Positions 1 to 64,000 of a stretch of DNA of 64,000 bases are shown in pieces; position 1 is the first letter of the stretch, and each line of letters starts with the position of its first letter. The stretch spans positions 2,046,001 to 2,110,000 of the forward strand of contig NZ_AP022600.1 in NCBI RefSeq assembly GCF_010725885.1, read 5' to 3'. The translations under genes were made by a program, and so were the position numbers. Source of the stretch: Mycolicibacterium tokaiense. GTDB lineage: Bacteria; Actinomycetota; Actinomycetes; Mycobacteriales; Mycobacteriaceae. The notes below the pieces were generated by a model. It was not told the DNA's origin. It did not search any database and worked only from the letters and a program-made list of their open reading frames with translations.

Positions 1-1
1 G

Positions 2-316
2 TCGGCGCCGCTGGCGAAAAGACTGTGCGAGCAACGTAATACCGACGTCATCCGGGAAGCGCTCAAAGATGCGCTGGGAGTCAACTGGCGGGTGCGTTGT
101 GAACCCGGCGGTCCGGCGGGGGCACCTGCGGCGCCCGCCCCGGCGCCAGCTGACGCACCCGAGGTGCAGGTCGGACGCCAGGCCGAGGTGTGCGCCGAGG
201 AAGACGCGATGATGGCCGAAGCCGCCGACACCACGGCCGGTCCCCGTCGGGACCCCGAGGAAGTGGCGTTGGAGCTGCTGCAGAGCGAACTGGGCGCCCG
301 CAAGATCGAGGGTTAA
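2..316 (+). CDS. dnaX: DNA polymerase III gamma/tau subunit, C-terminal end (partial)
   Basis: The reading frame is open from the left edge of the window to the TAA at 314-316, so only about 104 C-terminal residues are present. They read as an ALKDALGVNWRVRCEPG segment, then an Ala/Pro-rich acidic linker, then a tail RRDPEEVALELLQSELGARK, which is the end I associate with mycobacterial DnaX, the clamp-loader subunit that couples polymerase III to the replication fork. The ATPase domain lies outside the window. The neighbouring genes match the order next to dnaX in M. tuberculosis, which supports the call. The stop overlaps by 4 bases the stop of the convergent epoxide hydrolase gene. Confidence 0.85.
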   Translation, partial: SAPLAKRLCEQRNTDVIREALKDALGVNWRVRCEPGGPAGAPAAPAPAPADAPEVQVGRQAEVCAEEDAMMAEAADTTAGPRRDPEEVALELLQSELGARKIEG

Positions 317-1458
317 GCGTTCCGGCCGCGGAACGGCCGGAAAAATTCACGAAGTTCGTCGGCGAAGATGTCGGGTTGTTCGAACGGCGCGAAGTGGCCG
401 CCCCGCTGCGGTGTATTGACGTAGACCAGGTTGGTGGTGCGTTCCAGCCAACGCCGGGGTGGAGTGGCGATGTCGACGGGAAACAGCGAGAACCCCGAGG
501 GCGTGGCGATGAAGCGGTTGCGTTCCGACGGCGGAATTGCCGCGTTGGCGTTGTACATCCGCATCGATGATCCGATGGTCTCGGTTGCCCAGTACTCGGT
601 GAGCAGGGCCAGAACGTCATCGCGGGTGTACACCGACCACAGATCACCGCCGCAGTCACTCCACGAGCGAAGCTTTTCGAGCACCCACGCTGCCAGTCCC
701 GCAGGCGAATCCGTCAGGCCGACGGCGGCGGTCTGCGGTTTGGTGCGGTGCATGGCGGCATAGGCGCCCTCGGCGAGAGCCCACTGCTGTCCGTCGGCGA
801 TCCAGCGCTGTTCGTCGTCGCTCAGGTCGGTTGGATCGTCGACGACCGGTAGACCGGCGTCTGTGCGGTGCACCGCGATCACCCGGTCGGGATGATCCAG
901 GGCCAGGTGGCGGGCGACATGACTGCCGATGTCTCCGCCGGACACCACGAACTTCGGGTAGCCCAGCGAGGTCATCAGCTGTGCCCACATGGCGGCCACC
1001 GCACGTGAATCGGGCGCGGGACCTGTGGGGCGGTCGGAGAATCCGTACCCCGGCATATCGGGGATCACCACGTGGAAGCGGTCCCCGGCGGGGATACCGT
1101 AGGCCGACGGTTCGGTCAGGCGCGAGATGACCTTGCGGTAGCGCCACCCCGAGTCGGGCCAGCCGTGCGCCAGCAGCACGGGCAGGACATCGGTACCCCG
1201 CTCGGCTTCGGCGTGGATCACGTGCACCCCAACGCCGTCGACCGTCACCCGCACGCTGGGCAGGGACGCCAGCTCCGCGTTGTGCGCCGCGAAATCGAAG
1301 CCGTCTGCCCAGTACCGGATCAGCTCGGCCACGGTGTCGACATCAATGCCGAGAGACCAACCGGCCGCCTCAGGAGCGTCGGGTAACCGGGTGGCCTGTA
1401 GCCGGGCCCGCAGGTCGGCGATGGTGTCAGCGCTGATGGTGGGTGTGTAGCGCTGCAC
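313..1458 (-). CDS. Epoxide hydrolase, alpha/beta-hydrolase fold
   Basis: A 381-residue protein with the EHN-type epoxide hydrolase N-terminal helical region followed by an alpha/beta-hydrolase core. HGWPDSGW (about residue 98) supplies the oxyanion-hole HGWP motif; SGGDIGSH (about 153) carries the nucleophilic Asp; GGHFAPFEQP near the C-terminus carries the catalytic His. The family opens epoxides to diols through an alkyl-enzyme ester; the natural substrate here is unknown. The start is GTG at 1458, 3 bases after the stop of the cyclopropane-synthase-family gene, so FAD oxidase, methyltransferase and hydrolase probably form one operon. That context suggests lipid or fatty-acid epoxide turnover, but this is inference. 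Confidence 0.85.
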   Translation of the reverse strand: MQRYTPTISADTIADLRARLQATRLPDAPEAAGWSLGIDVDTVAELIRYWADGFDFAAHNAELASLPSVRVTVDGVGVHVIHAEAERGTDVLPVLLAHGWPDSGWRYRKVISRLTEPSAYGIPAGDRFHVVIPDMPGYGFSDRPTGPAPDSRAVAAMWAQLMTSLGYPKFVVSGGDIGSHVARHLALDHPDRVIAVHRTDAGLPVVDDPTDLSDDEQRWIADGQQWALAEGAYAAMHRTKPQTAAVGLTDSPAGLAAWVLEKLRSWSDCGGDLWSVYTRDDVLALLTEYWATETIGSSMRMYNANAAIPPSERNRFIATPSGFSLFPVDIATPPRRWLERTTNLVYVNTPQRGGHFAPFEQPDIFADELREFFRPFRGRNA

Positions 1459-1461
1459 TCG

Positions 1462-2778
1462 TCAGGCGTTCCACCAGGGTCGCAACGGCAGTCCGCCGTC
1501 AGAGCCCTTGTCGTCGATCTTCACTGCCAGAACCTGGTGCAGCTGAACCACATTGGTTTCGAAGCCCAGGCGGGAACCGGCCATGTACAGGCCCCACACC
1601 TTGGCGGTGGCCAGCCCGACCTCGGCCACGGCCTCATCCCAGTGCTCGACGAGGTTGGCACACCAGTCCCGCAGCGTCATCGCGTAGTGGTGGCGCAGGT
1701 TCTCTTCGTGCAGCACTTCCAGCCCGACGTCCTGAGCCTCGGTGATGATCCGGCCGGAGCCGGTGAGTTCGCCGTCGGGGAAGACATAGCGGTCGATGAA
1801 ACCCCCAGCAACCGACGTCGATCTGTTGTCGGGACGGGTGATGCAGTGGTTCAGCAGCAGGCCGCCGGGGCGCAGCTTCGACTGCAGGAACGTGAAGTAC
1901 GCCCCGTAGTTCTGCACTCCGATGTGCTCGGTCAGCCCGATCGAGGACACCGCGTCGAAGCCGGACTCCGCGATGTCGCGGTAGTCGCTGTGGCGTACCT
2001 CGGCCAGATCCGACAGCCCCTCTTCGGCGATGGCCTTCTGCGCCCAGGCGGCCTGTTCTGCCGACAGGGTGGCGCCGATGACCTTCACGCCGCGGCGGGC
2101 GGCGTAGCGGACCATGCCACCCCAGCCGCACCCGACGTCGAGCAGGCGATCCCCCGGCTGCAGGCGCAGCTTCTCGAACACCAGTCGGTACTTGTTCTCC
2201 TGCGCTTCTTCCAGCGAGGCGTCCGCGTCGGGATAACACGCGCAGGTGTAGGTCATGGACGGCCCCAGCACCCATTCGTAGAAGGTGTTGGATACGTCGT
2301 AGTGGTGGTGAATGGCGTCGGCGTCCCGGGACTTACTGTGCCGCAGGCCTTCTGCGACGCGGCGCCACCGCGGCAACGCCTCCTGCGGCGGTGGCGCGAT
2401 GGGTTTGAGGTGTTCGATGCCGATGGAACGCACGATGTTGGCCAGCACCCGCGCCGGGGGGAGCTTGAACTTCAGCTTGTCGGCCATGGCTTTGAGCAGC
2501 GGGTAGGGATCACCGGGGTGGACACCGCGGGTGTCCAGGTCGCCGGCGATGTAGGCGCGGGCCAACCCCAGATCGCCGGGGGCGGTGGCCAGGTAGGTGG
2601 TGCCGCGCGGAGTCAGCAGGTCCAGACCCAGCCCGGCGTCCTCGGGTCCGGCGGTGCTGCCGTCGTAGGCGGTGAACTTCAGCGGCAGTTCGCCGCTGGC
2701 GGTGAAGATCTCCAGGATCTCGGCCAGGGTGAGCCGCCCGGCCCGTGGGGAGGAAGCGGGTTCCTTGAACAGGGTCAT
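1462..2778 (-). CDS. Cyclopropane-fatty-acyl-phospholipid synthase family methyltransferase
   Basis: A 438-residue SAM-dependent methyltransferase of the CFA/mycolic-acid synthase superfamily. The SAM motif I LLDVGCGWGGM lies near residue 218, preceded by HHYDVSNTFYEW, a segment typical of lipid-acting CFA synthases, and followed by LTEHIGVQNYGAYF. These enzymes methylate a double bond of a membrane-lipid acyl chain. The start overlaps the upstream FAD-oxidase stop as ATGA, so the two are translationally coupled. The same pairing (FAD oxidoreductase plus CFA-like methyltransferase) makes 10-methyl branched stearate (tuberculostearic acid) in actinobacteria, so this is a candidate for that step; a plain cyclopropane synthase is the alternative. 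Confidence 0.85.
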   Translation of the reverse strand: MTLFKEPASSPRAGRLTLAEILEIFTASGELPLKFTAYDGSTAGPEDAGLGLDLLTPRGTTYLATAPGDLGLARAYIAGDLDTRGVHPGDPYPLLKAMADKLKFKLPPARVLANIVRSIGIEHLKPIAPPPQEALPRWRRVAEGLRHSKSRDADAIHHHYDVSNTFYEWVLGPSMTYTCACYPDADASLEEAQENKYRLVFEKLRLQPGDRLLDVGCGWGGMVRYAARRGVKVIGATLSAEQAAWAQKAIAEEGLSDLAEVRHSDYRDIAESGFDAVSSIGLTEHIGVQNYGAYFTFLQSKLRPGGLLLNHCITRPDNRSTSVAGGFIDRYVFPDGELTGSGRIITEAQDVGLEVLHEENLRHHYAMTLRDWCANLVEHWDEAVAEVGLATAKVWGLYMAGSRLGFETNVVQLHQVLAVKIDDKGSDGGLPLRPWWNA

Positions 2779-4154
2779 CGTCGTTGCACCGCCTTCGCGT
2801 ACAGATCGAGCAGCCGGTAATCAGGGTCGTAGGCCTTCTTGACCGTCTTGTAGGCTTCACCGCCGTACAAAGCGTCGAACTCCTCCGCAGAGTAGTAAGC
2901 GTCGGAGTACAGCGATTTATGCCCCTCCAGTTCGCTGACTTTGCGCTCGATCAGCTTGTTGGTGTGGCCGTCTTCGGGACCGACCGGAACCGAGGACCAG
3001 AACCCGATGTTGACGTACGTGTGCCCGGGCCGGATGGGATACAGGGGCCATCCCTGGCTGTCCCGTAACCGCAACGGGCACAACCAGATGGGCTCGATGG
3101 GCACGGTGTCGAGGAACCAGTGCACGAAGTCGGCGGTGCGCTCGATCGGCACCTCCACGTCCTGCACCACCCGTTCCCTGGGCGGCCTGCCGTTGCGCTT
3201 CTCGATGCGATCGGCGATGTCGAAGCGCTGGTCGTAGCCAATCAGCTTCCAGTAGAAGCTGCTGCGGCGGTACCGGCGTGGCCAGAAGCGACGGATCCGG
3301 GGGTCTTGGGCACCGAAAGCCCGTGAGCACCAGAACCAGTCGGTGTCCCAGCGCCACAGGTAGTCGTGGATGGTCAGGCGGTCGCGGGCGGCGCCCTCAG
3401 CGTGCCGGATGGACTGATAGTAGACGTCCATTCCTGTGTAATCGCTGACAGGACCTGGTGCGGCCGTGCGCATTCCGAGGATCAGGTAGGACTCGTCGGC
3501 GCTGAACACCACCGCGTCGACGTAGTCCACCCGGGTGCCGTCGTGGGTGCCGGTGGACACGGTGCGTTCCATGGCCGACACCAGTTCGGCCACGTCGTGG
3601 AACCGGAGGTGGGTGAGTGCGACAAAGGGCTTGACCTGCTCCAACTCGATCTTGAGCCGCACCGAGTAGCCCAGCGTTCCATACGAATTCGGAAACGCCC
3701 GGAACAGGTCGGGGTGCTGTTGGGGTGAAGCGGTGACCAGCTCGCCACTGCCGGTGAGGATGTCCATCTCGAGCACCGATTCGTGCGGCAGGCCGTTGCG
3801 GAAGGACGCCGATTCGATCCCCAGCCCGGTCACCGCACCACCCAGGGTGATGGTCTTCAGCTGCGGTACCACCAGCGGCGACAGGCCGTAGGGCAGCGTC
3901 GCGGCCACCAGATTCTCGTAGGTGCACATACCGGCGACATCGGCGGTTCGGTTCGCCGGGTCCACCGCGATCACACCGGTGAGCCCCGACGTGTCGAGCC
4001 CAGGGGCGTCGCGCTTGGCGCGGGCGCGGAACAGGTTGGACGTCGGTTTGGCGAGGCGCACCGTGGCGGTGGGCGGAATGGCGCGGTAGCTGGCGAGCAA
4101 CCGGTCCACGCCGGCAGCGTGATCCGAATGCGCGTCGGCTGCGGGAACGGACAC
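2775..4154 (-). CDS. FAD-binding oxidoreductase, partner of the CFA-like methyltransferase
   Basis: A 459-residue flavoprotein of the FAD_binding_4 (VAO/PCMH) family, resembling M. tuberculosis Rv3719. The N-terminal half has the flavin-binding segment TADVAGMCTYENLVAATLPY and the glycine-rich TLGGAVTGLGIES (around residues 105-118). The C-terminal half is the substrate cap with many aromatic residues. Translation starts at GTG 4154; the stop overlaps the methyltransferase ATG. In the 10-methyl fatty acid pathway the flavoprotein reduces the methylene intermediate left by the methyltransferase, and the coupled translation fits such a two-step job. Direct evidence for the substrate is not visible in the sequence. 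Confidence 0.8.
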   Translation of the reverse strand: MSVPAADAHSDHAAGVDRLLASYRAIPPTATVRLAKPTSNLFRARAKRDAPGLDTSGLTGVIAVDPANRTADVAGMCTYENLVAATLPYGLSPLVVPQLKTITLGGAVTGLGIESASFRNGLPHESVLEMDILTGSGELVTASPQQHPDLFRAFPNSYGTLGYSVRLKIELEQVKPFVALTHLRFHDVAELVSAMERTVSTGTHDGTRVDYVDAVVFSADESYLILGMRTAAPGPVSDYTGMDVYYQSIRHAEGAARDRLTIHDYLWRWDTDWFWCSRAFGAQDPRIRRFWPRRYRRSSFYWKLIGYDQRFDIADRIEKRNGRPPRERVVQDVEVPIERTADFVHWFLDTVPIEPIWLCPLRLRDSQGWPLYPIRPGHTYVNIGFWSSVPVGPEDGHTNKLIERKVSELEGHKSLYSDAYYSAEEFDALYGGEAYKTVKKAYDPDYRLLDLYAKAVQRR

Positions 4155-4243
4155 GCATATACGCTAGTCCCGGACGGCAGTCGGTGCGAGCGCACCACTG
4201 CTCCCCGAATCGTCACAATTCCGCCACAGAGGAGTTTCACCTG

Positions 4244-4687
4244 ATGGGACAGGTCACCGCGGCCAGCACGGTCCTGATCGACGCCACCCCGGAAGCAGTG
4301 CTCGCTGCCGTCGCCGACTACGAGAACGTCCGGCCGAAGATCCTGTCCGCCCACTACAGCGAATACAAGGTGCTGCAAGGCGGGCAGGGTGCAGGCACCG
4401 TCGTCACCTGGAAGTTGCAGGCCACCGAGTCCCGTTCGCGGGTGGTGAAGGCCGACGTCGACGTGGCGGGGCGCACCGTCATCGAGAAGGACGCCAACTC
4501 GTCGCTGATCACCAACTGGACGGTTGCGCCGGCCGGCACCGGATCAACGCTCACCACCAAGACGTCGTGGAACGGCGCAGGCGGCATCAAGGGCTTCTTC
4601 GAGAAGACCTTTGCACCGCTGGGCCTGAAGAAGATCCAGGCCGAGGTGCTGGCCAACCTGAAGAAGGAAGTGGAGACCCCGGCCTAA
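4244..4687 (+). CDS. SRPBCC (START-like) family protein
   Basis: A 147-residue protein covering one SRPBCC/polyketide-cyclase-like domain: an N-terminal strand STVLIDATPEAVLAAVADY, a central curved sheet and a long C-terminal helix ending LKKIQAEVLANLKKEVE. These helix-grip proteins bind hydrophobic ligands; no catalytic residues are obvious. It matches the place and size of M. tuberculosis Rv3718c. The start ATG 4244 is chosen because AGAGGAG lies 9 bases upstream. Its TAA lies inside the first copy of the 60-bp tandem repeat, so the intergenic region to the convergent amidase gene has expanded. Function unknown. Confidence 0.8.
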   Translation: MGQVTAASTVLIDATPEAVLAAVADYENVRPKILSAHYSEYKVLQGGQGAGTVVTWKLQATESRSRVVKADVDVAGRTVIEKDANSSLITNWTVAPAGTGSTLTTKTSWNGAGGIKGFFEKTFAPLGLKKIQAEVLANLKKEVETPA

Positions 4688-4811
4688 CCGGCAGGCCGGT
4701 CGCCGAGGCGGGCGAGGGACGAGCCCGGGGAGGTAGGGCCGGCCTAACCGGCAGGCCGGTCGCCGAGGCGGGCGAGGGACGAGCCCGGGGAGGTAGGGCC
4801 GGCCTAACCGG
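4681..4811. repeat. Perfect 60-bp tandem duplication between convergent genes
   Basis: Bases 4681-4740 and 4741-4800 are identical, and the first 11 bases of a third copy follow at 4801-4811. Each unit begins GGCCTAACCGG and contains GGTCGCCGAGGCGGGCGAGG. The TAA of the SRPBCC gene lies in copy one and the TAG of the amidase gene in the partial third copy, so the unit spans the whole gap between the two stop codons. It is related to the segment at 9584-9665. Confidence 0.95.
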
Positions 4812-5553
4812 TCTGCAGGAACGCCGCGATCCCACGCACCACGGCCTCGGCGTACTTTTGCCGGCCCTCGGGCGTGGTGATCAGTGCCTTGTCGGCGGGG
4901 TTCTTCATGTTGCCCAGCTCGACGAGCACCGAAGGGTACTGCGCGAGGTTCAGCCCGGCGATGTCCGAGCGCGGATTCAGCCCGCCCTGGCCGATGTAGT
5001 TGGCCGCCGGTATCCCCGAGGACTGCAGCTGGTTGGCCATCAGCTGCGCGAACCGCACCGACGGCCCGGCCTGGGCCTGGTTCAGCGGCGGCGACGAGTA
5101 GAGGACGTGGAAGCCGCGCCCGGTCGGCGGACCGCCGTCGGCGTGGATCGACACGATGGCATCGGGTTGCAGCGCGTTGGCCATGGCGGCGCGTTCGTCC
5201 ACGCACGGCCCCAGCCCGGTGTCGTCGCCGCGCGACATCGCGGTGCGGACGCCGAGCGCGCTGAGCGCCTGCCGGATCCGCAGCGTGGTCTCCCAGGTGA
5301 AGGAGTGCTCGGGATAGCCCTCGTCGGTGCTGGTGCCGCTGGCCTGGCAGTCCTTGGTGCCGCCGCGACCGGTGGGCACCTGCCTGCTGATGGAGGCGTC
5401 GTTGGCGCCGTTGTGGCCGGGGTCGAGGAACACGATCTTGCCGGCCAGACCGGCGGGGGCGGCAGCCGCCGGGGTGGCGGTCAGAACGGAGGCGGCGACG
5501 AGCACAGCGGCGGCCGTCGCGGCCCCGACACGGAGGCAGGCTGGGGCTGGCAC
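4804..5553 (-). CDS. ami1: Secreted N-acetylmuramoyl-L-alanine amidase
   Basis: A 249-residue exported zinc amidase of the Amidase_3 family that cleaves the lactyl-amide bond between muramic acid and the stem peptide. A Sec signal peptide covers about residues 1-32 (hydrophobic core [19 protein letters not shown]). Zinc ligands are visible in FLDPGHNG (His), EHSFTWE (Glu) and VSIHADG (His), with a late Glu in [10 protein letters not shown]. There is no cell-wall-binding repeat, as in M. tuberculosis Rv3717 (Ami1), whose genomic position it shares. Start is GTG 5553. It is divergent from the ybaB-recR operon. Confidence 0.9.
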
Positions 5554-5651
5554 GGCGCCACCGTAGCGGCCGGGCGTCTAGGCTTGAAAGAGCAAAAGCC
5601 CGTCACGGCGCAGTCGAGACCAACACGACATCAAGATGCAAGGGGACTGTC

Positions 5652-5984
5652 ATGCAACCCGGAGGCACGCCGGACATGTCGGCACTGCTGGCCCAGGCTC
5701 AGCAGATGCAACAGCAGGTGATGGAAGCGCAGGAGGCCCTGGCCAACGCGGAGGTGCACGGCCGGGCCGGCGGCGGTCTGGTGCAGGTGACGGTTAAGGG
5801 CAGCGGTGAGGTCGTGGGTGTCTCCATCGATCCCAAGGTCGTCGACCCCGAGGACGTCGAGACCCTGCAGGACCTGATCGTCGGCGCGCTGGCCGACGCG
5901 TCCAACCAGGTGGCCGCCCTGGCCAAGAGCCGCCTCGGTGGGCTGGCCGGAATGGGCGACGCCCTGGGGATCCCGGGCTTCTGA
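5652..5984 (+). CDS. YbaB/EbfC family nucleoid-associated protein
   Basis: A 110-residue protein with the family layout: a long N-terminal helix rich in Gln and Met ([20 protein letters not shown]), a short sheet with [20 protein letters not shown], and a C-terminal helix. Members dimerise as tweezers and bind DNA with little sequence preference. The gene precedes recR in most bacteria and does so here with only one base between its TGA and the recR TTG, so the two are coupled. AAGGGGA lies 6 bases before the ATG. Confidence 0.9.
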
Positions 5985-5985
5985 A

Positions 5986-6597
5986 TTGTTCGAAGGACCG
6001 GTCCAGGATCTGATCGACGAGTTGGGCAAGCTGCCGGGCGTCGGTCCCAAGAGCGCGCAGCGCATTGCCTTTCACCTGCTGTCGGTGGAGCCGCCGGACA
6101 TCGACCGGCTGACCGCGGTGCTGGGCCGGATCCGCGACGGGGTCACCTTCTGCGACATGTGCGGCAACGTCTCCGACGCGCAGCGGTGCCGCATCTGCAG
6201 CGACCCGCGCCGCGACGGCACGCTGGTCTGTGTGGTCGAGGAACCCAAGGACGTGCAGGCCGTCGAACGCACCCGCGAGTTCCGCGGCCGCTACCACGTG
6301 CTGGGTGGGGCGCTGGATCCGCTGTCCGGGGTCGGGCCTGAACAGCTACGCATTCGCGAGCTGCTCAACCGCATCGGCGAGCGCATCGACGGCGTCGACA
6401 TCACCGAGGTCATCATCGCCACCGACCCCAACACCGAGGGCGAGGCCACGGCCACCTACCTGGTGCGCATGCTGCGCGACATCCCCGGCCTGACCGTCAC
6501 CCGCATCGCCTCCGGTCTGCCGATGGGCGGTGACCTTGAGTTCGCCGACGAGCTGACCCTGGGCCGCGCCCTGGCCGGCCGCCGCGCGATGGCCTGA
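5986..6597 (+). CDS. recR: Recombination mediator protein RecR
   Basis: A 203-residue RecR, part of the RecFOR system that loads RecA on gapped DNA. Order of domains: helix-hairpin-helix [17 protein letters not shown] near the N-terminus, the four-cysteine zinc finger [16 protein letters not shown] (about residues 56-71), a Toprim domain (VCVVEEPKD to [15 protein letters not shown]), and the C-terminal Walker-B-like region. The start is taken as TTG 5986 (giving F-E-G-P-V-Q-D), because family members begin [10 protein letters not shown] and no ATG or GTG fits; upstream in-frame starts would lie deep inside ybaB. A TTG start right behind the ybaB stop suggests reinitiation. Confidence 0.93.
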
Positions 6598-6707
6598 TTG
6601 CAGTTTTCTCACCACGCGACACGTAACCTCTTGCGACGACACGCCGTCAGCTCTCGCAGAGGTTTACGTCTCGAGGCGCTGTCGGCCTGCGCTGGCACAG
6701 TCGCGCC

Positions 6708-7628
6708 ATGGACGACGTCTTTCTCGGCAGTCGAGCAGTGCGCGACGGGTTGCTCACGCCGTACCAGCTGCGGACCGGTTTCGTGGCGCTCTATCCCGGC
6801 GTCTACATGGCCGACCACACGTGGGCGTCGCTGCGGGTGCGCACCGTCGGGGCGTGGAAGTGGTCCCGGGAGCGTGGCGTCGTCGCAGGACTGGCCGCCG
6901 CCGCCTTACGGGGTTCCGACTGGGTGGACCACGACGTGCCGATCGAGCTGATCTCGCCGAACACGAATCCGCCGACCGGCATCATCACCCGCAACGAAAA
7001 GCTCCGGGCCCAGGAAATCGGGCGCTCGTGCGGCGTGCTCGCCACCACCGCGGAGAGAACCGCCTTCGATCTGGGTCGGTGGTACGGCAGGGCAGAAGCG
7101 TTGGGGCGCCTGGACGCGCTGAAACGAGCGACCGCTTTCACCACGACCAAGGTAGAAGCCCTGGCCGCGCATCACCCCGGTGCGCGCGGGTTGCGTCAGC
7201 TGCGCGGGTTGCTGCCGCTGGTTGATGCGGGAGCGGCCTCCTTGCGGGAGAGCAGGTTGCGATTGCTGCTGCTCGATGACGGCCTGCCCCGCCCGAGCAC
7301 ACAGATCGCCGTGGGTGCCGATGGGCACCTGATCGGGATTCTCGACATGGGCTGGGAGCAGTACAAGGTCGGTGTCGAGTACGACGGTGATCAGCATCGG
7401 TCTGACCGGCGACAGTACGTGCGGGACCTCGGTCGGCTGCGGCGTCTGCAGGAAGCCGGGTGGATCATCATTCGTGTGATCGCCGAAGACGGCAACGCGG
7501 ACGTCCTCACGCGCGTGCGCACAGCGCTGCACCGGCGGGGCTACCGCGACACTGAAGCCTCTGCGACGACACGCCGAAAGACGGCGCACACGTTGACGTC
7601 TGGGCAGGGAAAGGGTGACGCGGCCTAG
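6708..7628 (+). CDS. DUF559 / Vsr-like endonuclease-fold protein with AbiEi-type N-terminus
   Basis: A 306-residue protein of a type repeated many times in mycobacterial genomes. The N-terminal half (residues 15-100) resembles the winged-helix AbiEi antitoxin-like region (QLRTGFVALYPGVYMADH, VVAGLAAAALRG). The C-terminal part (about 195-285) has the Vsr/DUF559 endonuclease-like pattern: LDMGWEQYKVGVEYDGDQHR, then RDLGRLRRLQEAGW and IIRVIAED. Asp and Glu residues in GVEYDGDQH are positioned like the nuclease metal site. No toxin partner is adjacent. Biological role is not established; possibilities are DNA repair, defence or a domesticated nuclease. Confidence 0.75.
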   Translation: MDDVFLGSRAVRDGLLTPYQLRTGFVALYPGVYMADHTWASLRVRTVGAWKWSRERGVVAGLAAAALRGSDWVDHDVPIELISPNTNPPTGIITRNEKLRAQEIGRSCGVLATTAERTAFDLGRWYGRAEALGRLDALKRATAFTTTKVEALAAHHPGARGLRQLRGLLPLVDAGAASLRESRLRLLLLDDGLPRPSTQIAVGADGHLIGILDMGWEQYKVGVEYDGDQHRSDRRQYVRDLGRLRRLQEAGWIIIRVIAEDGNADVLTRVRTALHRRGYRDTEASATTRRKTAHTLTSGQGKGDAA

Positions 7629-7637
7629 GCGCCACGC

Positions 7638-8345
7638 CTAGGGCCGGCGCGGGGCCGCCAGTCGCTCTCGGCGCAGCTGATCGACCTCGGGCAGTGGCAG
7701 CGGAGGCAGCTCACCCACCACCTGGGTCAGCAGGTGATCGGCGAGTTCGGGATTGCGGGCCAGGCACGGACCGTGCAGATAGGTGGCGACGACGCTGCCC
7801 TGCACCGCACCGTCGAAGCCGTCGCCGGCGCGGTTGCCCGCACCCTTGGTGACCGCCGCCAGGGGTTGCGCCGACGGGCCCAGAACCGTGCCGCCGCGGT
7901 GGTTTTCGAAACCGGTCAGCGGCTGGGAGAGCCCGGCGAGCAAGGGCGTTCCGGACACTTCGCCGATGGTGCGTGACGCCTGCGGCGAGGTGGTCACATC
8001 GAGCAGCCCCACGCCCTCGACACGTTCACCCGCCGAGGTCTCATACCAGTGCCCCAGCACCTGGATGGCCGCGCAGATGGCCAGCACCGGTGCGCCCCGC
8101 GAGGCGGCCTGCTGCAGACCCGGGTAGCGCAGCAGGTGTCTGGTGGCCAGCCGCTGGGCGTAGTCCTCGGCGCCGCCGAGGGTGTAGAGGTCGAGTTCGG
8201 CGGGCACCGGGTCACTCAAGGTGATCTCGACGATCTCGGCGTCGATGCCACGCAGCCGCAGCCGCTGCCGCAGCACCACGGCATTGCCGCCGTCGCCGTA
8301 GGTGCCCATCACGTCGGGCAGCACCAGCCCGATCCGTACCGTCAC
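7638..8345 (-). CDS. gatD: Lipid II isoglutaminyl synthase, glutaminase subunit GatD
   Basis: A 235-residue CobB/CobQ-like glutamine amidotransferase. The nucleophile Cys sits in VLAICAAIQVLGH and the catalytic His in ATYLHGPCLARNP. Together with MurT it amidates the D-glutamate of the lipid II stem peptide to D-isoglutamine. Start GTG 8345 overlaps the murT TGA (GTGA), the normal coupled arrangement of this heterodimer; the N-terminal VRIGLVLPDVMGTYGDGGN matches the family start. It corresponds to M. tuberculosis Rv3713 (older name cobQ2). Confidence 0.9.
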   Translation of the reverse strand: MTVRIGLVLPDVMGTYGDGGNAVVLRQRLRLRGIDAEIVEITLSDPVPAELDLYTLGGAEDYAQRLATRHLLRYPGLQQAASRGAPVLAICAAIQVLGHWYETSAGERVEGVGLLDVTTSPQASRTIGEVSGTPLLAGLSQPLTGFENHRGGTVLGPSAQPLAAVTKGAGNRAGDGFDGAVQGSVVATYLHGPCLARNPELADHLLTQVVGELPPLPLPEVDQLRRERLAAPRRP

Positions 8346-9562
8346 GAGATGACCCGGTTCAGCGCCAGGAACGCGGTGTAGTTGGCGACCACTTCGACAT
8401 GCCCGGGCGGGCACGAGGCGATGGCGGCCAGGGTGTCGTGGACCAGGGTGTGCTCGACCCCGGCGTAGCCGAGCCGAACGGCGAGGTCGGTGCCGCGTTC
8501 ACCGGCGGCGACCACCTGGGTGCCCTCGAAGTGTTCGAAGCGCACATCCCACAGCCACGACAGGTCCTCACCGTCGGGCACCTGTCCGTTGACCGCGATC
8601 ACCACACCTGCCGCCTGCTTGTCGATCATCGACAGCGCCTCCTGCCACCCCGCGGGGTTCTTGGCCAGCAGCACCCGCACCGTGTGCGCGCCGACCTGCA
8701 CGGTGCGGTAGCGCCCGGCCACCTCGTCGACCAGCGACACCGCGGCCACCGCCTCGGCCGGCGCTGCGCCGAGCGCCACCGCCGCGGCCACCGCCTGGGC
8801 TGCGTTGCCGCGGTTCACCGTGCCCGGCAGAGCCAGCGACATCGGCAGCACCAGGCCGTCGGGCCCGTACAGCGACTCGGCGTCGTACCACCACTGCGGA
8901 GTCGGGCGCGTGAAATCGGTGCCCGTCGAATGCCAGTCCACACCGTCGCGGACGATGATCTCGCCGCTGCGCGGGCAGCTCACCGAGTCGTTGGCCCAGC
9001 CGCCACCGGCGGCCACCCACACCACGTTCGGACTGTCGTAGGCGGCCGAGGTCATCAGCACGTCGTCGCAGTTGGCCACCACCACCGCCGACGGGTGTCG
9101 GGCCAGCCCGGCGCGCAGGGTGCGTTCGATGTGGTTGATCTCACCGACCCGGTCCAGCTGGTCGCGGGACAGGTTGAGCAGCACGATCACGGCGGGCGCC
9201 ACCGCGTCCGCGACATGCGGCACGTGCATCTCGTCGACTTCCAGGGCGGCCAGGCCGGCGGTGCGGTCGGCGGCCAGGGCGGCGATCAGGCCCGCATCCA
9301 TGTTGGCGCCCTCGGCATTGGTGGCGACGGGGCCCAGGGTGGCCAACGCGGCAGCGGTCATCCGGGTGGTGGTCGACTTGCCGTTGGTGCCGGTCACCAC
9401 CACCGAACGACGGCCCTGGCCCAGCTGGGCCAGGATGGAGCGGTCCAGGGTCATCGAGACCAGGCCGCCGATCATGGCGCCGGCGCCGCGCCCGGTCACC
9501 CTCGAAGCCCAGCGCGCGCCGGCACCGGCGGCCAGGGCGAGGCGCCCACGGGGTGAGATCAC
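8342..9562 (-). CDS. murT: Lipid II isoglutaminyl synthase, ATP-dependent subunit MurT
   Basis: A 406-residue Mur-ligase-family protein that activates the D-Glu carboxylate of lipid II with ATP and receives ammonia from GatD. P-loop VVVTGTNGKSTTTRM near residue 54; Mur-ligase core with EVDEMHVPHV and LLNLSRDQLDR; C-terminal DUF1727 domain (LLAKNPAGWQEAL). The start is GTG 9562, giving VISPRGRLALAAG. The insert that forms a four-cysteine zinc ribbon in staphylococcal MurT is present in outline (WANDSVSCPRSGEIIVRDG) but has only one cysteine, so it probably does not bind zinc. Essential in related species. Confidence 0.9.
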   Translation of the reverse strand: MISPRGRLALAAGAGARWASRVTGRGAGAMIGGLVSMTLDRSILAQLGQGRRSVVVTGTNGKSTTTRMTAAALATLGPVATNAEGANMDAGLIAALAADRTAGLAALEVDEMHVPHVADAVAPAVIVLLNLSRDQLDRVGEINHIERTLRAGLARHPSAVVVANCDDVLMTSAAYDSPNVVWVAAGGGWANDSVSCPRSGEIIVRDGVDWHSTGTDFTRPTPQWWYDAESLYGPDGLVLPMSLALPGTVNRGNAAQAVAAAVALGAAPAEAVAAVSLVDEVAGRYRTVQVGAHTVRVLLAKNPAGWQEALSMIDKQAAGVVIAVNGQVPDGEDLSWLWDVRFEHFEGTQVVAAGERGTDLAVRLGYAGVEHTLVHDTLAAIASCPPGHVEVVANYTAFLALNRVIS

Positions 9563-9583
9563 CCGGGTGAGTCTAGATCCGTT

Positions 9584-9665
9584 GCAGCCCGGCCCGCCCT
9601 CCCCGGCTCGCCCCTCGCTCCGCTGAGGGACCCCTCGTCGCCGCATCGGCGACCGGGCTGGATCG
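9584..9665. repeat. Diverged copy of the 4681-type repeat in the murT-dnaQ gap
   Basis: Read on the minus strand, this intergenic stretch contains CCGGTCGCCGA, then GCGGCGACGAGG, an insert, then CGAGCCGGGGAGG and GGGCCGG. These blocks occur in the same order in the 60-bp unit at 4681-4800, separated there by less sequence. The insert holds CTCGCTCCGCTGAGGGA. It is therefore a diverged, opposite-orientation member of the same small dispersed repeat. No open reading frame of its own is convincing. Confidence 0.55.
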
Positions 9666-9728
9666 ACACGCTTTTCCACAGCGCAGCGAAGAACCCGGAT
9701 TGTCAGAGCCGCGTGCCATCCTGGCTGC

Positions 9729-10718
9729 GTGAGGCATGAATGGGGCCGACCTGCGGCAGACGCCGCCGAGGGCTGGGTGGTGGTGGATCTCGAGACCACG
9801 GGATTCAGCCCCGGCCAGGCCCGGGTCATCAGCCTCGCCGCCCTCGCGCTCGATGACGCCGGCCGGGTCGAGGAGTCCGTCGTCAGCCTGCTCAATCCGG
9901 GCGTCGATCCCGGACCCACCCACGTGCACGGCATCACCTCGTCGATGCTGGAAGATCAGCCCACCTTCGGCGACATCGTGGGCGATGTGGCGCAGCTGCT
10001 GAAGGGCCGCACGCTGGTCGCCCACAACGTGGCCTTCGACTATTCGTTCCTGGCGGCTGAGGCCGAACTGATCGGCGCGGAGCTGCCCACCGAGACCGTC
10101 ATGTGCACCGTGGAGCTCACCCGCCGGCTCGGCCTGGAACTGGAGAACTTCCGGCTGCAGACCCTGGCCCGGCACTGGGGTGTCCAGCAGCTGCGGCCGC
10201 ACGACGCGTTCGACGACGCCTCAGTGCTGGCCCAGGTGCTGCAACCGGCGCTGCACCGCGCCCGCGAGCGGGGTATCTGGCTGCCGGTGCGCCCGGTCAC
10301 CCGCCGAACCTGGCCCAACGGCCGCGTCACCCACGACGAGCTGCGGCCGTTGAAGATGCTGGCCGCGCGGATGCCGTGCCCGTATCAGAACCCCGGCCGC
10401 TACGTCCGCGGGCGTCCACTGGTGCAGGGCATGCGGGTGGCGCTGTCGTCGGAGGTCCGCCGCACCCACGAGGAGCTGGTCGAGCGCATCCTGGCGGCCG
10501 GGCTGGCCTACTGCGACACCGTTGACCCGGAGACGTCGCTGGTGATCTGCAACGAGGACACCCCCGAGCAGGGCAAGGGATTCGTCGCCCGCGAACTGGG
10601 GGTGCCCGTGGTCTCCGACACCGAATTCATGGACTGCGTCACCGGCGTCGTCGGTGGCACCGGTATCGATCAATTCACCGATGCCACCGTCGACGGGGAG
10701 CAGTTCGCGCTGTTCTGA
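9729..10718 (+). CDS. dnaQ: DnaQ-type 3'-5' exonuclease (DNA polymerase III epsilon-like)
   Basis: A 329-residue protein with an N-terminal DEDDh exonuclease domain: Exo I VVVDLETTGFSPG, Exo II HNVAFDYSFL, Exo III HDAFDDASV. A linker follows, and the C-terminal third (about 245-320) resembles a BRCT domain (GKGFVARELGVPVVSDTEFMD). Start is GTG 9729. It corresponds to M. tuberculosis Rv3711c. In mycobacteria the main proofreader is the PHP domain of DnaE1, so this exonuclease is likely accessory, as known for the genus. It is divergent from murT and convergent with the small membrane protein gene. Confidence 0.85.
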   Translation: MRHEWGRPAADAAEGWVVVDLETTGFSPGQARVISLAALALDDAGRVEESVVSLLNPGVDPGPTHVHGITSSMLEDQPTFGDIVGDVAQLLKGRTLVAHNVAFDYSFLAAEAELIGAELPTETVMCTVELTRRLGLELENFRLQTLARHWGVQQLRPHDAFDDASVLAQVLQPALHRARERGIWLPVRPVTRRTWPNGRVTHDELRPLKMLAARMPCPYQNPGRYVRGRPLVQGMRVALSSEVRRTHEELVERILAAGLAYCDTVDPETSLVICNEDTPEQGKGFVARELGVPVVSDTEFMDCVTGVVGGTGIDQFTDATVDGEQFALF

Positions 10719-10729
10719 CCGCGGTCGGC

Positions 10730-11113
10730 TCAGACGAGCGCTTTCGATTTCAGGGACTCGAACTCTGCGGGGGAGATCGTGCCGGCATCCAACAGCTGTT
10801 TCGCCTCGGCGATCTCCGTGGCCGGCGACCGCCCGGCAGCCTGCTTGATGTAGTCCTCGGTCTCCCTGCGCACCTGCGCGGCGGACTCCTGCGCCCGCAC
10901 ACTCATCCCGCGGCCCCGCGCGATGAGGTAGACCACAGCCGTCAGGTACGGCAGCACGATCAGCAACACCACCCAGATGGCCTTGACGATCCCCGACGTC
11001 TTGTGATCTCGCCAGAACAGGTCCACCAGGATGTTGAACAAGACCATCAGGTAGGCGATGAACGCGAAGACGACGATGAGAGACCAGAAGTAGTCCCAGA
11101 ATGAATCCCACAT
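10730..11113 (-). CDS. Small membrane protein with PLDc_N and SHOCT domains
   Basis: A 127-residue protein: two predicted membrane helices (FWSLIVVFAFIAYLMVLFNILVDLF is split across about residues 5-30, and IWVVLLIVLPYLTAVVYLIA across about 40-60), followed by a cytosolic tail ending in a SHOCT motif (EIAEAKQLLDAGTISPAEFE). SHOCT tails are short oligomerisation modules. ATG 11113 is chosen because AAGGAG lies 8 bases upstream; the longer open frame has no ribosome site. Function unknown; it lies alone between dnaQ and leuA. Confidence 0.75.
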   Translation of the reverse strand: MWDSFWDYFWSLIVVFAFIAYLMVLFNILVDLFWRDHKTSGIVKAIWVVLLIVLPYLTAVVYLIARGRGMSVRAQESAAQVRRETEDYIKQAAGRSPATEIAEAKQLLDAGTISPAEFESLKSKALV

Positions 11114-11220
11114 GGAGGGCTCCTTGACGACGGACGCGCGGATTGCGCGACCGTCAGTCAACCCGGGACAGACTCCCTGGGGTCAGGGGCGAAATGCCTC
11201 TTTGGCCAGGGACTTCGGAC

Positions 11221-13062
<1,842 letters not shown>

Positions 13063-13086
13063 TCAGACCGGCGCATCGCGAAACAC

Positions 13087-13125
13087 CCGCGACGGGAGGC
13101 CAGTCTGGATCAGACCCCGTCGCGG
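13087..13125 (-). promoter_or_regulatory. leuA leader hairpin (candidate attenuator)
   Basis: A 10-bp perfect stem pairs 13087-13096 with 13116-13125 (CCGCGACGGG against CCCGTCGCGG), around a 19-base loop that itself contains a GTCT/AGAC pair. It overlaps the last codons and stop of the leader peptide, so a ribosome stalled on the leucine codons would change its folding. It lies 55 bases before the leuA ATG. A U-run after the stem is short (UUU a few bases on), so action could be on translation or on transcription. Confidence 0.65.
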
Positions 13126-13151
13126 CGTCCGAGGAGGAGCACCCGCTGCAC
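13110..13151 (-). CDS. leuA leader peptide (13 residues)
   Basis: GTG 13151 opens a 13-codon frame reading VQRVLLLGRRDGV, ending at TGA 13112-13110. Three successive CTC leucine codons sit in the middle, the hallmark of a leucine attenuator. A sigma-A-like -10 box ends 6 bases before the GTG, so the transcript would start at or next to the start codon (leaderless translation, common in mycobacteria). No Shine-Dalgarno is seen. Too short for ordinary gene finders. Confidence 0.7.
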   Translation of the reverse strand: MQRVLLLGRRDGV

Positions 13152-13157
13152 GAGCCC

Positions 13158-13185
13158 ACTGTACCGCTGTCGCCCGCGGTGCCAA
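13158..13185 (-). promoter_or_regulatory. leuA leader promoter
   Basis: On the minus strand TTGGCA (13185-13180) is followed after 16 bases by TACAGT (13163-13158), a good sigma-A pair. The expected start of transcription, 6-7 bases on, coincides with the GTG of the leader peptide. The -35 box lies just upstream of the divergent lipoprotein gene. Confidence 0.6.
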
Positions 13186-13214
13186 AACCCGCCTCGGGCT
13201 GCCACACTGTCACC

Positions 13215-14225
13215 GTGAAATGGCTGGTGGGCGGTCTGACGGCCGCGGCCCTGCTCACCGGGTGCAGCGCCATCGACGGGACGCCCCGCTCGGCGCCTGA
13301 TGATCCGGCGGTCTTCTTCGACGGTCCTGCGGCGTCCTACGGCCAACAGGTGAGTTCCGCGGACCGCATCCGTCTCACGTACCTGCGCGCACTGCGCCGC
13401 ATCGATGTCTGCGGGCTCACAGACCGTGCAGCATTGGCCCGGATAGGTGAAATCCAAACGCTGGGTTCACTTTTCGCGCTGAACCAATGCGATGTGGAGA
13501 TCAAGATGCCGGGCCGGGCTGCGCCGAGCTACCTCTCAGCCGCCCTCGAACTGTCCGCACCGGAGGGCCCGGAGGTGCTCAGCGTCTCAGGACTGCCGGT
13601 GTCGGAGGCCTACGACGGGGCCTGTGAGTACCTGATCCCGATCGACCTGGCCGCTCTGCCCGACGCCGCCCCCCTGTTCGGGCCGGAGCAGCCCCACCTT
13701 CGGGTCAGCATGGTGGCCGCACCCGACTGCGCGACCGTCCGCCGGGTGGTGTCGGGGCTCGCGGCCCGAGTGGCAGACGGGCGGCTGCCGGTGCGCGACG
13801 GCGCCGCCACGTACACCACCTCGCTGGCCGAGCGGGATCCCTGCGAGATCCTGGCCGCGCTGCCCGCCGGCGACGTCGGCTACTGGAATGTCCCTGGCAC
13901 CGGGCCCTACCGCTGCGAGTTCGGGATGGTGCGCGACGCCGGCGACGGTGCGGTGGAGATGGCGCTCTCGCTGCGACCCCGGTTGGTCGATGCCGTCGAG
14001 GGACGTGAACGCACCGGCGACGACGTATACCTGGATCGTCGATCCTGCTCGGCGCTGGTGTTCGTCGGCCCGCAACTGCAGCGGCGAGTGGGCAACGGTG
14101 CCCTGGTGGACACCGGGGACATCTCGATCAGGCAGAGCGTGGAGGTCACCAGCGGCGAAGCGCCGTGCACGGAAAACCTGCTGGTGACATCGGTGATGCA
14201 CCAGGCGGCGGAGCTGTTCGGCTGA
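13215..14225 (+). CDS. Putative lipoprotein of unknown function
   Basis: About 336 residues from GTG 13215. The N-terminus VKWLVGGLTAAALLTGCSAIDG is a type II (lipoprotein) signal peptide with the lipobox LLTGC, so the mature protein starts at that Cys and is membrane-anchored outside the cell. A longer frame from GTG 13179 exists but would put charged residues before the signal and overlap the leuA promoter. Five or more cysteines in the mature part (for example RIDVCGLTD, NQCDVEIK, CEYLIPID, DPCEIL, YRCEFG) suggest disulfides. The pattern resembles the DUF3558-like lipoproteins of actinobacteria, but I cannot assign a family firmly. Confidence 0.7.
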   Translation: MKWLVGGLTAAALLTGCSAIDGTPRSAPDDPAVFFDGPAASYGQQVSSADRIRLTYLRALRRIDVCGLTDRAALARIGEIQTLGSLFALNQCDVEIKMPGRAAPSYLSAALELSAPEGPEVLSVSGLPVSEAYDGACEYLIPIDLAALPDAAPLFGPEQPHLRVSMVAAPDCATVRRVVSGLAARVADGRLPVRDGAATYTTSLAERDPCEILAALPAGDVGYWNVPGTGPYRCEFGMVRDAGDGAVEMALSLRPRLVDAVEGRERTGDDVYLDRRSCSALVFVGPQLQRRVGNGALVDTGDISIRQSVEVTSGEAPCTENLLVTSVMHQAAELFG

Positions 14226-14247
14226 ACCCGCCGCTACAGTGGCGCCG

Positions 14248-14706
14248 GTGAGGACGCTGGACCGGCGCTGGTGGGTGGCGATCGCCGCGGTGGCGGTGGT
14301 GGCCGTGGCGTTCGTGGTGTCGGAGGTCTTCTTCCGCGGGCCGTCGCAGGAATGCCGGCCGGTGGTCGAGTTGCTGGAGTTCAACAAGGCCCAGAGCGAG
14401 CAGATCGCCGCGCACGCCGGCGACGCGGACACCCTTCCCACCGTCGCCGACGATGCCGCCTACCAGCAGTGGGCCGACGGATTGGCCCAGCGGGCGCAGC
14501 AGATCAACGACCCGAACCTCAGCGGTACCGCGATCCGGTTGGCAGATCTGGCCTCGCAGTTCGTGGCCAAGCTGCCGCAGATGCGTGCCGCCGCGGAAAC
14601 GCACACCCCTGGTGCCCCCACCCCGGACGTGGTCCACGACATGAACTTCCTCAACGCCCGGATCAGTCAGGAGACCGCCGAGCTCACGGCGGCGTGCGTC
14701 AACTAG
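14248..14706 (+). CDS. Membrane-anchored secreted protein, unknown function
   Basis: About 152 residues: a short basic start, one transmembrane helix (WWVAIAAVAVVAVAFVVSEV), then a soluble, mostly helical extracellular part with two cysteines (SQECRPVVELLEF near the start and TAACVN at the very end), which could pair. A -10-like TACAGT ends 7 bases before GTG 14248, suggesting leaderless translation; GTG 14239 in the same frame is the alternative. The stop overlaps by 4 bases that of the convergent nitroreductase gene. No family recognised. Confidence 0.65.
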   Translation: MRTLDRRWWVAIAAVAVVAVAFVVSEVFFRGPSQECRPVVELLEFNKAQSEQIAAHAGDADTLPTVADDAAYQQWADGLAQRAQQINDPNLSGTAIRLADLASQFVAKLPQMRAAAETHTPGAPTPDVVHDMNFLNARISQETAELTAACVN

Positions 14707-15278
14707 AGCGGCCAGTTGAGCACCACGTCCGACAGCGGCAGGCGACGGCGGGGGCGGCGGTCCCGCTCGGCGACGTTCTCGGGTGCCTGCGCGTAGTCGC
14801 CCAGACGCCCTATTGCGACGATCGCCAGGGGGGTCAGTCCGCCGGTCAGGTCGCGGGCGCCGTCGACGTCGAAACCGGCCATCGGGTGCACGATCAACCC
14901 CCGCGACACCGCCTCCACCGACAGGTTTGCCATCGCCGCGCCGGCGTCGACCCGGGCGTACCGCGCGGTGGTGTCGTCCTCGCCGTCGTCGACGCACACC
15001 AGCACCAGTGCGCCCGCCGCTGTCGCGTAGGCGTTGCCCCTGCTCAGGAGTTCTCTCAGCTGCGTGAACGCCTGGTCTCCGCGGCGCCCGACGAGGAAGC
15101 GCACCGGTTGGCGGGCGCCCCACGTGGCGGCCCAGCGGGCCGCCTCCAGCACGGCGGTGAGGTCCTCGTCGGCCAGGTCGGCTCCGGGGTCGAAGACGCG
15201 CGGGCTCCACCGGGCGGCGATATCCGGATGAATGGGTACCGACGTGGATGCGCTGCGGTGGTCCGGGGTGCTGGCCAT
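14703..15278 (-). CDS. Nitroreductase family protein
   Basis: A 191-residue FMN-dependent nitroreductase-fold protein. Typical features are the N-terminal [30 protein letters not shown] pattern split over residues 24-53 (Arg-Ser-x-Arg-x-Phe for FMN phosphate), the central [18 protein letters not shown] helix and the C-terminal VAIGRLGDY segment followed by an Arg-rich [15 protein letters not shown] tail. Reduction of nitro, quinone or enone compounds is the general activity; the actual substrate is unknown. It lies alone between a membrane protein gene and lysC. Confidence 0.8.
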
Positions 15279-15361
15279 CGCCTCAATGTAGCGAGGGAAA
15301 AACCACGTGCCGGTCTCCCTTATCCTTGGTGGGACCGAATTCCGCTGTGAAAGGGCAGATA

Positions 15362-17664
<2,303 letters not shown>

Positions 17665-17669
17665 CCCCA

Positions 17670-18770
17670 GTGCGCCGAAATCGACGCATGGGCCCGTGTG
17701 TTCGGGTGGGCGCCGTCATTGTGTCGGTTTCGGCGGTGATGTGGGCGCCGCCTGCGCACGCCACCCCGCTGGCGCCGGGCCAGGTCATCCGCATCGGCCC
17801 GATCGCAGGCACTGGCACGCCGACAAGCGACTACGGGATCGGCGCCACCGACCTGTGTGAGTTCATGGAGTTCACCACCGAGCTGTTGCAGGTGTGCGGC
17901 GACAGTTTCGCCGGGCAGGGGGTCGGCTTCGGCGGGTGGTACTCGCCGGTGGCGCTGCATGTGGACCGGGCCTCCCTCGACAACCCTGACGGGGTTCGCT
18001 ACACCGGGGTCAGCGGGGTGTTCTCACCGTTGCTGGCCGACCCCACCCCGCGGGGATCATCTCAGCTGCCCGCCGGGGTGGTGTCGATCAACCGAGAGAA
18101 TTGGCTGCTGGTGACCACCACGGCCAGCCTGCGTCCGCAGAGCTCTCGGCTGGTGAAAGCCGAAGCGGCCGAGGATCACTGGGCGACGGTACCGGGATCC
18201 GTTCGCGATGCGGGGTACGCGGCTGGTGGGCAGTCGCAGATCAGCGGCTTCTACGACCCCATCCCACGGCCCGACTCCGAGACCGGCTGGGTGTACATCG
18301 TCGCCAACAACTTCGACCGCACCGCACCGGTGACGCTGTACCGTGTGCCGCCGGCGGACTTCAGCGATCGATCGCGCTGGCAGGGGTGGTCGCCAGCTGG
18401 GTGGGGGACCACGCCGACCCCGCTGTGGGGCGACCGGATCGGCGAGATGAGTGTGCGCCAGATCGATGGAATGACGGTGTTCTCGTACTTCAACGCCAGC
18501 ACCGGCAACATGGAGGTCCGGGTGGCCGCAGATGCGACCGGGCTGGGGTCCGCACCGGTGACGACGGTGGTGCGTGCATACGCGTGGCCGGAGCCCGCCG
18601 ACAGTCTGCCGCCACCAGAAGTGAACCAGCTGGCGCAACCGTACGGTGGCTACATCGCACCCGGATCAACGCTCGACAACGTGCGGGTGTTCGTGAGCCA
18701 GTGGAACACGCAGTCGCGCGAGCGGGCACCCTACCGCGTCATCCAGTTCGCGGTGAATCCCCTGCGCTGA
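17670..18770 (+). CDS. Secreted DUF4185-type protein
   Basis: A 366-residue exported protein (M. tuberculosis Rv3707c-like) that begins 5 bases after asd. A Sec signal peptide with the core VGAVIVSVSAVMWAPPAHA is cleaved near residue 31. The mature part has repeated blade-like motifs (LCEFMEFTTELLQVCGDSF, GWVYIVANNFDR, TVFSYFNASTGNMEVRVA) typical of DUF4185 beta-propellers, which are related in fold to glycoside hydrolases of the five-bladed type. GTG 17670 or ATG 17688 could be the start. One conserved Cys pair lies in DLCEF...QVCGD. Enzymatic role unproven; other DUF4185 members act on mycobacterial cell-wall arabinan. Confidence 0.7.
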   Translation: MRRNRRMGPCVRVGAVIVSVSAVMWAPPAHATPLAPGQVIRIGPIAGTGTPTSDYGIGATDLCEFMEFTTELLQVCGDSFAGQGVGFGGWYSPVALHVDRASLDNPDGVRYTGVSGVFSPLLADPTPRGSSQLPAGVVSINRENWLLVTTTASLRPQSSRLVKAEAAEDHWATVPGSVRDAGYAAGGQSQISGFYDPIPRPDSETGWVYIVANNFDRTAPVTLYRVPPADFSDRSRWQGWSPAGWGTTPTPLWGDRIGEMSVRQIDGMTVFSYFNASTGNMEVRVAADATGLGSAPVTTVVRAYAWPEPADSLPPPEVNQLAQPYGGYIAPGSTLDNVRVFVSQWNTQSRERAPYRVIQFAVNPLR

Positions 18771-18786
18771 CAGGCTGATAACAAGA

Positions 18787-18840
18787 CAAAGCCCCGCGGC
18801 ACAGGTGCTGGTTTCTCAACACTGATGCAGCGGGGCTTTG
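18787..18840. terminator. Bidirectional hairpin between convergent genes
   Basis: CAAAGCCCCGC (18787-18797) pairs perfectly with GCGGGGCTTTG (18830-18840) over a 32-base loop, with the A/T ends suited to act in both directions. It stands between the DUF4185 gene and the convergent CsbD gene. A second, shorter C/G-rich hairpin lies at about 18900-18917 just after the CsbD stop. I see nothing else in the remaining bases up to 18922. Confidence 0.6.
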
Positions 18841-18922
18841 CTGGGCCATGCTCTGTGATTGTGCGTCGATAGAGCAGCGGGGCCCGCAGCTTGGATAGCC
18901 GCCCGGGGGGCGGGCAAACCAA

Positions 18923-19081
18923 TTACTTGAAGACGTCCTTGACCTTTTCGGCGGCGTCCTTCACTCCGGCCTTGGCCTGATCCAGCTTGCCTTCGTTCTC
19001 CGTGCTCTTGTCGCCGGTGACCTTGCCGAGGCCTTCCTTGGTCTTGCCGCCGAGGTCGTCGATCTTGTTCTCTGCACTCAT
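18923..19081 (-). CDS. CsbD family stress-response protein
   Basis: A 52-residue protein, MSAENKIDDLGGKTKEGLGK at the start and AKAGVKDAAEKVKDVFK at the end. It is almost entirely charged helix with repeated K-x-K/E-G-K patterns, the CsbD signature. These small proteins accumulate under general stress or stationary phase in many bacteria; the molecular role is unknown. AGGAG lies 8 bases before the ATG. A sigma-F-like promoter candidate is at 19138-19163. Confidence 0.85.
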   Translation of the reverse strand: MSAENKIDDLGGKTKEGLGKVTGDKSTENEGKLDQAKAGVKDAAEKVKDVFK

Positions 19082-19137
19082 GGTGGTCTCCTAGACACTG
19101 GTGAACAGTCCGGCTCGTGATGAACCCGGTCAGGGAG

Positions 19138-19163
19138 TACCTCGATGGGGCGGCGTTTGAAAC
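19138..19163 (-). promoter_or_regulatory. Possible sigma-F-type promoter of the CsbD gene
   Basis: On the minus strand GTTT (19163-19160) is followed after 16 bases by GAGGTA (19143-19138), close to the sigma-F pattern GTTT-N15/17-GGGTA. The match is imperfect at the first G of the -10 box. CsbD genes are usually controlled by the general-stress sigma factor, which is the reason for reporting it. Confidence 0.35.
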
Positions 19164-19256
19164 ATGTTGGCGCTGTGAGTTGCGCCGTCCATCTCATAGC
19201 CGTTACACAGCGAACACCTAACGGGCTCTGTGGTCAGCCCGGGGATCATCGCTGAC

Positions 19257-19691
19257 ATGAGCGAAACGTCAGAACCGAGAACCGAACCGGTCACCCCGGC
19301 CACCGTCCCTCCTCACGAGGAGACGCGCAGGGAAACCGTGGTGGTCCCGAAAGAGCGACAGCCGAGCCGGGTGACGCAGGTGGCCGCGGTGGTGGGCATC
19401 GTCGCCGGCGTGGTGTTCATCGTCGCGGTGGTCTTCTTCTCCGGGTTCATCCTGGGCAAGCAGTCCGGCGGCGGGTCAGGTCCCGGCGGGGGTCCACGGC
19501 CCAACCACGAGATGATCTTCCGGCAGGGTCCGCCCCCGGGTCCGCCGATGATGTGGCCCGGCCAGGAGCCGGGCCGCGCCGAGCTGGGGCCCGGGCCAGG
19601 TCCAGGCCCGGGTGAGGGGCCGGCGCAATCCGAGACCGGTGTCGGACCGCGCCAACCGGGCCAACCGCCGACACCGCCGGCGCGTCCGTGA
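19257..19691 (+). CDS. Proline/glycine-rich single-pass membrane protein
   Basis: A 144-residue protein resembling M. tuberculosis Rv3706c. The N-terminal cytosolic part is Thr/Pro/Glu rich (residues 1-42), one transmembrane helix follows (VAAVVGIVAGVVFIVAVVFF), and the rest is an extracellular low-complexity Gly/Pro tail (GPGPGPGPGEGP). No catalytic domain is visible. ATG 19257 gives MSETSEPRTEPV; no strong ribosome site. Function unknown; perhaps cell-envelope spanning. Confidence 0.7.
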   Translation: MSETSEPRTEPVTPATVPPHEETRRETVVVPKERQPSRVTQVAAVVGIVAGVVFIVAVVFFSGFILGKQSGGGSGPGGGPRPNHEMIFRQGPPPGPPMMWPGQEPGRAELGPGPGPGPGEGPAQSETGVGPRQPGQPPTPPARP

Positions 19692-19729
19692 TTACCGGCC
19701 ACCGAATGGGGTAATCCCTCGCTGAACCA

Positions 19730-19747
19730 TGTGGACAGCCCTCCACA
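19730..19747. promoter_or_regulatory. Inverted repeat upstream of the catalase gene
   Basis: TGTGGA, 6 bases, TCCACA forms a perfect inverted repeat 24 bases before the catalase ATG and just upstream of its GAAGGGGA ribosome site. It may be an operator or a small hairpin in the leader. No regulator gene is adjacent on either side. Confidence 0.4.
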
Positions 19748-19770
19748 AGCGAAGGGGAAATGAGTCACCC

Positions 19771-21213
19771 ATGACCGAGAAGATCGCAACCACGGACGGT
19801 GGGGCGCCGGTACCCAGCGTCGAACATTCGTTGTCCGTCGGCCCGGACGGCCCGCTGCTCCTGCAGGATCACTACCTCATCGAGCAAATGGCGAACTTCA
19901 ACCGGGAACGCATCCCGGAGCGCCAGCCGCACGCCAAGGGAGGCGGTGCGTTCGGACACTTCGAGGTCACCGCAGATGTCAGCAAGTACACCCGCGCGGC
20001 GTTCCTGCAGCCTGGCACCAAAACCGACACCCTGATTCGGTTCTCCACGGTGGCCGGCGAGCGGGGCAGCCCAGACACCTGGCGTGATCCCCGGGGTTTC
20101 TCGCTGAAGTTCTACACCTCCGAGGGCAACTTCGACATGGTGGGCAACAACACCCCGGTGTTCTTCCTGCGGGACCCGATGAAGTTCCAGAACTTCATCC
20201 GCAGCCAGAAGCGCATGCAGGCCACCAACTTGCGTGACCACCACATGCAGTGGGACTTCTGGACGCTGGTCCCGGAATCGGCCCACCAGGTGACCTGGCT
20301 GATGGGCGACCGCGGCATCCCCAAGACGTGGCGCAACATGAACGGTTACTCCAGCCACACCTACAGCTGGGTCAACGCCGAGGGCGAGATGTTCTGGGTG
20401 AAGTACCACTTCAAGACCGACCAGGGTGTGGACTTCCTGACCCAGGAGGACGCCGACCGCCTCGCCGGTGAGGACGGTGATTACCACCAGCGGGATCTGT
20501 ATACCTCTATTCAGGACGGCAACTTCCCGAGTTGGTCGCTGAAGGTGCAGATCATGCCGTTCGAGGAAGCCAAGACCTACCGCTTCAACCCCTTCGATCT
20601 GACCAAGGTGTGGCCGCACAGCGACTACCCGCTGATCGACGTCGGCAAGCTGGTCCTGGACCGCAACGTCACCGACTACCACGCCGAAATCGAGCAGGCG
20701 GCCTTCGAACCGAACAACATCGTGCCGGGCACCGGGCTCAGCCCGGACAAGATGTTGCTCGCCCGCGGCTTCTCCTACGCCGACGCCCACCGGGCCCGGC
20801 TGGGGGTCAACTACAAGCAGATCCCGGTCAACGAGCCGCACGTCGAGGTGAACAGCTACAGCAAGGACGGGGCGATGCGTATCCGCAACGTCACCGACCC
20901 GGTGTACGCCCCTAACTCGATGGGTGGCCCGGTGGCCGACGCCCGCCGCGCCGCCGAGGCGCACTGGGTGTCCGACGGTGACATGGTGCGCACCGCGTAC
21001 ACCCTGCGAGCCGAAGACGACGACTGGGGCCAGGCCGGCACGCTGGTCCGCGACGTTCTCGACGACGAACAGCGGGACCGACTGGCGCACAACATCATCG
21101 GCCACGTCTCGAAGGGAGTGCGGGAGCCGGTGCTGTCACGGGTGTTCGAATACTGGCACAATGTGGACCCCGACCTCGGCAAGAAGGTCGAAGACGGGGT
21201 GCGCAACGGCTAG
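19771..21213 (+). CDS. katA: Monofunctional haem catalase
   Basis: A 480-residue small-subunit (clade 3 length) catalase. Distal haem His in [13 protein letters not shown], distal Asn in [11 protein letters not shown], and the proximal haem Tyr in [17 protein letters not shown] are all present, so it should be active in dismutating hydrogen peroxide. The ATG 19771 is preceded by GAAGGGGA. It lies at the edge of the block inserted relative to the M. tuberculosis gene order and its TAG overlaps by 3-4 bases the stop of the convergent rpsR paralogue. Confidence 0.93.
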
Positions 21214-21455
21214 CGGTCCTGACCCGGGTAGGGCAGCAGCGCCATCTCGCGGGCGTTTTTGATGGCCGTGGCCACGTGGCGCTGCTGCTGCACCGTGAGA
21301 CCGGTGACGTTGCGCGAGCGGATCTTTCCCTTGTCCGAGATGAACACCCGCAGCGCGTTGGTGTCCTTGTAGTCTACGGTCTCCAGGCCCATGCTCTTGA
21401 GCAGATTCTTCTTGGGCCGCTTGGCATCTGGAGCGGGACGGGGACGGCGCGCCAT
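21210..21455 (-). CDS. rpsR2: 30S ribosomal protein S18, zinc-independent paralogue
   Basis: An 81-residue S18 ([17 protein letters not shown] start; [18 protein letters not shown] core; [18 protein letters not shown] end). It has no cysteine, so it is the C- form that replaces the zinc-binding S18 during zinc shortage. ATG 21455 shares its A with the rpsN stop (TGATG); a GTG one codon earlier is possible. It is the last gene of the four-gene C- operon rpmB-rpmG-rpsN-rpsR. Confidence 0.92.
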
Positions 21456-21760
21456 CACCAGCTCGACTTCCGGACGCCGGGCAGCTCGCCGCGGTGCGCC
21501 ATCTCGCGAACGCGAACCCGGGACAACCCGAACTTACGCAGATGTCCGCGCGGGCGGCCGTCGGCCGCATCCCGATTGCGGACCCGCACCGCGCTGGCAT
21601 CGCGAGGTTGACGCGCCAACTCGGCCTGAGCGGCGATCCGCTGCTCGACAGAACTGCTCGGAGACTTGATGATCCGCTTCAGCTCTGCACGCCGGTCGGC
21701 ATAGCGTGCGACGATTTCCCGGCGCAAGTCGTTCTTGACGATCTTCGATCGCTTGGCCAT
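21455..21760 (-). CDS. rpsN2: 30S ribosomal protein S14, zinc-independent paralogue
   Basis: A 101-residue S14 of the long type without the CxxC...CxxC zinc finger: [17 protein letters not shown] at the start, [20 protein letters not shown] at the end, and no cysteine at all. It is the C- paralogue that takes the place of the short zinc-binding S14 in 30S subunits when zinc is scarce. It starts one base after the rpmG stop in the same operon. Confidence 0.93.
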
Positions 21761-21761
21761 C

Positions 21762-21932
21762 TCAGCGTTCCTCGCGGAAGTCGACGTGCTTGCGTACCAA
21801 GGGGTCGTACTTGCGCAGTACGAGCCGGTCCGGGTCGTTGCGGCGGTTCTTGCGGGTGACGTACGTGAAGCCCGTCCCTGCTGTTGACTTCAATTTGACG
21901 ATGGGCCGGATGTCGGTGCTCTTGGATGCCAT
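21762..21932 (-). CDS. rpmG1: 50S ribosomal protein L33, zinc-independent paralogue
   Basis: A 56-residue L33 starting [20 protein letters not shown] and continuing [16 protein letters not shown]. The cysteine pairs of zinc-binding L33 are absent. The ATG shares one base with the rpmB TGA (TGATG), so the four ribosomal genes are tightly coupled. Numbering of the symbol follows M. tuberculosis usage and is approximate. Confidence 0.92.
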
Positions 21933-22168
21933 CAGATCTTCTGTCCTTCCTTGCGGAGTCGGGCGACCACGGCTTCGATGCCGTCGCGGTCGATGGTCTT
22001 CATGCCCTTGACGCTGACCCGCAGTCGTACATTTCGGCCTTCAGACGGCAGATAGTAGGTCTTCATCTGGATATTCGGTGACCAGCGCCGCTTTGTCCGC
22101 CGGTTCGAGTGCGAGACGTTGTTACCGAACCCCGGCGAGCGTCCGGTGACCTGACAGATCGCAGACAT
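21932..22168 (-). CDS. rpmB2: 50S ribosomal protein L28, zinc-independent paralogue
   Basis: A 78-residue L28 starting [20 protein letters not shown], then [19 protein letters not shown] and a C-terminal helix. Only one cysteine remains, so it lacks the CxxC zinc site. ATG 22168 has AGGAGGG 6 bases upstream; the open frame extends further but without a ribosome site and across a Zur-like box. First gene of the C- operon; divergent from the Mrf gene with two Zur-like boxes in between. Confidence 0.92.
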
Positions 22169-22182
22169 CAACACCCTCCTGA

Positions 22183-22197
22183 TGAAAATCGTTTTCG
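22183..22197. promoter_or_regulatory. Zur-like box 1
   Basis: TGAAAATCGTTTTCG contains perfect arms GAAAA and TTTTC about a 3-base centre, matching the mycobacterial Zur operator form TGAAAAT(N)ATTTTCA. It lies 15 bases before the rpmB ATG, downstream of a TACAGT-like -10 on the minus strand, so a bound repressor would block that operon. Confidence 0.7.
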
Positions 22198-22237
22198 ACA
22201 AGTGCCGTGACGCACTGTAGCGTGAACATCGGCTAGA

Positions 22238-22252
22238 TGAAAATGATTCCCG
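22238..22252. promoter_or_regulatory. Zur-like box 2
   Basis: TGAAAATGATTCCCG has a perfect left half (GAAAATGATT) and a degraded right arm. It lies 15 bases before the Mrf ATG, mirroring the position of box 1, so each divergent transcript may have its own operator. Confidence 0.55.
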
Positions 22253-22266
22253 ATAGTGGAGGTGCG

Positions 22267-23448
22267 ATGCGTACGCCGGTAGTGCTGGTCGCGGGCCTGG
22301 GGGACACCGATGCGACCTCGGAAGTGCTGGCCCATCAGCCGGGAACGCTGCTGATCCGGCATCGCTTCGACGGCCATGTGGTCCGTCGCAGCCTGACGAC
22401 CTCTCAGCACCTCACTGCTGAGGTGGCTTTGGAGCTGGCGCACGGGTGCGTCGCCTGCACCATCCGTAACGATCTGCTGATCCTGCTGCGCCGTGTGCAC
22501 CGCCGAGACGACGTGACCCGCATCGTGGTGGCGCTGCCGTCGGAGATGGAGCCCGAACCGGTGTGCTTCGCGATCAACCGGGTCCCGGTGCGCGTCGGCC
22601 CGGGTTACATCGACGGACCCGCCGCCCGCGATGTCCGGATCCACGCGGTGGTGGTGTGCGTCGACGCCGACAGTTGGCTGGCCACGGCGCTGGGTGACGA
22701 GGAACTGCCCGACGGGCGCACCGCAGCACAAGTGGCGGTGTGCCAGGCCGAGTTCGCCGACGTGCTGGTGGTACCGCGGCCGCAGCCGGTGGAACTCGCG
22801 GTGCTGCGCCGCCTGGCCCCGCGGGCACGGATCACCGCCGATGCTGACCGGGTGGAGATGGCTTTGGCGAACCTGGAGCCCGACGCCCGGCGCGGACGCA
22901 GCGACCACCCGCACGGACCGTTGCTGGCCGGGCAGCCTCCGCTGGCTGCAGACGGCCCGGTGAAGCTGGTGGAGTTCAGTGCCCGGCGTCCGTTCCACCC
23001 TGCCCGGTTGCACGAGGCACTGGACCGGCTGCTCGACGGCGTCGTTCGGGCCCGCGGGCGGTTGTGGCTGGCGAGTCGGTCCGAGCACGCCATGTATCTC
23101 GAGTCCGCCGGTGGGGGACTGCGGGTGAGCAATGCCGGGAAGTGGCTGGCCGCAATGACATCGGGGGAGATGGCCTACGTGGATCCGGAGCGACGGGCGC
23201 TGGCGGATCTGATGTGGGAGCACCGCTTCGGTGACCGCCACACCTCGATGGCGGTACTGGTGTGCGGCGCCGACCCCGCCGAGATCTCGGCCGCCCTGCA
23301 CCATGCCCTTCTCACCGACGACGAGATGAACCGGCCCAATGGCTGGGCCGAGTATCCCGATCCGTTCGGCGACTGGCACACCGAACCCTGCACGGCCGCA
23401 GACGATCTCGCCACCGAAAGCACCCACTCAGTCGAAGGAGACCGATGA
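22267..23448 (+). CDS. mrf: CobW/G3E-like protein, ribosome-hibernation recruitment factor Mrf-like
   Basis: About 393 residues from ATG 22267, which has GGAGG 5 bases upstream. The N-terminus [18 protein letters not shown] replaces the normal G3E P-loop (GxxGxGKT), so GTP binding is doubtful. CobW-like [12 protein letters not shown] keeps a CxxC in place of the GCxCC metal motif. The C-terminal part (from about 240) is the CobW C-terminal domain. The gene position next to C- ribosomal genes is that of M. smegmatis Mrf and M. tuberculosis Rv0106, which in zinc starvation recruits hibernation factor Mpy to C- ribosomes. Zur control is likely. Confidence 0.82.
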
Positions 23449-23711
23449 AACCCGACATCCACCCCGACTACCACCCGGTGGTGTTCCAGGACGCCACCAC
23501 CGGCAAGACCTTCCTGACCCGCTCCACGATCACCAGTGACCGGACCATCGACTGGGAGGGCCAGACCTACCCCCTAGTGATGGTCGACGTCACCGCCGAC
23601 TCACACCCCTTCTGGACGGGTGGCAACCGGATCCTCGACAAGGCGGGTCAGGTGGAGAAGTTCCGTAAGCGGTACGGCGACGGTGGGCGTCAGTACACGT
23701 CGCGCACGTAA
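23445..23711 (+). CDS. rpmE2: 50S ribosomal protein L31 type B, zinc-independent
   Basis: An 88-residue L31 starting [20 protein letters not shown], with the type-B motif [21 protein letters not shown]. The zinc cysteines of L31 type A are absent. GAAGGAG precedes the ATG, which overlaps the Mrf TGA as ATGA, so L31 rises together with Mrf. Its last 22 bases overlap the 3' end of the convergent diflavin reductase gene, out of frame. Confidence 0.93.
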
Positions 23712-25429
23712 CGCTTCTCGCGTTTGAGGTCGTTGACGTACTCGGTGGTCTGTTCGGTGCCCATCGCCCCGTGCTCGGCCACGATGTCGTGCAGGGCCTT
23801 GTCCACGTCCTTGGCCATCCGGGTTGCGTCACCGCAGACGTAGAAATGCCCGCCGTTCTGCAACCAGGCGAACAGGTCCGCGCCGTGCTCGTGCATGCGG
23901 TGCTGGACGTAGACCTTGCGGGCCTGATCCCGGGAGAAGGCCAGATCCAGGCGATCGAGCAGCCCCGAGGAGTGCCAACTCGCCAGCTCGTCGGCATAGA
24001 TGTAGTCGTGCTCGCGGTGCTGGTCGCCGAAGAACAGCCAGTTGTCACCACCGGCCCCGCGTCGCTCGCGCTCCTGCAGGAACGCGCGGAACGGGGCGAT
24101 GCCGGTGCCGGGGCCCACCATGATCATCGGGGTGTTGTCATCGGCCGGCACCCGGAACGACTTGTTGGGCTGCAGGAAGATCTTCGCGGTGGCGCCCCGG
24201 TCGGCCAGGAAGGTCGAACACACCCCGCCGCGTGAGCGACCCGCGCTCTGGTAGCGCACCGCCGCGACGGTCAGATGGATGCTGTCGGGGTGGGCCAGCG
24301 AGCTCGACGAGATCGAATAGGCCCGATGCTGGAGGGGTTTGAGCAACCCGATGAACTCCTCGATGCTCAGCTGGTCGCCGCCGATACGCAGGATGTCGAG
24401 GATGTCCTTGCCCCACAGCCAGCGATCCAGCGTCTCCTTCACGCCGCCGCGCAGTACATAGGAGAATTCCTCGTTCTCGGCGCGGCTCTCCACCTCACCG
24501 AGGAGATCCTTCGACGGCGCGCTGATCTCATATCGATGCCCGAGAAGTTCGCCGAGAGGCTCGCCGTCCACCAGGGTGTCGACGGACACCCGGAAGTGAT
24601 CGGCGATGGCCTCCACCAGAGCGGGGTCGTTCTCGGGGATAACGGCCAGCGCATCGCCGGCCTCGTAGGTGATGCCGCTGTCGGCCAAGGCGAACTCGAA
24701 GTGCCGGATCTCCTTGTCCGACTGGGCACCCGAGAGCAGCCGGTTGACCGCCACCTCGGCGGGGAAGGGATGCTTGCGCGTCCAGCCGGAGCGGGCGGCG
24801 ATGCTGGGCGGCGGTGTCGCGGGCGTACCGCTGGCGCCGGTGAGGCTCACCAGGCTGCCCACTGCCGACTGCACCCATTCGGCGGCCGGCGCCTCGTAGT
24901 CGATGTCGCAGTCGACGCGGCCCACCAGCCGATTCGCGCCGAGCTGCTCGAGCCGGGTGTCGAACAGCTTGCCGGCCTGGCAGAACCCGTCATAGCTGGT
25001 GTCGCCGAGAGCGAGCACGCTGTAGGAGACCCCCTCCAGCCGCGGCGCCGTGCTGGCAGACAGTGCCTCCCAGAACAATTCGGCGTTGTCGGGCATCTCG
25101 CCCTCACCGTAGGTGGACGTGACGATCAGCACGTGGTTGAGCCCGGCGAACTCGTCGAGTTCGATCTCGTCGAGCCCGCTGACCGTGACGTCGAAACCCT
25201 GCAGCCGGGCGGCAGCCGCGGCGTCGTTGGCCACTCCTTCGGCGTTGCCGGTCTGCGTGCCGTAGAGGATGCGCAGCGGCGGCCGCGGCGCGTCGGAGTC
25301 CGCGGCGACCGGGGGCGGCGCCGTCATGTTCATGGCGACCCGGGAGTGCAGGCCGGCCAGGAACCCCGAGATCCAGGCGCGCTGGTCCTCGTTGAACGGC
25401 GCGTCTTCGGGGATGTAGGCGATTTTCAT
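23690..25429 (-). CDS. CysJ-like NADPH diflavin reductase
   Basis: A 579-residue diflavin reductase. Residues 1-35 form a helical lead ([17 protein letters not shown], as in CysJ); 50-200 is a flavodoxin domain with [16 protein letters not shown] for FMN phosphate and [12 protein letters not shown]; 225-430 is the FAD/linker domain ([13 protein letters not shown]); 440-579 is the NADPH domain ([27 protein letters not shown], aromatic end RDVY). Family members pass electrons from NADPH to sulfite reductase haemoprotein, P450 or similar. No cysI or nitrite reductase gene is present; instead it is translationally coupled (ATGA) to the GltB-like gene upstream, where no GltD is found. It may be the electron donor to that protein (inference). 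Confidence 0.85.
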
Positions 25430-28400
25430 GGGACTTTCACCGGGGTCTGCGCCGACGTCTCGGGAGTCAGACCCGCGGCGACGGTCGGAATCGTCTTGCA
25501 CGCGAACAGTTCTTCGAACGACGGCAGCCGGCCGATCCTGTCGACGTTCTTGGCGCTCTGGTGCAGGATCCAGCCGTAAGTGCCGGGGCTGTCCATCGAC
25601 AGGACGTTGCGCTGCGCCAGTGCCTCTTTGTAGTCGGTGATGCGTTTGTTGGCGATCAGCACCGCGAGATCCTCGTCGGGGAAGATCTCGATGGCTTCCC
25701 GCGCGTACCGCTGCAACTTGTTCACCAGGAAGAAATCCTCGGTGAGCACCAGGTTGCGCACCGCCTTGCCGATGCGTGGATCGGTGACGTCCGTGACTCC
25801 GGGGGTGCGCGTCAGCGCGAGCTGCTGGGCCATGTTCAGCACTGTGTAGGTGTTCAGCAGCGCGAACATCTCCTCGGTGTCGGTGTCCCCGTAACCGGGC
25901 ACCGACCCGCCGTGCACCAGCGTCTGATCCCGGTAGGAGCGCTTGAACTTGTGCACCTGGTAGCCCGCCAACGCGGTGGCCAACTCGTCGAGCAGTTCCT
26001 TGCGGGTCTTGGCCGCCAGGATGGCGTCGGCGTCCTGGTACTGCAGCAGCGCCCGTGGCATCACGAACACGACGTGCTGACGGGTGGTGGACCAGCCCTG
26101 CAACAGTGCCCGCGCCTTCTCCGATCCGGTGGCCTCGGCGTGCCACTCCAACAGTGTGCGCGCGGCGACCTCGTGGAACGCTGCGTCGCTGATCGGAGCC
26201 AGCACCACCGAATCGGCGCTGACCTTGCTCGCCAGTTCACCGGCTGGGTCGTACTGGTACAGGAAGCCGCCGCTCATGCCGTTGGCGACACCCTTGCCGA
26301 ACCCGCCGATGTTGAACACCGCACCGTTGGTCATGTACTCGCAGAGGAACTCGCCCACGCCCTCGACCACCGCCGTCGCGCCGGAGTTGCGGACAGCGAA
26401 GCGGTCGCCGGCCTCACCCTCGACGAACAACCTGCCGCCGGAAGCTCCGAAAAGTGCGAAGTTGCCCACCAGGACGTTGCCGCCCGGCGTCTGCGCTCCG
26501 CCGCCGGGAGAGCGCACCGTGATGGTGCCGCCGCTGGCACTTTTGCCCACCCCGTCGTTGCAGGTTCCGGTGTGCGTCATGGCCATTCCGTCGTTGCAGA
26601 ATGCGCCGTAGCTCTGTCCCGCCGATCCGGTGGTGGTGATGACCACGCTCTCCGGGGCCAGGTAACGCCGGCCGCGTTCATCGGTGCATACCGACGACCC
26701 CTGTGCTCCCTCGTGATTGAGCATTCGCTCGATGTCGATGGCCAGCTGCCCGCCCACACTCTTGTCGCCGTTGGTCAGCGCTATCGCGGGGTACTGCACC
26801 CCGTCGAGCGAGAGTCCGTGCAACAGCTCGTCGTCGACCCGGTAGTCCTTCTCCATGTAGATGGGGTTCTCGACGACGAACTCGTCGACCACCGCCAACA
26901 TCGCCCGCAGGTCCAGACGTCCGATGCTGGAGGGGTGTTCGAGCAGGTGCAGCAGGTCGCTGCGACCGCGGGCGGCGCGCAGCGACGGCAGTCCGAGGGT
27001 GGCCAGGATCTCGCGCACCTCGTGGGAGATGTTGAGCAGGTACTGCGCCAGCGCCCGCGGATCACCTTCGAACACCTCGGCGTTGGTGGTGAGGCCGGCG
27101 GGGCACTTGATGTTGCAGTTCTTGGCCATGACGCACTTGAGCATCATCAGCGCGGTGGTGCCGAATTCGTAGCTGTCGGCGCCCAGCAGGGCGGATTTGA
27201 CGACGTCGCCGGCGGTCTGGTGCGCGCCCGAGCAGCGCAGCACGACCTTTTGCCGGATTCCGTTGGCGCACAGAGCCTGGTGCACCTCGGCGACGCCGAT
27301 CTCGGCCGAACGTCCGGCGTACTTGAGGCTGGTGACCGCCGCGGCTCCGGTGCCGCCGGTGTTCCCGGCGACGTTGATGACGTCGGCGCCGGCCTTGGCG
27401 ACGCCGACGGCGATGGTGCCGATGCCCTCCGAGGACACCAGCTTCACGATGACCCGCACCCGGGCGGCCTTGCAGTCGTGGATCAGCTGGGCCAGGTCCT
27501 CGATGGAGTACGTGTCGTGGTGCGGCGGCGGCGAGACCAGCTCGACACCGGGGGTGCCGCCGCGGGCAGCGGCGATCTGCACGGTCACCTTGGGCGCCGG
27601 AAGCTGGCCTCCCTCACCGGGTTTGGCGCCCTGGCCGATCTTGATCTCGAGTTCCTGCAGCATGGGGTCGGCCAGGTAACCCGCCCACACCCCGAAGCGG
27701 CCTGAGGCGAACTGCTTGATCCGGGAGCCGCGGATGGTGCCGTAGCGGGTGATGTGCTCACCGCCTTCACCGCAGTTCGACAGTCCGCCCACCATGTTGG
27801 TGCCGTGTGCCACCGCCTCGTGGGCCGGCGCCACCAGCGCACCGTGGCTCATGGCCCCCGATGCCAGAGTGGCCGCGATCTCGTTGGCCGGCTGGATATC
27901 CGAGAGCGGAATGGAGTCCGGCGCGGTGCGCAGGCGGCGCAGATAGGCCGCAGCCGACCCGGTGGCGCGGATCCGCAGGCTGTCGCCGATCACGGCACTG
28001 TCGGCGATGTCGTCGGCGAAACGGTCTGCCAGGGACTGGGCCAGCGCCTCGAGTCGCTGGGGGCCGTGGCTCAACCGCAGGGTGAACTCGTCGCCGTCGG
28101 CGTCGCACGTCAGCCCGCGCACCAGGAAGCTGTTGTTGCCGAACCGGGCGAACTGCCCCATCTCCGAGGTGAACTCGTCGGCGGTGTGCAGGAAGTTCAC
28201 ATCGGCGGGCAGCGCCAGCACATCGCGCAGCGCGGCCGGGCGCCGCGTGCGTTCGGCGTTCATCGCGAAGACGAAGGCGCGGTAACCGGGGGTGATGTCG
28301 AAGCTGTTGATGGCCCGGGGGGTCAGCTCGGAGAAGCTGTTGTTGCGGTAGGCCTGGTCATCGAGTCCGAAGGCGCCTTCGAGTTGGTGCAGCGGCAGAC

Positions 28401-30957
28401 CGCGCAGAAATGCGGGGTCGGCCATGTCCGGATTGTCGGGCCGGGCCTCGTCGTCGAAACTGATGGACTCTTCGGTCATGTCGACGAAGCCGCGCACCGC
28501 GGTGGTGCCGTACGAGTGGCCGGCCCCCTCGGCACGCTCCTTGAACAGACCCAGCAGCGGCACATCCTTCTCGTCGTGCACGGCCAGCGCACGGGTGTGC
28601 CATTCGGCCACCGTCTCGGCCAGGGTGGTGAATCCGACGCCGGCGACCGCGGAGACGACGTTGGGGAAATAGCGCCTGAGCACCGGGTCACCGGTGTCGA
28701 GATAGTTGGGCTCGAAGAACTCGCCGCCGATGTAGCTCTCGACGGTGCACAGACCCACCCGGCCCATGGTCTTCATCAGCGATTTCTCGGCGGCCTTGGC
28801 GAACTGCTTGAAAGCCTTGCGGACGTTGTCCTCATCGGGCCCGAACTTCTCCTCCGCACGCATCTGCACCGCCAGCGGATACACCGCGGACGCGCCGAAG
28901 CCCAGTGCCGTGGCCACGTGGTGCGACGAACATATCTGACCGCTCTCGGCGATCACCGACACCCGCAGTCGCAGGCCCTCTTCGATGAGGCGCTGGTTGA
29001 TCGCCGACATCACGATGGTCAAGGGCATTGCCGCACGGGCACTCTCGACATGACGGTCGGAGATCACGGCAATGCCGCCGGTCTCCCGGGCGAAGGCCTC
29101 CACCTCGTCGCAGAGCGCGTCGATGGCACGCACCAGCGAGTCGGCATTGGCCTGCGGATCGGTGAGGTCGATCCGGTAGCGCATCCCGAACCGGCGCACC
29201 GGCGTCTGCTTCTGGTCCCGGATCTTGAGCATGTCCAGGTGCGTGAGAATCGGTGAGGGGACCACGATCTGGGGCGCGGGGACGGCTCCACTGTTGGGTT
29301 TGGCGCCCAGGGCGACCCGCAGGGTCATACCGTCGGCCTCGCGGATGCTGTCCAGCGGTGGGTTGGTCACCTGCGCGAACTTCTGCGAGAAGTACCGGGC
29401 GATGCCGCCCTCGTGGTTGGACAGGGCGTTGATGGCTGCCCCGTAGCCCATCGCGGAGATCTTCTCCTGGCCGGTGGCCAGCATCGGATCCATCAGGAAC
29501 TTGAAGCTCTCCTGGTTCAGCGAGTAGGCGACGTAGCGCTGGTGCCGGTTGAGGTCGCCGTTGTAGCGCGCGGGGGACAGCTGCCCTTCCGGGGGTACCG
29601 GGGGGAGGTCGGCCAGGTCCACCCGGGCCTCGGCCAGCAAGGCGGGGTAATCATGGCGCGCGGCAAGCATTTCCAGCGCTTCGGTGGTGGTGTACGAGCG
29701 GGCGGCGCTGTGGTCGTAGTACAGCATGCCGCCGGCCTCGATACGGCCCCGGGTGAGCACTTCTTCGGGAGGGAAGTACACCTGGCCGGCCTCGGACATC
29801 ACGCCCAGGTACTCGGCGGTCTCGACGGTGCGCAGCGGCCGCAGGCCGAGGCGGTCCAGACGCGCGCCGATGATGGTGCCGTTGCCGAAGATCAGCGCGG
29901 CGGGTCCGTCGTTCTTCTCCTCGTAGAGGCTGAAGAACTCCAGCATGGCCCGCACCTGCGGCGAGAGCGTGGTGTCGTTCTCCCAGGCCGGCGGCATCAT
30001 GGCCACGACGGCGGACACCACGTCCAGTTCGTCCTCGTAGACCCGGTTCTGCAGGGTCTGGTCCAGCCGGCAGCTGTCGGACTGGCCCAGCGGCCGCACG
30101 ATCGACCGGTTGCGGGCACGGGCGATGGCGTTGTCGGAGAGCCGGTTCTTCTTGTCGGTATTCAGCTCGCCGTTGTGGGCCATCAGCCGGAACGGTTGCG
30201 CCATCATGGCGTTGGGCACGGTGTTGGTGGAGAACCGGGTGTGGAAGAACATCGAGTGCACTTCCATCCGGGGATCGGACAGGTCGGTGAAGTAGGGCAC
30301 CACCTCGCCCGAGTTCAGCCGGCCCTTGAGCACCTGGGTACGTGCCGACAGGGAAAGCGGGTACAGACCCAGCAGCTCCGGTCGGGTGTAGGCGATGGCC
30401 TCGATCGCCATCAGCGCGTCGTGGATGGCACGGTCGGAGGCCGTGGAGAAAATCCACTGCCGGATGGGCAGCTGGTACTTCACGGCCGCGGGACGGATGG
30501 CCGAGTTGTCCACCGGCACATCACGTTTGAGTAGGATCTCCAGGCCGTGGGCGGCCAGCGCCGCCTCGATCACCGCTTCGGCCTCGCCGTGGAACGCGGG
30601 ATCGGTGGGCAGGAAGAAGTTGCCCACGCCGAACTCGCCGAGGCGCAGGTCGGGGCGGCCGGTCAGCTCGGAGAAGAAGCGCAGCGACAGATCCAGGTTC
30701 ACCCCCGCTCCGTCGCCCACACCCTCTGAGGACATGCCGCCGCGGTGCGGCACCGCGCACAGGGCTTCGTGCAGCTTGCGGACCACGTCATGGGTCTGCA
30801 CGCCGTCCTTGCGGGTGAGGAAGCCGACACCGCAGCTGCTGTGTTCGATGTCGGGGTTGTACAAACCGCTCAAGCGAGGTTCTCCTGCCAAATCCAGCGC
30901 AGACGGCGCAGCCGTCGAGGTGGTGCGCGCCGTTGCGCCGCCCATCGGAGGCAGCAC
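25426..30957 (-). CDS. Oversized GltB-like glutamate synthase large subunit
   Basis: Up to 1843 residues, about 300 more than ordinary GltB. Order: Ntn glutaminase domain with the nucleophile in EHSSCGVGF (Cys42) and its HNGELN motif; central domain about 490-800; a longer-than-usual linker (about 830-1010); FMN synthase domain with QGAKPGEGGQLP and the 3Fe-4S cysteines CVMAKNCNIKCP (C-x5-C-x3-C, one residue shorter than the usual C-x5-C-x4-C); GXGXG helix about 1350-1590; and a 200-residue extension unique to this subgroup. It should make glutamate from glutamine and 2-oxoglutarate. Starts GTG 30957 or ATG 30945. The usual gltD is missing; a diflavin reductase follows. An iron-box-like site lies before it. 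Confidence 0.85.
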   Translation of the reverse strand: MLPPMGGATARTTSTAAPSALDLAGEPRLSGLYNPDIEHSSCGVGFLTRKDGVQTHDVVRKLHEALCAVPHRGGMSSEGVGDGAGVNLDLSLRFFSELTGRPDLRLGEFGVGNFFLPTDPAFHGEAEAVIEAALAAHGLEILLKRDVPVDNSAIRPAAVKYQLPIRQWIFSTASDRAIHDALMAIEAIAYTRPELLGLYPLSLSARTQVLKGRLNSGEVVPYFTDLSDPRMEVHSMFFHTRFSTNTVPNAMMAQPFRLMAHNGELNTDKKNRLSDNAIARARNRSIVRPLGQSDSCRLDQTLQNRVYEDELDVVSAVVAMMPPAWENDTTLSPQVRAMLEFFSLYEEKNDGPAALIFGNGTIIGARLDRLGLRPLRTVETAEYLGVMSEAGQVYFPPEEVLTRGRIEAGGMLYYDHSAARSYTTTEALEMLAARHDYPALLAEARVDLADLPPVPPEGQLSPARYNGDLNRHQRYVAYSLNQESFKFLMDPMLATGQEKISAMGYGAAINALSNHEGGIARYFSQKFAQVTNPPLDSIREADGMTLRVALGAKPNSGAVPAPQIVVPSPILTHLDMLKIRDQKQTPVRRFGMRYRIDLTDPQANADSLVRAIDALCDEVEAFARETGGIAVISDRHVESARAAMPLTIVMSAINQRLIEEGLRLRVSVIAESGQICSSHHVATALGFGASAVYPLAVQMRAEEKFGPDEDNVRKAFKQFAKAAEKSLMKTMGRVGLCTVESYIGGEFFEPNYLDTGDPVLRRYFPNVVSAVAGVGFTTLAETVAEWHTRALAVHDEKDVPLLGLFKERAEGAGHSYGTTAVRGFVDMTEESISFDDEARPDNPDMADPAFLRGLPLHQLEGAFGLDDQAYRNNSFSELTPRAINSFDITPGYRAFVFAMNAERTRRPAALRDVLALPADVNFLHTADEFTSEMGQFARFGNNSFLVRGLTCDADGDEFTLRLSHGPQRLEALAQSLADRFADDIADSAVIGDSLRIRATGSAAAYLRRLRTAPDSIPLSDIQPANEIAATLASGAMSHGALVAPAHEAVAHGTNMVGGLSNCGEGGEHITRYGTIRGSRIKQFASGRFGVWAGYLADPMLQELEIKIGQGAKPGEGGQLPAPKVTVQIAAARGGTPGVELVSPPPHHDTYSIEDLAQLIHDCKAARVRVIVKLVSSEGIGTIAVGVAKAGADVINVAGNTGGTGAAAVTSLKYAGRSAEIGVAEVHQALCANGIRQKVVLRCSGAHQTAGDVVKSALLGADSYEFGTTALMMLKCVMAKNCNIKCPAGLTTNAEVFEGDPRALAQYLLNISHEVREILATLGLPSLRAARGRSDLLHLLEHPSSIGRLDLRAMLAVVDEFVVENPIYMEKDYRVDDELLHGLSLDGVQYPAIALTNGDKSVGGQLAIDIERMLNHEGAQGSSVCTDERGRRYLAPESVVITTTGSAGQSYGAFCNDGMAMTHTGTCNDGVGKSASGGTITVRSPGGGAQTPGGNVLVGNFALFGASGGRLFVEGEAGDRFAVRNSGATAVVEGVGEFLCEYMTNGAVFNIGGFGKGVANGMSGGFLYQYDPAGELASKVSADSVVLAPISDAAFHEVAARTLLEWHAEATGSEKARALLQGWSTTRQHVVFVMPRALLQYQDADAILAAKTRKELLDELATALAGYQVHKFKRSYRDQTLVHGGSVPGYGDTDTEEMFALLNTYTVLNMAQQLALTRTPGVTDVTDPRIGKAVRNLVLTEDFFLVNKLQRYAREAIEIFPDEDLAVLIANKRITDYKEALAQRNVLSMDSPGTYGWILHQSAKNVDRIGRLPSFEELFACKTIPTVAAGLTPETSAQTPVKVP

Positions 30958-30974
30958 AGATCGCCGCCTGGGGG

Positions 30975-30993
30975 CCAGGCAAGCCTAGCCTAA
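30975..30993 (-). promoter_or_regulatory. IdeR/DtxR-like iron box
   Basis: On the minus strand TTAGGCTAGGCTTGCCTGG matches the 19-bp IdeR consensus TTAGGTTAGGCTAACCTAA at 14 positions, including both halves AGG and CCT. It lies 18 bases before the GTG of the GltB-like gene, where a -10 box (TAGGCT) could overlap it, the usual position for iron-dependent repression. Confidence 0.55.
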
Positions 30994-31071
30994 CTGTCAG
31001 GGCACGATTCCGGGCCGGGTGCCGCGCAGATCGCGGGCCCGGAGACGGGAACCGGTCCGAGCCTAGCTGGC

Positions 31072-31512
31072 ATGATCGAAAACATGAGCATCGAAGTGGT
31101 GTACACCGCAGAGTCCACAGCCTCCGGCGGCGGCCGGGACGGTCATGTGAAGTCCACGGACGGCAAGATCGATCTCGACACCCGGCCCCCCAAGGAGATG
31201 GGCGGCAGCGGCGAGGGCGTCAACCCCGAGCTGCTGTTCTCGGCCGGTTACTCCGCGTGCTTCCTGGGCGCGCTGCGACTGGTCGCCAAGAACGAGAAGA
31301 TCAGCATCGACGACGCCAGCGGCATCACCGCCCAGATCGGCCTCGGCAAGAATTCCGAGGGCGGCTTCGGCCTCACCGCCCACCTGGTGGGTTACCTGCC
31401 AGGACTCGAGCAGGACGTCGCCGATGACCTGATGGAGAAGGCACACGAGGTCTGCCCGTACTCCAGGGCCACCCGCGGCAACATCGACGTGACCCTCACC
31501 GCGAAGGTCTGA
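31072..31512 (+). CDS. Organic hydroperoxide resistance protein, Ohr/OsmC family
   Basis: A 146-residue Ohr-type thiol peroxidase reducing organic hydroperoxides. The two redox cysteines are in GYSACFLGALRL and EVCPYSRATRGN, the latter being the Ohr signature; Arg/Glu partners occur in the N-terminal half (Arg20 region). The start could be ATG 31072 or ATG 31084; MSIEVVYTAEST from 31084 is the more usual family start. It lies between the GltB-like gene (divergent) and the Rv3705c-like gene, 1 base apart from the latter. Confidence 0.88.
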   Translation: MIENMSIEVVYTAESTASGGGRDGHVKSTDGKIDLDTRPPKEMGGSGEGVNPELLFSAGYSACFLGALRLVAKNEKISIDDASGITAQIGLGKNSEGGFGLTAHLVGYLPGLEQDVADDLMEKAHEVCPYSRATRGNIDVTLTAKV

Positions 31513-31513
31513 C

Positions 31514-32152
31514 GTGCGGGTTGTGGCGCTGGCCGCGTGCGCAGCGGTCTCGGTGACGCTGGCCGCCCCGGCCGCCGCCCGCCCGTCCGATCCCGGCGTG
31601 GTCAACTACGCCGTGATGGGCAAGGGCTCGGTGGCCAACATCGTCGGTGCGCCGATGACCAGCGAGTTCATCTTCACCACCCCCGTACAGGCCTTCACCG
31701 TCACCGTCCCGGTGTGCAACAACTGGGCCGACATCGGCCTGCCCGAGGTGTTCAACGACCCCGACCTGGCGTCCTTCAACGGCGCCACCACGCAGACGTC
31801 GGCCACCGATGTCACGCACCTGGTCAAGCAGGCCGTCGGGGTGTTCGCCACCAACGAGGCGGCCGCGGCGGCCTTCGCCCGGCTGAACGACCGGACGGTG
31901 GGCTGCTCGGGGCAGACCGCGGTGATGGGCTTCGGCAACGGCACCTCACAGGTGTGGAGCTTCAGCGGAGCGGGGCCGGACGGGCAGCAAGCGGCCTGGG
32001 TCAAGCAGGAGGCGGGCACCGACCGGCGTTGTTTCACCCAGACCAGGCTCCGGGAGAATGTTCTGCTGCAGGCGAAAGTCTGTCAGTCGGGCAACGGTGG
32101 TCCGGCGGTCAACGTGCTGGCCGGGGCCATCCAGAACAGCCTGGGCCAATAA
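31514..32152 (+). CDS. Secreted sensor-domain (PknH-like) protein
   Basis: A 212-residue exported protein resembling M. tuberculosis Rv3705c. Signal peptide with VALAACAAVSVTLAAPAAARP; mature part follows the PknH_C-like extracellular sensor fold with paired cysteines (VPVCNNWAD, VGCSGQTAV, RRCFTQTRL, AKVCQSGN), the usual four for two disulfides. No kinase domain. GTG 31514 begins 1 base after the Ohr stop, so they share a transcript. Role unknown; related domains bind unknown ligands outside the membrane. Confidence 0.75.
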   Translation: MRVVALAACAAVSVTLAAPAAARPSDPGVVNYAVMGKGSVANIVGAPMTSEFIFTTPVQAFTVTVPVCNNWADIGLPEVFNDPDLASFNGATTQTSATDVTHLVKQAVGVFATNEAAAAAFARLNDRTVGCSGQTAVMGFGNGTSQVWSFSGAGPDGQQAAWVKQEAGTDRRCFTQTRLRENVLLQAKVCQSGNGGPAVNVLAGAIQNSLGQ

Positions 32153-32248
32153 TTCCGGGGTTGGCCGTCGGCCGCCCGGGTAACTGTCACCACAATGTCA
32201 GCCGATGAACCCGCGAACTTTGTCGGTGACCTCACCCAAGATGGTCAC

Positions 32249-33526
32249 ATGACGTTTGTCGTCGCACCGCCCGCCACGGCAGGCGAAACACAGGCGCGTG
32301 CGTTGGTGAATTCCGCCGACGCCGCGCAGCACATCGCCGAGGGCAGCCTCACCGACGCCCCGCTGGGCCGGGTGGGCCTGGAGATCGAGGCCCATTGTTT
32401 CGACCGGGCCGACCTGCAGCGCCGGCCCGGCTGGCAGCAGATCACCGATGTCATCGCCGGGTTGCCGACCCTGCCGGGCGGCAGTGCTGTCACCGTCGAA
32501 CCCGGCGGGGCCGTGGAACTGTCCGGCCCGCCGTTCGAGGGAGCACCGGCGGCCATCGCCGCCATGGCCGCTGACCGGGCCGTCCTCGACGTGGCGTTCG
32601 ACGCTGCCGGGCTGGGGCTGGCTCTGCTCGGGGCGGACCCGTTGCGGCGGCCGCAACGCGTCAACCCCGGCCCTCGCTACCAGGCCATGGAGCAGTTCTT
32701 CGCTGCCAGCGGCACCGGTGAGGCCGGCGCGGCCATGATGACCTCAACGGCCTCCATCCAGGTCAATCTGGATGCCGGCCCCCGGGCCGGCTGGGGTGCG
32801 CGCGTCCGCCTGGCGCACGCGCTGGGCCCCACCATGATCGCGATCAGCGCCAACTCGCCGCTGCGCGGCGGCCAGTTCACCGGCTGGGCATCCTCGCGCC
32901 AACAGGTCTGGGGACAACTCGACTCGGCACGCTGCGGCCCGATTCTGGGCCACAGCACCGACGACCCCGCCGCCGAGTGGGCGCGCTATGCACTGAAAGC
33001 GCCGGTGATGCTGGTGCGCGACGGTGCCGAGGCGACGCCCGTCCTGGACTGGGTGCCCTTCGCCGAATGGGCCGACGGCAGCATCCCGCTCGGCGGCCGC
33101 CGCCCCACCACAGCCGACCTCGACTACCACCTGACCACCTTGTTCCCCCCGGTGCGTCCGCGCCGCTGGCTGGAGATCCGCTATCTCGACAGCCTTCCGG
33201 ACACGCTGTGGCCCGCGGTCGCCCACACCATGACCACCCTGCTCGACGACCCGGTGGCCGCTGACCTGGCGGCCGAGGCGGTCGAGCCCGTGGCCACCGC
33301 CTGGGACACCGCGGCGCGGGCGGGGCTGGCCGACCGGCATCTGCGGGAGTCCGCAGTGCGGTGCCTGGAGATCGCGGCCGAGCGCGCGCCCGGGGAATTG
33401 ATCGGGTCGATGCAGCTGTTGGTCGATCTGGTGGCCCAGGCCCGCAGTCCCGGGGACCAGTTTTCCGACACCGCGGTGCGCCTGGGAATCGACGCCGCCA
33501 TCGCCGACCTGTGGCAGGAGCGCTGA
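32249..33526 (+). CDS. egtA: Glutamate-cysteine ligase EgtA
   Basis: About 425 residues, ATP-dependent gamma-glutamylcysteine synthase of the GCS2/EgtA type supplying the sulfur donor for ergothioneine in mycobacteria. Motifs: GRVGLEIEAHCFD near the start (metal/glutamate binding Glu-x-Glu), SVTVEPGGAVELSGPP-like core, MTSTASIQVNLD, SANSPLRGGQFTGW and WLEIRYLDSLP. ATG 32249 gives a length matching M. tuberculosis EgtA (Rv3704c); ATG 32195 in frame is the alternative. First gene of egtABCDE. Confidence 0.92.
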   Translation: MTFVVAPPATAGETQARALVNSADAAQHIAEGSLTDAPLGRVGLEIEAHCFDRADLQRRPGWQQITDVIAGLPTLPGGSAVTVEPGGAVELSGPPFEGAPAAIAAMAADRAVLDVAFDAAGLGLALLGADPLRRPQRVNPGPRYQAMEQFFAASGTGEAGAAMMTSTASIQVNLDAGPRAGWGARVRLAHALGPTMIAISANSPLRGGQFTGWASSRQQVWGQLDSARCGPILGHSTDDPAAEWARYALKAPVMLVRDGAEATPVLDWVPFAEWADGSIPLGGRRPTTADLDYHLTTLFPPVRPRRWLEIRYLDSLPDTLWPAVAHTMTTLLDDPVAADLAAEAVEPVATAWDTAARAGLADRHLRESAVRCLEIAAERAPGELIGSMQLLVDLVAQARSPGDQFSDTAVRLGIDAAIADLWQER

Positions 33527-34798
33527 GTGAGTACCCGAGAGTTGTTGGCCGACGGTTTGTCCCGCGCCCGTGAGCGCACCCGCGCGCTGGTGGCGTTCGA
33601 GGACGACGAGCTGCGCCGGCAGTACCACCCGCTGATGAGCCCACTGGTGTGGGATCTAGCGCACATCGGGCAGCAGGAGGAGCTGTGGCTGCTGCGCGAC
33701 GGCAACCTCGAGGTGCCCGGCCTGCTGCCCCGCAACATCGAGGGGCTCTACGACGCCTTTGTGCATTCCCGCGCCAGCCGGGTGGATCTGCCGCTGCTCT
33801 CCCCGGCGGAGGCACACCGGTATCTGGAGACCGTGCGGCGCAAGGCCCTCGATGTCCTCGACGCCGCGGACGAGGACCACGAGTTCCGCTTTGCGCTGGT
33901 GATCAGCCACGAGAACCAGCACAACGAGACCATGCTGCAGGCACTGGCCATGCGCACCGGGGCGCCGCTGCTGAGCGCCGGAACAGCGCTGCCGGGCGGC
34001 AGACCCGGCGTCGCCGGAACGTCGGTCGAGGTGCCCGCCGGTGACTTCGTCCTCGGCGTCGATCCCGCCGACGAGCCGTTCTCCCTGGACAACGAGCGGC
34101 CCGCGCACACCGTGTTCGTCCCGGGTTTCCGCATCGGCCGGGTGCCCGTCACCAACCGCGAATGGCGGGCATTCCTCGACGACGGTGGCTACCGGCGGCC
34201 CGAGCTGTGGTCCACCCGGGGCTGGGACCACCGCACGAAAGCCGGCCTCGATGCGCCGATGTACTGGAACACCGACGGCACCCGCACCCGGTTCGGGCAT
34301 CTCGAGACCATCCCGGACGACGAGCCCGTGCAGCACGTCACGTATTTCGAAGCGCAGGCCTACGCCCGGTGGGCGGGCGCGCGGCTGCCCACCGAGATCG
34401 AATGGGAGAAGGCCGCCGCCTGGGATCCGGCCGCCGGTCGTCGCCGCCGGTTCCCCTGGGGTGCCGCGACGCCCACCGCCGCCGTGGCCAACCTCACCGG
34501 CGAGGCGCTGCGCCCCGCCCCCGTGGGTGCCTACCCGGCCGGCGCGTCGGCCTACGGCGCCGAGCAGATGCTGGGCGATGTGTGGGAATGGACCAGCTCC
34601 CCGCTGCGGCCGTGGCCGGGGTTCACGCCGATGATCTACGACCGCTATACCGAGCCCTTCTTCGAGGGGGATTACCGCGTACTGCGCGGCGGATCGTGGG
34701 CGGTGGCCGCGGACATCCTGCGCCCCAGCTTCCGCAACTGGGACCACCCGATCCGGCGGCAGATCTTCTCCGGTGTGCGATTGGCCTGGGATCTGTAG
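33527..34798 (+). CDS. egtB: Hercynylcysteine sulfoxide synthase EgtB
   Basis: A 423-residue non-haem iron sulfoxide synthase joining hercynine, oxygen and gamma-glutamylcysteine. N-terminal DinB-like domain supplies the three histidine iron site ([13 protein letters not shown] and [11 protein letters not shown]); the C-terminal FGE-sulfatase-type domain has [23 protein letters not shown] and [11 protein letters not shown] start directly follows the egtA TGA with no gap. It uses gamma-Glu-Cys as in mycobacteria, hence EgtA and EgtC in the operon. Confidence 0.94.
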
Positions 34799-35479
34799 AT
34801 GTGCCGCCACCTCGGCTGGCTGGGTGAGGCCGTGTCCGTGTCCAGCCTGGTGCTCGAACCGCCCAACGGATTGCTGGTGCAGTCCTACGCCCCGCGCCGG
34901 CAGAAACACGGGACCATGAACGCCGACGGCTGGGGTGTCGGCTTCTTCGACGGCGACACCCCGCGCCGGTGGCGGGGCGCCGCGCCGCTCTGGGGAGACA
35001 GCTCGTTTGCCTCGGTGGCACCCGCGCTGGCCAGCACGTGTGTGGTGGCGGCGGTGCGCTCGGCCACTGTGGGCATGCCCATCGATGTCAGCGCGGCTGC
35101 GCCCTTCACCGACGGACGCTGGCTGCTGTCCCACAACGGTGTGGTGGACCGGTCGGTGCTGCCCGCGGACTCGGGTGCCGAGTCGGTGGTGGACAGCGCG
35201 CTGCTGGCCGCGCTGATCTTCCGGCGCGGGCTGGATCAACTGGGCCCGACCATCGCCGAAGTGGGTGCCGCCGACCCCCTGGCGCGTTTGAACATTCTGG
35301 CCGGCAACGGGTGTCGTCTCCTGGCCACCACCTGGGGTGACACCCTGTCGATGTTGCGCAGGCCCGATGGGGTGGTGGTGGCCAGTGAGCCCTACGACGA
35401 TCACCCGGATTGGGAGGACATCCCCGACCACCACCTCGTCGACGTCCACGACGGCACCGTGACCGTCACCGCCCTGTAG
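34799..35479 (+). CDS. egtC: Gamma-glutamyl hercynylcysteine sulfoxide hydrolase EgtC
   Basis: A 226-residue class II (Ntn) glutamine amidotransferase-fold hydrolase. Cys2 in MCRHLGWLG becomes the N-terminal nucleophile after Met removal; [10 protein letters not shown] and SHNGVVD are the usual substrate-site motifs. It removes the glutamyl group from the EgtB product. ATG 34799 directly follows the egtB TAG. Confidence 0.93.
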
Positions 35480-35490
35480 GAAGGTCCACG

Positions 35491-36468
35491 ATGACCAGTC
35501 ACACCTCCATCACCGTCGCCAACCATCTGGCCGCCGACCACGCCGCCCGTGCTCTGCGTGAAGATGTCCGCACCGGGTTGACTGCCAGCCCGAAGTCGTT
35601 GCCGCCCAAGTGGTTCTACGACGCCGTGGGCAGCGACCTGTTCGACCGGATCACCCGGCTGCCGGAGTACTACCCCACCCGGGCCGAGGCGTCCATCCTG
35701 GCGCAGCGCGCCGCCGAGATCGCCGTCGCCAGTGGCGCCGACACCCTGGTCGAACTCGGCAGCGGCACCTCCGAGAAGACCCGCAGGCTGCTCGATGCTC
35801 TTCGTGAGCACGGCACGCTGACCCGCTTCATCCCGTTTGATGTCGACTCGTCGGTGCTGGTGGCCGCAGGTGCCGCGCTGACCGCGGAGTATCCCGGCCT
35901 GGACATCGACCCCGTGTGCGGGGACTTCGAAGAGCACCTGGGCGAGATTCCCCGCGGTGGCAGTAGGCTTTTCGCGTTTCTGGGCTCCACCATCGGCAAC
36001 CTCACCCCCGGACCGCGCGCACAGTTCCTGGCATCACTGGCGGCGGTGATGAACCCCGGCGATTCCCTGCTGCTGGGCACCGACCTGGTGAAGGACACCG
36101 AGCGTCTGGTGCGCGCCTATGACGACAGCGCGGGAGTCACCGCCGCGTTCAACCGCAATGTGCTGTCGGTGGTGAACCGGGAGCTGCACGCCGACTTCGA
36201 CCTGGACGCGTTCGCCCACGTGGCCAAGTGGAATGCCGGCGAGGAACGCATCGAGATGTGGCTGCGGGCCGCCACCGCCCAGCAGGTGCACATCGGCGAG
36301 CTGGACCTGCGCGTCGACTTCGCCGCGGGTGAAGAGATGTTGACCGAGGTGTCGTGCAAGTTCCGCTCCGAGGGCGTGGCCCGCGAACTTGCCGCCGCCG
36401 GGCTTACCCGCACCCACTGGTGGACCGACGCCCCCGGTGATTTCGGTCTGTCGCTGGCCGTGCGGTGA
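35491..36468 (+). CDS. egtD: Histidine N-alpha-methyltransferase EgtD
   Basis: A 325-residue SAM-dependent enzyme making hercynine (trimethylhistidine), the committed step. Features: [27 protein letters not shown] start split over residues 40-66, SAM motif [27 protein letters not shown], and [20 protein letters not shown] at the end. AGGAAGG lies 6 bases before the ATG; its TGA overlaps the egtE GTG. Confidence 0.95.
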
Positions 36469-37610
36469 CCGAGCTGGCCGGGTCGTGGCGTGCCGCCCGG
36501 CCGCAACCGGCTGGTATTCACCTGGACTCGGCGGCCTGTTCCCGCCAGAGCTTCGCGGTCATCGATGCGCTCGCTCAGCACGCGCGGCACGAGGCCGAGC
36601 TGGGGGGATACGTCGCCGCCGCGGCGGCCGAACCCGTGCTGGCCGCCGGGCGGACCGCGATCGCGGCGTTGACGGGCCGGGCGGGCGAGGACGTCGTCTT
36701 CACCACCGGGTCCACCCACGCGCTGGACCTGCTGCTGGGGTCCTGGCCTGGGCGGCGGACGCTGGCCTGTGCGCCCGGCGAGTACGGGCCCAACCTGGCG
36801 GTGATGGCCGCCAACGGATTCGAGGTGCACGCGCTGCCGGTCGACAGCCTGGGCCGGGTGATCGTGGAGCAAGCCCGGGAGATGCTGGCCGCCGACCCGC
36901 CGGCGCTGGTGCACCTGACCGGAGTCGGGAGTCACCGGGGGGTGGCCCAACCCCTGCATGAACTGGTGCACGGGTGCCGGGGGCTGGGCATCCCGGTGGT
37001 GCTGGACGCCGCGCAGGCTTTTGGCCAGATCGACTGTGCCGTGGGCGCGGACGCGGTGTACTCCTCGTCGCGCAAGTGGATGGCCGGACCCCGCGGGGTC
37101 GGGTTCCTGGCGGTCGCGCCCGAACTCGCGGGCCGGTTGATCCGCCGGCTGCCGCCCCCCGACTGGGATGTGGCGGTGGGGGTGCTGGAATCCTTCGAGC
37201 ACCACGAGGCCAATGTCGCTGCCCGGCTGGGTTTCTCGCTCGCCGTTGGCGAGTACGTGGCGGCGGGTCCGGCTGCGGTGCGGGCCCGGCTCGCCGAGCT
37301 GGGGACCGCGGCGCGCATTGCGGTCGACGGGGTGGCCGGCTGGCGGGTGGTCGAACCCGTCGACGAGCCCACCGCCATCACCACGTTGGTGCCGCCGGAT
37401 CATGTCGACCCGGTTGCGGTGCGGGAGTGGCTGACCGGCGAGCGCGGAATCGTCACCACTGTGGCTCTACAGGCCCGCGCGCCGTTCGAGCTGACCGGCC
37501 CGGTGCTGCGGATCTCGCCGCACGTCGATACCACCGAGGCCGATCTGGACATGTTCGTCGCCGCGCTTGCGGACGGCACGGCTGCAGCCCTCTCGGATCG
37601 CCAGGTGTGA
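36465..37610 (+). CDS. egtE: Hercynylcysteine sulfoxide lyase EgtE
   Basis: A 381-residue pyridoxal-phosphate enzyme of aminotransferase class V that cleaves the C-S bond to release ergothioneine. PLP Lys in [16 protein letters not shown]; cofactor Asp/His region in [14 protein letters not shown]. Start GTG 36465 overlaps the egtD stop (GTGA). It completes the pathway, so the organism should make ergothioneine. Confidence 0.9.
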
Positions 37611-37672
37611 TCGCGGCCACTTCGGGGAACCCCCGTCTGCGGCGGTGACGATCAGGGGCTGAGGAGTCGGGG

Positions 37673-39055
37673 ATGGCTAGTGCAGGGGAACCAGGGGCGG
37701 ACACTGCTGCAGAGGCGGAGAAGCCCAAGAAGAAAGACCGCACGCACTGGCTCTACATCATGGTCCTGGTGGCCATCGTGGCCGGGATCATCGTCGGTCT
37801 GGCGTCGCCGGACACCGGGGCGTCGTTGGGCGTTCTCGGCACTCTGTTCGTCGCCTTGATCAAGATGATGATCAGCCCGGTCATCTTCTGCACCATCGTC
37901 TTGGGCATCGGGTCGGTGCGCAAGGCGGCCTCCGTCGGCAAGGTGGGTGGGCTGGCGCTGGGCTACTTCCTGGTGATGTCCACCTTCGCCCTGGCCATCG
38001 GCCTGTTGGTGGGCAACATCATCCATCCCGGTGACGGGCTGAACGCGACCGGTGATCCGGCTGCCGGTGCCGAGTTGGCCGCAGAGGCCGAAGGCGAAGG
38101 CGGGACCATGGAGTTCATCTCCGGGATCATCCCGACCTCACTGCTGAGCTCGCTCACCGAAGGCAATGTGCTGCAGACGTTGTTCGTGGCATTGCTGGTC
38201 GGATTTGCCGTGCAGGCCATGGGCCGCACCGGCGAGCCGCTGCTGCGCGGCATCGGGCTGTTGCAGAAGCTGGTCTTCCGCATCCTCGCCGGCATCCTGT
38301 GGCTGGCACCCATCGGTGCGTTCGGCGCCATCGCAAAAGTTGTGGGCGACACCGGTTTCCAAGCTGTTATCCAGATGGGCGTGCTGATGGGCGCCTTCTA
38401 CCTGACCTGTGTGGTGTTCGTCTTCGGCGTGCTCGGGGTGCTGATCCGGCTGATCGCCGGCCAGTCGATCTTCAAGCTGGCCCGCTATTTGGCCCGGGAG
38501 TACCTGCTGATCGTCGCCACGTCGTCCTCGGAGTCGGCGCTGCCGCGTCTGATCGCCAAGATGGAACACGCCGGCGTGCAGCCCACCACCGTCGGAATTG
38601 TTGTGCCGACCGGCTATTCGTTCAATCTGGACGGCACTGCGATCTACCTGACGATGGCGTCGCTGTTCATCGCCGACGCGCTCGGCGACCCGCTGACCAT
38701 CGGCGAACAGCTTTCGCTGCTGGTGTTCATGATCATCGCCTCCAAGGGTGCGGCCGGGGTCAGCGGTGCCGGACTGGCCACCCTGGCCGGCGGGCTGCAG
38801 GCCCACCGTCCCGAGCTGCTCGACGGCATCGGCCTGATTGTCGGCATCGACCGGTTCATGTCCGAAGCCCGCGCCCTGACCAACTTCTCGGGCAATGCCG
38901 TGGCCACCGTCCTGGTGGGTTCGTGGACCGACACGGTGGACAAGGACCGGCTGAGCAAGGTGCTCGACGGGGAGATCCCGTTCGACGAGCAGACGATGGT
39001 CGACGACGACTCCCACGACCGCAAGCCGGCCATGTCCGGCTCGGAGACGAGCTGA
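37673..39055 (+). CDS. dctA: C4-dicarboxylate symporter, DctA/DAACS family (copy 1)
   Basis: A 460-residue membrane transporter with about eight long helices and two re-entrant loops. Family motifs: LIKMMISPVIFCTIV, TSSSESALPRLIAKMEHAG (HP1) and YSFNLDGTAIYLTMA with the cation/substrate Asn and Asp in the last third. It moves succinate, fumarate or malate with Na+ or H+. GAGGAG precedes the ATG. It is a close paralogue of the protein at 42033; the two flank a CitAB-type system and a MarR gene. The gap to egtE is only 62 bases, so read-through from egt is possible. Confidence 0.9.
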   Translation: MASAGEPGADTAAEAEKPKKKDRTHWLYIMVLVAIVAGIIVGLASPDTGASLGVLGTLFVALIKMMISPVIFCTIVLGIGSVRKAASVGKVGGLALGYFLVMSTFALAIGLLVGNIIHPGDGLNATGDPAAGAELAAEAEGEGGTMEFISGIIPTSLLSSLTEGNVLQTLFVALLVGFAVQAMGRTGEPLLRGIGLLQKLVFRILAGILWLAPIGAFGAIAKVVGDTGFQAVIQMGVLMGAFYLTCVVFVFGVLGVLIRLIAGQSIFKLARYLAREYLLIVATSSSESALPRLIAKMEHAGVQPTTVGIVVPTGYSFNLDGTAIYLTMASLFIADALGDPLTIGEQLSLLVFMIIASKGAAGVSGAGLATLAGGLQAHRPELLDGIGLIVGIDRFMSEARALTNFSGNAVATVLVGSWTDTVDKDRLSKVLDGEIPFDEQTMVDDDSHDRKPAMSGSETS

Positions 39056-39076
39056 GTCAAGTGTCCCGCAACGGAT

Positions 39077-39520
39077 TCACTGCTCGCCGGTGATCTCGAG
39101 CTGGTGGTCGGCGACAGCCTGCAGGTTGTCCAGGAACTTCGTGTACTCGGCCTCGCCGAGGAGCGCGGCGTGGCGGTGGGTGATGTCGGCGAGGATGGCC
39201 TGCGACGCCCGCAGCAGCCGGCGCCCCTTCGCAGTGGGCACCACCAGCTTGGCGCGGCGGTCTTCGGGATCAGGTTTGCGGGTGACGTAACCGAGGCGCT
39301 CCAGATCGTCGACGATGTGACCCACCACCTGCTTGAGTTGGCCACACTTGCGGGCCAGTTCGGTGGCCCGGACGCCCTCGGGAGTCAGATACGCCAGCAC
39401 GGCGCCGTGGCGCGGACCGACGTTGGGGTAACCCGCCCGGTGCAGGCGGTCGAAGTGTTCGTTTTGCACCGCGAACATCACCTGCCCGGCGAGGGTGCCG
39501 AGGTCATGCCCATCTGTCAC
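39077..39520 (-). CDS. MarR family transcriptional regulator
   Basis: About 147 residues with a MarR winged helix: VGPRHGAVLAYLTPEGVRATELARKCG-type HTH over residues 38-64, then the wing GYVTRKPDPEDRRAKLVVPT with its conserved Asp-x-Arg-x-Lys. GTG 39520 is preferred because GGAGGC lies 4 bases upstream and a TACAGT -10 is at 39556-39551; GTG 39538 in the same frame is the longer option. It may control the nearby transporter genes or its own promoter (a GTGCAC palindrome overlaps the promoter). Ligand unknown. Confidence 0.82.
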   Translation of the reverse strand: MTDGHDLGTLAGQVMFAVQNEHFDRLHRAGYPNVGPRHGAVLAYLTPEGVRATELARKCGQLKQVVGHIVDDLERLGYVTRKPDPEDRRAKLVVPTAKGRRLLRASQAILADITHRHAALLGEAEYTKFLDNLQAVADHQLEITGEQ

Positions 39521-39564
39521 TGCCGCCTCCAATGTCACAGCATGGAGTGCACTGTATCGGGTGT

Positions 39565-40254
39565 CTAATTAAGCCGATACCGCACCTGCGGCCGGCCGGC
39601 CTTGCCGTACTCCGTCACCCGGGTGACCACACCGTCGTCGGCCAGCCGTTCCAGATATCGCCACGCCGTGACCCGCGAAATACCCAGCTGTGCAGCAGCT
39701 TCGGAGGCGTTCAGGCCGGTGGGTGCACCCCGGATCGCGGCGGTGACCAGGTCCAGAGTGTCCGCGGACACGCCCTTGGGGGTGGATGCCTTTTGGTCGG
39801 CGGTGCGCAGCGCATTGATGGCGCGATCGATCTCGTGCTGCCCGGCCGCGGCGCCGCCGGCACCGAGGGCCTCCCGGTATTGCTGATAGCGCTCCAGCTT
39901 GTCGCGAAAGGCCGCGAAGGTGAACGGTTTCAGCAGATAGAGCGCCACCCCGTGGGCCACCGCCGAGCGCACCACCTCGAGGTCCCGTTCCGAGGTGATG
40001 GCGATGATGTCCGGGGAGGGCCGGATACCGCTGAGTGCGGAGGCGACGTCGATACCGCTGGCATCAGGCAGCCCGATGTCCAGCAGCACCAGGTCGATCG
40101 GCGAATCGCCGGCAGCGGCGCCGGCCACGGTTCGCACCGCCGCGCTGCCGGTACCCACCACACCGTGCACCGCGAAGCCGGGCAGGCGATCGACGTAGGC
40201 CCGGTGCGCCTCCGCGATCAGTGGCTCGTCGTCGACGATGAGGACCCGGATCAC
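39565..40254 (-). CDS. CitB/DcuR-type response regulator
   Basis: A 229-residue regulator: receiver domain (VLIVDDEPLIAEAHRAYV, phospho-Asp in LVLLDIGLPD, Lys in YLLKPFTF), then a long helical linker and a C-terminal winged helix (GLNASEAAAQLGISRVTAWRYLERL). It is of the DcuR/DctR class that responds to citrate or C4-dicarboxylates. Start GTG 40254 overlaps the kinase stop (GTGA). Likely target: the dctA genes on either side. Confidence 0.9.
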   Translation of the reverse strand: MIRVLIVDDEPLIAEAHRAYVDRLPGFAVHGVVGTGSAAVRTVAGAAAGDSPIDLVLLDIGLPDASGIDVASALSGIRPSPDIIAITSERDLEVVRSAVAHGVALYLLKPFTFAAFRDKLERYQQYREALGAGGAAAGQHEIDRAINALRTADQKASTPKGVSADTLDLVTAAIRGAPTGLNASEAAAQLGISRVTAWRYLERLADDGVVTRVTEYGKAGRPQVRYRLN

Positions 40255-41918
40255 GCGCGCACCGTCGGGATGGTGGCGGTGATGACCGAACCGTAGGAGT
40301 TCTGCGAGGTGATGGTGCCGCCGTGCGCGGCGATCACCTGCCACACCAGGGCAAGGCCCAGGCCGCGATCCCCGGATTTGGTGGAATGGCCCCGCATCCG
40401 GGCCTGCTCGAAGGCGTCCGGCGTCATACCCGGTCCGCTGTCGGCGACGCTGACCGTCAGCGAGTCCGACGTTCCGCGTACGGTCACCTCGACCCAGCTG
40501 GGTTCGGCCACTCTTGCGGCTTCAATCGCGTTGTCGACGAGATTGCCCACCAGCGTGACCAATTCGCCCTGGGTGAGGCCGATGTTGTCCGGATCGTCGA
40601 GCAGTGACTCCTCGGTGACCGTCAGCTCGACCCCGCTGTCGCGGGCCTGGCTGATCTTGCCCAGCAGTAGCGCCGCCAGCGCCGGCTCGGCGACGGTGGC
40701 CATCAACCGGTCGATGAGGTGCTGCGAGACGGCCAACTCGGCGGTGGCGAACGCGACGGCCTGTTCGGCGCGGCCCAACTCCACCATGGTGATGACCGTG
40801 TGCAGGCGGTTGTCCGCCTCGTGCGCGCGGGAGCGCAGTGATTCGGTGAACTGCGTCAGTGAGCTCAACTCGCCGGACACCCGCTGCAGGTCGGTGCGAT
40901 CACGCAGCGTCATGACCGTGCCGACCTTGCGGTTCTCCCACTGCACCGGTTGCTGGTTGACCAGCAGCACCCGGTCGGCGGTCACGTGGGTCTCGTCGGT
41001 CAGCGTCTCGTCTCCCGAGGTGCCCAGCGAGCCCGGCAGCCCGGCGCGCGTCACCGGCCCCTCGGGAAGTGAAAGCAGCCGTCGCGCTTCGTCGTTGACC
41101 ACCTCGGCGCGGCCGTCGGCGTTGAACACCAGCAGACCTTCCCCGATGGCGTGCAGCACTGCCTCCCGCTGCTCGTACAGCGCGGACAGATCGCCGAACG
41201 ACAGTCCCAGCGTGCGTCGCCGCAACCGTCGCTCCAACAAGTAGGCCCCGGTCAGCGCCATCACCAGCGCGACCCCCAACGCCAACCCGATGGCCGGCAA
41301 GGTGGCCATCACGCTCTGGGAAACCTTGGTGCGGGTGACGCCCGCAGAGACCAGGCCGACGATGGTTCCGGAATCGTCGCGCACCGGCGCCACCGCCCGG
41401 ATGGACGGGCCGAGGGTGCCCGGGTAGGTCTCGGTGAACGTCGTCCCGGCCAGCGCCCGGTCGATGTTGCCGGTGAACTGGCCGCCGATGCGGTTGACGT
41501 CGGTGTGGGTGAAGCGGGTGCGATCCGGTGCCATCACCACGATGAAATCCGCCCCGGTGGCCTTGCGGATGGCCTCGGTCTGCGGTTGCAGGATGGCCGT
41601 GGGATCGGGCGACTCGATGGCTTCGGCGGTGGAGCGCATCAACGCCACCGACTCGGTGATCGCGATGACCTTCTGCGTCGTCAGCTCGTCGGCGTCGCGC
41701 CGGGCGTCCAGCACGGCGACCCCGCCCGCGCCCAGGATGAGGATCAACAGCAGAGCCAACTGCCACCGGAAGAGCTCCCGGGCGACACTGCGGGACGACG
41801 AAGCCGGCGAGGTACGAGGCGGGTGAGGAGTCACGCCATCGACACTGCGGGACGACGAAGCCGGCGAGGTACGAGGCGGGTGAGGAGTCACGCCATCGAC
41901 ACTGCGGTCCGTTGTCAT
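40251..41918 (-). CDS. CitA/DcuS-type sensor histidine kinase
   Basis: A 555-residue kinase. Residues 1-45 are a cytosolic tail made of two identical 19-residue units (RSVDGVTPHPPRTSPASSS). Then TM1 (LALLLILILGAGGVAVL), a periplasmic PAS-like CitAP domain (about 75-210), TM2 (GLALGVALVMALTGAYLL), a cytosolic PAS domain, an H box with the phospho-His in RSRAHEADNRLH, and a HATPase_c domain (NLVDNAIEAAR, ADSGPGM, GLGLALVW). The periplasmic fold and H box are those of citrate/dicarboxylate sensors. It is coupled to the response regulator and divergent from dctA copy 2. Confidence 0.9.
   Translation of the reverse strand: MTTDRSVDGVTPHPPRTSPASSSRSVDGVTPHPPRTSPASSSRSVARELFRWQLALLLILILGAGGVAVLDARRDADELTTQKVIAITESVALMRSTAEAIESPDPTAILQPQTEAIRKATGADFIVVMAPDRTRFTHTDVNRIGGQFTGNIDRALAGTTFTETYPGTLGPSIRAVAPVRDDSGTIVGLVSAGVTRTKVSQSVMATLPAIGLALGVALVMALTGAYLLERRLRRRTLGLSFGDLSALYEQREAVLHAIGEGLLVFNADGRAEVVNDEARRLLSLPEGPVTRAGLPGSLGTSGDETLTDETHVTADRVLLVNQQPVQWENRKVGTVMTLRDRTDLQRVSGELSSLTQFTESLRSRAHEADNRLHTVITMVELGRAEQAVAFATAELAVSQHLIDRLMATVAEPALAALLLGKISQARDSGVELTVTEESLLDDPDNIGLTQGELVTLVGNLVDNAIEAARVAEPSWVEVTVRGTSDSLTVSVADSGPGMTPDAFEQARMRGHSTKSGDRGLGLALVWQVIAAHGGTITSQNSYGSVITATIPTVRA
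41783..41907. repeat. 57-bp in-frame tandem duplication at the kinase N-terminus
   Basis: Bases 41783-41839 and 41840-41896 are identical and the first 11 bases of a third copy follow. The unit runs from CGACACTGCGGGACGACG to GGAGTCACGCCAT. At 57 bp (19 codons) it keeps the frame. It contains CGAGGCGGGTGAGG, which matches 13 of 14 bases of CGAGGCGGGCGAGG in the 60-bp repeat at 4681. Confidence 0.95.
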
Positions 41919-41963
41919 CGTGACGACCTTATTTCCTGCGAACTGAAATCAATGAACTTATTG

Positions 41964-41977
41964 GTGACTTGAGTCAC
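41964..41977. promoter_or_regulatory. Palindrome in the kinase-dctA intergenic region
   Basis: GTGACT-TG-AGTCAC is a perfect 14-bp palindrome, 56 bases before the ATG of dctA copy 2 and 46 before the kinase start. The surrounding stretch 41930-41965 is clearly AT-richer than the rest of the window, as expected for a promoter. It is a candidate binding site of the adjacent response regulator. Confidence 0.5.
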
Positions 41978-42032
41978 GGCGGGGCTGACAGTGATCTGCA
42001 GCAAGTGACCCCCAACACACAGGAGTGCAGAC

Positions 42033-43385
42033 ATGGCTGACACCGCCACCGCACCTCCGCGGAAACGCGACCGTACCCATTGGCTCTACATCGGCGTCAT
42101 CATCGCGGTGCTCGGCGGCATCGTCGTCGGCCTCGTCTCGCCGGACACCGGCTCCGAACTGGGCGTGCTCGGCACCATGTTCGTCAGCCTGATCAAGATG
42201 ATGATCAGCCCGGTCATCTTCTGCACCATCGTCTTGGGCATCGGCTCGGTCCGCAAAGCAGCTTCCGTCGGCAAGGTCGGCGGTATGGCGCTGGGTTACT
42301 TCCTGGCGATGTCCACCGCTGCACTGGCCATCGGCCTGGTGGTCGGCAACCTGATCAGCCCCGGAACCGGGCTGAATGTCGCCGCTGACCCGGCGGCAGG
42401 CGCCGAACTGGCCGAGAAGGCCGAAGGCGCCGGCGGCACCATGGAGTTCATCTCGGGCATCATCCCGACCTCGCTGCTGAGCTCGTTGACCGAGGGCAGC
42501 GTGCTGCAGACCCTGTTCGTCGCGCTGCTGGTGGGCTTCGGCCTGCAGGCCATGGGCGAGGCCGGTGAGCCGATCCTGCGTGCAATCGGTCTGATCCAGA
42601 AGCTGGTCTTCCGCATCCTGGCGGGCATCCTGTGGCTGGCCCCGATCGGTGCCTTCGGTGCCATTGCCAAGGTGGTCGGCGACACCGGTTTCGCCGCGGT
42701 GGTGCAGCTCGGTGTGCTGATGGGTGCGTTCTACCTGACGTGCACGATCTTCGTCTTCGGTGTCCTGGGCGGACTGATGCGCATGGTGTCCGGCATCTCG
42801 ATCTTCAAGCTGGTTCGGTACCTGGCCCGGGAGTACCTGCTGATCGTCGCCACGTCATCCTCGGAGTCGGCGCTGCCGCGTCTGATCGCCAAGATGGAGC
42901 ACGCCGGCGTGCAGCCCACCACCGTCGGAATCGTTGTGCCGACCGGCTATTCGTTCAACCTGGACGGCACCGCGATCTACCTGACGATGGCGTCGCTGTT
43001 CATCGCCGACGCAATGGGCAACCCGCTGTCGATCCCCGAGCAGCTCAGCTTGCTGCTGTTCATGATCATCGCCTCCAAGGGTGCGGCCGGCGTCAGCGGT
43101 GCCGGGCTGGCCACCCTGGCCGGCGGCCTGCAGAGCCACCGTCCCGAGCTGCTCGACGGCATCGGCCTGATCGTCGGCATCGACCGGTTCATGTCCGAGG
43201 CGCGCGCCGTCACCAACTTCTCGGGTAACGCGGTTGCCACCATCCTGATCGGCACCTGGACCAAGACGTTGGACAAGGCCCGGATCAACGACGTGCTCGA
43301 CGGCAAGGCCCCGTTCGACGAGCAGACCATGGTCGACGACCATCCGGCACCCGCCGACTCCAAGAAGGAGGCCGTCGGCGTCTGA
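42033..43385 (+). CDS. dctA: C4-dicarboxylate symporter, DctA/DAACS family (copy 2)
   Basis: A 450-residue DAACS transporter almost identical in its core to copy 1 at 37673, including long blocks of the same nucleotides around HP1 and the NLDGTAIYLTMA motif. The N-terminus (KRDRTHWLYIGVIIAV) and C-terminal tail (DKARINDVLDGKAPF) differ more. AGGAG lies 8 bases before the ATG. It is divergent from the sensor kinase across a palindrome-bearing region, so it is the more likely direct target of that system. A strong terminator follows at 43399. Confidence 0.9.
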   Translation: MADTATAPPRKRDRTHWLYIGVIIAVLGGIVVGLVSPDTGSELGVLGTMFVSLIKMMISPVIFCTIVLGIGSVRKAASVGKVGGMALGYFLAMSTAALAIGLVVGNLISPGTGLNVAADPAAGAELAEKAEGAGGTMEFISGIIPTSLLSSLTEGSVLQTLFVALLVGFGLQAMGEAGEPILRAIGLIQKLVFRILAGILWLAPIGAFGAIAKVVGDTGFAAVVQLGVLMGAFYLTCTIFVFGVLGGLMRMVSGISIFKLVRYLAREYLLIVATSSSESALPRLIAKMEHAGVQPTTVGIVVPTGYSFNLDGTAIYLTMASLFIADAMGNPLSIPEQLSLLLFMIIASKGAAGVSGAGLATLAGGLQSHRPELLDGIGLIVGIDRFMSEARAVTNFSGNAVATILIGTWTKTLDKARINDVLDGKAPFDEQTMVDDHPAPADSKKEAVGV

Positions 43386-43398
43386 CGGCCCACGAGCA

Positions 43399-43441
43399 AC
43401 CGAGCGCCGGTCCGAAATGGACCGGCGCTCGGTCATTTTTT
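43399..43441 (+). terminator. Rho-independent terminator after dctA copy 2
   Basis: A 15-bp perfect stem (43399-43413 with 43419-43433; ACCGAGCGCCGGTCC arm) with a 5-base loop is followed by CA and six T. One of the clearest intrinsic terminators in the window. Confidence 0.85.
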
Positions 43442-43461
43442 CCCGGTGCCCCCGTTCTCCC

Positions 43462-43523
43462 GGCACACATGTGTGCCCAGCTGCGGTGCCACGGCGTGTC
43501 GCTCGGTAAATCGCACATATGTG
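43462..43523. promoter_or_regulatory. Pair of CACA(N)TGTG palindromes upstream of mno
   Basis: GGCACACATGTGTGCC (43462-43477) is a perfect 16-bp palindrome and CACATATGTG (43514-43523) a perfect 10-bp one; centres are 49 bp apart, close to a whole number of helical turns. They are upstream of mno in the 290-base gap and may be a double operator. Confidence 0.45.
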
Positions 43524-43555
43524 GCCCGCACCTGCCCGATCGGGTAGGTGCGGGC
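43524..43555. promoter_or_regulatory. 32-bp near-perfect palindrome upstream of mno
   Basis: Arms GCCCGCACCT and AGGTGCGGGC flank GCCCGATCGGGT; only one base pair (G/T) breaks the symmetry. As RNA it would fold as a hairpin with one G-U pair, but no U-run follows. The core CCTACCCGATCGG (minus strand) recurs exactly before mftM at 51824-51836. The remaining 120 bases to the mno start hold nothing else that I recognise. Confidence 0.55.
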
Positions 43556-43676
43556 CTGCCCGGTCGAGCTGAAAATCACTGCCGTGGGACGGGTTTGCAC
43601 CCGTAACTGTTCCGCAGATCACAGTGCGTCGCGGACTCTGGTGGCCGACACCGGAGAGAACCGAGAGGACGCACCG

Positions 43677-44969
43677 ATGAAGGTCGAGGATCTGCTCAAG
43701 CCGTTCCCCATCAAGGAGTTCCACCCCTTCCCCCGCGCCATGATGGGGCCCGGCGCCCACGAGATGGTGGGCCCGGAGGCGTTGAAGATGGGCTTCAAGC
43801 GCACCCTGCTGATGAGCTCGGGACTGCGCGGCACGGACATCGTGCACAACATGGCCGAATCGTTGAAGTGGCACGGCCTGGAGGTGGTGGTCTACGACCA
43901 GGTGGAGTCCAATCCCAAGGACTACAACGTCATGGACTCGGTGAAGCTCTACCAGGAGAACGAGTGCGACAGCTTCATCTCCATCGGTGGCGGCTCCACC
44001 CACGACGCCTGCAAGGGTGCCCGCATCTCGGTGGCCCACGACGGTCGTAACGTCAACGACTTCGAGGGCTTCAACATGAGCGAGAACCCGAAGAACCCGC
44101 CGCACATCGCGATCTCCACCACCGCGGGCACCGGTTCGGAGACCTCCTGGGCCTACGTCATCACCGACACCACCACCGACCCGGGCAACCCGCACAAGTA
44201 CGTGGCCTTCGACGACGCGTGCGTGGCCACCCTGGCCGTCGACGACCCGGTGCTCTACTACGACTGCCCCGTCGACTACACCGCCCAGTGCGGATTCGAC
44301 GTGCTGGCCCATGCCTCGGAGCCGTATGTCTCCCGGCTGAATTTCGAACCGTCGCTGGGCAACGCCATCCGTGCGATCAAGCTGACCGCAGAGAACCTGC
44401 GCGAAGCCACCTGGAACGGGCAGGACCTGGCCGGCCGCCAGGGCATGATGTACGCGCAATACATTGCCGCACAGGCCTTCAACTCCGGCGGCCTGGGCAT
44501 CATCCACTCCATCAGCCACGCCGTGTCCGCGTTCTACGACACCCACCACGGCCTCAACAACGCGATCGCGCTGCCGCGGGTGTGGGCGTTCAACATGCCG
44601 GTGGCCTACAAGCGGTTCGCCGACATCGCGGTGGCCATGGGCGTGGACACCTACGGCATGACCGACGTCCAGGCGGCCGACGCCGCGTTGGCGGCCGCCA
44701 TCCGGCTGCTGCGCGACGTCAACATCATCGAGCGCTTCGTCGACGTCAAGCAGGACAGCTACTCCAAGAACCGGCTGGGCCAGGGCCCCACCGAGTTCTA
44801 CAAGAACGCGCCGCAGATCTTGGGCGACAAGGCCGACGTCGACCGCATCACCAACCACGTCCTCGGTGACGCGTGCACCCCCGGCAACGCCAAGGAATGC
44901 ACGTTCGACACCGTCCGCCCCGTCGTCGAGCACTGCATGAACGGCGACCTGGACGAGTTGCTGCCCTGA
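43677..44969 (+). CDS. mno: NDMA-dependent methanol dehydrogenase (mycofactocin-linked)
   Basis: A 430-residue group III iron alcohol dehydrogenase of the Mno/Mdo type, which keeps NAD(H) tightly bound and passes electrons to mycofactocin (or the artificial acceptor NDMA). Start MKVEDLLKPFPIKEFHPFPR matches the family. Motifs: SIGGGSTHDACKGA (nucleotide), STTAGTGSETSWAYV, metal-site residues in GFDVLAHASEPYV and IIHSISHAVSAFYDTHHG. It oxidises methanol and other short alcohols and is known from M. smegmatis. It is the first gene of a cluster with moxR, VWA, a second alcohol dehydrogenase and mnoSR. Confidence 0.9.
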   Translation: MKVEDLLKPFPIKEFHPFPRAMMGPGAHEMVGPEALKMGFKRTLLMSSGLRGTDIVHNMAESLKWHGLEVVVYDQVESNPKDYNVMDSVKLYQENECDSFISIGGGSTHDACKGARISVAHDGRNVNDFEGFNMSENPKNPPHIAISTTAGTGSETSWAYVITDTTTDPGNPHKYVAFDDACVATLAVDDPVLYYDCPVDYTAQCGFDVLAHASEPYVSRLNFEPSLGNAIRAIKLTAENLREATWNGQDLAGRQGMMYAQYIAAQAFNSGGLGIIHSISHAVSAFYDTHHGLNNAIALPRVWAFNMPVAYKRFADIAVAMGVDTYGMTDVQAADAALAAAIRLLRDVNIIERFVDVKQDSYSKNRLGQGPTEFYKNAPQILGDKADVDRITNHVLGDACTPGNAKECTFDTVRPVVEHCMNGDLDELLP

Positions 44970-46060
44970 TGTTCGCGTCGGTCGACGAGGTACGCGAGGC
45001 GCTCGCCGGGCAGGGCTACATCGCCGACGAGCGGCTGGCGACCACGGTGTTCCTGCAGACCCGGCTGGACAAACCCCTCCTGATCGAGGGTCCGGCGGGG
45101 GTGGGCAAAACCGAACTGGCCAAGGTCCTGGCGGCAGCCACCGGGCGGCGGCTGCTGCGCTTGCAGTGTTACGAGGGTCAGGACGAAACCAAGGCGCTCT
45201 ACGAGTGGGACTACGGCAAGCAACTGCTGTACACCCAGATCCTCAAGGAGAAGATCGGCCAGCTGGTGGAAGACGCTGCGACGCTGGAGGAGTCGGTGGA
45301 GCGGATCAGCAGCCAGGAGAGTGTGTTCTTCTCCGATCGCTTCCTGGCCGCCCGCCCACTGCTGGAGGCTGTGCGGTCAGAGGAACCCGTGGTGTTGCTG
45401 ATCGACGAGATCGACCGCGCCGACGAGGCATTGGAGGCGGTGCTGCTGGAACTGCTGGGTGAATACCAGGTCTCGGTTCCCGAGGTGGGTACCTTCACCG
45501 CGCGGCATGCGCCCTATGTGGTTCTGACGTCGAACAACACCCGGGATCTGGCGGCCGCGTTGAAGCGCCGCTGCCTGCATCTGTTCCTCGATTACCCGGC
45601 GGCGCAACGGGAACTGGAGATCGTGCGGTCCAAGCAGACCGGCCTGACCGAAGCGTTGGCCGCGCAGCTGGTGGAGGTGGTGCGCGGCCTGCGGGAGCTG
45701 GATCTGCGCAAGTCGCCGAGCATCTCCGAAACCATCGACTGGGCCCGCACGCTCGCGGTGCTGGGGGTCGACGAACTCAACGCCGCGGTGCTGGCCGACA
45801 CCGTGTCGGTGGTGGTCAAGTACGACAAGGACGTCCGTAAGGCACTCGACGCCCTGCCGAAGCTGGTGGACCCGAATGCGACCGTGCCCGAGACCGGGCA
45901 TCACCACCACTCCCACAACGGCCACCACCACCATCACGACCACCACGATGAACCCGACGGCAAGGAGGTCCGGGAAGCCAAGGACCAGCCGGGGCGGTTC
46001 ACCGACGGCTACTACGGCACACCGAAAACTGCTGCGCTGGGCCGACGCAGGCCGTTCTGA
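44969..46060 (+). CDS. MoxR-type AAA+ ATPase with His-rich tail
   Basis: A 363-residue AAA+ ATPase: Walker A EGPAGVGKTELAKVL, Walker B VLLIDEIDRADEA, sensor LTSNNTRDL, arginine finger region LKRRCLHLFLDYP. MoxR ATPases work with VWA proteins to mature or activate metalloenzymes. The tail from about residue 312 has HHHHSHNGHHHHHDHH, which could hold or hand over metal ions. ATG 44969 shares its A with the mno stop, and the stop is shared with the VWA gene, so mno-moxR-vwa are coupled. Role in activating Mno or the adjacent dehydrogenase is inference. Confidence 0.88.
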   Translation: MFASVDEVREALAGQGYIADERLATTVFLQTRLDKPLLIEGPAGVGKTELAKVLAAATGRRLLRLQCYEGQDETKALYEWDYGKQLLYTQILKEKIGQLVEDAATLEESVERISSQESVFFSDRFLAARPLLEAVRSEEPVVLLIDEIDRADEALEAVLLELLGEYQVSVPEVGTFTARHAPYVVLTSNNTRDLAAALKRRCLHLFLDYPAAQRELEIVRSKQTGLTEALAAQLVEVVRGLRELDLRKSPSISETIDWARTLAVLGVDELNAAVLADTVSVVVKYDKDVRKALDALPKLVDPNATVPETGHHHHSHNGHHHHHDHHDEPDGKEVREAKDQPGRFTDGYYGTPKTAALGRRRPF

Positions 46061-47583
46061 TGGAGGCGACGGTGCACCGCTTCGTCCGGCTGCTGCGCCT
46101 GGCCGGGGTGCGCGTGTCGGTGCCCGAGGCGCTGGATGCGATGCGGTGCGCCGCCGCACCCGGGGTGCTGACGTCGCGGGGGATGCTGCGCACCGCGCTG
46201 CGGGTGGCCCTGGTCAAGGACCACCGCGACGAGCCGGTGTTCGACGAGATCTTCGACGCCTTCTTCGCGCTGGTGCGGGTAGGTCCAGAAGATGGAGCCG
46301 GCGACGGGCATTCGCATGCCCACGACGATCTGGTCGACACCGGCGAACTGGACTCGTTCACCCTGTCCGAGGAGCCCAGCGACACCCCGCAGGAAGGACA
46401 CGAACACGGCAAGCCGCACAGCATCCGGGAGTACTTCAAACAGGAAGATCTGGCGCAGCGGTACAACCTGCACCAGGAGGCCAACAAGATCGACCTGGCC
46501 GCGCTGACCGACCAGATCGTCTTCTCCGATGACGCGGTGGGCGACGACGCCGACAAATACCGGGTGGAGCTCTCCGCCGACCGCATCCACGGCGCCGGCC
46601 CGCCGGGCGAGCTGTCCTCGGGCACCGGCACCAGCGTCGAGGCCGACCTCACCATCGCCCAGCAGGAGGCCCTACTGGGCTGGCTGAACGGGCTGGACGA
46701 CGGCGGGGGCGACGAGTCCGACGCGGCGGCGCTGCGCCGCCGGCTCACCGGGATGCTGGAGAACCTGTCGCAGGCCCTCAAGCGCCACCTCGAAGCGCTG
46801 CTGGCGCTGGAGAACACCATCATCGAACGCCGCGAGCAACGCGAAGCCCAGGTGGCCCGCATCGCCGAGACCGAGCGCGCCGAACTGGAGGACTCCCTGC
46901 GCCGGCTGGCGCATACGCTGCACGGCGCGCTCACCCACCGGCGCCGGATCGCCGCCGCAGGCCGGGTGGATCCGGGGCGGACGATGCGGCGCAACATGCG
47001 TTTCGACGGGGTACCGTTCCAGCCCGTCACCGTCCGGCGCGGCGAAGACCGGCCCCGGCTGCTGGTGCTCGCCGATGTCAGCCTGTCCGTGCGGGCCACC
47101 TCACGGTTCACCTTGAACCTGGTGCACGGCCTGCAGGACCTGGTCACCGCGGTACGGTCCTTCGCGTTCGTCGATGAGATCGTGGAGACCACGGAGCTGT
47201 TTCGTGACCATCCCAGCGAGCGGGCGCTGGGCCTGATCTTCGGCGGGGACGTCCTCGACGTGGACGCCAACTCCGACTGCGGCGCGGTGTTCGGGGAGTT
47301 CCTCGCCGAGCACTCGTCGGCGTTGTCCCGGCGCACCACGTTGTTGGTGCTCGGCGACGGCCGCAACAACGGCAAGGACCCCAACCTGGCGGCGTTCCAG
47401 GAGATCAGCCGGCGTGCGCGCGAGACCATCTGGCTGACCCCGGAGCCCCGGTACTCGTGGGGGCTCGGCGGGTGTGACCTGCCGCGATACGCGGAGTTCT
47501 GCGACCGGGTACGGGTGGTCGGCGACCTCAGCGGGCTGGAACACACCGCGGCAGAATTCGCCGCGGAAGCGGTGGGCCGATGA
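46060..47583 (+). CDS. VWA domain protein, CoxE-like
   Basis: A 507-residue protein. The C-terminal von Willebrand A domain (about 320-500) has the metal-ion-dependent adhesion site start VLADVSLSVRATS (D-x-S-x-S) and TTLLVLGDGRNNG. The N-terminal 300 residues are largely helical, acidic, with a long coiled-coil-like stretch (ALLALENTIIERREQREAQ). CoxE-type VWA proteins pair with MoxR ATPases, here directly coupled. No membrane helix or signal, so cytosolic. Confidence 0.85.
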   Translation: MEATVHRFVRLLRLAGVRVSVPEALDAMRCAAAPGVLTSRGMLRTALRVALVKDHRDEPVFDEIFDAFFALVRVGPEDGAGDGHSHAHDDLVDTGELDSFTLSEEPSDTPQEGHEHGKPHSIREYFKQEDLAQRYNLHQEANKIDLAALTDQIVFSDDAVGDDADKYRVELSADRIHGAGPPGELSSGTGTSVEADLTIAQQEALLGWLNGLDDGGGDESDAAALRRRLTGMLENLSQALKRHLEALLALENTIIERREQREAQVARIAETERAELEDSLRRLAHTLHGALTHRRRIAAAGRVDPGRTMRRNMRFDGVPFQPVTVRRGEDRPRLLVLADVSLSVRATSRFTLNLVHGLQDLVTAVRSFAFVDEIVETTELFRDHPSERALGLIFGGDVLDVDANSDCGAVFGEFLAEHSSALSRRTTLLVLGDGRNNGKDPNLAAFQEISRRARETIWLTPEPRYSWGLGGCDLPRYAEFCDRVRVVGDLSGLEHTAAEFAAEAVGR

Positions 47584-48812
47584 CCGGCGGTGGCCGTACG
47601 CTGGAGACCACCATGTTGTCCGGATCACAGTCGACGATGCGTCCCGGACGGACCGGCCAGCCCGGCCGCGTCCTGAAGTTCCACGCGCCGGAGATCGTCT
47701 TCGGTGTCGATTCGATGGTGGAGGCCGCCCACGCCGCGCTGCGGTTGGGCGCACTGCGCCCGATGCTGATCACCGACCCCGGCCTGATCGAGGCGGGCTG
47801 GGTGGACGAGATGCTCATGCACCTGCGTGAACAACTCGTCGAGGCGCATGTCTGGAGCGGACTGACCCCCAACCCCAAGGACCACGAGATCGCGGCCGGC
47901 TACCAGATGTACGCCGAGCGTGGCTGCGACGTCCTGCTGGCGGTGGGTGGCGGTTCGGTGATCGACGCCGCCAAGGGGGTGGCGATCCTGGCGTCCAACG
48001 GCGGGCACATCCTGGACTACGAGGGTGTGGACAAGGCGCAGGTGCCCATCCCCCCGTTGGTGGTGGTGCCGTCGACCTCGGGTACCGGCGCCGACGTCTC
48101 GCAGTTCTGCATCGTCACCGACACCACCCGCAACGTCAAGATCAGCATCCTGGGGCGCGCACTGGTGCCCGACGTCACGGTGATCGATCCGCGACTGCTG
48201 ACCACCATGCCCGAAAACCTCAATGCTGCAACGGGTCTGGATGCGCTGACCCACGGCATCGAAGCCTTCGTCTCGCTGGGGCACAACCAGCTGACCGACC
48301 ACCACGCACTGCGGGCGGTGCAGATGGTCACCGAGAACCTGGTAGCCACCATCGAGCGTCCCACCGACATGCCGCCGCGGGTGCTGATGGCGCAGGCGGC
48401 CCTGGAAGCGGGTCTGGCCTTCACCAACGCGATCCTGGGCGCCACCCACGCGATGAGCCATCAGGTGGGCGGGCTGCTGGACCTGCCGCACGGCGTCATC
48501 AACGGTGTGCTGCTGCCGCACGTCATCCGCTTCAACGCCGAGGCCGACCCGCAGCCCTTCGCCGTGATCGCCGACGCGCTGGGGGTGACGCAGCCCGGGA
48601 TGCCGGCGGCGGAGGCGGCGCAGGCGCTGGCTGAGCGCATCGACCGCCTGGCCGCTGAGGTGGGTGTGCCACGGGGGCTGGCGCAACTCGGTGTCAGCGA
48701 CGCCGATGTGCCGATCCTGGCGAAGAACGCGCTGCACGACGCCTGCATGACCACCAACCCGCGGGCGGTCGACGAGCAGCAGGTGCAGGCGTTGTTCCGG
48801 GCGGCCATGTGA
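47580..48812 (+). CDS. Iron-containing alcohol dehydrogenase (1,3-propanediol dehydrogenase-like)
   Basis: A 410-residue group III alcohol dehydrogenase: LAVGGGSVIDAAKGVAIL for NAD, PSTSGTGADVSQF, and the iron site in LDALTHGIEAFVS and ATHAMSHQVGGLLDLPHG. It is the type found next to mno in M. smegmatis (MSMEG_6239), linked to 1,3-propanediol use. The ATG 47580 overlaps the VWA stop; residues before VLKFHAPEIVFG look non-conserved, so a later start (ATG 47613) is possible. Confidence 0.85.
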   Translation: MTGGGRTLETTMLSGSQSTMRPGRTGQPGRVLKFHAPEIVFGVDSMVEAAHAALRLGALRPMLITDPGLIEAGWVDEMLMHLREQLVEAHVWSGLTPNPKDHEIAAGYQMYAERGCDVLLAVGGGSVIDAAKGVAILASNGGHILDYEGVDKAQVPIPPLVVVPSTSGTGADVSQFCIVTDTTRNVKISILGRALVPDVTVIDPRLLTTMPENLNAATGLDALTHGIEAFVSLGHNQLTDHHALRAVQMVTENLVATIERPTDMPPRVLMAQAALEAGLAFTNAILGATHAMSHQVGGLLDLPHGVINGVLLPHVIRFNAEADPQPFAVIADALGVTQPGMPAAEAAQALAERIDRLAAEVGVPRGLAQLGVSDADVPILAKNALHDACMTTNPRAVDEQQVQALFRAAM

Positions 48813-50137
48813 GCGCGATGCCGGAGCGGGCCACCGCCACCGAGTTGGAGCGGTTGACCGGGCTGCGCTCGGGCAAGAGTTCCTTCTACAGCGAGTTCCG
48901 GGCCACTGCACAACGTCTGGACCGGGTGGTGGCGGCCTTGGACACCATCTCGCGCGCCCTGGTGCAGACGGTGCACGGTTCGGAGAACCTGGTGCGCGCC
49001 GTCGCCGAGGCGGCCCGGGTCCACCTGGACGCCGAATGGGTGGTGCTGGCGCTGGCCGACGGCGCCCTGCCCGACGCCCATCCGCGCCACCTCATCCTGG
49101 ACTCCGCGGGGCGCGCCTACGCCTTCGAGGGACTGCGTGATGCGCACGACCCGGGTCCGCACCTGCCCGACGCCGTGCTCAACCGGCTCAACGACATCCT
49201 GCGCGGGCAACTGGCCCAGTTCCGGCTCCCGGTGATCGAACGCCACCACGCGCACGTCCCGATCGAGTTGGACGGTGAGGTGATGGGTGCGTTCGCCGCG
49301 TGGACGGCACCGCCGCGGACGCTGGACGCCACCGATGCCGCGGTGATGCGCATCCTGGCCAGCCAGACCGCCGTCGCACTCCAGAACTCGTCACTGTTCT
49401 CCACGTCGGTGAACCTGCTGGCCGAATCCGAGGCGCGCAACGCCGAATTGCTGGCCACCCAACGCGAACTCGGCGCCGTGCAGCGGCATCAGGTGCTCGA
49501 CAACGAGCGCCACCGCATCGCCCGGGAGCTCCACGACAGCGTGGCGCAGACAGTGCTGTCGGCCGGCATGCTGATCGAGGTGTGCCGCAGTGAGGCCGCC
49601 GCGCCGGAGCTGGCGGCCCGGCTGGACCTGGCCAAGGACCTGACCCGCTCGGCCACCGAGCAACTGCGCTCTGCCATCTATGCACTCAACCACCCCGACG
49701 ACGCCGACCGGTCCAGCCTCATCGAGATGCTGGCGCAGCTGGCCACGGTGCACATGCCCGAGGATCTGCGGGTGGATCTGCGGGTGACGGGGCAGGCCGG
49801 TGAACTGCCCGGCGATGTGGAGCATGCGCTGCTGCGGATCGCCGGGGAGGCGCTGTTCAACACCGCGATGCACGGTAGCGCCAGCAGAGCCATCGTGTCG
49901 CTGACGTACGGTGAACATGCTGTGACGCTGTCCATCTCCGATGACGGGGTGGGCGATCCCGATCGGCTGCGACTGACCCTGGCCGTCGCCGAGGCCGCTG
50001 ATGTCGACGGCCGCCATCGTGGGTTGGCCAACATGCGGGCGCGGGCCCGCGAGCACGGCGGCACCTTTGAGGTGTACCGCTCCCGCCTCGGCGGGGTGCG
50101 GGTGGCGGCCAGGATTCCCCGAGGAGGGATGGCGTGA
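48809..50137 (+). CDS. mnoS: GAF-domain sensor histidine kinase, MnoS-like
   Basis: A 442-residue cytosolic kinase with no membrane helix: N-terminal helix, GAF domain (about 50-205), HisKA_3 dimerisation helix with phospho-His in RHRIARELHDSVAQTVL, and HATPase_c (RIAGEALFNTAMHG, DDGVGDPD, RHRGLANMRARA). NarL-type kinase matching the response regulator that follows. In M. smegmatis the corresponding MnoS/MnoR pair switches on mno and the propanediol dehydrogenase. The start overlaps the dehydrogenase stop. Confidence 0.85.
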   Translation: MSAMPERATATELERLTGLRSGKSSFYSEFRATAQRLDRVVAALDTISRALVQTVHGSENLVRAVAEAARVHLDAEWVVLALADGALPDAHPRHLILDSAGRAYAFEGLRDAHDPGPHLPDAVLNRLNDILRGQLAQFRLPVIERHHAHVPIELDGEVMGAFAAWTAPPRTLDATDAAVMRILASQTAVALQNSSLFSTSVNLLAESEARNAELLATQRELGAVQRHQVLDNERHRIARELHDSVAQTVLSAGMLIEVCRSEAAAPELAARLDLAKDLTRSATEQLRSAIYALNHPDDADRSSLIEMLAQLATVHMPEDLRVDLRVTGQAGELPGDVEHALLRIAGEALFNTAMHGSASRAIVSLTYGEHAVTLSISDDGVGDPDRLRLTLAVAEAADVDGRHRGLANMRARAREHGGTFEVYRSRLGGVRVAARIPRGGMA

Positions 50138-50799
50138 CGGTGACCACAACACCCAGGACGACCACGACCATTCGGCTGGTGCTGGTGGACGACCACGCCA
50201 TCCTGCGCCAGGGATTGCGCTCGATCCTGGAGCGCGAGCCGGACCTGCAGGTGGTGGGGGAGGCGGCCTCCGAGGCGGAAGCCGAGGCGGTGGTTTCGGC
50301 GATGCGGCCCGATGTGGTGCTGCTGGATCTGAAGCTCTCCGCGGGCTCGGACTTCGAGGGACTCTCGTTGTGTGCCAAGCTGTCCGAGGCCTACCCGCAG
50401 TGCGGTCTGCTGGTGCTGACGACGTTCCTCGATGAGAGTCTGGTGCTGCGTGCGGTGCATGCCGGCGCCCGGGGCTATGTGGTCAAGGACGTCGACACCA
50501 CCGAACTGGTGCGCGCCATCCGTGCGATCTCGGTGGGGGAGAGCGCCTTCGACTCCCGGAGTGCTGCCGCGGTGGTGCGATCGCTGTCCGGACGTGCCGA
50601 GCCTCAGCAGCAGCTCACCGACCGTGAGGTGGAGGTGCTGCGGCTGCTGGCGACGGGACTGTCCAACAGCAAGATCGGTGAGACGTTGTTCATCTCGGCC
50701 ACCACCGCGAAGTTCCACGTCAGCAACATCATGCGCAAGCTCGGTGTCAGCCGTAGGGCCGAGGCGGTGTACGCCGCCAGCAAGCGTGGCCTGATCTGA
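50134..50799 (+). CDS. mnoR: NarL/LuxR-type response regulator, MnoR-like
   Basis: A 221-residue regulator: receiver domain with VLVDDHAILRQGLRSIL, phospho-Asp in DVVLLDLKLSAG, Lys in GYVVKDVD; then a LuxR HTH (LTDREVEVLRLLATGLSNSK to KFHVSNIMRKLGVSRRAEAV). GTG 50134 overlaps the kinase stop. It is the likely activator of the mno cluster; candidate sites are described at 43524-43555 and 51824-51836. Confidence 0.87.
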   Translation: MTVTTTPRTTTTIRLVLVDDHAILRQGLRSILEREPDLQVVGEAASEAEAEAVVSAMRPDVVLLDLKLSAGSDFEGLSLCAKLSEAYPQCGLLVLTTFLDESLVLRAVHAGARGYVVKDVDTTELVRAIRAISVGESAFDSRSAAAVVRSLSGRAEPQQQLTDREVEVLRLLATGLSNSKIGETLFISATTAKFHVSNIMRKLGVSRRAEAVYAASKRGLI

Positions 50800-50871
50800 G
50801 ACCGCCGAGCGTGCGTATCGGCACGGCGACACGCGGGGTTCAGGGGTACAGACACGCGCGCTCGGCGTTGG

Positions 50872-51741
50872 TCAGAGGTCGAGAATCAGCCAGCCGCCGT
50901 GGAATTCGTCCACCGTCGCGGTGAGACCCGGGAACTCGGGGCACCACCGGGCACCGAGCTGCTGCAGCCTGGTCAGGTCGAACCGCTGGATGTGCCCGTA
51001 GCACTCCCGCGGCCGGTCCTCCATCGGCACCGCCACCACCACGCGCCGGCGCGCCAACCGCAGGGCCTCGCCCAGTGCAGCGTCGATGGTGTGGTCGTCG
51101 AGATGCTCCAGCAGGTGCAGCGCTGTCACGGTGTCGGCGCAGTGGTCGGGCAACGGCACCGCAGCCGCATCACAGCGAGCGGTGTGCACAGGTCGCTGCA
51201 GCGCTGCTGCGGCCAGGTCCAGCAGGTGCATGGCCGGACCGCTGAGATCGGTTGCCACCACGTCGAACCCGTGCCGCGCCAGGCGCAACGGGAAGAAGCC
51301 GAAGCAGGATCCCAGGTCCACCACCCGATTCCCGGCGACCAGCGTCTGGGCCCGCGCGTGCACCGGAGCGAACGCCGCGGCGCCGGACTCCAGCAGGGCC
51401 AGCGAGTTGCGGTAGAAGCGCAACCAGGCCGGTAGCGCCCCGTCGACGGTCGAGCGCACCACCCCGGTGAACACCGCTTCGAACTCCGAGCGTCCGCGCA
51501 GGGCACCACCGTCGATCAGGTCGGCGACCAACAGAACGGCCAGCTCATCGGACAGTTCGTCGGGGCGCACATCGTGCTCGACGGTGAGCCAGACGTCCCC
51601 ACGGTGAACACAGAAGCGTGGTGTGCACCAGCGGCGGTGGCCGCCGCAGCGGTGCGATCCGGAGCGCCGACGCACCCGGATCCCGTCGGCGCACCACCAA
51701 CCGTTTCGGGTGGGTGCCATCGGGTCGAACGCGGTGTTCAT
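50872..51741 (-). CDS. mftM: Mycofactocin-glycan methyltransferase MftM
   Basis: About 289 residues. Residues 1-60 are a basic, Cys/His-rich stretch (RWCTPRFCVHRGDVWLTVE), then a helical part, and from about 140 a class I SAM methyltransferase domain: VVDLGSCFGFFPLRLARHG, VATDLSGPAMHLLDLA, DTVTALHLLEHLDDH. The place, next to mnoS/mnoR, and the N-terminal layout match MftM of M. smegmatis, which methylates the glucan chain of mycofactocin. ATG 51741 is preferred over an in-frame TTG 9 bases upstream. It is convergent with mnoR. Confidence 0.78.
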   Translation of the reverse strand: MNTAFDPMAPTRNGWWCADGIRVRRRSGSHRCGGHRRWCTPRFCVHRGDVWLTVEHDVRPDELSDELAVLLVADLIDGGALRGRSEFEAVFTGVVRSTVDGALPAWLRFYRNSLALLESGAAAFAPVHARAQTLVAGNRVVDLGSCFGFFPLRLARHGFDVVATDLSGPAMHLLDLAAAALQRPVHTARCDAAAVPLPDHCADTVTALHLLEHLDDHTIDAALGEALRLARRRVVVAVPMEDRPRECYGHIQRFDLTRLQQLGARWCPEFPGLTATVDEFHGGWLILDL

Positions 51742-51814
51742 GCCCGACAACGCTATTGGTTTCGGTGGCTACCTCACCCGCGCCGATCAGGTGCAAAACG
51801 GGTGCTCACCGGGT

Positions 51815-51836
51815 GGGTACCGGCCTACCCGATCGG
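51815..51836. promoter_or_regulatory. Candidate operator upstream of mftM sharing a core with the mno region
   Basis: GGGTA (51815-51819) and TACCC (51826-51830) form an inverted repeat over 6 bases, and CCTACCCGATCGG (51824-51836) is identical to the minus-strand core of the palindrome before mno. It lies 83 bases before the mftM ATG, just after the TetR stop. Confidence 0.45.
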
Positions 51837-52418
51837 TCAGGCCGGTGACGCCCCGGCGGCGGCGATGGACCGCCACACCAGATCGGCGACAGTGCGGCAG
51901 TAGTCGTCGCTGACCGGTTCGCCGGTGTAGAGCACCCGCATGTTGATCGGCGCGAACAGCATCTCCAGGGACGTCTCGGGGCTGATCCCGCTGCGCACCT
52001 CCCCGCGGGCCTGCGCCCGGTCGAACACCACCCGCAGCGCCTCGGCTCGCGACTTCCACACGGCCCGCCGGATGTCGACCGTCTGCAGATAGGGGTCGGT
52101 GATCAGGTGGGCGCCATGGAGTTTCGGTCCGTCGGTGGAGCTGATGAGGCGAGCCATCCCGCGGGCCAGCTGGAAGAGGTCCTCGACCAGAGAGCCGGTG
52201 TCGGGCGGGCCGTCGTCGTCCGAGCGGTGAGTGAGCGCATCGACCACCAGAGCGGAGGTGTCCGGCCACGTGCCGGAGATGTACCGGTCGTCGAGTCCGT
52301 GTCGCGCGACGGTGGCGGCGAGATCGAAACGGTCGATCCCCCAACGGCCCAACTCGGTGCGAACGGCCTGGAGCACCGTGCCGCGTTGATCGTCGGATGT
52401 CGCGTGGTCGCGCGCCAT
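51837..52418 (-). CDS. TetR family transcriptional regulator
   Basis: About 193 residues. The N-terminal HTH is degenerate but visible (TVLQAVRTELGRWGIDRFDLAATVARHGLDD split over residues 14-44), with RYISGTWPDTSALVVDAL continuing the helix-turn-helix. The C-terminal ligand domain resembles TetR_C groups (VEDLFQLARGMARLIS, SPETSLEMLFAPINMRVLYTG). ATG 52418 has GAGGAG 9 bases upstream. It starts 16 bases after the stop of the AmaP-like gene and precedes mftM on the same strand. Target unknown. Confidence 0.78.
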   Translation of the reverse strand: MARDHATSDDQRGTVLQAVRTELGRWGIDRFDLAATVARHGLDDRYISGTWPDTSALVVDALTHRSDDDGPPDTGSLVEDLFQLARGMARLISSTDGPKLHGAHLITDPYLQTVDIRRAVWKSRAEALRVVFDRAQARGEVRSGISPETSLEMLFAPINMRVLYTGEPVSDDYCRTVADLVWRSIAAAGASPA

Positions 52419-52434
52419 GAAGCGATTCTCCTCG

Positions 52435-52986
52435 TCAGAGCGGTATGCGTCGCCGGGCTTTGGTGTCCACCCGCAGGACGGTACGTACCGCCACGGCGTC
52501 ACCGAGCATCAGTGCCATCGTACGGGCGACGTCGGTGGTGGTGGCCACCGCAGTGTCGAGTGAGTTGCGGGCGGCGACGGTGACGGTCAGTGTGATCGTG
52601 GGGAAGTCGCGTTCGGCAGCGGCGCGCCCGGTGGCCTTCACCACCCCGGGTTGCTGAGCCAGCAGGTCTGCGGCGACGTGCGCCACCGCGTTGGGGTCGG
52701 CGCTGAGGCCTTGTTCGTCGGGCAGCGGCAGCCGGGTCAGGCGCGGTGCCTGGTGGTGGGCCATCAGCCAGCGCAGCGCGGCCAGCGCCAGCAGCACGCC
52801 CGCTGCGGCCTGGGCCCACGGCCACCACGAGGTGCCGGTGACGGCGGTGAGCGCCGAGAGGTCCAGCGGCCCGCCCTGCCACAGCATTCCGCGCTGCCAG
52901 GCGACGGCGCCCAGGCCCAGAGCGAACAGCCCGATCCCGATGAGGAACACCATCATTCGGTCGAATACCAAAGCGAGGCGGCTCAT
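52435..52986 (-). CDS. AmaP/Asp23-anchor-like membrane protein
   Basis: A 183-residue protein with two N-terminal transmembrane helices (MVFLIGIGLFALGLGAVAW; AQAAAGVLLALAALRWLM) followed by a cytosolic alkaline-shock-type domain (VVKATGRAAAERDFPTITLT and RNSLDTAVATTTDVARTMAL). This is the layout of AmaP, the membrane anchor of Asp23. AGGAGG lies 7 bases before the ATG, which overlaps the previous gene as ATGA. Last gene of the asp23-type operon. Confidence 0.75.
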   Translation of the reverse strand: MSRLALVFDRMMVFLIGIGLFALGLGAVAWQRGMLWQGGPLDLSALTAVTGTSWWPWAQAAAGVLLALAALRWLMAHHQAPRLTRLPLPDEQGLSADPNAVAHVAADLLAQQPGVVKATGRAAAERDFPTITLTVTVAARNSLDTAVATTTDVARTMALMLGDAVAVRTVLRVDTKARRRIPL

Positions 52987-53546
52987 GATCGGCCCTCCTT
53001 TCGGGTGCGCACCACGACCCGCGGTCGGTGCGCCAGCGGCTGCAGTGCGATGTCCACGGCGGCGGCGATCGATGCGTGCGTCTGACCGTCGTCGGTGACG
53101 GTGCACCGGACGGTCACCGTGCGGCGGGTGGCGGTGGAGGTGGCCCGCAACACGCCGGGTGTGTCCTCGGCTGCCGCGCTGGCGAGCTTGGCGATGTCGC
53201 CGAGCCCGATGTACACGCCTTCCTCGGCACCGACGGATTGGGCGTCGACGCGCCGGGGTGCGACCGCGATGATGACGGCGGCCATCCCGAGGAGCATCAC
53301 CACGACGCCCACCGGTTGCACCCAGGCCTGGGGAGTCCATCCGTCGGCGGCGGCCACGGCGGAGGTGATCCACGGGCTGCCGGTCAGCCACCCTGCGGCC
53401 ACCGCGGCGTCCCGCAGTGCGACCGCGGCGGCGCCGAGCAGCGCCAGCGCGACGATCACCGCGAGGTAGCTGGCGCGCGCGGTGGTACGCGGTGCGGAGG
53501 CGGCACGCGGCCGGGGATGCGACACCGAGGTATCGGTGGAGGTCAT
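52983..53546 (-). CDS. DUF6286-type membrane protein
   Basis: A 187-residue protein: basic N-terminus, a first helix (YLAVIVALALLGAAAVAL), an extracellular loop, a second helix (VQPVGVVVMLLGMAAVIIAV), and a C-terminal domain of about 85 residues that again has Asp23-like strands (TRRTVTVRCTVTDDGQTHAS). Such proteins are regularly found in actinobacterial Asp23 operons. Overlaps both neighbours by 4 bases. Exact role unknown; probably membrane scaffold. Confidence 0.75.
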   Translation of the reverse strand: MTSTDTSVSHPRPRAASAPRTTARASYLAVIVALALLGAAAVALRDAAVAAGWLTGSPWITSAVAAADGWTPQAWVQPVGVVVMLLGMAAVIIAVAPRRVDAQSVGAEEGVYIGLGDIAKLASAAAEDTPGVLRATSTATRRTVTVRCTVTDDGQTHASIAAAVDIALQPLAHRPRVVVRTRKEGRS

Positions 53547-53920
53547 GTCAGCTCCCGGGAGAAGTCAGGGGCGATGATCGCGGCGACGTGCACCGTCACC
53601 CCGTCGACCACGAGACCGCTGTGGGTTTCGAGGGCGGCGGTGACGTCGTTGCGGACGGCGGCGGCGGTCTCGAGGAGCCCGCGGCCCCATTCCACGGCGA
53701 TGTCGACATCGGCGCGGACGTGGTCACCGGCGACCACCGTGTCGACGCGGGGGAGTTCACGGCCGGTGACGCGGCTGAGGCCGTTGCCATGCCGGTGCAC
53801 ACCGTCGGCGGCCAGTGCGGCCGCCGTGGCGATGCTCTGCACGGCGCGGTCGCGGATGGTGAGCCGACCCCTCGCCTCGGGCTCGACCAGCATCGGCGCG
53901 GGAGCGGCGCTGTCAGCCAC
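53543..53920 (-). CDS. Asp23/Gls24 family envelope-stress protein
   Basis: About 125 residues from GTG 53920, preceded by a strong G-rich site; longer in-frame starts (53965, 53950) would overlap the small membrane gene further. Asp23 pattern: RLTIRDRAVQSIATAAALAA, then VDTVVAGDHVRADVDIAVEW, LLETAAAVRNDVTAALETHS and VVDGVTVHVAAI. The family forms membrane-associated fibres under cell-wall stress. Confidence 0.78.
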   Translation of the reverse strand: MADSAAPAPMLVEPEARGRLTIRDRAVQSIATAAALAADGVHRHGNGLSRVTGRELPRVDTVVAGDHVRADVDIAVEWGRGLLETAAAVRNDVTAALETHSGLVVDGVTVHVAAIIAPDFSRELT

Positions 53921-54092
53921 GGCCCCGCCCCCGGAACCAGGTGGAGGCATCGAACTCGCCGTCACGGTGTCCGCCGATGACGTAGCCGACCGCCCCGAGC
54001 ACGAGCGCCAACAGGAATCCGGTCAGGCCGCCTGCAGCGGCCGCCACGCCGAGTAGTACACCGGCGAGCATCCCGGCAGTTGCGGTGGTCAT
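53913..54092 (-). CDS. DUF2273-like small membrane protein
   Basis: A 59-residue protein: MTTATAGMLAGVLLGVAAAA at the start, GFLLALVLGAVGYVIGGH in the middle and a short charged tail FDASTWFRGRGRG. Two close hydrophobic helices, the typical small partner of Asp23 proteins. It overlaps 4 bases with the upstream gene and 8 with the downstream Asp23 gene. Short enough to be missed by automatic calls. Confidence 0.75.
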   Translation of the reverse strand: MTTATAGMLAGVLLGVAAAAGGLTGFLLALVLGAVGYVIGGHRDGEFDASTWFRGRGRG

Positions 54093-54406
54093 GACGTTCT
54101 CCTCGTGCTGTGGTTGTCGGTGGGGGACTCGGGAACCAGGTCCGCGACGGTGACGTCGACCCGGTGCCCTGGGACGGCCGCGGCGACCGCGGCGCGTACT
54201 GCGGCTGCCGTCTGCCGGATTCCGGTGTCACCGCGGACGCTGATGTGCACGTCGATCTGGTCGGCGTGTACGCGCACCCCGGTGACCCGCCGGCCGGGCA
54301 GGTACGTCGCGACCTCGCCGAACATGCCAGAGTGCAGTCCGGCGACGCCGGGCACGGCGCGGGCGATGCCCGCCACCGTGTCGGCGATCGTGCTCGGCTC
54401 GGTCAT
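54089..54406 (-). CDS. Asp23-related small protein
   Basis: A 105-residue cytosolic protein with one Asp23-like domain: TIADTVAGIARAVPGVAGLH, VRVHADQIDVHISVRGDTG, QTAAAVRAAVAAAVPGHRVD. ATG 54406 shares its A with the stop of the first Asp23 gene. Second of the three or four Asp23-like genes of the operon. It lacks a membrane helix. Confidence 0.72.
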   Translation of the reverse strand: MTEPSTIADTVAGIARAVPGVAGLHSGMFGEVATYLPGRRVTGVRVHADQIDVHISVRGDTGIRQTAAAVRAAVAAAVPGHRVDVTVADLVPESPTDNHSTRRTS

Positions 54407-54870
54407 CACTCGACCCGGGCCGGGCGACTCTCGACGGGTTCGTCGTCGTCGGTCGCGACGTGCACGTCGTGCACCGTGATGTTGACCTCGACGACCTCCA
54501 GGCCGGTCATCCGCTCCAGCGCGGCGATGACGTTGCGCCGGATACCGGAGGCCAGGTCGGCGATGGAGACGCCGTACTCGGCGACGATGTCCACGTCGAC
54601 GGCGGCCTGCTTCTCGCCCACCTCGACCGACACGCCCTGGGCGTAGTTGGTGGTGGCACCCGGGATGCGCTCGCGGAGCGCGCCCACCGCGCGGGAGGTG
54701 TTGCCACCGAGGTCGTAGACGCCGTTGACCTCACGGGCGGCCAGGCCGGCGATCTTGGACACCACGGTGTCGGCGATGGTGGTGCGGCCGTGGCTGGTGG
54801 CCAGCGGTCCGTTGGCGGCGGGCGCCGCGGTGCGTGCGGTGCTGACGGTGGCGTTTTCTGTGGAAGCCAT
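54406..54870 (-). CDS. Asp23/Gls24 family protein (first gene of operon)
   Basis: A 154-residue protein and the most typical Asp23 of the set: TTIADTVVSKIAGLAAREVN, GVSVEVGEKQAAVDVDIVAE, YGVSIADLASGIRRNVIAAL and EVVEVNITVHDVHV. A 35-residue disordered N-terminus precedes it. It heads the operon and is divergent from an ECF sigma factor gene 130 bases away. The family is induced by alkaline or wall stress in Gram-positives; in mycobacteria little is known. Confidence 0.82.
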   Translation of the reverse strand: MASTENATVSTARTAAPAANGPLATSHGRTTIADTVVSKIAGLAAREVNGVYDLGGNTSRAVGALRERIPGATTNYAQGVSVEVGEKQAAVDVDIVAEYGVSIADLASGIRRNVIAALERMTGLEVVEVNITVHDVHVATDDDEPVESRPARVE

Positions 54871-54924
54871 CTCACGGTCCTTTCTCGTGGTTGTGGGTAC
54901 GTGAGTAGGTCGGTGCCCGCTTGC

Positions 54925-54950
54925 GGAACCGAACGTGGCCGGTGTGTGTT
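54925..54950 (+). promoter_or_regulatory. ECF-type promoter of the sigma factor gene
   Basis: GGAACC (54925-54930), 17 bases, GTT (54948-54950) is a good ECF promoter (GGAAC and GTT pattern of SigE/SigH type). It is 50 bases before the sigma start and suggests autoregulation. Confidence 0.55.
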
Positions 54951-54999
54951 CTGTGACACAATCCCCCCGGCGTCGGGGCCATGGCAAGGAAGGAACTGG

Positions 55000-55572
55000 G
55001 TGGACGACGAGGTGGCCGAGGCTCCCTCGCCGGACGTCGATGATCGGGGTCTGGCGGCCGCGGCGCGGGCCGGTGACGTCGAGGCGTTCGAGGAACTGGT
55101 CCGGCGGCACGGCCCGGCGATGTACCGGTACGCCCGGCGGATGACCAGGGACACCGACGCGGTAGCCGACATCGTGCAGGAGACGTTCGTGGCCGCGTGG
55201 CGCCGCATCGCGACCTTCCGGGGGGAATCGACGGTGCGCACGTGGCTGTTCTCGATCTGTGCCCGCAAGGTGGTGGATTCCCAGCGCGTCAAGCGGGCCA
55301 TCCCGGTGGACGACCGGCTGATCGAGCCGATCAGCAGGGACGCCACCAGCCAGCCGTTCGAGACGGTCTCCAACACCGAATTCCTGGACGCACTGGAGAC
55401 CGCGCTGGCCGAACTGCCGCCCCGGCAGCGTGCCGTCTGGATGCTCCGCGAAATCGAGGAGTTGACCTTCCCTCAGATCGGCACCATATTGAATCTCAGC
55501 CCGGACGCCGCTCGAGGGCATCACCACCGGGCCCGGTCGACCCTCCAGCAAAGGCTTCAGCAATGGCGGTAG
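55000..55572 (+). CDS. ECF RNA polymerase sigma factor
   Basis: A 190-residue sigma-70 family ECF factor. Region 2: EAFEELVRRHGPAMYRYARR and DIVQETFVAAWRRIATFRGE with WLFSICARKVVD; region 4: LPPRQRAVWMLREIEELTFP and QIGTILNLSPDAARGHHHRA. The start is GTG 55000 with AAGGAAGG upstream. No anti-sigma (ZAS) gene follows; instead an Asp23-like gene overlaps its end by 10 bases. The divergent Asp23 operon is a likely target. Confidence 0.88.
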   Translation: MDDEVAEAPSPDVDDRGLAAAARAGDVEAFEELVRRHGPAMYRYARRMTRDTDAVADIVQETFVAAWRRIATFRGESTVRTWLFSICARKVVDSQRVKRAIPVDDRLIEPISRDATSQPFETVSNTEFLDALETALAELPPRQRAVWMLREIEELTFPQIGTILNLSPDAARGHHHRARSTLQQRLQQWR

Positions 55573-56012
55573 GTGACTACCACAACCACGAGACCACGTA
55601 CCGGCGTGCGCGGCAGATCCTGCGTGCCGTGCCCGAGCCCGGGTGGGAGGCCATCGAGTCGTCTGTGGTGGCGGCGGTACGCGCCACACCCCGCGGTGGG
55701 TGGCCGCTGGACGTCGACGATCCCGACCCCGCAACAACATCCGGCGTGCTGCGCGTCAGTGACCTCGCCCTCGGTGCCGCACTGGGCCGTGCGCTGCGCG
55801 GGGACCCCGACTACGTGGTGACCGACATCGAGCATCCGTCGGATGACGGTGTGCTGCAAAGAGTTTCGATCTTCATCAGCGGCCGGTACGGGGCCGATCT
55901 CACCGCTGCGGCCGGGCGGGTCCGCCGGCGCGCCGCAGCGGTGGTGGCCGACGTGCTGGGTCCGTCGCGGGTCCCGGAGGTCGAGGTCGAGGTCACCGAC
56001 GTCCACCGCTGA
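55563..56012 (+). CDS. Asp23-related protein co-transcribed with the sigma factor
   Basis: A 149-residue protein. The first 50 residues (YHNHETTYRRARQILRAVPE) have no clear domain; the rest has an Asp23-like order of strands and helices: GVLRVSDLALGAALGRALRG, VSIFISGRYGADLTAAAGRV, RRRAAAVVADVLGPSRVPEV, EVEVTDVHR. The start overlaps the sigma stop. By position it could serve as regulator of the sigma factor in place of an anti-sigma, which is inference only. Confidence 0.7.
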   Translation: MAVGDYHNHETTYRRARQILRAVPEPGWEAIESSVVAAVRATPRGGWPLDVDDPDPATTSGVLRVSDLALGAALGRALRGDPDYVVTDIEHPSDDGVLQRVSIFISGRYGADLTAAAGRVRRRAAAVVADVLGPSRVPEVEVEVTDVHR

Positions 56013-56162
56013 TCATCAGCGGGTGTGAGCCACAGCACACAAAATCTCATCGTCGTCGCGTGCGGTTGCCCGCCGCGTGCCCGTCTCACTCACGTGAACC
56101 TGGCACGAAAGGGGAATCGCACGATGCCCGATCTTTGAAAGCTCCCGGATCCACCGGTCACG

Positions 56163-56537
56163 TTGTGGTTCGAACCCGGCGACACCTGTGCCGGCGTCCG
56201 CAGCGCTCTGGGCTCGGTCAACGGTGTCCTGCCGGTCACCCTCGTCGACGGGCACTGCGCGAGCCGCACACAGTGCACGATCGTGCAATTCCATCCCGGC
56301 CGCCTGGTGGTGCTCCCCTGCGCGATGCTCCAGCAGCTGAAGAGCTCCGGGCACGCACGCTGGCACGGGGACCGCACCGAGGTGCGTGTGAGCCTGGCCA
56401 TGGATCACACCTGTACCGGCGAGCCGATGACCCTGGAGTTCCTGGTGATGCCCGTCCGCTGGCGGGACCGCCCCGACCACATCGATTCCGATCTGGTGCT
56501 CGGGGTGTCCCCGGAGCTAGCCCTGCGCCCGCGCTGA
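56163..56537 (+). CDS. Hypothetical protein, apparent 5' end broken by an in-frame stop
   Basis: The open frame from TTG 56163 codes for 124 residues with normal high-GC codon use (WFEPGDTCAGVRSALGSVNG at the start, SDLVLGVSPELALRPR at the end) and four or five cysteines. An ATG with a good ribosome site (AAAGGGG) lies in the same frame at 56124, but codon 5 is TGA (56136-56138), after which the frame reads KLPDPPVTLWFEPGD. So either the gene starts weakly at TTG, or it was inactivated by a nonsense change. No family recognised. Its end overlaps 21 bases of the convergent oxygenase gene. Confidence 0.55.
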   Translation: MWFEPGDTCAGVRSALGSVNGVLPVTLVDGHCASRTQCTIVQFHPGRLVVLPCAMLQQLKSSGHARWHGDRTEVRVSLAMDHTCTGEPMTLEFLVMPVRWRDRPDHIDSDLVLGVSPELALRPR

Positions 56538-57554
56538 GTGCACCCGGGCCGCCTCGCGCACCGCAGAGGCATTCGCTTTGCCCTGCCGCGAACCGGCCAG
56601 CTTGGCCGCGATGTGCGCGCCGACCGTGATGGGCTCATAGGCCAACCCGCCGTCGGCATCCAGGAATGCCGGCGCGGTGCTGATCACCGCGTCGACATTG
56701 CCGTCGTGGAAGAAGGCGGCCGAGCGCCTGCGCCGGATGGTGCCGTCCACGATGGGCGGCTTCACCCGGTGCAATGTCGACATCCACTGGTCGTTGGTGA
56801 TGCGTGCCGTCAGGTCACCCAGGTTGACCAGCAGAGCCCCGTCGGCGGGAGAGACATCGTGCCACAGCGAGTCGGTGCCCAGCACCTGCAGGCCCGCCAC
56901 GTGATCTGCCCACAACACTGTCACGATGCCGAAATCGGTGTGCTCGCCCATGCCGGTGAGTTCGCCGTCGAGGGTGACCGTGCCTTCCGGCAGCGCGTAG
57001 TTGTTCATCCGCAGCACATCCACGGAGTGGTCGGTGAGGCGGTCGAAGTAGCCGGGTTCGAGTCCCAGTGCTGCGCAGAAGATGTCGGTCAGTACGCGGG
57101 CGACCCGGGCGGCCTCGGTGAAGTAGGTCAACACCGCCGGCTCGAATGCCGCCACCTCGGAGGGGAACACGTTGATGCCGTAGTCGGACTCGTCGAGGTC
57201 CAGGCCGACGAACGAGCGGGCTTCGACCCCGATGTTGAACGCTTCGAAGAAATCGTTCATCCGGGTGGCCGACTCGACACCCAGCGACAGGCTCAGCGAT
57301 TCGCTCTTGGGCGGGCTGTACCCGCGGTTGGCGCCGCTGATCCGGTAGCTGTTCTTGATCTCGGGGGCCAGCCCGAAGAATCCGTCCATGGCCGCGCCCA
57401 GCCCGTCCTGCACATCGACAGGGATGCCGTGGCCCAGGATTTGCATGAAACCCACTCGGCGGCAGGCGTTGTCGACCGCGCGCGCCACGGCGGCGGGGTC
57501 GGTGCCGTCCAGCCACGGCGTGAGGTCGATGGCCGGTACTTCGAACGTGCTCAC
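56517..57554 (-). CDS. Isopenicillin-N-synthase-family Fe(II)/2-oxoglutarate oxygenase (1)
   Basis: A 345-residue non-haem iron oxygenase. N-terminal DIOX_N domain (VPAIDLTPWLDG; RRVGFMQILGHGIP), core jelly roll with iron ligands HxD in GEHTDFGIVTVL and the distal His in STLHRVKPP, and an intact co-substrate R-x-S in RRRRSAAFFHDG. It should use 2-oxoglutarate to hydroxylate or demethylate a small substrate. Start GTG 57554 overlaps the deaminase stop (GTGA). Last gene of the permease-oxygenase-deaminase-oxygenase operon. Confidence 0.85.
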   Translation of the reverse strand: MSTFEVPAIDLTPWLDGTDPAAVARAVDNACRRVGFMQILGHGIPVDVQDGLGAAMDGFFGLAPEIKNSYRISGANRGYSPPKSESLSLSLGVESATRMNDFFEAFNIGVEARSFVGLDLDESDYGINVFPSEVAAFEPAVLTYFTEAARVARVLTDIFCAALGLEPGYFDRLTDHSVDVLRMNNYALPEGTVTLDGELTGMGEHTDFGIVTVLWADHVAGLQVLGTDSLWHDVSPADGALLVNLGDLTARITNDQWMSTLHRVKPPIVDGTIRRRRSAAFFHDGNVDAVISTAPAFLDADGGLAYEPITVGAHIAAKLAGSRQGKANASAVREAARVHSARAQG

Positions 57555-58576
57555 AAGTCGCTCCCGGTGGTCTGCATCCAGGTGGTCAGGCGCTGCCGCA
57601 GCCGCGCCTTGTCGGTGTCGTCGAGCCAGCAGGCGTCGATGGCGTTCGCGGTGAAGGCCGCCAGCTGAGGGATGTGGTAGCCGAGTGCCGTGCCCACCGC
57701 GACGTAGTCGTTGGTGGGATCCGTGCCGAACATGGGTGGATCGTCGGAGTCGATGCAGACCTTCAGCCCGGCATCGACCATCTGCGCAATGCGGCGATGG
57801 CTGCCGTCGCCGGAGCCGCTGTAGCGTCCGATATCGGAGCTCACCGGGGTGCAGGTGAAGGGGACCTGCTCGTCGACGCATCGCTGGGTGATGGCCGGGT
57901 CTGTCACCACATGGTAACCGTGATCGATTCGGCTACAGCGTAATTGGTCGAGAATCACCTCGATGTGGTCCGGTGGGCCGCTCTCGGAGTGGGCGGTACG
58001 GTGCAGGCCCGCCTGTTCGGCCAGTGCGTACGCCGGCGCGAACGGCGCCGGTGGGCCCAGGATCTCCTGGTAGTCCAGTCCGATGCCGACCACCTCGTCG
58101 ATCCGGTGGTCGATCACCTCTTGGACCAGCGAAACAGCCTCGGCCACAGTGTGTTCCCGATGGATCGCCACGATGATCCGGCTCTCGATACCGGTGTCGC
58201 TCTGCGCGTCGCGCATCCCGTCGAGGATCCCGGCCAGCGCGGTGGCGTACGGCAGCGGGCTGGGCTGGGGTGAAACGAAGATCTCCCGGTACCAGACGGT
58301 GTGCTCAGAACCGAACACGGTCAGCGATTCATAGGTGATCCGACGGTAGTCGTCACGGTGCTGCAGCGCGGCGCCGATCAGGTCGTAGACCGACAGGAAC
58401 TCGCCGAGGTCCTCGTAGGCCGCACTGTCATAGACGGTGTGGGCGTCCGGGTCACCTGGGATGGCGATACCACTGCGACGGGTCAACTGGACGGCCGTTT
58501 CGGCCGGGACCGAGCCCAGCAGATGGCAGTGCAGGCTCACCTTCGGAATGGACTGTGCCACAGCTTCGGTGATCAT
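57551..58576 (-). CDS. Adenosine-deaminase-family hydrolase
   Basis: A 341-residue metal-dependent hydrolase of the adenosine/AMP deaminase family. First metal HxH in VSLHCHLLGS; a variant HSES in RTAHSESGPP where true adenosine deaminases have HAGE; DHGYH in place of GHG; and the final metal Asp in CIDSDDPPMFGT. The shifted catalytic Glu suggests a substrate other than adenosine. Neighbours (NCS1 permease, two oxygenases) point to a purine- or pyrimidine-like base. ATG 58576 overlaps the second oxygenase gene. Confidence 0.82.
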   Translation of the reverse strand: MITEAVAQSIPKVSLHCHLLGSVPAETAVQLTRRSGIAIPGDPDAHTVYDSAAYEDLGEFLSVYDLIGAALQHRDDYRRITYESLTVFGSEHTVWYREIFVSPQPSPLPYATALAGILDGMRDAQSDTGIESRIIVAIHREHTVAEAVSLVQEVIDHRIDEVVGIGLDYQEILGPPAPFAPAYALAEQAGLHRTAHSESGPPDHIEVILDQLRCSRIDHGYHVVTDPAITQRCVDEQVPFTCTPVSSDIGRYSGSGDGSHRRIAQMVDAGLKVCIDSDDPPMFGTDPTNDYVAVGTALGYHIPQLAAFTANAIDACWLDDTDKARLRQRLTTWMQTTGSDL

Positions 58577-59541
58577 GGAACCGAGATGGCCGCGTAGCGC
58601 GAGCGAAGGTAGTCGCCTGCGGTGACGGGCTGATAGTCGTGGGCACGGCCCAGCGGGGGCGGGAAGGACTCGATGAGCTGCTCCAGGTTGGCCTCAAAAA
58701 AGAAGATCAACGAGATGAGCTCCTCATCCGGTGCATCGGGGCTCGGCGGTAGCACCCGGTGCATGGTCGACGTCCAGCGGTCTCCGGTCCAGCGGGCCAT
58801 CAGGTCACCGATGTTGATGGTGTACGCATCGGGGATGACCGGTGCATCGATCCACTCCCCCTCGCGGGTGCACACCTGCAGCCCGCCGTAGCCGGCCTCC
58901 CGGTCCAGGATGGTGATGGTGCCGAAATCGGTGTGCGGCGCGATGCGGTACTGGCCCTCGGCCACCGGCCCGGTCCGGTTCAGCGCCGGGTAGCGGTTGA
59001 TGTTGAACGAGTGCGGGGACTGCATGCACCGGTCGGTGAACCAGGTGGGCTCCAGGCCCGCCGCGGTGGCGAGCAACTCCAACAGCTCGGCGGCAAGCCG
59101 GCGCATCGCGTCCGCATAGATCACGCAGAGCTCCTGCAGCGCAGGCACTTCGGTGGGCCACACATTGGGCATGAACCACTCGGCGTCGACGTCTGCGTCG
59201 CCGCTGCGGAACTCGTAGCCGGAGACGAACGTCTCCTTGAGGTCCGGCGGGAGTTCTTCCCCGCCCAGCAGGTAGCCGTTGGCCTCCTTGCCGGGCGGAA
59301 TCCAGCCGCGACCCCCGACGGCCGTGGTGTACGGCTCTTTGTCGGCGAGGGTGAAGAATTCGCGTGCCGCATCGCGTATCCCGGCGCGCAGGGCAGGGGG
59401 GACCCCGTGGCCGCTGACCATCAGGAAGCCACTCTCGATCAGCGCCCGGTCCACAGTGGCGGCCAGGGCGGCCCGCTCCTCGGTCGATCCGGACCGCCAC
59501 AGTGTGAGGTCGACCAGGGGGATGCTGCTGTTGGTGCTCAT
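58573..59541 (-). CDS. Isopenicillin-N-synthase-family Fe(II) oxygenase (2), lacking the R-x-S arginine
   Basis: A 322-residue paralogue of the oxygenase at 56517. Iron ligands are kept (APHTDFGTITIL; distal His in STMHRVLPP), but where the family has R-x-S for the carboxylate of 2-oxoglutarate (or of the substrate) it reads LISLIFFF, so the arginine is leucine. It may use another co-substrate or bind it differently. N-terminal SIPLVDLTLW and ESGFLMVSGHGVPP are typical DIOX_N. It follows the permease gene directly (ATGA overlap). Confidence 0.84.
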   Translation of the reverse strand: MSTNSSIPLVDLTLWRSGSTEERAALAATVDRALIESGFLMVSGHGVPPALRAGIRDAAREFFTLADKEPYTTAVGGRGWIPPGKEANGYLLGGEELPPDLKETFVSGYEFRSGDADVDAEWFMPNVWPTEVPALQELCVIYADAMRRLAAELLELLATAAGLEPTWFTDRCMQSPHSFNINRYPALNRTGPVAEGQYRIAPHTDFGTITILDREAGYGGLQVCTREGEWIDAPVIPDAYTINIGDLMARWTGDRWTSTMHRVLPPSPDAPDEELISLIFFFEANLEQLIESFPPPLGRAHDYQPVTAGDYLRSRYAAISVP

Positions 59542-60929
59542 GCGGATTCTCCTTTTGTCGAGAGGGTAGTCAGAATGACGTAGGTGAGCGCGCCGACGAG
59601 CAGTCCGGCGAAGATGCTCAGATCAGCACCGCCGAGCGCGGCGGCCACCGGACCGACGAACAACGTGGTGCTGATGCACAGGGTTGCCGCCACCATACCG
59701 AGGGCCTGTGCTGCCACACCAGGGAACGAAAAGCTCTGCAGCACAGCGTCGCAGGCGCGCGGGTAACGGCCGCGGCGCAGGGCCATATCGGTGAGGAACA
59801 CCGCGGCCCACGGCGCGAACCAGACGATCATGAACAAAAGGAAGTTGCTGACGAATTGATAGAAGCTGCCCGACAGCACCACCGCGGCACCCACGACGGC
59901 GCACAGCACGCCGTCGACCAGCACGGCCTGCCACCGCGCCAGCCGCACCCCCAGCGCCTGCAGGGTGACCCCGGAGGAGTACAGGTCGACACCGTTGAGG
60001 GACACCATCTGCACGATCACCAGCAGCAGGTAGATCACCACCAACCAGGCCGGGAACACAGTCGAGAGCCCCGACACCGGGTCGGTGGCATCGGGCATGG
60101 CGATCGCGATGGCCACCCCCAGGGCCATCAGCAGCATCTGCGGAACACCCGCGCCCAGCGTCACCGCGGTGACGATGCGCCACCGCGGCGTCGCGGCAGG
60201 CAGATAGCGGGAGTAGTCGGCCGCGGTGGACGCCCAGCCGAGGCCCGAACCGCTGGCCGTCAACGCGATGCCGCCCAGGAACAACGCCCACGAGCCGGGG
60301 GCGCTGTCGGCCAGTTCGACATCCCCGGCCACCAGCACGGCCATCAGCACAAAAATCACGGCGAACGGGACAGCCAGCAGCCGAAGCACTCTGGTGATGG
60401 CGGCATGGCCGAGCAGCGGCAAGACGGCCTGGATCACCGAGAGTGCGGCCACGATCGCGACCTGGCCGGCGGGCGACACCGCGATACCCGCCAGCTCCAG
60501 CAGCGCGTTGGTGGCCAAGACCATCACCACCAGGTCGAGTACCTCGAAGCCGAGCATCATGATCCAGTTGAAGAACGCCACCGGCCGCACGCCGTGGCGC
60601 CCGAAGAGCAGCTGGGACACCCCGAACGTCGTCGTCCCCGCCGCGGGGCCTGCCACGGACACCAGGCCCGCGATGAGCCACGTCAGATTGCCCAACACGA
60701 TGGCCAGCAGCGCCTGCCACCAGTTCAGACCCATCGTCACCAGCAGTGAGCCGTAGACCACGGTGAGGACGTTGAGCACCAGGCCGGACCACATGCCGCC
60801 GAGTTGCCACGGTTTGCCGTGGCGTTCGGCGTCGGGGATGTACTCGACGCCCCGTTTCTCGATCTGCAGGCCGATCTGATAGCTGCGGCCTATCTGCTCG
60901 TCGGCCGGATCCTGATCTATCGTGGTCAT
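59538..60929 (-). CDS. NCS1 family nucleobase permease
   Basis: A 463-residue transporter with about 12 membrane helices, of the purine-cytosine permease type. Signatures: RSYQIGLQIEKRGVEYIPD before TM1, TTTFGVSQLLFGRHG, and the NCS1 motif WASTAADYSRYLPA. NCS1 members import cytosine, purines, allantoin or thiamine-like compounds with H+ or Na+. First gene of the four-gene operon and divergent from the XRE-cupin regulator. The downstream enzymes indicate that the imported compound is oxidised and deaminated. Confidence 0.87.
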   Translation of the reverse strand: MTTIDQDPADEQIGRSYQIGLQIEKRGVEYIPDAERHGKPWQLGGMWSGLVLNVLTVVYGSLLVTMGLNWWQALLAIVLGNLTWLIAGLVSVAGPAAGTTTFGVSQLLFGRHGVRPVAFFNWIMMLGFEVLDLVVMVLATNALLELAGIAVSPAGQVAIVAALSVIQAVLPLLGHAAITRVLRLLAVPFAVIFVLMAVLVAGDVELADSAPGSWALFLGGIALTASGSGLGWASTAADYSRYLPAATPRWRIVTAVTLGAGVPQMLLMALGVAIAIAMPDATDPVSGLSTVFPAWLVVIYLLLVIVQMVSLNGVDLYSSGVTLQALGVRLARWQAVLVDGVLCAVVGAAVVLSGSFYQFVSNFLLFMIVWFAPWAAVFLTDMALRRGRYPRACDAVLQSFSFPGVAAQALGMVAATLCISTTLFVGPVAAALGGADLSIFAGLLVGALTYVILTTLSTKGESA

Positions 60930-60968
60930 CGGCTGGTTCCTGTCGTCGAGGTGATGACCTCAGAGAGG

Positions 60969-61017
60969 TGATAAGTGACGGCTATCAGAGTGCGGTTCTG
61001 ATATGTCAGAGCTATCA
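60969..61017. promoter_or_regulatory. Array of TGATA/TATCA half-sites between permease and regulator genes
   Basis: TGATA-N9-TATCA occurs at 60969-60987 and again at 60999-61017, exactly 30 bp apart. The inner half-sites also form a perfect inverted repeat TATCAGA-N7-TCTGATA (60983-61003). This is the probable operator of the XRE-cupin regulator and covers both divergent promoters. Confidence 0.65.
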
Positions 61018-61039
61018 AAATTCTGTTGCGAGGATGTTA

Positions 61040-61609
61040 ATGAGCGCCTTGGATGAACAGGCTCTGGCGGCCCGCACCGGCGCGGCGATCCGTGCGGTGC
61101 GCGAGAAGTCAGGCTTATCGATGCGGGAAGTCGCGGGCCGGGCCGGCATCAGTCAGCCGTTCCTCAGCCAGATCGAGCGCGGGCAGAGCATGCCGTCGAT
61201 GATCACTGTGTACCGGCTGGCGGAGACCCTGGCTGTCACACCCGGTGATCTACTGCCGACGAGCACCGCCGCCAAGGTGACGGTGGTGCGCAGCACCGAG
61301 GGCAGGATGCTGCCGGTGGCGGACCGGGCCGACGCGGCGCTGGGCCGTGTGCTGATGCTCAGCGCGGATGACCGGCTGCAGATCATCGAGTACCGGATCG
61401 AACGCGACCAGTACATCGGCGAGTGGTTCCAGACGCCGGGGCTGTTGGCGCTGTACATGATGTCCGGTGAACTCGACGTCGTGGTGGAGGGGGCGGGCAC
61501 CTATCGAGTCGGGGCCGGTGACCTCATCAGCCATCCCTCGCCACTGCGGCACCGGTGGCTGTTGGTGGACAACCAACCTGCTGATGCACTGCTGGTGATC
61601 GCGGAGTAG
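61040..61609 (+). CDS. XRE family regulator with C-terminal cupin
   Basis: A 189-residue regulator: HTH_3 domain at about residues 11-65 (IRAVREKSGLSMREVAGRAG then ISQPFLSQIERGQSMPSM) and a cupin ligand domain at about 105-185 (WFQTPGLLALYMMSGELDVV, GAGDLISHPSPLRHRWLLV). Such HTH-cupin regulators usually sense the substrate of the adjacent transporter operon. ATG 61040 is preceded by GAGG; earlier in-frame ATGs would run through the operator array. Confidence 0.85.
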   Translation: MSALDEQALAARTGAAIRAVREKSGLSMREVAGRAGISQPFLSQIERGQSMPSMITVYRLAETLAVTPGDLLPTSTAAKVTVVRSTEGRMLPVADRADAALGRVLMLSADDRLQIIEYRIERDQYIGEWFQTPGLLALYMMSGELDVVVEGAGTYRVGAGDLISHPSPLRHRWLLVDNQPADALLVIAE

Positions 61610-61613
61610 CTGC

Positions 61614-62291
61614 TCAGCCCTTGTGTGCCGAGAGCAGGAACGCCGGCACCTTGGTGCGACCCTCGTCGTCGCGGTCGAACGGCATTGTGGGGACGCCGGG
61701 GATGTCGGGCATCCGGGCGTGGATGAAAGCCGGACGCACCTCGTCGATCACCCAGTACTTGCCGACGGCCTGCCGCAGCTCGTCCTCGCCGACCGCGTTG
61801 GGCTTCTGCTCCAGCTCGGCGGGGAACGCACCGACGGCGAACACCAGGATGAAGTACGACGCTCCCGGCGCCGCCGCGGCGAACACCCGCTGCTGATAGG
61901 CGTCGCGGGCGTCCACCGGCAGCGAATGGAACAGGGTGCTGTCGACGATGGTGTCGAAGCGGCCGTCGAAGCCGGTGAACGTGGTGATGTCGTCCTGCAC
62001 GAAAGTGGCATTCGTCAGCCCGCGCTCCTGCGCGGCCCGGGTGGCGGCGGCCACCGCGGTGGGGGTGAGTTCGATGCCGACCACGGTGTAGCCGTCAGCG
62101 GCCAGGGCCAGCGACAATTCGGCGTAGCCGCAGCCGGCGTCGAGCACGGTGCCGCGGATCCTGCCCGCTGCGATCAGCGCCGCGAGTTCGGGTTGGGGTT
62201 CACCGATGTTCCAGGGCGGGGGACCGTCGAAGCCGGCCTCACCCTTGTACGTGCTGTCCCAGTCGATCTCGGAAACCCCGTCGCGTTCCAT
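61614..62291 (-). CDS. Class I SAM-dependent methyltransferase
   Basis: A 225-residue small-molecule methyltransferase resembling M. tuberculosis Rv3699. WDSTYKGEAGFDGPPPWNIG near the start, SAM motif GTVLDAGCGYAELSLALA, acidic VVGIELTPTAVAAA, and FDTIVDSTLFHSLP, as in thiopurine/thiol-type methyltransferases. ATG 62291 is chosen over an upstream in-frame TTG. The intergenic 62298-62362 before it holds short repeats of the CTCGCTGCGCTCG type. Substrate unknown. Confidence 0.8.
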   Translation of the reverse strand: MERDGVSEIDWDSTYKGEAGFDGPPPWNIGEPQPELAALIAAGRIRGTVLDAGCGYAELSLALAADGYTVVGIELTPTAVAAATRAAQERGLTNATFVQDDITTFTGFDGRFDTIVDSTLFHSLPVDARDAYQQRVFAAAAPGASYFILVFAVGAFPAELEQKPNAVGEDELRQAVGKYWVIDEVRPAFIHARMPDIPGVPTMPFDRDDEGRTKVPAFLLSAHKG

Positions 62292-62362
62292 GCCCAATTG
62301 TTCGCCTCGTTCCCATCTCTCGCTGCGCTCGTTCTGCTCACTCGACTCACTGACATCCCACG

Positions 62363-63841
62363 CTACGCCGGACCGTCCCAGGTGTGCACCGGCTCGTTGC
62401 TGTGCATCCGCTCGCAGTACAGCCGCAGCATCTCCGCCAGCGCCTGCGGCCGGGCCAGACCTCGTTCCTGCAGCGCTCGCACCGTGTCGACCTGCCAGGC
62501 GGCGCCGGTACGGCCGGTCTTGGCGCGGCCTTCGATGACCCCCAGGAAGCGGTCACGGACCTCGGCTGCGACCCCCCAACGGCGCAACCCCTCGTGGGCC
62601 ATGGGCAGCAGTCGGCGCAGGATCAACTCATCCGGGGTCACCTGGCCTTCGCCTGGCCAGTACAACCGGGCCTGCATGCCGGCGCGGGCTGCGGACAGGA
62701 AATTCGCTTCGGCGGCAGCGAAACTCAGCTGCGTCCAGACCGGCCGGTCCTCCTCCGAGAGGGTGCGCAGCAGACCGTAGTAGAACGCCGAGTTGGCCAG
62801 CATGTCGACGACGGTGGGACCGGCTGGCAGCACCCGGTTCTCCACCCGGAGATGGGGACGCCCCTGCACCACGTCGTACACCGGGCGGTTCCAGCGGTAG
62901 ACCGTGCCGTTGTGCAGGCGCAGCTCCGACAGTGACGGGGTGCGACCGGCGGCCAGTTCGGCCACCGGATCCTCGTCGGAGAGTTCGGGTAGCAGCGAGG
63001 GGAAGTAGCGCACGTTCTCTTCGAACAGGTCGAAGATCGAGGTGATCCACCGCTCGCCGAACCACACCCGCGGCCGGACCCCCTGGGTCTTGAGCTCGTC
63101 CGGTCGGGTGTCGGTGGCCTGGGCGAACAGCTCGATGCGGGTCTCGGCCCACAGTTGGTGGCCGTAGAAGAACGGGCTGTTGGCCCCCACGGCCAGCTGC
63201 GGGCCGGCGAGCACCTGCGCGGCATTCCAGTTGTCGGCGAACTCGCCCGGCGAGACCTGCAGATGCAATTGCATGCTGGTACAGGCGGATTCGGGGGCGA
63301 TGGACGGCGACTGCACGCTCAGCGGCTCGGGCCCGGCGATGTCGATCATGATGTCCTCACCGCGGGCGGTGAAGATCGAGTCGTTGAGCGCCTGGTAGCG
63401 GGTGGATTCGCTCATCCAGTCCTGGGACAGATGCTCGGGCATCAACGTGGGCAGGATCCCGATCATCACGATGTGCGAGCCGCTGGAATTCGCTTTGCCC
63501 TCAGCAGCATTGAGGCTGGCGCGGACGTCCTTCTCCAGCTCCAGCGCGGAGCGGCCCGGCAGCGGGCGGGGTGGGACGTTGAATTCGATGTTGTAGGCGC
63601 CCAATTCGGTCTGGAACGCCGGATCGGCGATGGAGGCCAGCACATCGGCGTTGCGCATGGCCGGCTGATACTCATTGTCGACCAGGTTGCACTCGATCTC
63701 CATCCCGGTCAGCGGCCGGTCGAAGTCGAAGCTGGCCGCAGCCAGCATGTCCTCGAAGACATCGAGGCACAGCTGCACCTTGCGTCGGTACTGCTGCCGG
63801 TGCGCACCGCTGAATTCGGTCTGCGTGACCTCTTCGCCCAC
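62363..63841 (-). CDS. Glutamate-cysteine ligase family 2 (GCS2-like) protein
   Basis: A 492-residue protein like M. tuberculosis Rv3698. GCS2 features: GMEIECNLVDNEYQP (metal/glutamate Glu-x-Glu), GAYNIEFNVPPRPLPG, TSMQLHLQVSPGEFADNWNA, AVGANSPFFYGH, and RVENRVLPAGPTVVDMLANS. It is a carboxylate-amine ligase-fold enzyme related to EgtA, but longer; the true amine and acid are unknown. Start GTG 63841. Unlike EgtA it is not in the egt operon, although it lies near it in M. tuberculosis. Confidence 0.8.
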   Translation of the reverse strand: MGEEVTQTEFSGAHRQQYRRKVQLCLDVFEDMLAAASFDFDRPLTGMEIECNLVDNEYQPAMRNADVLASIADPAFQTELGAYNIEFNVPPRPLPGRSALELEKDVRASLNAAEGKANSSGSHIVMIGILPTLMPEHLSQDWMSESTRYQALNDSIFTARGEDIMIDIAGPEPLSVQSPSIAPESACTSMQLHLQVSPGEFADNWNAAQVLAGPQLAVGANSPFFYGHQLWAETRIELFAQATDTRPDELKTQGVRPRVWFGERWITSIFDLFEENVRYFPSLLPELSDEDPVAELAAGRTPSLSELRLHNGTVYRWNRPVYDVVQGRPHLRVENRVLPAGPTVVDMLANSAFYYGLLRTLSEEDRPVWTQLSFAAAEANFLSAARAGMQARLYWPGEGQVTPDELILRRLLPMAHEGLRRWGVAAEVRDRFLGVIEGRAKTGRTGAAWQVDTVRALQERGLARPQALAEMLRLYCERMHSNEPVHTWDGPA

Positions 63842-63858
63842 GCCCCTGATCGTAGTGA

Positions 63859-64000
63859 CTACAGCTCCGACAGCGCCCGCGGTTTGAGCAGCCGCGTCGC
63901 CACGACGCTGATCACCGCGGTCCCCACCAGGTAGGTGCAGGCCAGCCAGGGGCTCCCGCCGGTCGCGGCGATCAGGGCGGTGAGGATCAGCGGCGTCAGG
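63859..64000 (-). CDS. MFS-type transporter, C-terminal end (partial)
   Basis: Open to the right edge of the window; only the last 46 residues are present: LTPLILTALIAATGGSPWLA, a transmembrane helix TYLVGTAVISVVATRLL and the end KPRALSEL. The pattern is that of the final two helices of metabolite:H+ symporter (MHS) transporters of the major facilitator superfamily. The stop is 17 bases before the GCS2 gene start, so the two may be in one transcript. Confidence 0.6.
   Translation of the reverse strand, partial: LTPLILTALIAATGGSPWLACTYLVGTAVISVVATRLLKPRALSEL

Follow-up and report, generated by a model that had tools for sequence, protein, structure and literature searches.

Introduction

When ammonium is scarce, ammonia enters metabolism mainly through glutamate synthase (GOGAT). 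In the canonical enzyme the FAD, two [4Fe-4S] clusters, the [3Fe-4S] cluster and FMN are arranged in line, and the potential of the [3Fe-4S] cluster is given as near -280 mV, or -190 mV in the presence of 2-oxoglutarate (PMC8097209, in the part of the text available). The NADPH-dependent form, GltBD (EC 1.4.1.13), is known from Azospirillum brasilense and E. coli, and a ferredoxin-dependent form (Fd-GOGAT) takes its electrons from an external carrier. Flavodoxin substitutes for ferredoxin, and in function a flavodoxin-like domain resembles a small electron carrier. Two further systems bear on the locus discussed here: CysJ, the diflavin reductase that is linked to the sulfite reductase haemoprotein CysI, and the diflavin-containing monomeric nitrate reductase, which suggests that a diflavin module can be the electron donor in nitrogen assimilation, and which is reportedly a single polypeptide whose catalytic part is unrelated.

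The gene pair described here, a long GltB followed by a diflavin reductase, shares with GltBD the domain order, the catalytic Cys, the FMN-site motifs and the three cluster Cys of the large subunit, along with a two-gene operon and, presumably, NADPH as the electron source. It differs from GltBD in having a diflavin reductase where GltBD has GltD with its two [4Fe-4S] clusters, and its large subunit is about 300 residues longer and has a shortened cluster motif. An analogy with Fd-GOGAT may also be drawn, as an external one-electron carrier would feed the 3Fe-4S/FMN subunit, but the pair has a dedicated, co-encoded NADPH reductase, and the long GltB is a protein of 1843 aa whereas the solved Synechocystis enzyme has 1520. 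The reductase resembles CysJ in its FMN-FAD-NADPH domain set, yet its partner is a glutamate synthase.

The locus and its host genome

The window, by which we mean the whole 64-kb stretch of Mycolicibacterium tokaiense DNA that was analysed, covers 2.046-2.110 Mb of a single-contig genome of 6.33 Mb, and the pair lies at 2.07 Mb. The open reading frame list and domain searches define a long GltB-like glutamate synthase of 1843 aa, read from a GTG (25426..30957, minus strand), and a CysJ-like NADPH-FAD-FMN diflavin reductase of 579 aa (23690..25429, minus strand), with an ATGA overlap at their junction, just as the original prediction had described them. In the protein database the same large-subunit gene (P0001) begins 22 codons later and encodes 1821 aa, so the exact start varies between sources. 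Genes of this kind are currently annotated as a "glutamate synthase-related protein" and a sulfite reductase, and the closest relatives of this long GltB in a tree come from the Mycobacteriaceae and Nocardiaceae.

Two canonical GltB proteins, each followed by GltD, are encoded at 1.846 and 4.665 Mb of the same genome. Only two NIR_SIR matches were found in the genome, at 6.126 Mb in a frame of 577 aa and at 1.061 Mb in one of 848 aa, which from their lengths we judge to be of the NirA and NirB type; no CysI adjoins the pair, and the earlier statement that no sulfite or nitrite reductase haemoprotein lies nearby is borne out. With two canonical gltBD operons elsewhere and no local sulfite reductase, the pair therefore represents a third glutamate synthase.

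Several neighbouring genes were recognised by eye from their translations. Beside the pair, at 21455-23711, are a bS14-like gene (21455-21760, minus strand), a CobW/GTPase-like gene (22237-23448, plus strand) and a bL31B-like gene (about 23448-23711, plus strand), a group that resembles the alternative ribosomal protein set of zinc limitation. An OsmC/Ohr-like gene (31072-31512) is divergent from long gltB and shares its upstream region, and genes like egtA-egtB-egtC-egtD of ergothioneine synthesis occupy 32195-36468.

Architecture of the long GltB

Domain searches recover the four GltB domains in GltB order, all on the minus strand: GATase_2, the glutamine amidotransferase domain (residues 42-437; 29647..30834), Glu_syn_central (residues 474-749; 28711..29538), Glu_synthase, the FMN/synthase domain (residues 1014-1322; 26992..27918), and GXGXG (residues 1420-1592; 26182..26700). 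The first residue of GATase_2 is the conserved nucleophile Cys42, which stands in a CGVG motif near the N-terminus of all 93 family members. When six family members were aligned with three canonical GltB proteins, motifs such as RFSTNT, HNGE, ASGRFG and QGAKPGEGGQLP, which we take to lie in the active sites, were found to be conserved, and the canonical DGGTGA was found to read TGGTGA in the long family (residues about 1199-1205). The score of the long GltB against the NCBIfam GltB equivalog, 1018.8 bits, falls below the cut-off of 1047.

The original prediction had characterised this protein as about 300 residues oversized, with an enlarged linker before the FMN domain, a C-terminal extension of about 200 residues and a 3Fe-4S motif one residue too short, and all four features withstood closer comparison. 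Its 1843 aa compare with 1539 and 1524 in the two canonical GltB proteins of the same genome and 1486 in E. coli GltB, an excess of about 300-360 residues. Against structure 7mfm, some 200 residues separate the two alignable halves instead of about 48 (about 150 extra), and 204 residues follow the last aligned position instead of 44 (about 160 extra); because of this surplus, both the linker (about residues 817-1006; 27940..28509, minus strand; placed by structure and family alignment) and the C-terminal extension (residues 1640-1843; 25429..26040, minus strand; placed by alignment and a predicted model) are regarded as real. Scanned alone, neither piece gave a Pfam match up to E = 10. Residues 1596-1843 are modelled as an all-helical bundle (mean pLDDT 87.6), for which Foldseek returned no fold match in the PDB at E <= 0.001, and a model of residues 745-1340 (mean pLDDT 64.5) has glutamate synthases as its best fold matches, a result that is uninformative for the linker.

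The predicted 3Fe-4S ligands are Cys1275, Cys1281 and Cys1285 (27103..27135, minus strand). All three Cys are retained, but the spacing C-x5-C-x3-C differs from the C-x5-C-x4-C of the three canonical GltB proteins (the two of the same genome and that of E. coli). Since the short spacing is common to 93/93 family members, a sequencing slip is ruled out.

Pairing across genomes

Eighty-five loci were picked by similarity: 80 from species genomes, these being the best 80 of at least 552 relatives, and five from plasmids of Shinella, Ketogulonicigenium, Tsukamurella, Neorhizobium and Sinorhizobium, these being five of nine plasmid records at 60-80% identity. In 85/85 the reductase gene follows immediately downstream, on the same strand, and a GltD or NirA-like gene (E <= 1e-10) was found in 0/85 within flanks of up to 8-10 kb. 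A neighbour-blind search, with the C-terminal extension alone as the query against evenly drawn genomes, found it in 2/296 Actinomycetota, 2/289 genomes of the class of an Agrobacterium and 4/369 of the class of Pantoea, counts that include the seed genome; a GltB scan of 119 genomes of Pantoea's order yielded two new long GltB proteins besides two already known. All seven newly drawn loci (about 50-64% identical) again have the reductase downstream, which brings the total to 92/92 and rules out chance adjacency of the two genes. In four annotated neighbourhoods that were inspected there is no other recurring partner gene.

Two checks had been proposed along with the original prediction, namely that long GltB should always occur with this reductase and never with a GltD of its own. 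The former holds in all 92 loci, 85 found by similarity and seven by the neighbour-blind route. The latter holds in the flanks of all 85, with the qualification that canonical genes may stand close by: locus L117 has the order yhcC-gltB-gltD-long gltB-reductase, with a complete canonical gltB-gltD just upstream, and in L118 a canonical gltB lies about 3 kb from the pair, so that the gltD of the one and the gltB of the other belong to canonical genes.

The family extends over three phyla, with members in Actinomycetota, in Alpha-, Beta- and Gammaproteobacteria and in a single Verrucomicrobiales bin; among the genomes drawn, four from the genus to which the window belongs lack it. Few matches in even draws, spread over many lineages, mean that the family is rare but widespread. 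The trees of the two proteins, built from 92 pairs (L096 was excluded, its reductase being cut by a contig end), are congruent, with a correlation of distances of r = 0.934 that includes shared species history, uncorrected, against a maximum of 0.198 in 1000 permutations, and 61/89 splits are shared. The placement of SAR92 bacteria among Alphaproteobacteria fits transfer. As a separate observation, the tree places L071, whose record bears the name Enterobacter ludwigii, with Pantoea; the record is probably mislabelled.

The reductase

The partner protein has the domains Flavodoxin_1, FAD_binding_1 and NAD_binding_1, located by domain search as a flavodoxin-like FMN domain (residues 54-178; 24896..25270, minus strand) followed by FAD- and NADP-binding domains (residues 218-543; 23801..24778, minus strand). 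A C-terminal Tyr is present in all 92 partner reductases of more than 450 residues and an R-x-Y-S FAD motif in 93/93; both are presumably marks of a working reductase. Its best named family is CysJ (TIGR01931), at 612.8 bits against a cut-off of 668.15, and it scores 424.7 bits against a solved CysJ.

GltB, GltD and CysI were sought in 50 of the 80 genomes, a set chosen to be diverse. CysI (E <= 1e-120) is missing from 39 of them, and in the other 11 it lies away from the pair with a CysJ-like protein of its own alongside. Ten of these CysI-linked proteins share 36-41% identity with the window's reductase, and one shares 49% over 235 residues. In a quick tree, which omits the 235-aa CysJ-like piece of L129 (hence ten of the 11) and a second diflavin piece of L119, the ten CysI-linked CysJ proteins are split from 38 GltB partners by a branch with an SH-aLRT of 94; L114, a 513-aa diflavin reductase encoded at 4.100 Mb of the window's own genome, branches off close to the base of the partner group, where its placement is unsure. 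On these data the diflavin reductase of the pair is not a CysJ.

Other diflavin sequences were seen in passing. Just past the partner reductase there is another diflavin-reductase-like stretch, with 42% identity, at L119:4235-5473, and at 5.608 Mb of the window's own genome (L113) a 1243-aa open reading frame has, by eye, a C-terminal diflavin part and is possibly like the diflavin nitrate reductase.

Genomes in which the pair seems to stand alone

In 13 of the 50 surveyed genomes the long protein is the only protein of the GltB type (PF04898). No GltD was found at E <= 1e-60 in 12 of these, comprising five isolates and seven metagenome bins that are possibly incomplete; the search scored up to 24 candidates per genome, with E. 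coli as the positive control. The 13th, an Erwinia, has a single GltD match, which lies in a frame of 651 aa and scores under the family cut-off, and over the whole survey 14/50 genomes have no GltD match at E <= 1e-60. The five isolates without canonical gltBD include one complete chromosome, that of Pantoea agglomerans. Since neither canonical GltB nor GltD was found in these 12 genomes (seven of them metagenome bins), a canonical gltD elsewhere in the genome, which had been named as an observation that would speak against the original prediction, seems not to be needed there. In the survey, each of the 16 actinobacterial genomes encodes canonical GltB and GltD besides the pair.

In all 18 Erwiniaceae loci (from Pantoea, Mixta, Erwinia and a record labelled Enterobacter ludwigii) rpoN-ptsN-rapZ-mtgA-arcB precedes the pair, and sspB-sspA-rpsI-rplM comes after it in 17 of the 18. 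The arcB-sspB interval is the site of gltBD in E. coli K-12, and gltBD therefore appears, from gene order, to have been displaced in situ by the pair. The pair seems to be the only GOGAT in Erwiniaceae, in some marine lineages and in some plant-associated bacteria.

A 2025 paper on the glutamate dehydrogenase of P. ananatis provides a link to physiology. In the portion of that paper available (PMC12364357), strain AJ13355 is stated to have no close homologue of E. coli GOGAT, its putative gltB is given as 64% identical to the large subunit of an Agrobacterium GOGAT, and a gltB knockout is stated, citing Hara et al. 2012, to cause Glu auxotrophy; gltD goes unmentioned in that portion. P. ananatis LMG 2665 has one GltB, which is of the long type and shares 68% identity with the long protein of Agrobacterium and 31-39% with the canonical one. 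The published 64% fits the long type and not the canonical one, and the gene that was knocked out is therefore very probably long gltB, as judged by comparison with LMG 2665.

A candidate iron box

The 114 bp between 30957 and 31072, shared by long gltB and the divergent OsmC-like gene, contain an IdeR/DtxR-type iron box, TTAGGCTAGGCTTGCCTGG (30975..30993, minus strand), which matches 14/19 of the published consensus and lies 17 bp before the GTG. The consensus is TTAGGTTAGSCTAACCTAA (PMC10317159, in the part available). Long gltB thus carries the 19-bp upstream box by which genes are assigned to the IdeR/DtxR regulon, and TTAGGCTAGGCTTGCCTGG is the sole site of at least 13/19 in the 64-kb window; upstream of the two canonical gltB genes of the same genome the best sites are only 12/19 and 10/19. 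Two proteins with an IdeR-type domain are encoded in the genome.

Scans of 360 bp upstream of the Cys codon in 30 actinobacterial loci, of which the window's is one, found a box of at least 13/19 in 24 of them, against 25/3000 dinucleotide shuffles, and one of at least 14/19 in 15/30 against 2/3000; the 30 loci are relatives and not independent. An earlier scan with a degenerate consensus had given at least 15/19 in 21/30, against 10/600 random stretches of the same loci. The genera with a box are Mycobacterium, Mycolicibacterium, Mycobacteroides, Nocardia, Tsukamurella, Rhodococcoides, Streptomyces, Pseudoclavibacter, Micropruina and Corynebacterium, and one of four Rhodococcus loci also has one; the six regions below 13/19 belong to three Rhodococcus, two Mycobacterium and one Mycolicibacterium.

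Fur-like sites were not enriched in the Gammaproteobacteria or Alphaproteobacteria groups, and iron control is therefore claimed for Actinomycetota only; a 14/19 Fur-like match occurs in three loci outside both groups (L020, L118 and L123). The RirA IRO box, TGA-N9-TCA according to the excerpts available of the literature, was found in 4/18 rhizobial-type upstream regions against 104/1800 shuffles, which is too weak for a claim. An exact GTCA-N7-TGAC palindrome, picked after inspection and differing from the RirA box, occurs in 8/18 of these regions (e.g. L016, L036 and L037) against 3/1800 shuffles.

In Caulobacter both canonical subunits are lowered under iron limitation (-2.30 and -2.51; PMC3751524, available portion), and gltB2 of S. 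aureus is described as a putative target of an iron-sparing sRNA, with support from probing and with mRNA stability unaffected (PMC9410917, likewise in part). In the available part of a paper on M. abscessus, no mention was found of an iron response of the pair. It seems likely, on the evidence of the upstream boxes, that in Actinomycetota the pair would be repressed by IdeR/DtxR at ample iron and induced on starvation, and there it is probably an iron-sparing isoenzyme, a role that fits the count, made from the clusters, of 3 Fe per protomer versus 11. The original prediction was thus sustained in its pairing and its interpretation but had missed the likely iron control.

Discussion

We consider it very likely that the long GltB and its reductase together form a glutamate synthase of a distinct class that would be fed by a diflavin reductase, which is also what the original prediction had proposed, and which the pairing and the genome survey support. 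The long GltB would be the catalytic subunit: glutamine would be hydrolysed at Cys42, ammonia would pass to the FMN site, and 2-iminoglutarate would be reduced there to glutamate. Electrons would run from NADPH through FAD and FMN of the reductase to the 3Fe-4S cluster and FMN of the long GltB, and from there to 2-iminoglutarate. By analogy, the FMN of a CysJ-type diflavin reductase should be able to reduce a 3Fe-4S cluster. For docking of the reductase, the linker and the C-terminal extension are the prime candidates.

Other explanations have to be weighed against this arrangement. The long GltB might be fed by ferredoxin or flavodoxin in the manner of Fd-GOGAT, with the reductase co-transcribed for the benefit of another acceptor. 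The modelled FMN region matches Synechocystis Fd-GOGAT (E 1.8e-18) about as closely as NADPH-GOGAT (E 1.8e-20 and 1.5e-17), in what is a low-confidence model; such a scheme nevertheless seems quite improbable, considering that the pairing extends to 92/92 loci in three phyla with congruent trees, and that the four annotated neighbourhoods offer no other recurring partner gene. The enzyme might instead be a glutamine-dependent reductive aminase, which the original prediction had mentioned beside glutamate synthase, and might take another 2-oxoacid than 2-oxoglutarate as its substrate. The score under the NCBIfam cut-off, the altered DGGTGA motif and cluster spacing, and the presence of two gltBD pairs in the window's genome would be in keeping with an aminase, but the long protein is the sole one of its type in 13/50 genomes, the Erwiniaceae pair sits at the gltBD locus, and the Glu auxotrophy reported for the P. 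ananatis knockout (in the portion of PMC12364357 available) favours glutamate synthase, all of which makes a different substrate likewise quite improbable. That the reductase is the CysJ of a sulfite reductase haemoprotein, its linkage to gltB being incidental, was another observation named beforehand as speaking against the prediction. Its best named family is indeed CysJ, but the score stays under the cut-off, no NIR_SIR domain is encoded nearby, 39/50 genomes have no CysI, the remaining 11 have another CysJ-like gene beside CysI, and in the quick tree a branch separates ten such proteins from the 38 partners; service to a sulfite reductase is thereby ruled out for practical purposes, and the possibility is close to negligible.

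A further doubt concerns the iron part only. The box could belong to the divergent OsmC-like gene or have arisen by chance, leaving the pair outside iron control: the intergenic region is short and shared, the window's box is a moderate match, and six of the 30 loci, among them three of the four Rhodococcus, have no box of 13/19. Boxes recur, however, upstream of long gltB across nine or more actinobacterial genera, and in the window the single site of at least 13/19 in 64 kb falls here, in a genome with two IdeR-type domain proteins; we regard this explanation as rather unlikely, though a more serious contender than the alternatives above. Taken as a whole, the account we lean towards is that of an NADPH-diflavin-GOGAT in which flavins would take the place of the eight Fe of GltD, a mobile cassette that would act as an iron-starvation isoenzyme under IdeR/DtxR in Actinomycetota and would have displaced gltBD in Erwiniaceae.

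The original prediction was aware of no described enzyme of this kind, and likewise, among the matches listed in the literature searched, outside which lie many subscription papers and bioRxiv preprints, no paper was found that describes a glutamate synthase-diflavin reductase pair. As far as found, both the donor and the class have gone unrecognised, although one probable member already has published physiological support. A further class, defined by a different electron donor, would alter the annotation of GOGAT genes: in genomes like those of Pantoea one half of the enzyme seems to be absent. From the phenotype published for Pantoea it would seem that a species employed in glutamate production already runs on the pair, and, if the proposed iron control is true, glutamate synthesis would continue in iron-starved cells as the Fe-S-rich GltBD is lowered.
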